From positions 1 through 8,301 of the forward strand of contig SBFZ01000295.1 of the NCBI GenBank assembly GCA_006227095.1: 8,301 nucleotides of DNA, given 5' to 3'. The translations under genes were made by a program, and so were the position numbers. Positions 1 to 8,301 of this stretch are shown in pieces. This DNA comes from Bacteroidota bacterium. Its GTDB lineage: Bacteria; Bacteroidota; Bacteroidia; Bacteroidales; VadinHA17. Positions within the stretch are counted from its first letter, which is position 1; each line of letters starts with the position of its first letter. The notes beneath the pieces are model-generated. The model was given only the letters and a program-made list of their open reading frames with translations, ran no database searches and had not been told where the DNA came from.

Positions 1-2443
1 CGGAGCTCAGAGCAGCCACCTGCCCCTCAAGCATCAGGTAGAGCCTTCGTACGGCGATCCGTTCATCCCTGAAAGAAACCAGGTTGTATGAATGGAAAAG
101 TCCGTCGTCACGCCTGTTTTCACTGATAGACCTGTCAGCATATTCAAGTATGAGCTTCATGAACTCTGTCAGGGCAGCAGTGCTGAGCTTCATCCGGCTT
201 CCGGCAAATGAACTGTCATAGACAGTCTGCCTGTATTCACTGCCTGCCTTCCCCAGAATCAACGTAAAATCATACCTGTCGCGGTCTGAGAAACCTTCTC
301 TCAATTTCTTCCTGTTCAGGGTGAAGATCATGGATACCTTTTCGAGAAGGGTTACAAGTTCATCTGAAATATTGAATTCCCTGGCACTGCTGTTTTCGAG
401 GGTGGTGATCCAGAACCGGAGTGACCGTCTCAGGTAACAGAGAGTCACAACCGATGTTCCATTGCCTACGAGTGCATTGTTTGCATCATTCCACTCCGGA
501 CGCTGGGTGTTGAGCCATATGCCTGCCCCGGGGATGAAGTTTACAATCTTGGCGAGAAGTGAGCAGAGTATCTTTTCCATCAGGTTAACCCTGTGTATCT
601 CTCCGTCAGCTCTCCGCAACAGGGCTCCGTCTGAACCGATGCGATCCACCATGCCTGCGATCTGAGAATCAAGGTCGTGGTCGAATACTATGGTATCCTT
701 CGGGTTGAGGATCATCTGTTCTACCGGCCTGATCCTGTATGGAACGTTGGCATACACGAAGATCTCTTCACCCAGAAGGCGGTCAAGCATGCCCGGGTTA
801 TGACTGCATGACTGCTCGAGGAATTTCTGGAGGTAGATAAGCTGGTGGTCTCCCCAGTAGCCAATATATGCCCAGGGGTCATCATGGGCAGGACGCTCCC
901 AGTCTATCCCTTCACGGGTGATCCTGTAGGGGTTGTATCCGTCTGCCGTGGTTGCATTGACAAACCTGGCGATAACTGATTCTATGTAACCCGGGAATGA
1001 AATACATAATGCTTCCCAGTTCTGGAAAATGTCACGCCAGTTCCCCTGGTACCCTGTTTTCCTGCTGCCGTCAGGAAGCTTCGGCTCAATCTGGAAGCGG
1101 TTCCACGGCCGGCTGGGGTCACCATGACGCCGGCTGAAGGTAAGGGGGAGATATTCGAGGCATATCCTGTCAAGATCCGGATCACCCTCTGTCCCAAGAA
1201 CGCTGATCAGCCTGTCACGGTTAACCTTCTCAGGAAGATTCTTAAGGGTGGCGGCATACCTTTCATGTATGCCCCTGTTGCACTGGGAGACAAAATGGAT
1301 GAAGTCACCTGCGCTGACATCATAATTTGATTCAAATATCCCGCCCCTCATGATGTTGAAGAGGGTATTTGAAAAGTGGCGGGCATCACCAAGATGGTCT
1401 CCGGTAAGCTGAATTCCGTCAGCGGCGGCGACAAGCCGGACAAGGCTGACAGTGCCCCGGGCAATCTCCTCTTCCAGGACTTCCGGGGTATTGCTGTTAC
1501 CCTTCAGGAAGCGGTCGAGGTTAACCACATCAGAGGAGTCTTTGTTTACATCGGCAACAAAATACCAGGTAAGCTCTGCCACTGGCTCGAGTTCGTATTC
1601 AGTTACAGTGTAATATGCTCCTGTGGAACCAAAAAGATCCGTTTCCGTTTCAGTGCTTTCACCTCTCCGGAAGGCGTCGCGTTGCCGGTCAGAGATAAGA
1701 TACTCTGTTTTGCCGGCGTTCCCGGCTGACCATACCACTGTTGCCTTGAGGGCCTCACTCGGCTCGGCTGTGTCTGAGGGGATGGAGCTGAGAAGGAAAA
1801 GAGCCATCCGGCTTCCGGGAAGGAGCTCATTTTTTCTGTAAGCCGTCAGAAGATTGCTGTATTCATTCTGAAAGGCATAATCAACCCCATAGGGCAGAAT
1901 ATTCCTTATTCCGTCCAGAATACGGATTTTCACTGCCTTCCTGCCGGTTGACCCAATCTGAGATTTTTTAATCCAGCCGTATTTCTCGCTGCTGTACCAC
2001 CCATAACGAAAGGTTAGTTCCAGGTCATGGTTCTTCTCCTCGAAGATGATCTTGTTGCCGTAAATGCTTTTGTAGAGGTTCCGTTCCAGCCTGTAAATGG
2101 TTTCCTGGCCAGATGCAAAAGGTTCCCAGAGAAATGCATTGCCATCAGTTTCAACAAGGCATAGGGTACTGCTTCCTGTTTTACCCCTGTAATCATGTAT
2201 CTTATCTTCAGTGTAATAGGGGAAGAGGGCACTGTTGCGGTCTTTCCTGCCGGCTGTCAGCGAGCCGGTGCTTGAAATATACATCCAGAGATCGGAATCA
2301 CTGACCACTGCCATGAAGAAATCGGGCATCCTGTCATAATTGGCAATTTTATAGAACCTTTCATCATCCAGGACAACAACCTCCCCGGTCACATTCTTCC
2401 TTTCAAAATTCAGTATGGTATTTGCCAGCCTGATCTCTTTCAT
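1..2443 (-). CDS. Clan GH-Q glycoside phosphorylase-like protein, probable beta-1,3-oligoglucan phosphorylase (C-terminus cut by window edge)
   Basis: The frame is open from the ATG at 2443 to the left edge: 814 codons without a stop, with the end outside the window. There is no signal peptide (it starts MKEIRLANTILNF), so a cytoplasmic enzyme is likely. Seen motifs: SSTGSLTAGR at residues 57-66 and ALFPYYTEDKI at 72-82 in an N-terminal sandwich-like region; GNWRDIFQN at 467-475, resembling the RD..Q sugar-binding motif of GH94; YWGDHQ near 529-534; and RPEWNDANN at 648-656, where D653 matches the catalytic acid in the WND motif of cellobiose phosphorylases, followed by a glycine-rich GNGTSV. 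Known families of this clan are GH94, GH149 and GH161; the last two contain beta-1,3-oligoglucan phosphorylases of roughly 1,000-1,200 residues, so several hundred residues are probably missing. The GH16 and GH30 neighbours favour a beta-1,3-glucan substrate. It lies 37 bases after the GH30 gene, presumably in the same operon. Choosing between GH149, GH161 and an uncharacterised relative is not possible by eye. Confidence 0.7.
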   Translation of the reverse strand, partial: MKEIRLANTILNFERKNVTGEVVVLDDERFYKIANYDRMPDFFMAVVSDSDLWMYISSTGSLTAGRKDRNSALFPYYTEDKIHDYRGKTGSSTLCLVETDGNAFLWEPFASGQETIYRLERNLYKSIYGNKIIFEEKNHDLELTFRYGWYSSEKYGWIKKSQIGSTGRKAVKIRILDGIRNILPYGVDYAFQNEYSNLLTAYRKNELLPGSRMALFLLSSIPSDTAEPSEALKATVVWSAGNAGKTEYLISDRQRDAFRRGESTETETDLFGSTGAYYTVTEYELEPVAELTWYFVADVNKDSSDVVNLDRFLKGNSNTPEVLEEEIARGTVSLVRLVAAADGIQLTGDHLGDARHFSNTLFNIMRGGIFESNYDVSAGDFIHFVSQCNRGIHERYAATLKNLPEKVNRDRLISVLGTEGDPDLDRICLEYLPLTFSRRHGDPSRPWNRFQIEPKLPDGSRKTGYQGNWRDIFQNWEALCISFPGYIESVIARFVNATTADGYNPYRITREGIDWERPAHDDPWAYIGYWGDHQLIYLQKFLEQSCSHNPGMLDRLLGEEIFVYANVPYRIRPVEQMILNPKDTIVFDHDLDSQIAGMVDRIGSDGALLRRADGEIHRVNLMEKILCSLLAKIVNFIPGAGIWLNTQRPEWNDANNALVGNGTSVVTLCYLRRSLRFWITTLENSSAREFNISDELVTLLEKVSMIFTLNRKKLREGFSDRDRYDFTLILGKAGSEYRQTVYDSSFAGSRMKLSTAALTEFMKLILEYADRSISENRRDDGLFHSYNLVSFRDERIAVRRLYLMLEGQVAALSS

Positions 2444-2480
2444 CTCTATTACAGGTTTTCGGTTATTCAAGCAATTCTAA

Positions 2481-4151
2481 TCACAGTTGTATCTGAATTG
2501 TTTTCAGCGAGTTGGCTTCAGATACCATTTCGGCGTACTGATCCTTTACCTGCAGTGAAAGCCTGATCTCCTCTTTGGTGGTATTAAGAAGCTGCACTGT
2601 AAGGAGGTTGGCTTCATTAATAGTTGCGCAGGCATGGATTGCATCGGGGTCAAGCCCTTCAGCATTTTTATTTGTGGCCACAGCCCTGTCACCCGGCCTT
2701 ATTGTCTTGCTGAACTGGGCAAGGATGTAGTATACCGGTGTATAGTACACCTCTTTTGTCTCCGTATTGATCATGACCGGAGCACCGCAGAAGTTGCCGA
2801 CATGGTTTGGACCACCGTTATGATCAAGGACAGCGTTCCAGTCTATCCATCCCCTCAGCCAGTGATCGATGCTGACTATTATGTTCCTGGCGTAGCGGTG
2901 GACAGGGGTGTAGATCGGGTGGTCCTCCTGTATGACTCCCTGCCAGGGGGCGGTATATCCCCAGTCAGTGGCATTGGGGTTCCACCAGAAGGAATCGTTT
3001 TTGAACCAGTTTTCTTCGGTGAACTTTTCGGGATCGGTGATGCCTGCCGGGGCAGGTTTGCCGAGGTCATCTATGCAGCCTTCGGTGTGCAGGATGGCAT
3101 GATCAGGGAATTTTGCATTGACCCTCTCAAACACATCCTCGTAGACTTTGAAAGTACTCTCATACCAGTGCACCGCCGTACCGTATACATATTCCGCTGT
3201 CTCAGGATCACCAAGAATGACATCTGCCCAGTGCTCAAGTCCGTCCCTGTTCTGGTCATAGATAAGGAGCTTCACCTGCGAGTGGTCACTCTCTTTCAGT
3301 GCAGGCCCCAGGTATTTTTTTATGAACTCATTCTGTGTTTCTGGAGTGAAGTGCATACTCTCCCACGAACCGTTGTTGCCGTGGGGTTCATTGACCGGTG
3401 TGATACCCCATATCCCGATCCCCTGTTCCCTGCAGGCATCAAGATATCTGATCAGGTACCTGGCATAGGTCTCCTCGTATTCCTTTTTGAGACTGCCGCC
3501 TGTACCCTGGTAGTTGTTTTCCGGTGACCCGGGAATGTACCAGTCTTCTATATCCTTCATCCATGAGGGGGCTGTCCACGCTGAGGCAACAATGCGCAGG
3601 AGACTGTCATTCTGCCTGTTCTTGATATGCAGAGCTTCTTTGATCATCGGAAGCAGGTCATAGTGTTCGTCAACTATGCCCGGGTATTTTGAAACACTGA
3701 ACCCGGCGAGATCAGGATCAAGGCTGAATGATTCGAGTGCCGTGTCGCCTTTCATGTCAGCATATGAGTATTTCCCCTCTACGGAAAAGTCGCATGCCCC
3801 GATGTGGGTGCGTGTCAGGGAGAAGTTGGCACCTTCTTCACTGAAAAGGGCCTTCATTACCTCCGCCCGGCGTTCAGGTCCGAGATGAGCAAGAACGAAG
3901 GCCGATGATTCGGTGAACGAGGAGCCGATACCGTCTATGGTCTGCTTTATCTGTTCCGGTTCTACCACAATCACGTTTCCATCGGCTATGCCCTTAATAA
4001 AGCGGACATTTTCCTTTTCAGCAATTTTATCTCCGCTCTCTGAGGTAAGAAGTATCCTTTCAGTTTTCAGCAGGGCATTGTCATTATTGCATGATTGCAT
4101 GAGAGTTGTAATTAAGGCAAGGGTCAGATAAATGACAGGTTTTCTTTTCAT
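2481..4151 (-). CDS. GH30 family beta-glucanase lipoprotein (likely endo-beta-1,6-glucanase or beta-glucosidase)
   Basis: A 556-residue exported GH30 enzyme. The start at 4151 (MKRKPVIYL) is chosen because a hydrophobic signal peptide follows at once and ends at LMQSC, putting the lipidated Cys at 21. An ATG three codons earlier (4160) is also possible. A longer reading from a GTG at 4217 would overlap the symporter gene and precede the signal peptide. Family landmarks: GIGSSFTESSA at 74-84 (the GFGG-like first strand), RTHIGACDFS at 114-123, the acid/base Glu255 in VNEPHG, the nucleophile Glu357 in HTEGC, and WIDWN followed by HNGGPNH, which ends the barrel before a C-terminal beta-sandwich. 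The 102-residue spacing between the two glutamates suits the family. GH30 covers glucosylceramidase-like, beta-1,6-glucanase and xylanase activities. Beside a GH16 laminarinase, attack on beta-1,6 branches or linkages is the likely job, but the subfamily is inferred. The lipobox is off consensus (M at -3, Q at -2). The gene begins 55 bases after the symporter stop, and the phosphorylase-like gene follows. Confidence 0.9.
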   Translation of the reverse strand: MKRKPVIYLTLALITTLMQSCNNDNALLKTERILLTSESGDKIAEKENVRFIKGIADGNVIVVEPEQIKQTIDGIGSSFTESSAFVLAHLGPERRAEVMKALFSEEGANFSLTRTHIGACDFSVEGKYSYADMKGDTALESFSLDPDLAGFSVSKYPGIVDEHYDLLPMIKEALHIKNRQNDSLLRIVASAWTAPSWMKDIEDWYIPGSPENNYQGTGGSLKKEYEETYARYLIRYLDACREQGIGIWGITPVNEPHGNNGSWESMHFTPETQNEFIKKYLGPALKESDHSQVKLLIYDQNRDGLEHWADVILGDPETAEYVYGTAVHWYESTFKVYEDVFERVNAKFPDHAILHTEGCIDDLGKPAPAGITDPEKFTEENWFKNDSFWWNPNATDWGYTAPWQGVIQEDHPIYTPVHRYARNIIVSIDHWLRGWIDWNAVLDHNGGPNHVGNFCGAPVMINTETKEVYYTPVYYILAQFSKTIRPGDRAVATNKNAEGLDPDAIHACATINEANLLTVQLLNTTKEEIRLSLQVKDQYAEMVSEANSLKTIQIQL

Positions 4152-4206
4152 ATCAAACATTTTCACAAATTTAATCGATGAAGCGGTTGTACACATCACG
4201 CTGAAA

Positions 4207-5637
4207 TTATAGTTCACCTCTCCTGGCGACCAGTTCTGCCTTTATTTCACGGGCTTTCTCTTCAGTCAGATCGTATTTCCACATGATCACTATTGCCAGG
4301 AATGCTGTGAGTGCGGGTATGGTAATGTCTGCCAGACGTAGTTTGGTAATTGTTTCACCTGCCTGCACGGCAGCATTCTGGTCAAAGCCGACAAGTTTGA
4401 GTACAAGCCCGCCCAATACCAGGGCAAGAGCCTGGCCAAGCTTCACCATCCACCAGTAGATTGCCCCGAAGGTACCCTCTTTCCTCGGCATACCGTTGTT
4501 GAGCTCATCCAGGTCACATACATCAGCTGTCATGCTCATCATGAGGGTAAACAACCCGCCTATTCCGAATGACATCAGCGGTATCGGCATAAAGATAAGC
4601 CATGGATTTGTTGTATTGAACCCCCACCATTTGAGTACGTAACCGATGATTGAAATGAAAGTTGATATTATGAAAGCCTGTCTCTTGCCGAATCTTGTTG
4701 CCAGGGCTGAGATGACAGGTATCACCAGGAAAGCCGTCACTATGGCTGAAACTGTTGAGAACCAGGCCGGCCAGTTGCCTGCCAGACCATAATCACCTTT
4801 GAACATGTAGAAAACAATGATGAAGTAACTGAAGGAAGCCACCATCTGAAATCCGTTGAATACCAGGAATGTGGCACCACAGAGCCTCATGAACGGTATG
4901 TTCTTTGAAACCTGGACAATCCCTTTCAGCAGGTCCTTGAGGTTTGAGAAGAGTGACCTGAAATTGATCTCCTTCCTGTTTTCCATATTTGAGGCATCTA
5001 TCCCCCTGCAGAATATTGCCGGCAGGATTCCCAGGAGCAAACAGATACCTCCAACTATCACTGACAGTCTTCTTACCCCGATAGCCTGTGTCTCAAAGAG
5101 GTTAGGATTGGCAATGAGTACCCAGAACCAGGGTACGATCATCCACGCAATCTGTCCCATTGTCTGTGAAAAAGCCATCAGGCGGGTACGTTCGTTGTAG
5201 TCACTTGTCATCTCGTAACCCAGACCGATGAGCGGGGTGGAGAAGATTGTATTCCCTGTCAGATAGATAAGCGAAAAGATAAGGAAGTACCAGAAGTTGT
5301 ACATCTGTGAGTTTTCCGGGTGGAGCTGCCACAGCACCGCAAACAGGGTTCCACTCAGTATTGCTCCTATAAAAATGTAGGGTCTCCTCCGTCCGAACCT
5401 TGATTTGGTATTGTCGGAAATGAAACCCATGATCGGGTCAGTAATGGCATCATAGAGCCTGGGCAGACCCCCGAGCAGTCCCGCAAGGAATGGATCCATA
5501 CCAAATGCGGTAAGAAGGAAGAACATGAAGATCCCGAGTGACCCGGGCAGGAGGTTGTTTACAAGATGGCCGGCCCCGAAAGCTGCCTTCTGGACCATCG
5601 GAACCCTGTCTCTTTCTGATGTTACATATTTGCTCAT
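4207..5637 (-). CDS. GPH-family (MelB-like) sugar:cation symporter, MFS superfamily
   Basis: A 476-residue polytopic inner-membrane protein, the usual length for the glycoside-pentoside-hexuronide:cation symporter family, with about twelve hydrophobic segments. The diagnostic region is at residues 58-86: LPRLYDAITDPIMGFISD then SRFGRRRP. This holds Asp63, Asp67 and Asp75 and the basic loop between helices 2 and 3 that is typical of MelB relatives. A second landmark is the middle loop near residues 212-240 (ASNMENRKEINFRSLF), which is polar and precedes helix 7. The ATG at 5637 opens directly into MSKYVTSERDRVP and then the first helix; no closer start is needed. The 116-base stretch up to the GH16 stop shows no clear terminator or promoter. 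In this setting it probably imports short beta-glucan oligosaccharides or laminaribiose released by the surface and periplasmic enzymes, feeding the cytoplasmic phosphorylase two genes downstream. The substrate and the coupling ion are inferred from context, not visible in the sequence. Confidence 0.88.
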   Translation of the reverse strand: MSKYVTSERDRVPMVQKAAFGAGHLVNNLLPGSLGIFMFFLLTAFGMDPFLAGLLGGLPRLYDAITDPIMGFISDNTKSRFGRRRPYIFIGAILSGTLFAVLWQLHPENSQMYNFWYFLIFSLIYLTGNTIFSTPLIGLGYEMTSDYNERTRLMAFSQTMGQIAWMIVPWFWVLIANPNLFETQAIGVRRLSVIVGGICLLLGILPAIFCRGIDASNMENRKEINFRSLFSNLKDLLKGIVQVSKNIPFMRLCGATFLVFNGFQMVASFSYFIIVFYMFKGDYGLAGNWPAWFSTVSAIVTAFLVIPVISALATRFGKRQAFIISTFISIIGYVLKWWGFNTTNPWLIFMPIPLMSFGIGGLFTLMMSMTADVCDLDELNNGMPRKEGTFGAIYWWMVKLGQALALVLGGLVLKLVGFDQNAAVQAGETITKLRLADITIPALTAFLAIVIMWKYDLTEEKAREIKAELVARRGEL

Positions 5638-5753
5638 AGATTGCTGGTTAAGGTACGCGTTCAGATATCCGTTATGATAATTTAATACTCTTTCAGCATA
5701 CTGTAATTAGGGTATCTTTTTGTTTGGTGGAGAATTAATATAAGATCAGGAGA

Positions 5754-6557
5754 TTACTGAACCTCACGGTAAACTCTTACCCAGTCAACATACATTGTCT
5801 GCGGGAAAGGCGTATCCGGCGTCGGGAAACCGACATAGCTTCCGCCGACGGCAACATTCATGATGATGAAGAAAGGGTGATCATAGACCCATTCTCCCGT
5901 CACATCCTCCGGATTTATTTCCTGGTAGAGAATATCATCAACATAATATGCTATGAAGTCCTCACCCCATTCAACAACAAAGGTGTGGTAGTCAACATCG
6001 AACCTGTCATTGGGAAAGCCGAAGCTCTTTGTAATGGCTGCTCCGCCGGAGTATCCGGGACCATGGACGCTGCCATGGACCAGGTTTGGCTGCTGGCCCC
6101 TGTATTCCATGATGTCTATCTCACCGCACTGAGGCCACGGGTTTGTTTCAATATCTGCACCCAGCATCCAGAAGGCCGGCCAGATGCCGGGGCCCCATGG
6201 AAGTTTTATACGGGCTTCAAACCGTCCGTAGGCCTGCTCGAATTTTCCCTGGGTTTTAATTCTGGCTGAAGTAAATGAACCTCCGTTATTTACTGCAGTG
6301 ATCTTCAGCGCTCCGTTTTCCACGGTAATGTTCCGGGGATCATCTGTGTATGTCTGCAGCTCGGCATTACCCCAGCCGCCTCCTCCCAGGTCATAAGCCC
6401 ATTTTGTGTCGTCGACGGCTCCGTCGGTGTCGAACTCGTCCTGCCAGACCAGGGTATAGTTGCGCTCTGCCGGCTTCTCCTCACATCCTGCCAGAAGGAG
6501 CAGGGGGGTAATTAAAATGGCAGCTCTGAGATTTAATATTATCCTGAGTGATTTCAT
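5754..6557 (-). CDS. GH16 endo-beta-1,3-glucanase (laminarinase) lipoprotein
   Basis: A 267-residue enzyme consisting of little more than a signal peptide and one GH16 beta-jelly-roll. The start at 6557 is chosen because it opens a classic lipoprotein signal (MKSLRIILNL then LLLLAGC, Cys25) and sits just after a purine-rich AAAGAAAGAAG. The same frame is open further back to 6716, but that stretch would overlap the upstream gene and the hairpin. After the Cys come Glu-Glu, the kind of acidic residues linked to surface export of lipoproteins in Bacteroidota. The catalytic signature GEIDIMEY gives Glu146 (nucleophile), Asp148 and Glu151 (acid/base), in the ExDxxE form of laminarinase-type GH16. 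Other landmarks are WPAFWMLG at 126-133, HGSVHGPGYSG at 161-171 and a C-terminal YVDWVRVY strand. There is no attached binding module, while the gene just upstream consists of such modules, so glucan capture may be provided in trans. Expected action is internal cleavage of beta-1,3-glucan; mixed-linkage glucan is possible. Confidence 0.93.
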   Translation of the reverse strand: MKSLRIILNLRAAILITPLLLLAGCEEKPAERNYTLVWQDEFDTDGAVDDTKWAYDLGGGGWGNAELQTYTDDPRNITVENGALKITAVNNGGSFTSARIKTQGKFEQAYGRFEARIKLPWGPGIWPAFWMLGADIETNPWPQCGEIDIMEYRGQQPNLVHGSVHGPGYSGGAAITKSFGFPNDRFDVDYHTFVVEWGEDFIAYYVDDILYQEINPEDVTGEWVYDHPFFIIMNVAVGGSYVGFPTPDTPFPQTMYVDWVRVYREVQ

Positions 6558-6605
6558 CTTCTTTCTTTTATGTTTTCCTTGATTAAAATCCTGGTTTAAA
6601 GTAAA

Positions 6606-6648
6606 GGTTACAGCCCTCGTTGAATAAATTCTGACAGGGGCTGTAACC
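6606..6648 (-). terminator. Intercistronic stem-loop, terminator- or attenuator-like
   Basis: A perfect 11-bp inverted repeat: GGTTACAGCCC at 6606-6616 pairs with GGGCTGTAACC at 6638-6648, with a 21-base loop. On the minus-strand transcript the hairpin begins 9 bases after the stop codon of the binding protein and is followed by TTTACTTTAAA, a broken T-tract. It ends 48 bases before the GH16 start. It may act as a weak terminator letting some transcript pass, or as a 3'-end stabiliser of the upstream message. The long loop and imperfect T-run make it a poor textbook terminator. Confidence 0.55.
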
Positions 6649-6657
6649 ATCTCATTA

Positions 6658-8301
6658 TTACCTGTAGAAATAGAGGTTGTCAATATAGAGTTCATCCAGG
6701 TTTGATGTAAGAACAATCTGAGCCAGGTCTGACCTCGTCAATGTACCGGTAAATGCCGTGACAGGCAGGTCTATTGAGATCCATTTGCCCTTCTCGAGTG
6801 CCGGAATACTACCGCTTACGGTATGGACTACAGTGAGTATGAAGTTTGTCACTTCAGCTGAACCACCACCGAAGTCGACACACTTGATTGTGAGAACGTC
6901 TCCTGCCACCACCTCATCAGGTGTCCAGATGTCGAGGTGGAAATTTGTCATTGCCGATGCATTGAATTTATGGTTGCTGAAGTCAATGCCTGCAAAGTTT
7001 GTGAAGGTATACTTCTTGACTGCATCTCCGGCCACTGTCAGGTCGGCAACATCAGAATCATCCCAGGTGGCTGACCAGGCATCAACGGTAACATTTGCGT
7101 AGGCATTGCTGAACAGGGATATTACATCACCAGCATTTCTTGCAGGAGGTGTGGGTGCTGCTGCTGTGGGTCCGCCGGTAGTTCCTCCGGATGTTTTATA
7201 GAAGTAGAAGTTATCTATCCAGATGGTGTTTGCACCGGCAGGCTGGCCCACCAGAATATACTGCGCCAGATGGGCTTTGGTTGTCAGACCGGAAAAACTG
7301 CTCAGCGGTATGTCATAGCTTACCCATACGCCCTGTGCCGGTGATGCGAAATTGAGCTGGTGTTCCACATCATCACCGCCTCCGTATGAACCGTCAGCAC
7401 CAAAGTCAACAAGCTTGAATCCGAAACTGGTATTATCAGCTGACCACACATCAATATGCACATGGGTCATCAATGTTGCATCAATGGTGGCCGTGGTTGT
7501 CTCTATCCCTACGTAATCAAGCGCGGAATACTTCTTGGCTGCGTTCCCTGCAATGTTTACATCCTCAAGAACCGCAACAGACCAGTCTGTTCTCCATGAG
7601 CTCACTGCAACATTCGTATAGGCATTGCTGAACAGGGAGATGACGTCTGCAGCATCCCTCGCCGGTGGTGCCGGCGCGGCTGCCGAAGGTTCCGTTGGTG
7701 CCGGGCCTGTCCTGTAGAAGTAAATGTTGTCAAGGTAGATTGTTGAGGGCGTGGTTCCGGCCTGCCCGTCAAACTTCATCTGTATAACATCGCCGAGGCT
7801 CATGCCGGAGGATGTGAAACTTGTCAGGGGAATGTCATAACTGTTCCATTGCCCGGCAGTTATCGGAGTCAGGGCAACGAGATGCTCAGCCGGTGAACCG
7901 CTGCCGTTGACCGGGGTCACGCTTACTGCAGTGGCATCAGCGGTCCACATATCAATGTGGAGATACTGCATGCCTGAAAGATCCTGCCCCGAGGCAAAGG
8001 ATGTACCCTGGTAATTGAAACTGGCATATTTGAGGGTGCTGTTACCAGCAACATCAACAGTGGTCACCACAGTTGACTGGCCCCAGTTCGGGTTGAAATC
8101 GGTACCGGTCAGACTTGTATAAGCCCCGCTGAACACCGATACCACATTGGCAGCATCCCTCGCCGGTGGCGTTGGTGCCGCAGCTGTTGGCTCCGTGGCT
8201 GAACTTCCGCCTTCAGTATAGAAATAGAGATTATCAAGATAGATATCCCCGTTTCCGTCAAACTTCAGCTGGAACACATCAGTCAGGTCAACCGGGGAGA
8301 A
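6658..8301 (-). CDS. Tandem-module carbohydrate-binding-like protein (N-terminus cut by window edge)
   Basis: The frame is open from the right edge to the TAA at 6658, giving 547 visible residues. The GTG at 8277 is not a credible start, because the codons before it continue a repeat. The visible part is the tail of one module plus three complete modules of 162-171 residues. Each opens with a Pro/Ala linker (AAAPTPPARDA), then D-V-I-S-L-F-S-x-A-Y, an AGxxxKKY segment, an H-x-D-x-W strand, a G-x-W-x-S-Y-D-I-P strand, and ends in YLDNLYFY or a variant. This closing pattern is typical of beta-sandwich carbohydrate-binding modules, though no CBM family is assigned here. There are no hydrolase signatures. 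The protein stops directly after the last YFYR, with no type IX sorting domain, so anchoring is probably by an unseen N-terminal lipoprotein signal. A GH catalytic domain upstream of the edge cannot be excluded. Probable role: surface binding of beta-glucan for the GH16 enzyme encoded next. Confidence 0.75.
   Translation of the reverse strand, partial: FSPVDLTDVFQLKFDGNGDIYLDNLYFYTEGGSSATEPTAAAPTPPARDAANVVSVFSGAYTSLTGTDFNPNWGQSTVVTTVDVAGNSTLKYASFNYQGTSFASGQDLSGMQYLHIDMWTADATAVSVTPVNGSGSPAEHLVALTPITAGQWNSYDIPLTSFTSSGMSLGDVIQMKFDGQAGTTPSTIYLDNIYFYRTGPAPTEPSAAAPAPPARDAADVISLFSNAYTNVAVSSWRTDWSVAVLEDVNIAGNAAKKYSALDYVGIETTTATIDATLMTHVHIDVWSADNTSFGFKLVDFGADGSYGGGDDVEHQLNFASPAQGVWVSYDIPLSSFSGLTTKAHLAQYILVGQPAGANTIWIDNFYFYKTSGGTTGGPTAAAPTPPARNAGDVISLFSNAYANVTVDAWSATWDDSDVADLTVAGDAVKKYTFTNFAGIDFSNHKFNASAMTNFHLDIWTPDEVVAGDVLTIKCVDFGGGSAEVTNFILTVVHTVSGSIPALEKGKWISIDLPVTAFTGTLTRSDLAQIVLTSNLDELYIDNLYFYR
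6661..7173 (-). repeat. Binding-like module 3 (complete, C-terminal)
   Basis: A 171-residue unit from GPTAAAPTPPARNAGDVI to LYIDNLYFYR, ending the protein. It has HLDIWTPD and GKWISIDLPV. The VDFG loop is shorter (VDFGGGSAEV), without the Asp cluster of module 2, and an extra VVHTVSGSIPALE segment follows. It is the most diverged of the three complete units. Confidence 0.75.
7192..7692 (-). repeat. Binding-like module 2 (complete)
   Basis: A 167-residue unit from EPSAAAPAPPARDAADVI to IWIDNFYFYKT. It has HIDVWSAD, GVWVSYDIPL and a VDFGADGSYGGGDDVEH loop rich in Asp and Gly, which could hold a calcium ion or contact sugar. Its linker shares 20 identical bases with module 3 (7619-7638 and 7100-7119). 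Confidence 0.75.
7708..8193 (-). repeat. Binding-like module 1 (complete)
   Basis: A 162-residue unit from EPTAAAPTPPARDAANVV to IYLDNIYFYRT. It has HIDMWTAD and GQWNSYDIPL in common with the later units. In place of the VDFG loop of modules 2 and 3 it has TPVNGSGSPAEHLVAL, so its presumed ligand or metal loop differs. The linker DNA shares a 20-base identical run with module 2 (8150-8169 and 7649-7668). Confidence 0.75.
8218..8301 (-). repeat. Binding-like module, C-terminal tail only
   Basis: The stretch from the right edge ends in DVFQLKFDGNG then IYLDNLYFY. It matches the end of the next module (DVIQMKFDGQAG then IYLDNIYFY) almost position for position, so a further module extends beyond the window. 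It shows that the repeat array has at least four copies and that the gene does not begin here. Confidence 0.75.

Follow-up and report, generated by a model that had tools for sequence, protein, structure and literature searches.

The open reading frame on the minus strand at positions 2–2443 of the window (the whole 8,301-nucleotide stretch analysed here) very probably codes for the first 814 residues of a predicted cytoplasmic GH149 β-1,3-glucan phosphorylase, lying in a likely laminarin-use operon. This prediction is based on sequence, family membership, motifs, gene order and predicted fold. The window corresponds to bases 1–8301 of contig C102, in an assembly of 2.14 Mb that is 71.57% complete. 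The frame starts with an ATG at 2443 and stays open for 814 codons up to the edge of the window, where the end of the contig cuts off its 3' part, leaving the C-terminus (~337 residues) missing; a search for this piece in the 71.57% complete assembly found none. An alternative in-frame TTG start at 2470 would add nine codons, but the nearest relative starts at the equivalent of the ATG at 2443. A complete database protein of 1151 aa, P0122, is 98.3% identical across the 814 residues. The features of the window are as follows.

2..2443, minus strand: predicted GH149 β-1,3-glucan phosphorylase, N-terminal 814 of ~1151 residues, cut by contig end
476..502, minus strand: RPEWNDANN, residues 648–656 (D653); W651–D653 invariant in 38 aligned sequences
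1019..1045, minus strand: GNWRDIFQN, residues 467–475 (R470/D471); invariant in 38 aligned sequences
2481..4151, minus strand: GH30, GH30_1-like, glucosylceramidases closest in PDB (PF02055, 236.4 bits; PDB 3ke0, 213.4 bits)
4207..5637, minus strand: GPH/MFS sugar:cation symporter, 476 aa (PF13347, 200.5 bits)
5754..6557, minus strand: GH16, laminarinase-like (PF00722, 92.8 bits; PDB 2hyk, 245.2 bits)
6658..8301, minus strand: tandem β-sandwich (CBM-like) protein, probable surface glycan-binding protein, 5' end off contig

Family assignment

The fragment matched the NCBIfam GH149 model NF058639 with 1129.4 bits over 800 of 1134 positions. This is under the curated cut-off of 1150 bits because the gene is truncated; the complete P0122 (1576.9 bits) and the protein of the related locus L013 (1571.7 bits) both score above it. 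No other NCBIfam family was matched at E values up to 1, GH94 included, and a Pfam search over the same range returned no families. In comparison with the PDB, the best relative was the GH149 enzyme Pro_7066 (PDB 6HQ6/6HQ8; E = 1.4e-254 for 6HQ6, ~49% identity across the part present in the window), with 850.4 bits versus 51.5 for the best GH161 chain. The predicted fold is that of 6HQ6, which ranked first by both Foldseek and VIA. GH161 phosphorylases and the GH94 laminaribiose phosphorylase have the common clan fold (677–678 and 623 residues aligned, respectively), but only 16–19% and 13–15% identity in the structural alignments.

The first-pass annotation had read the frame as a clan GH-Q phosphorylase, a reading borne out by the family profile, PDB and structure comparisons, and had correctly placed the 814-codon frame and its motifs, including SSTGSLTAGR (residues 57–66) and ALFPYYTEDKI (residues 72–82). 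It had left a choice among GH149, GH161 and a separate branch, and had proposed the profile search, whose sole NCBIfam match settles on the first of these. The second fails on its PDB score, and a GH161 β-1,3-glucan phosphorylase needing chains of three or more units is vanishingly improbable here. The third fails on the tree, in which the window protein lies inside a well supported group of GH149 sequences from Bacteroidota. GH94 membership was likewise rejected for want of a family-profile match in Pfam or NCBIfam at E up to 1. By sequence, the frame is therefore assigned to GH149, and to neither GH94, GH161 nor a new branch.

In the tree, the window GH149 falls together with the GH149 of a different genus (L106, 60%), while three congeners of the window (L103–L105) carry a GH149 of another lineage, 54–55% identical, beside GH3, GH16 and GH30. 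In one further locus (L107, 12406–14791, genome G015) two separate frames make up the GH149 match, one for query residues 8–561 and the other for 572–823, which points to either a broken gene or an assembly error.

Predicted active-site residues

Both motif blocks, and their numbering, are identical to those of Pro_7066, so that the R470, D471 and D653 of the first-pass annotation coincide with the numbers of the characterised enzyme, and the R470–D653 spacing is the same. In Pro_7066, R470/D471 are involved in sugar 1-phosphate recognition and D653 is the predicted catalytic residue (PMC6771811). R470, D471, W651, N652 and D653 were invariant in 38 of 38 aligned sequences, the window included. 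Among the best 80 of 589 confirmed relatives, both blocks were letter-perfect in all 76 full-length and all four shorter GH149 frames, and are therefore not due to chance. Two further active-site residues of the C-terminal part, E951 and H959, lie beyond the end of the window and were read from its complete relatives: both are present in all 76 full-length loci and in 27 of 27 aligned rows with database proteins, P0122 among them. Ten residues named in PMC6771811 were mapped onto the chain of 6HQ6 by applying an offset of 19, and all ten had the letter expected. A comparison with 128 other sequences gave 229 positions of at least 98% conservation, of which P0122 retains 228. The structure model of the fragment is unreliable at residues 650–654 (pLDDT below 50), the region needed for the first-pass proposal to compare D653 with R470/D471; absence of the remaining catalytic domain is a possible cause.

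Gene content of the window

All five genes lie on the minus strand, in the transcription order repeat protein, GH16, GPH transporter, GH30 and GH149, and the gap of 37 bases between GH30 and GH149 is operon-like. The GH30 and GH16 neighbors reported in the first-pass annotation are both present. The listed GH30 ORF starts at a GTG at 4217 and the start at 4151 is our choice; the protein scores 191 bits against the endo-1,6-glucanase model NF053856, under its 700-bit cut-off. The symporter similarly falls under the TIGR00792 cut-off (186 versus 231.35 bits). For GH16, the listed ORF starts at a TTG at 6716, and the ATG at 6557 was picked by its match to L013. The repeat protein at 6658–8301 matched no Pfam family; it has thousands of database relatives, and is found near GH149 in those related genomes that carry it. 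Its repeats are candidate laminarin-binding modules.

The GH16/GH30 context had led the first-pass annotation to propose β-1,3-gluco-oligosaccharides, which stand as the predicted substrate. Since family membership alone does not set the substrate, a GH149 enzyme with a different β-glucan as its substrate (mixed-linkage, β-1,2 or β-1,4) has to be weighed. The window GH16 does match β-1,3-1,4-glycanase models, far under their cut-offs, and the folds matched by the repeat protein include that of CBM11, a module solved with a mixed-linkage tetrasaccharide. Such a specificity is nonetheless quite unlikely: in the PDB the GH16 is closest to laminarinases and β-1,3-glucanases; both characterised GH149 enzymes, as described in PMC5827456 and PMC6771811, use β-1,3-gluco-oligosaccharides; and P0122 has kept all but one of the near-invariant positions.

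Neighborhood in related genomes

GH149 neighbors were counted in the same best 80 of 589 loci, whose flanks are often shorter than 10 kb a side. A transporter was found in 56 loci, GH17b-like genes in 53, GH16 in 45, GH17a-like genes in 44, GH2-like genes in 41, GH30 in 40 and the repeat protein in 34; a regulator (Reg_prop, Y_Y_Y, LuxR-type) was found in 14. Within the available flanks, GH30 was not seen in 40 of the 80 loci and GH16 not in 35, which is partly due to limited flank length. In the sister lineage L106, GH30 is the only such neighbor. The GH2-like count refers to matches to a 1060-aa protein adjoining the cluster in L094 (572–3754, minus strand), which has a GH2 TIM-barrel match (PF02836, 29.9 bits).

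A common flavobacterial order (GH2-like, repeat protein, GH16, GH149, GH17, GH30, transporter, GH17) is close to that of the Muricauda lutaonensis laminarin PUL, described as LuxR-type regulator, GH2, GH16, GH149, GH17, GH30_1, MFS and GH17 (PMC13188888). The Formosa laminarin PUL has GH16, GH17, GH30, GH3 and GH149 near a TonB receptor and SusD (PMC6246565). The founding GH149 paper reports GH3/GH30_1, GH16/GH17 and MFS transporters with GH149, in PULs as well as in clusters that lack susCD (PMC5827456). The neighbors of the window GH149 thus match published Bacteroidetes laminarin clusters, a type already described in marine bacteria.

The nearest relative locus among the best 80 of 589 (L013/L094, 87%) has the order regulator, GH2-like, repeat protein, GH16, transporter, GH30, GH149, GH17, GH17, and its run from the surface protein through GH16, transporter, GH30 and GH149 to the two GH17 genes differs from the Muricauda and Formosa arrangements. 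Another difference is that no SusD (PF07980) was matched on the 88-kb contig of L013, although 25 occur elsewhere in that genome; two congeners have one nearby, ~5 kb before GH149 in G005 and ~9.5 kb past the repeat protein in G020. The Formosa transporter is fused to a GH17 (PMC6246565), whereas that of the window is unfused; fusion of a GPH-type transporter to a GH17a-type enzyme occurs in 14 of the 80 loci (e.g., L042, 9139–11484).

Predicted localization

The first-pass description of the protein as signal-less agrees with our own rule, by which the window GH149 frame has neither a lipobox nor a hydrophobic N-terminal stretch. Across the best 80 of 589 relatives, GH149 frames had a lipobox in 0 of 80 and a strongly hydrophobic N-terminal stretch in 1 of 80, and GH17a-type frames had neither feature (0 of 47 for each). 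By the same rule, lipoboxes were detected in 37 of 53 GH16 and 29 of 44 GH30 frames of these relatives, including the GH30 of L013. Neither the GH16 nor the GH30 frame of the window was flagged as listed; read by eye from the likely ATG starts, both have a lipobox (LLLLAGC in GH16, LITTLMQSC in GH30). The Muricauda GH30_1 is predicted to be cytoplasmic (PMC13188888) and that of the window is lipoprotein-like, so that debranching may come before or after import; this may be a lineage difference or a matter of start sites.

Surface oligosaccharide site

Pro_7066 holds laminarihexaose ~30 Å from the active site via the stacking tyrosines Y841 and Y993 and several polar residues, a site for which its authors only suggest a role in substrate targeting (PMC6771811). 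The site is known from this single structure and does not define GH149. This 2019 paper, the only one on a GH149 "surface binding site" in the literature searched, already notes variation at some of these residues among more distant GH149 sequences, and such variation is therefore not new in itself. Of the 76 full-length loci among the best 80 of 589, 51 keep Y841, 67 have Y/F993, 70 have E/D994 and 75 have K/R831; Y841, Y993 and E994 occur together in 40.

Because the window ends before residue 831, P0122 stands in for it at this site. In contrast to Pro_7066, all three of Y841, Y993 and E994 are replaced in L013 and P0121–P0126, the nearest seven among the matches listed: position 841 is Q, 993 is H or Q, and 994 is R, S, C, N or A, with no acidic residue. 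Four residues (K/R831, an aromatic or H at 841, Y/F993 and E/D994) were then scored in 80 sequences, comprising the 76 loci and four from other genomes, one of which matches L028. At least three were present in 72 of the 80, one or two in seven other loci, and none only in L013. Among L013 and the 120 best-matching database proteins listed for it, 100 of 121 had at least three. P0140 falls outside the branch but is likewise missing three of these residues, and P0127–P0146 have one to four each; given these intermediates, the change looks gradual and not unique.

General decay was ruled out as the cause by the near-invariant positions that P0122 retains. The branch has also diverged at other sites: at eight positions with at least 90% conservation outside it, all eight clade rows carry a different residue. 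From these residues we infer that laminarihexaose binding may have been lost in the window's branch. It is plausible, although somewhat less likely than not, that this branch gave up the surface docking site and kept the catalytic machinery, which would fit a life on short, pre-debranched fragments imported by the GPH transporter; chain-length preference should then shift to short chains.

Proposed role in laminarin use

Clan GH-Q phosphorylases remove glucose from the non-reducing end with phosphate. In the proposed pathway, laminarin or a similar β-1,3-glucan would be bound by the surface protein through its CBM-like repeats and cleaved by the GH16, the GH30_1-like enzyme would take off β-1,6-glucose branches, and the GPH symporter would bring in the oligosaccharides. 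In the cytoplasm, GH149 would use phosphate to release the non-reducing-end glucose as glucose 1-phosphate, shortening the chain by one unit; D653 would be the catalytic residue, and R470/D471, E951 and H959 would hold sugar and phosphate. The two signal-less GH17 enzymes that come next in the closest relative may trim the remainder. Phosphorylase reactions are reversible (PMC5827456), and the enzyme might instead be mainly synthetic, storing β-1,3-glucan from glucose 1-phosphate, but this is highly improbable where the neighboring genes are those of import and degradation.

As an addition to an already published family in an already published cluster type, the window protein is ordinary, and a protein without Pfam recognition is now placed in a named family and probably takes part in laminarin use. 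The erosion of the surface site is a mild surprise and the one aspect likely to interest a specialist, as a branch lacking the residues of the site would offer a natural comparison for what it does in Pro_7066.
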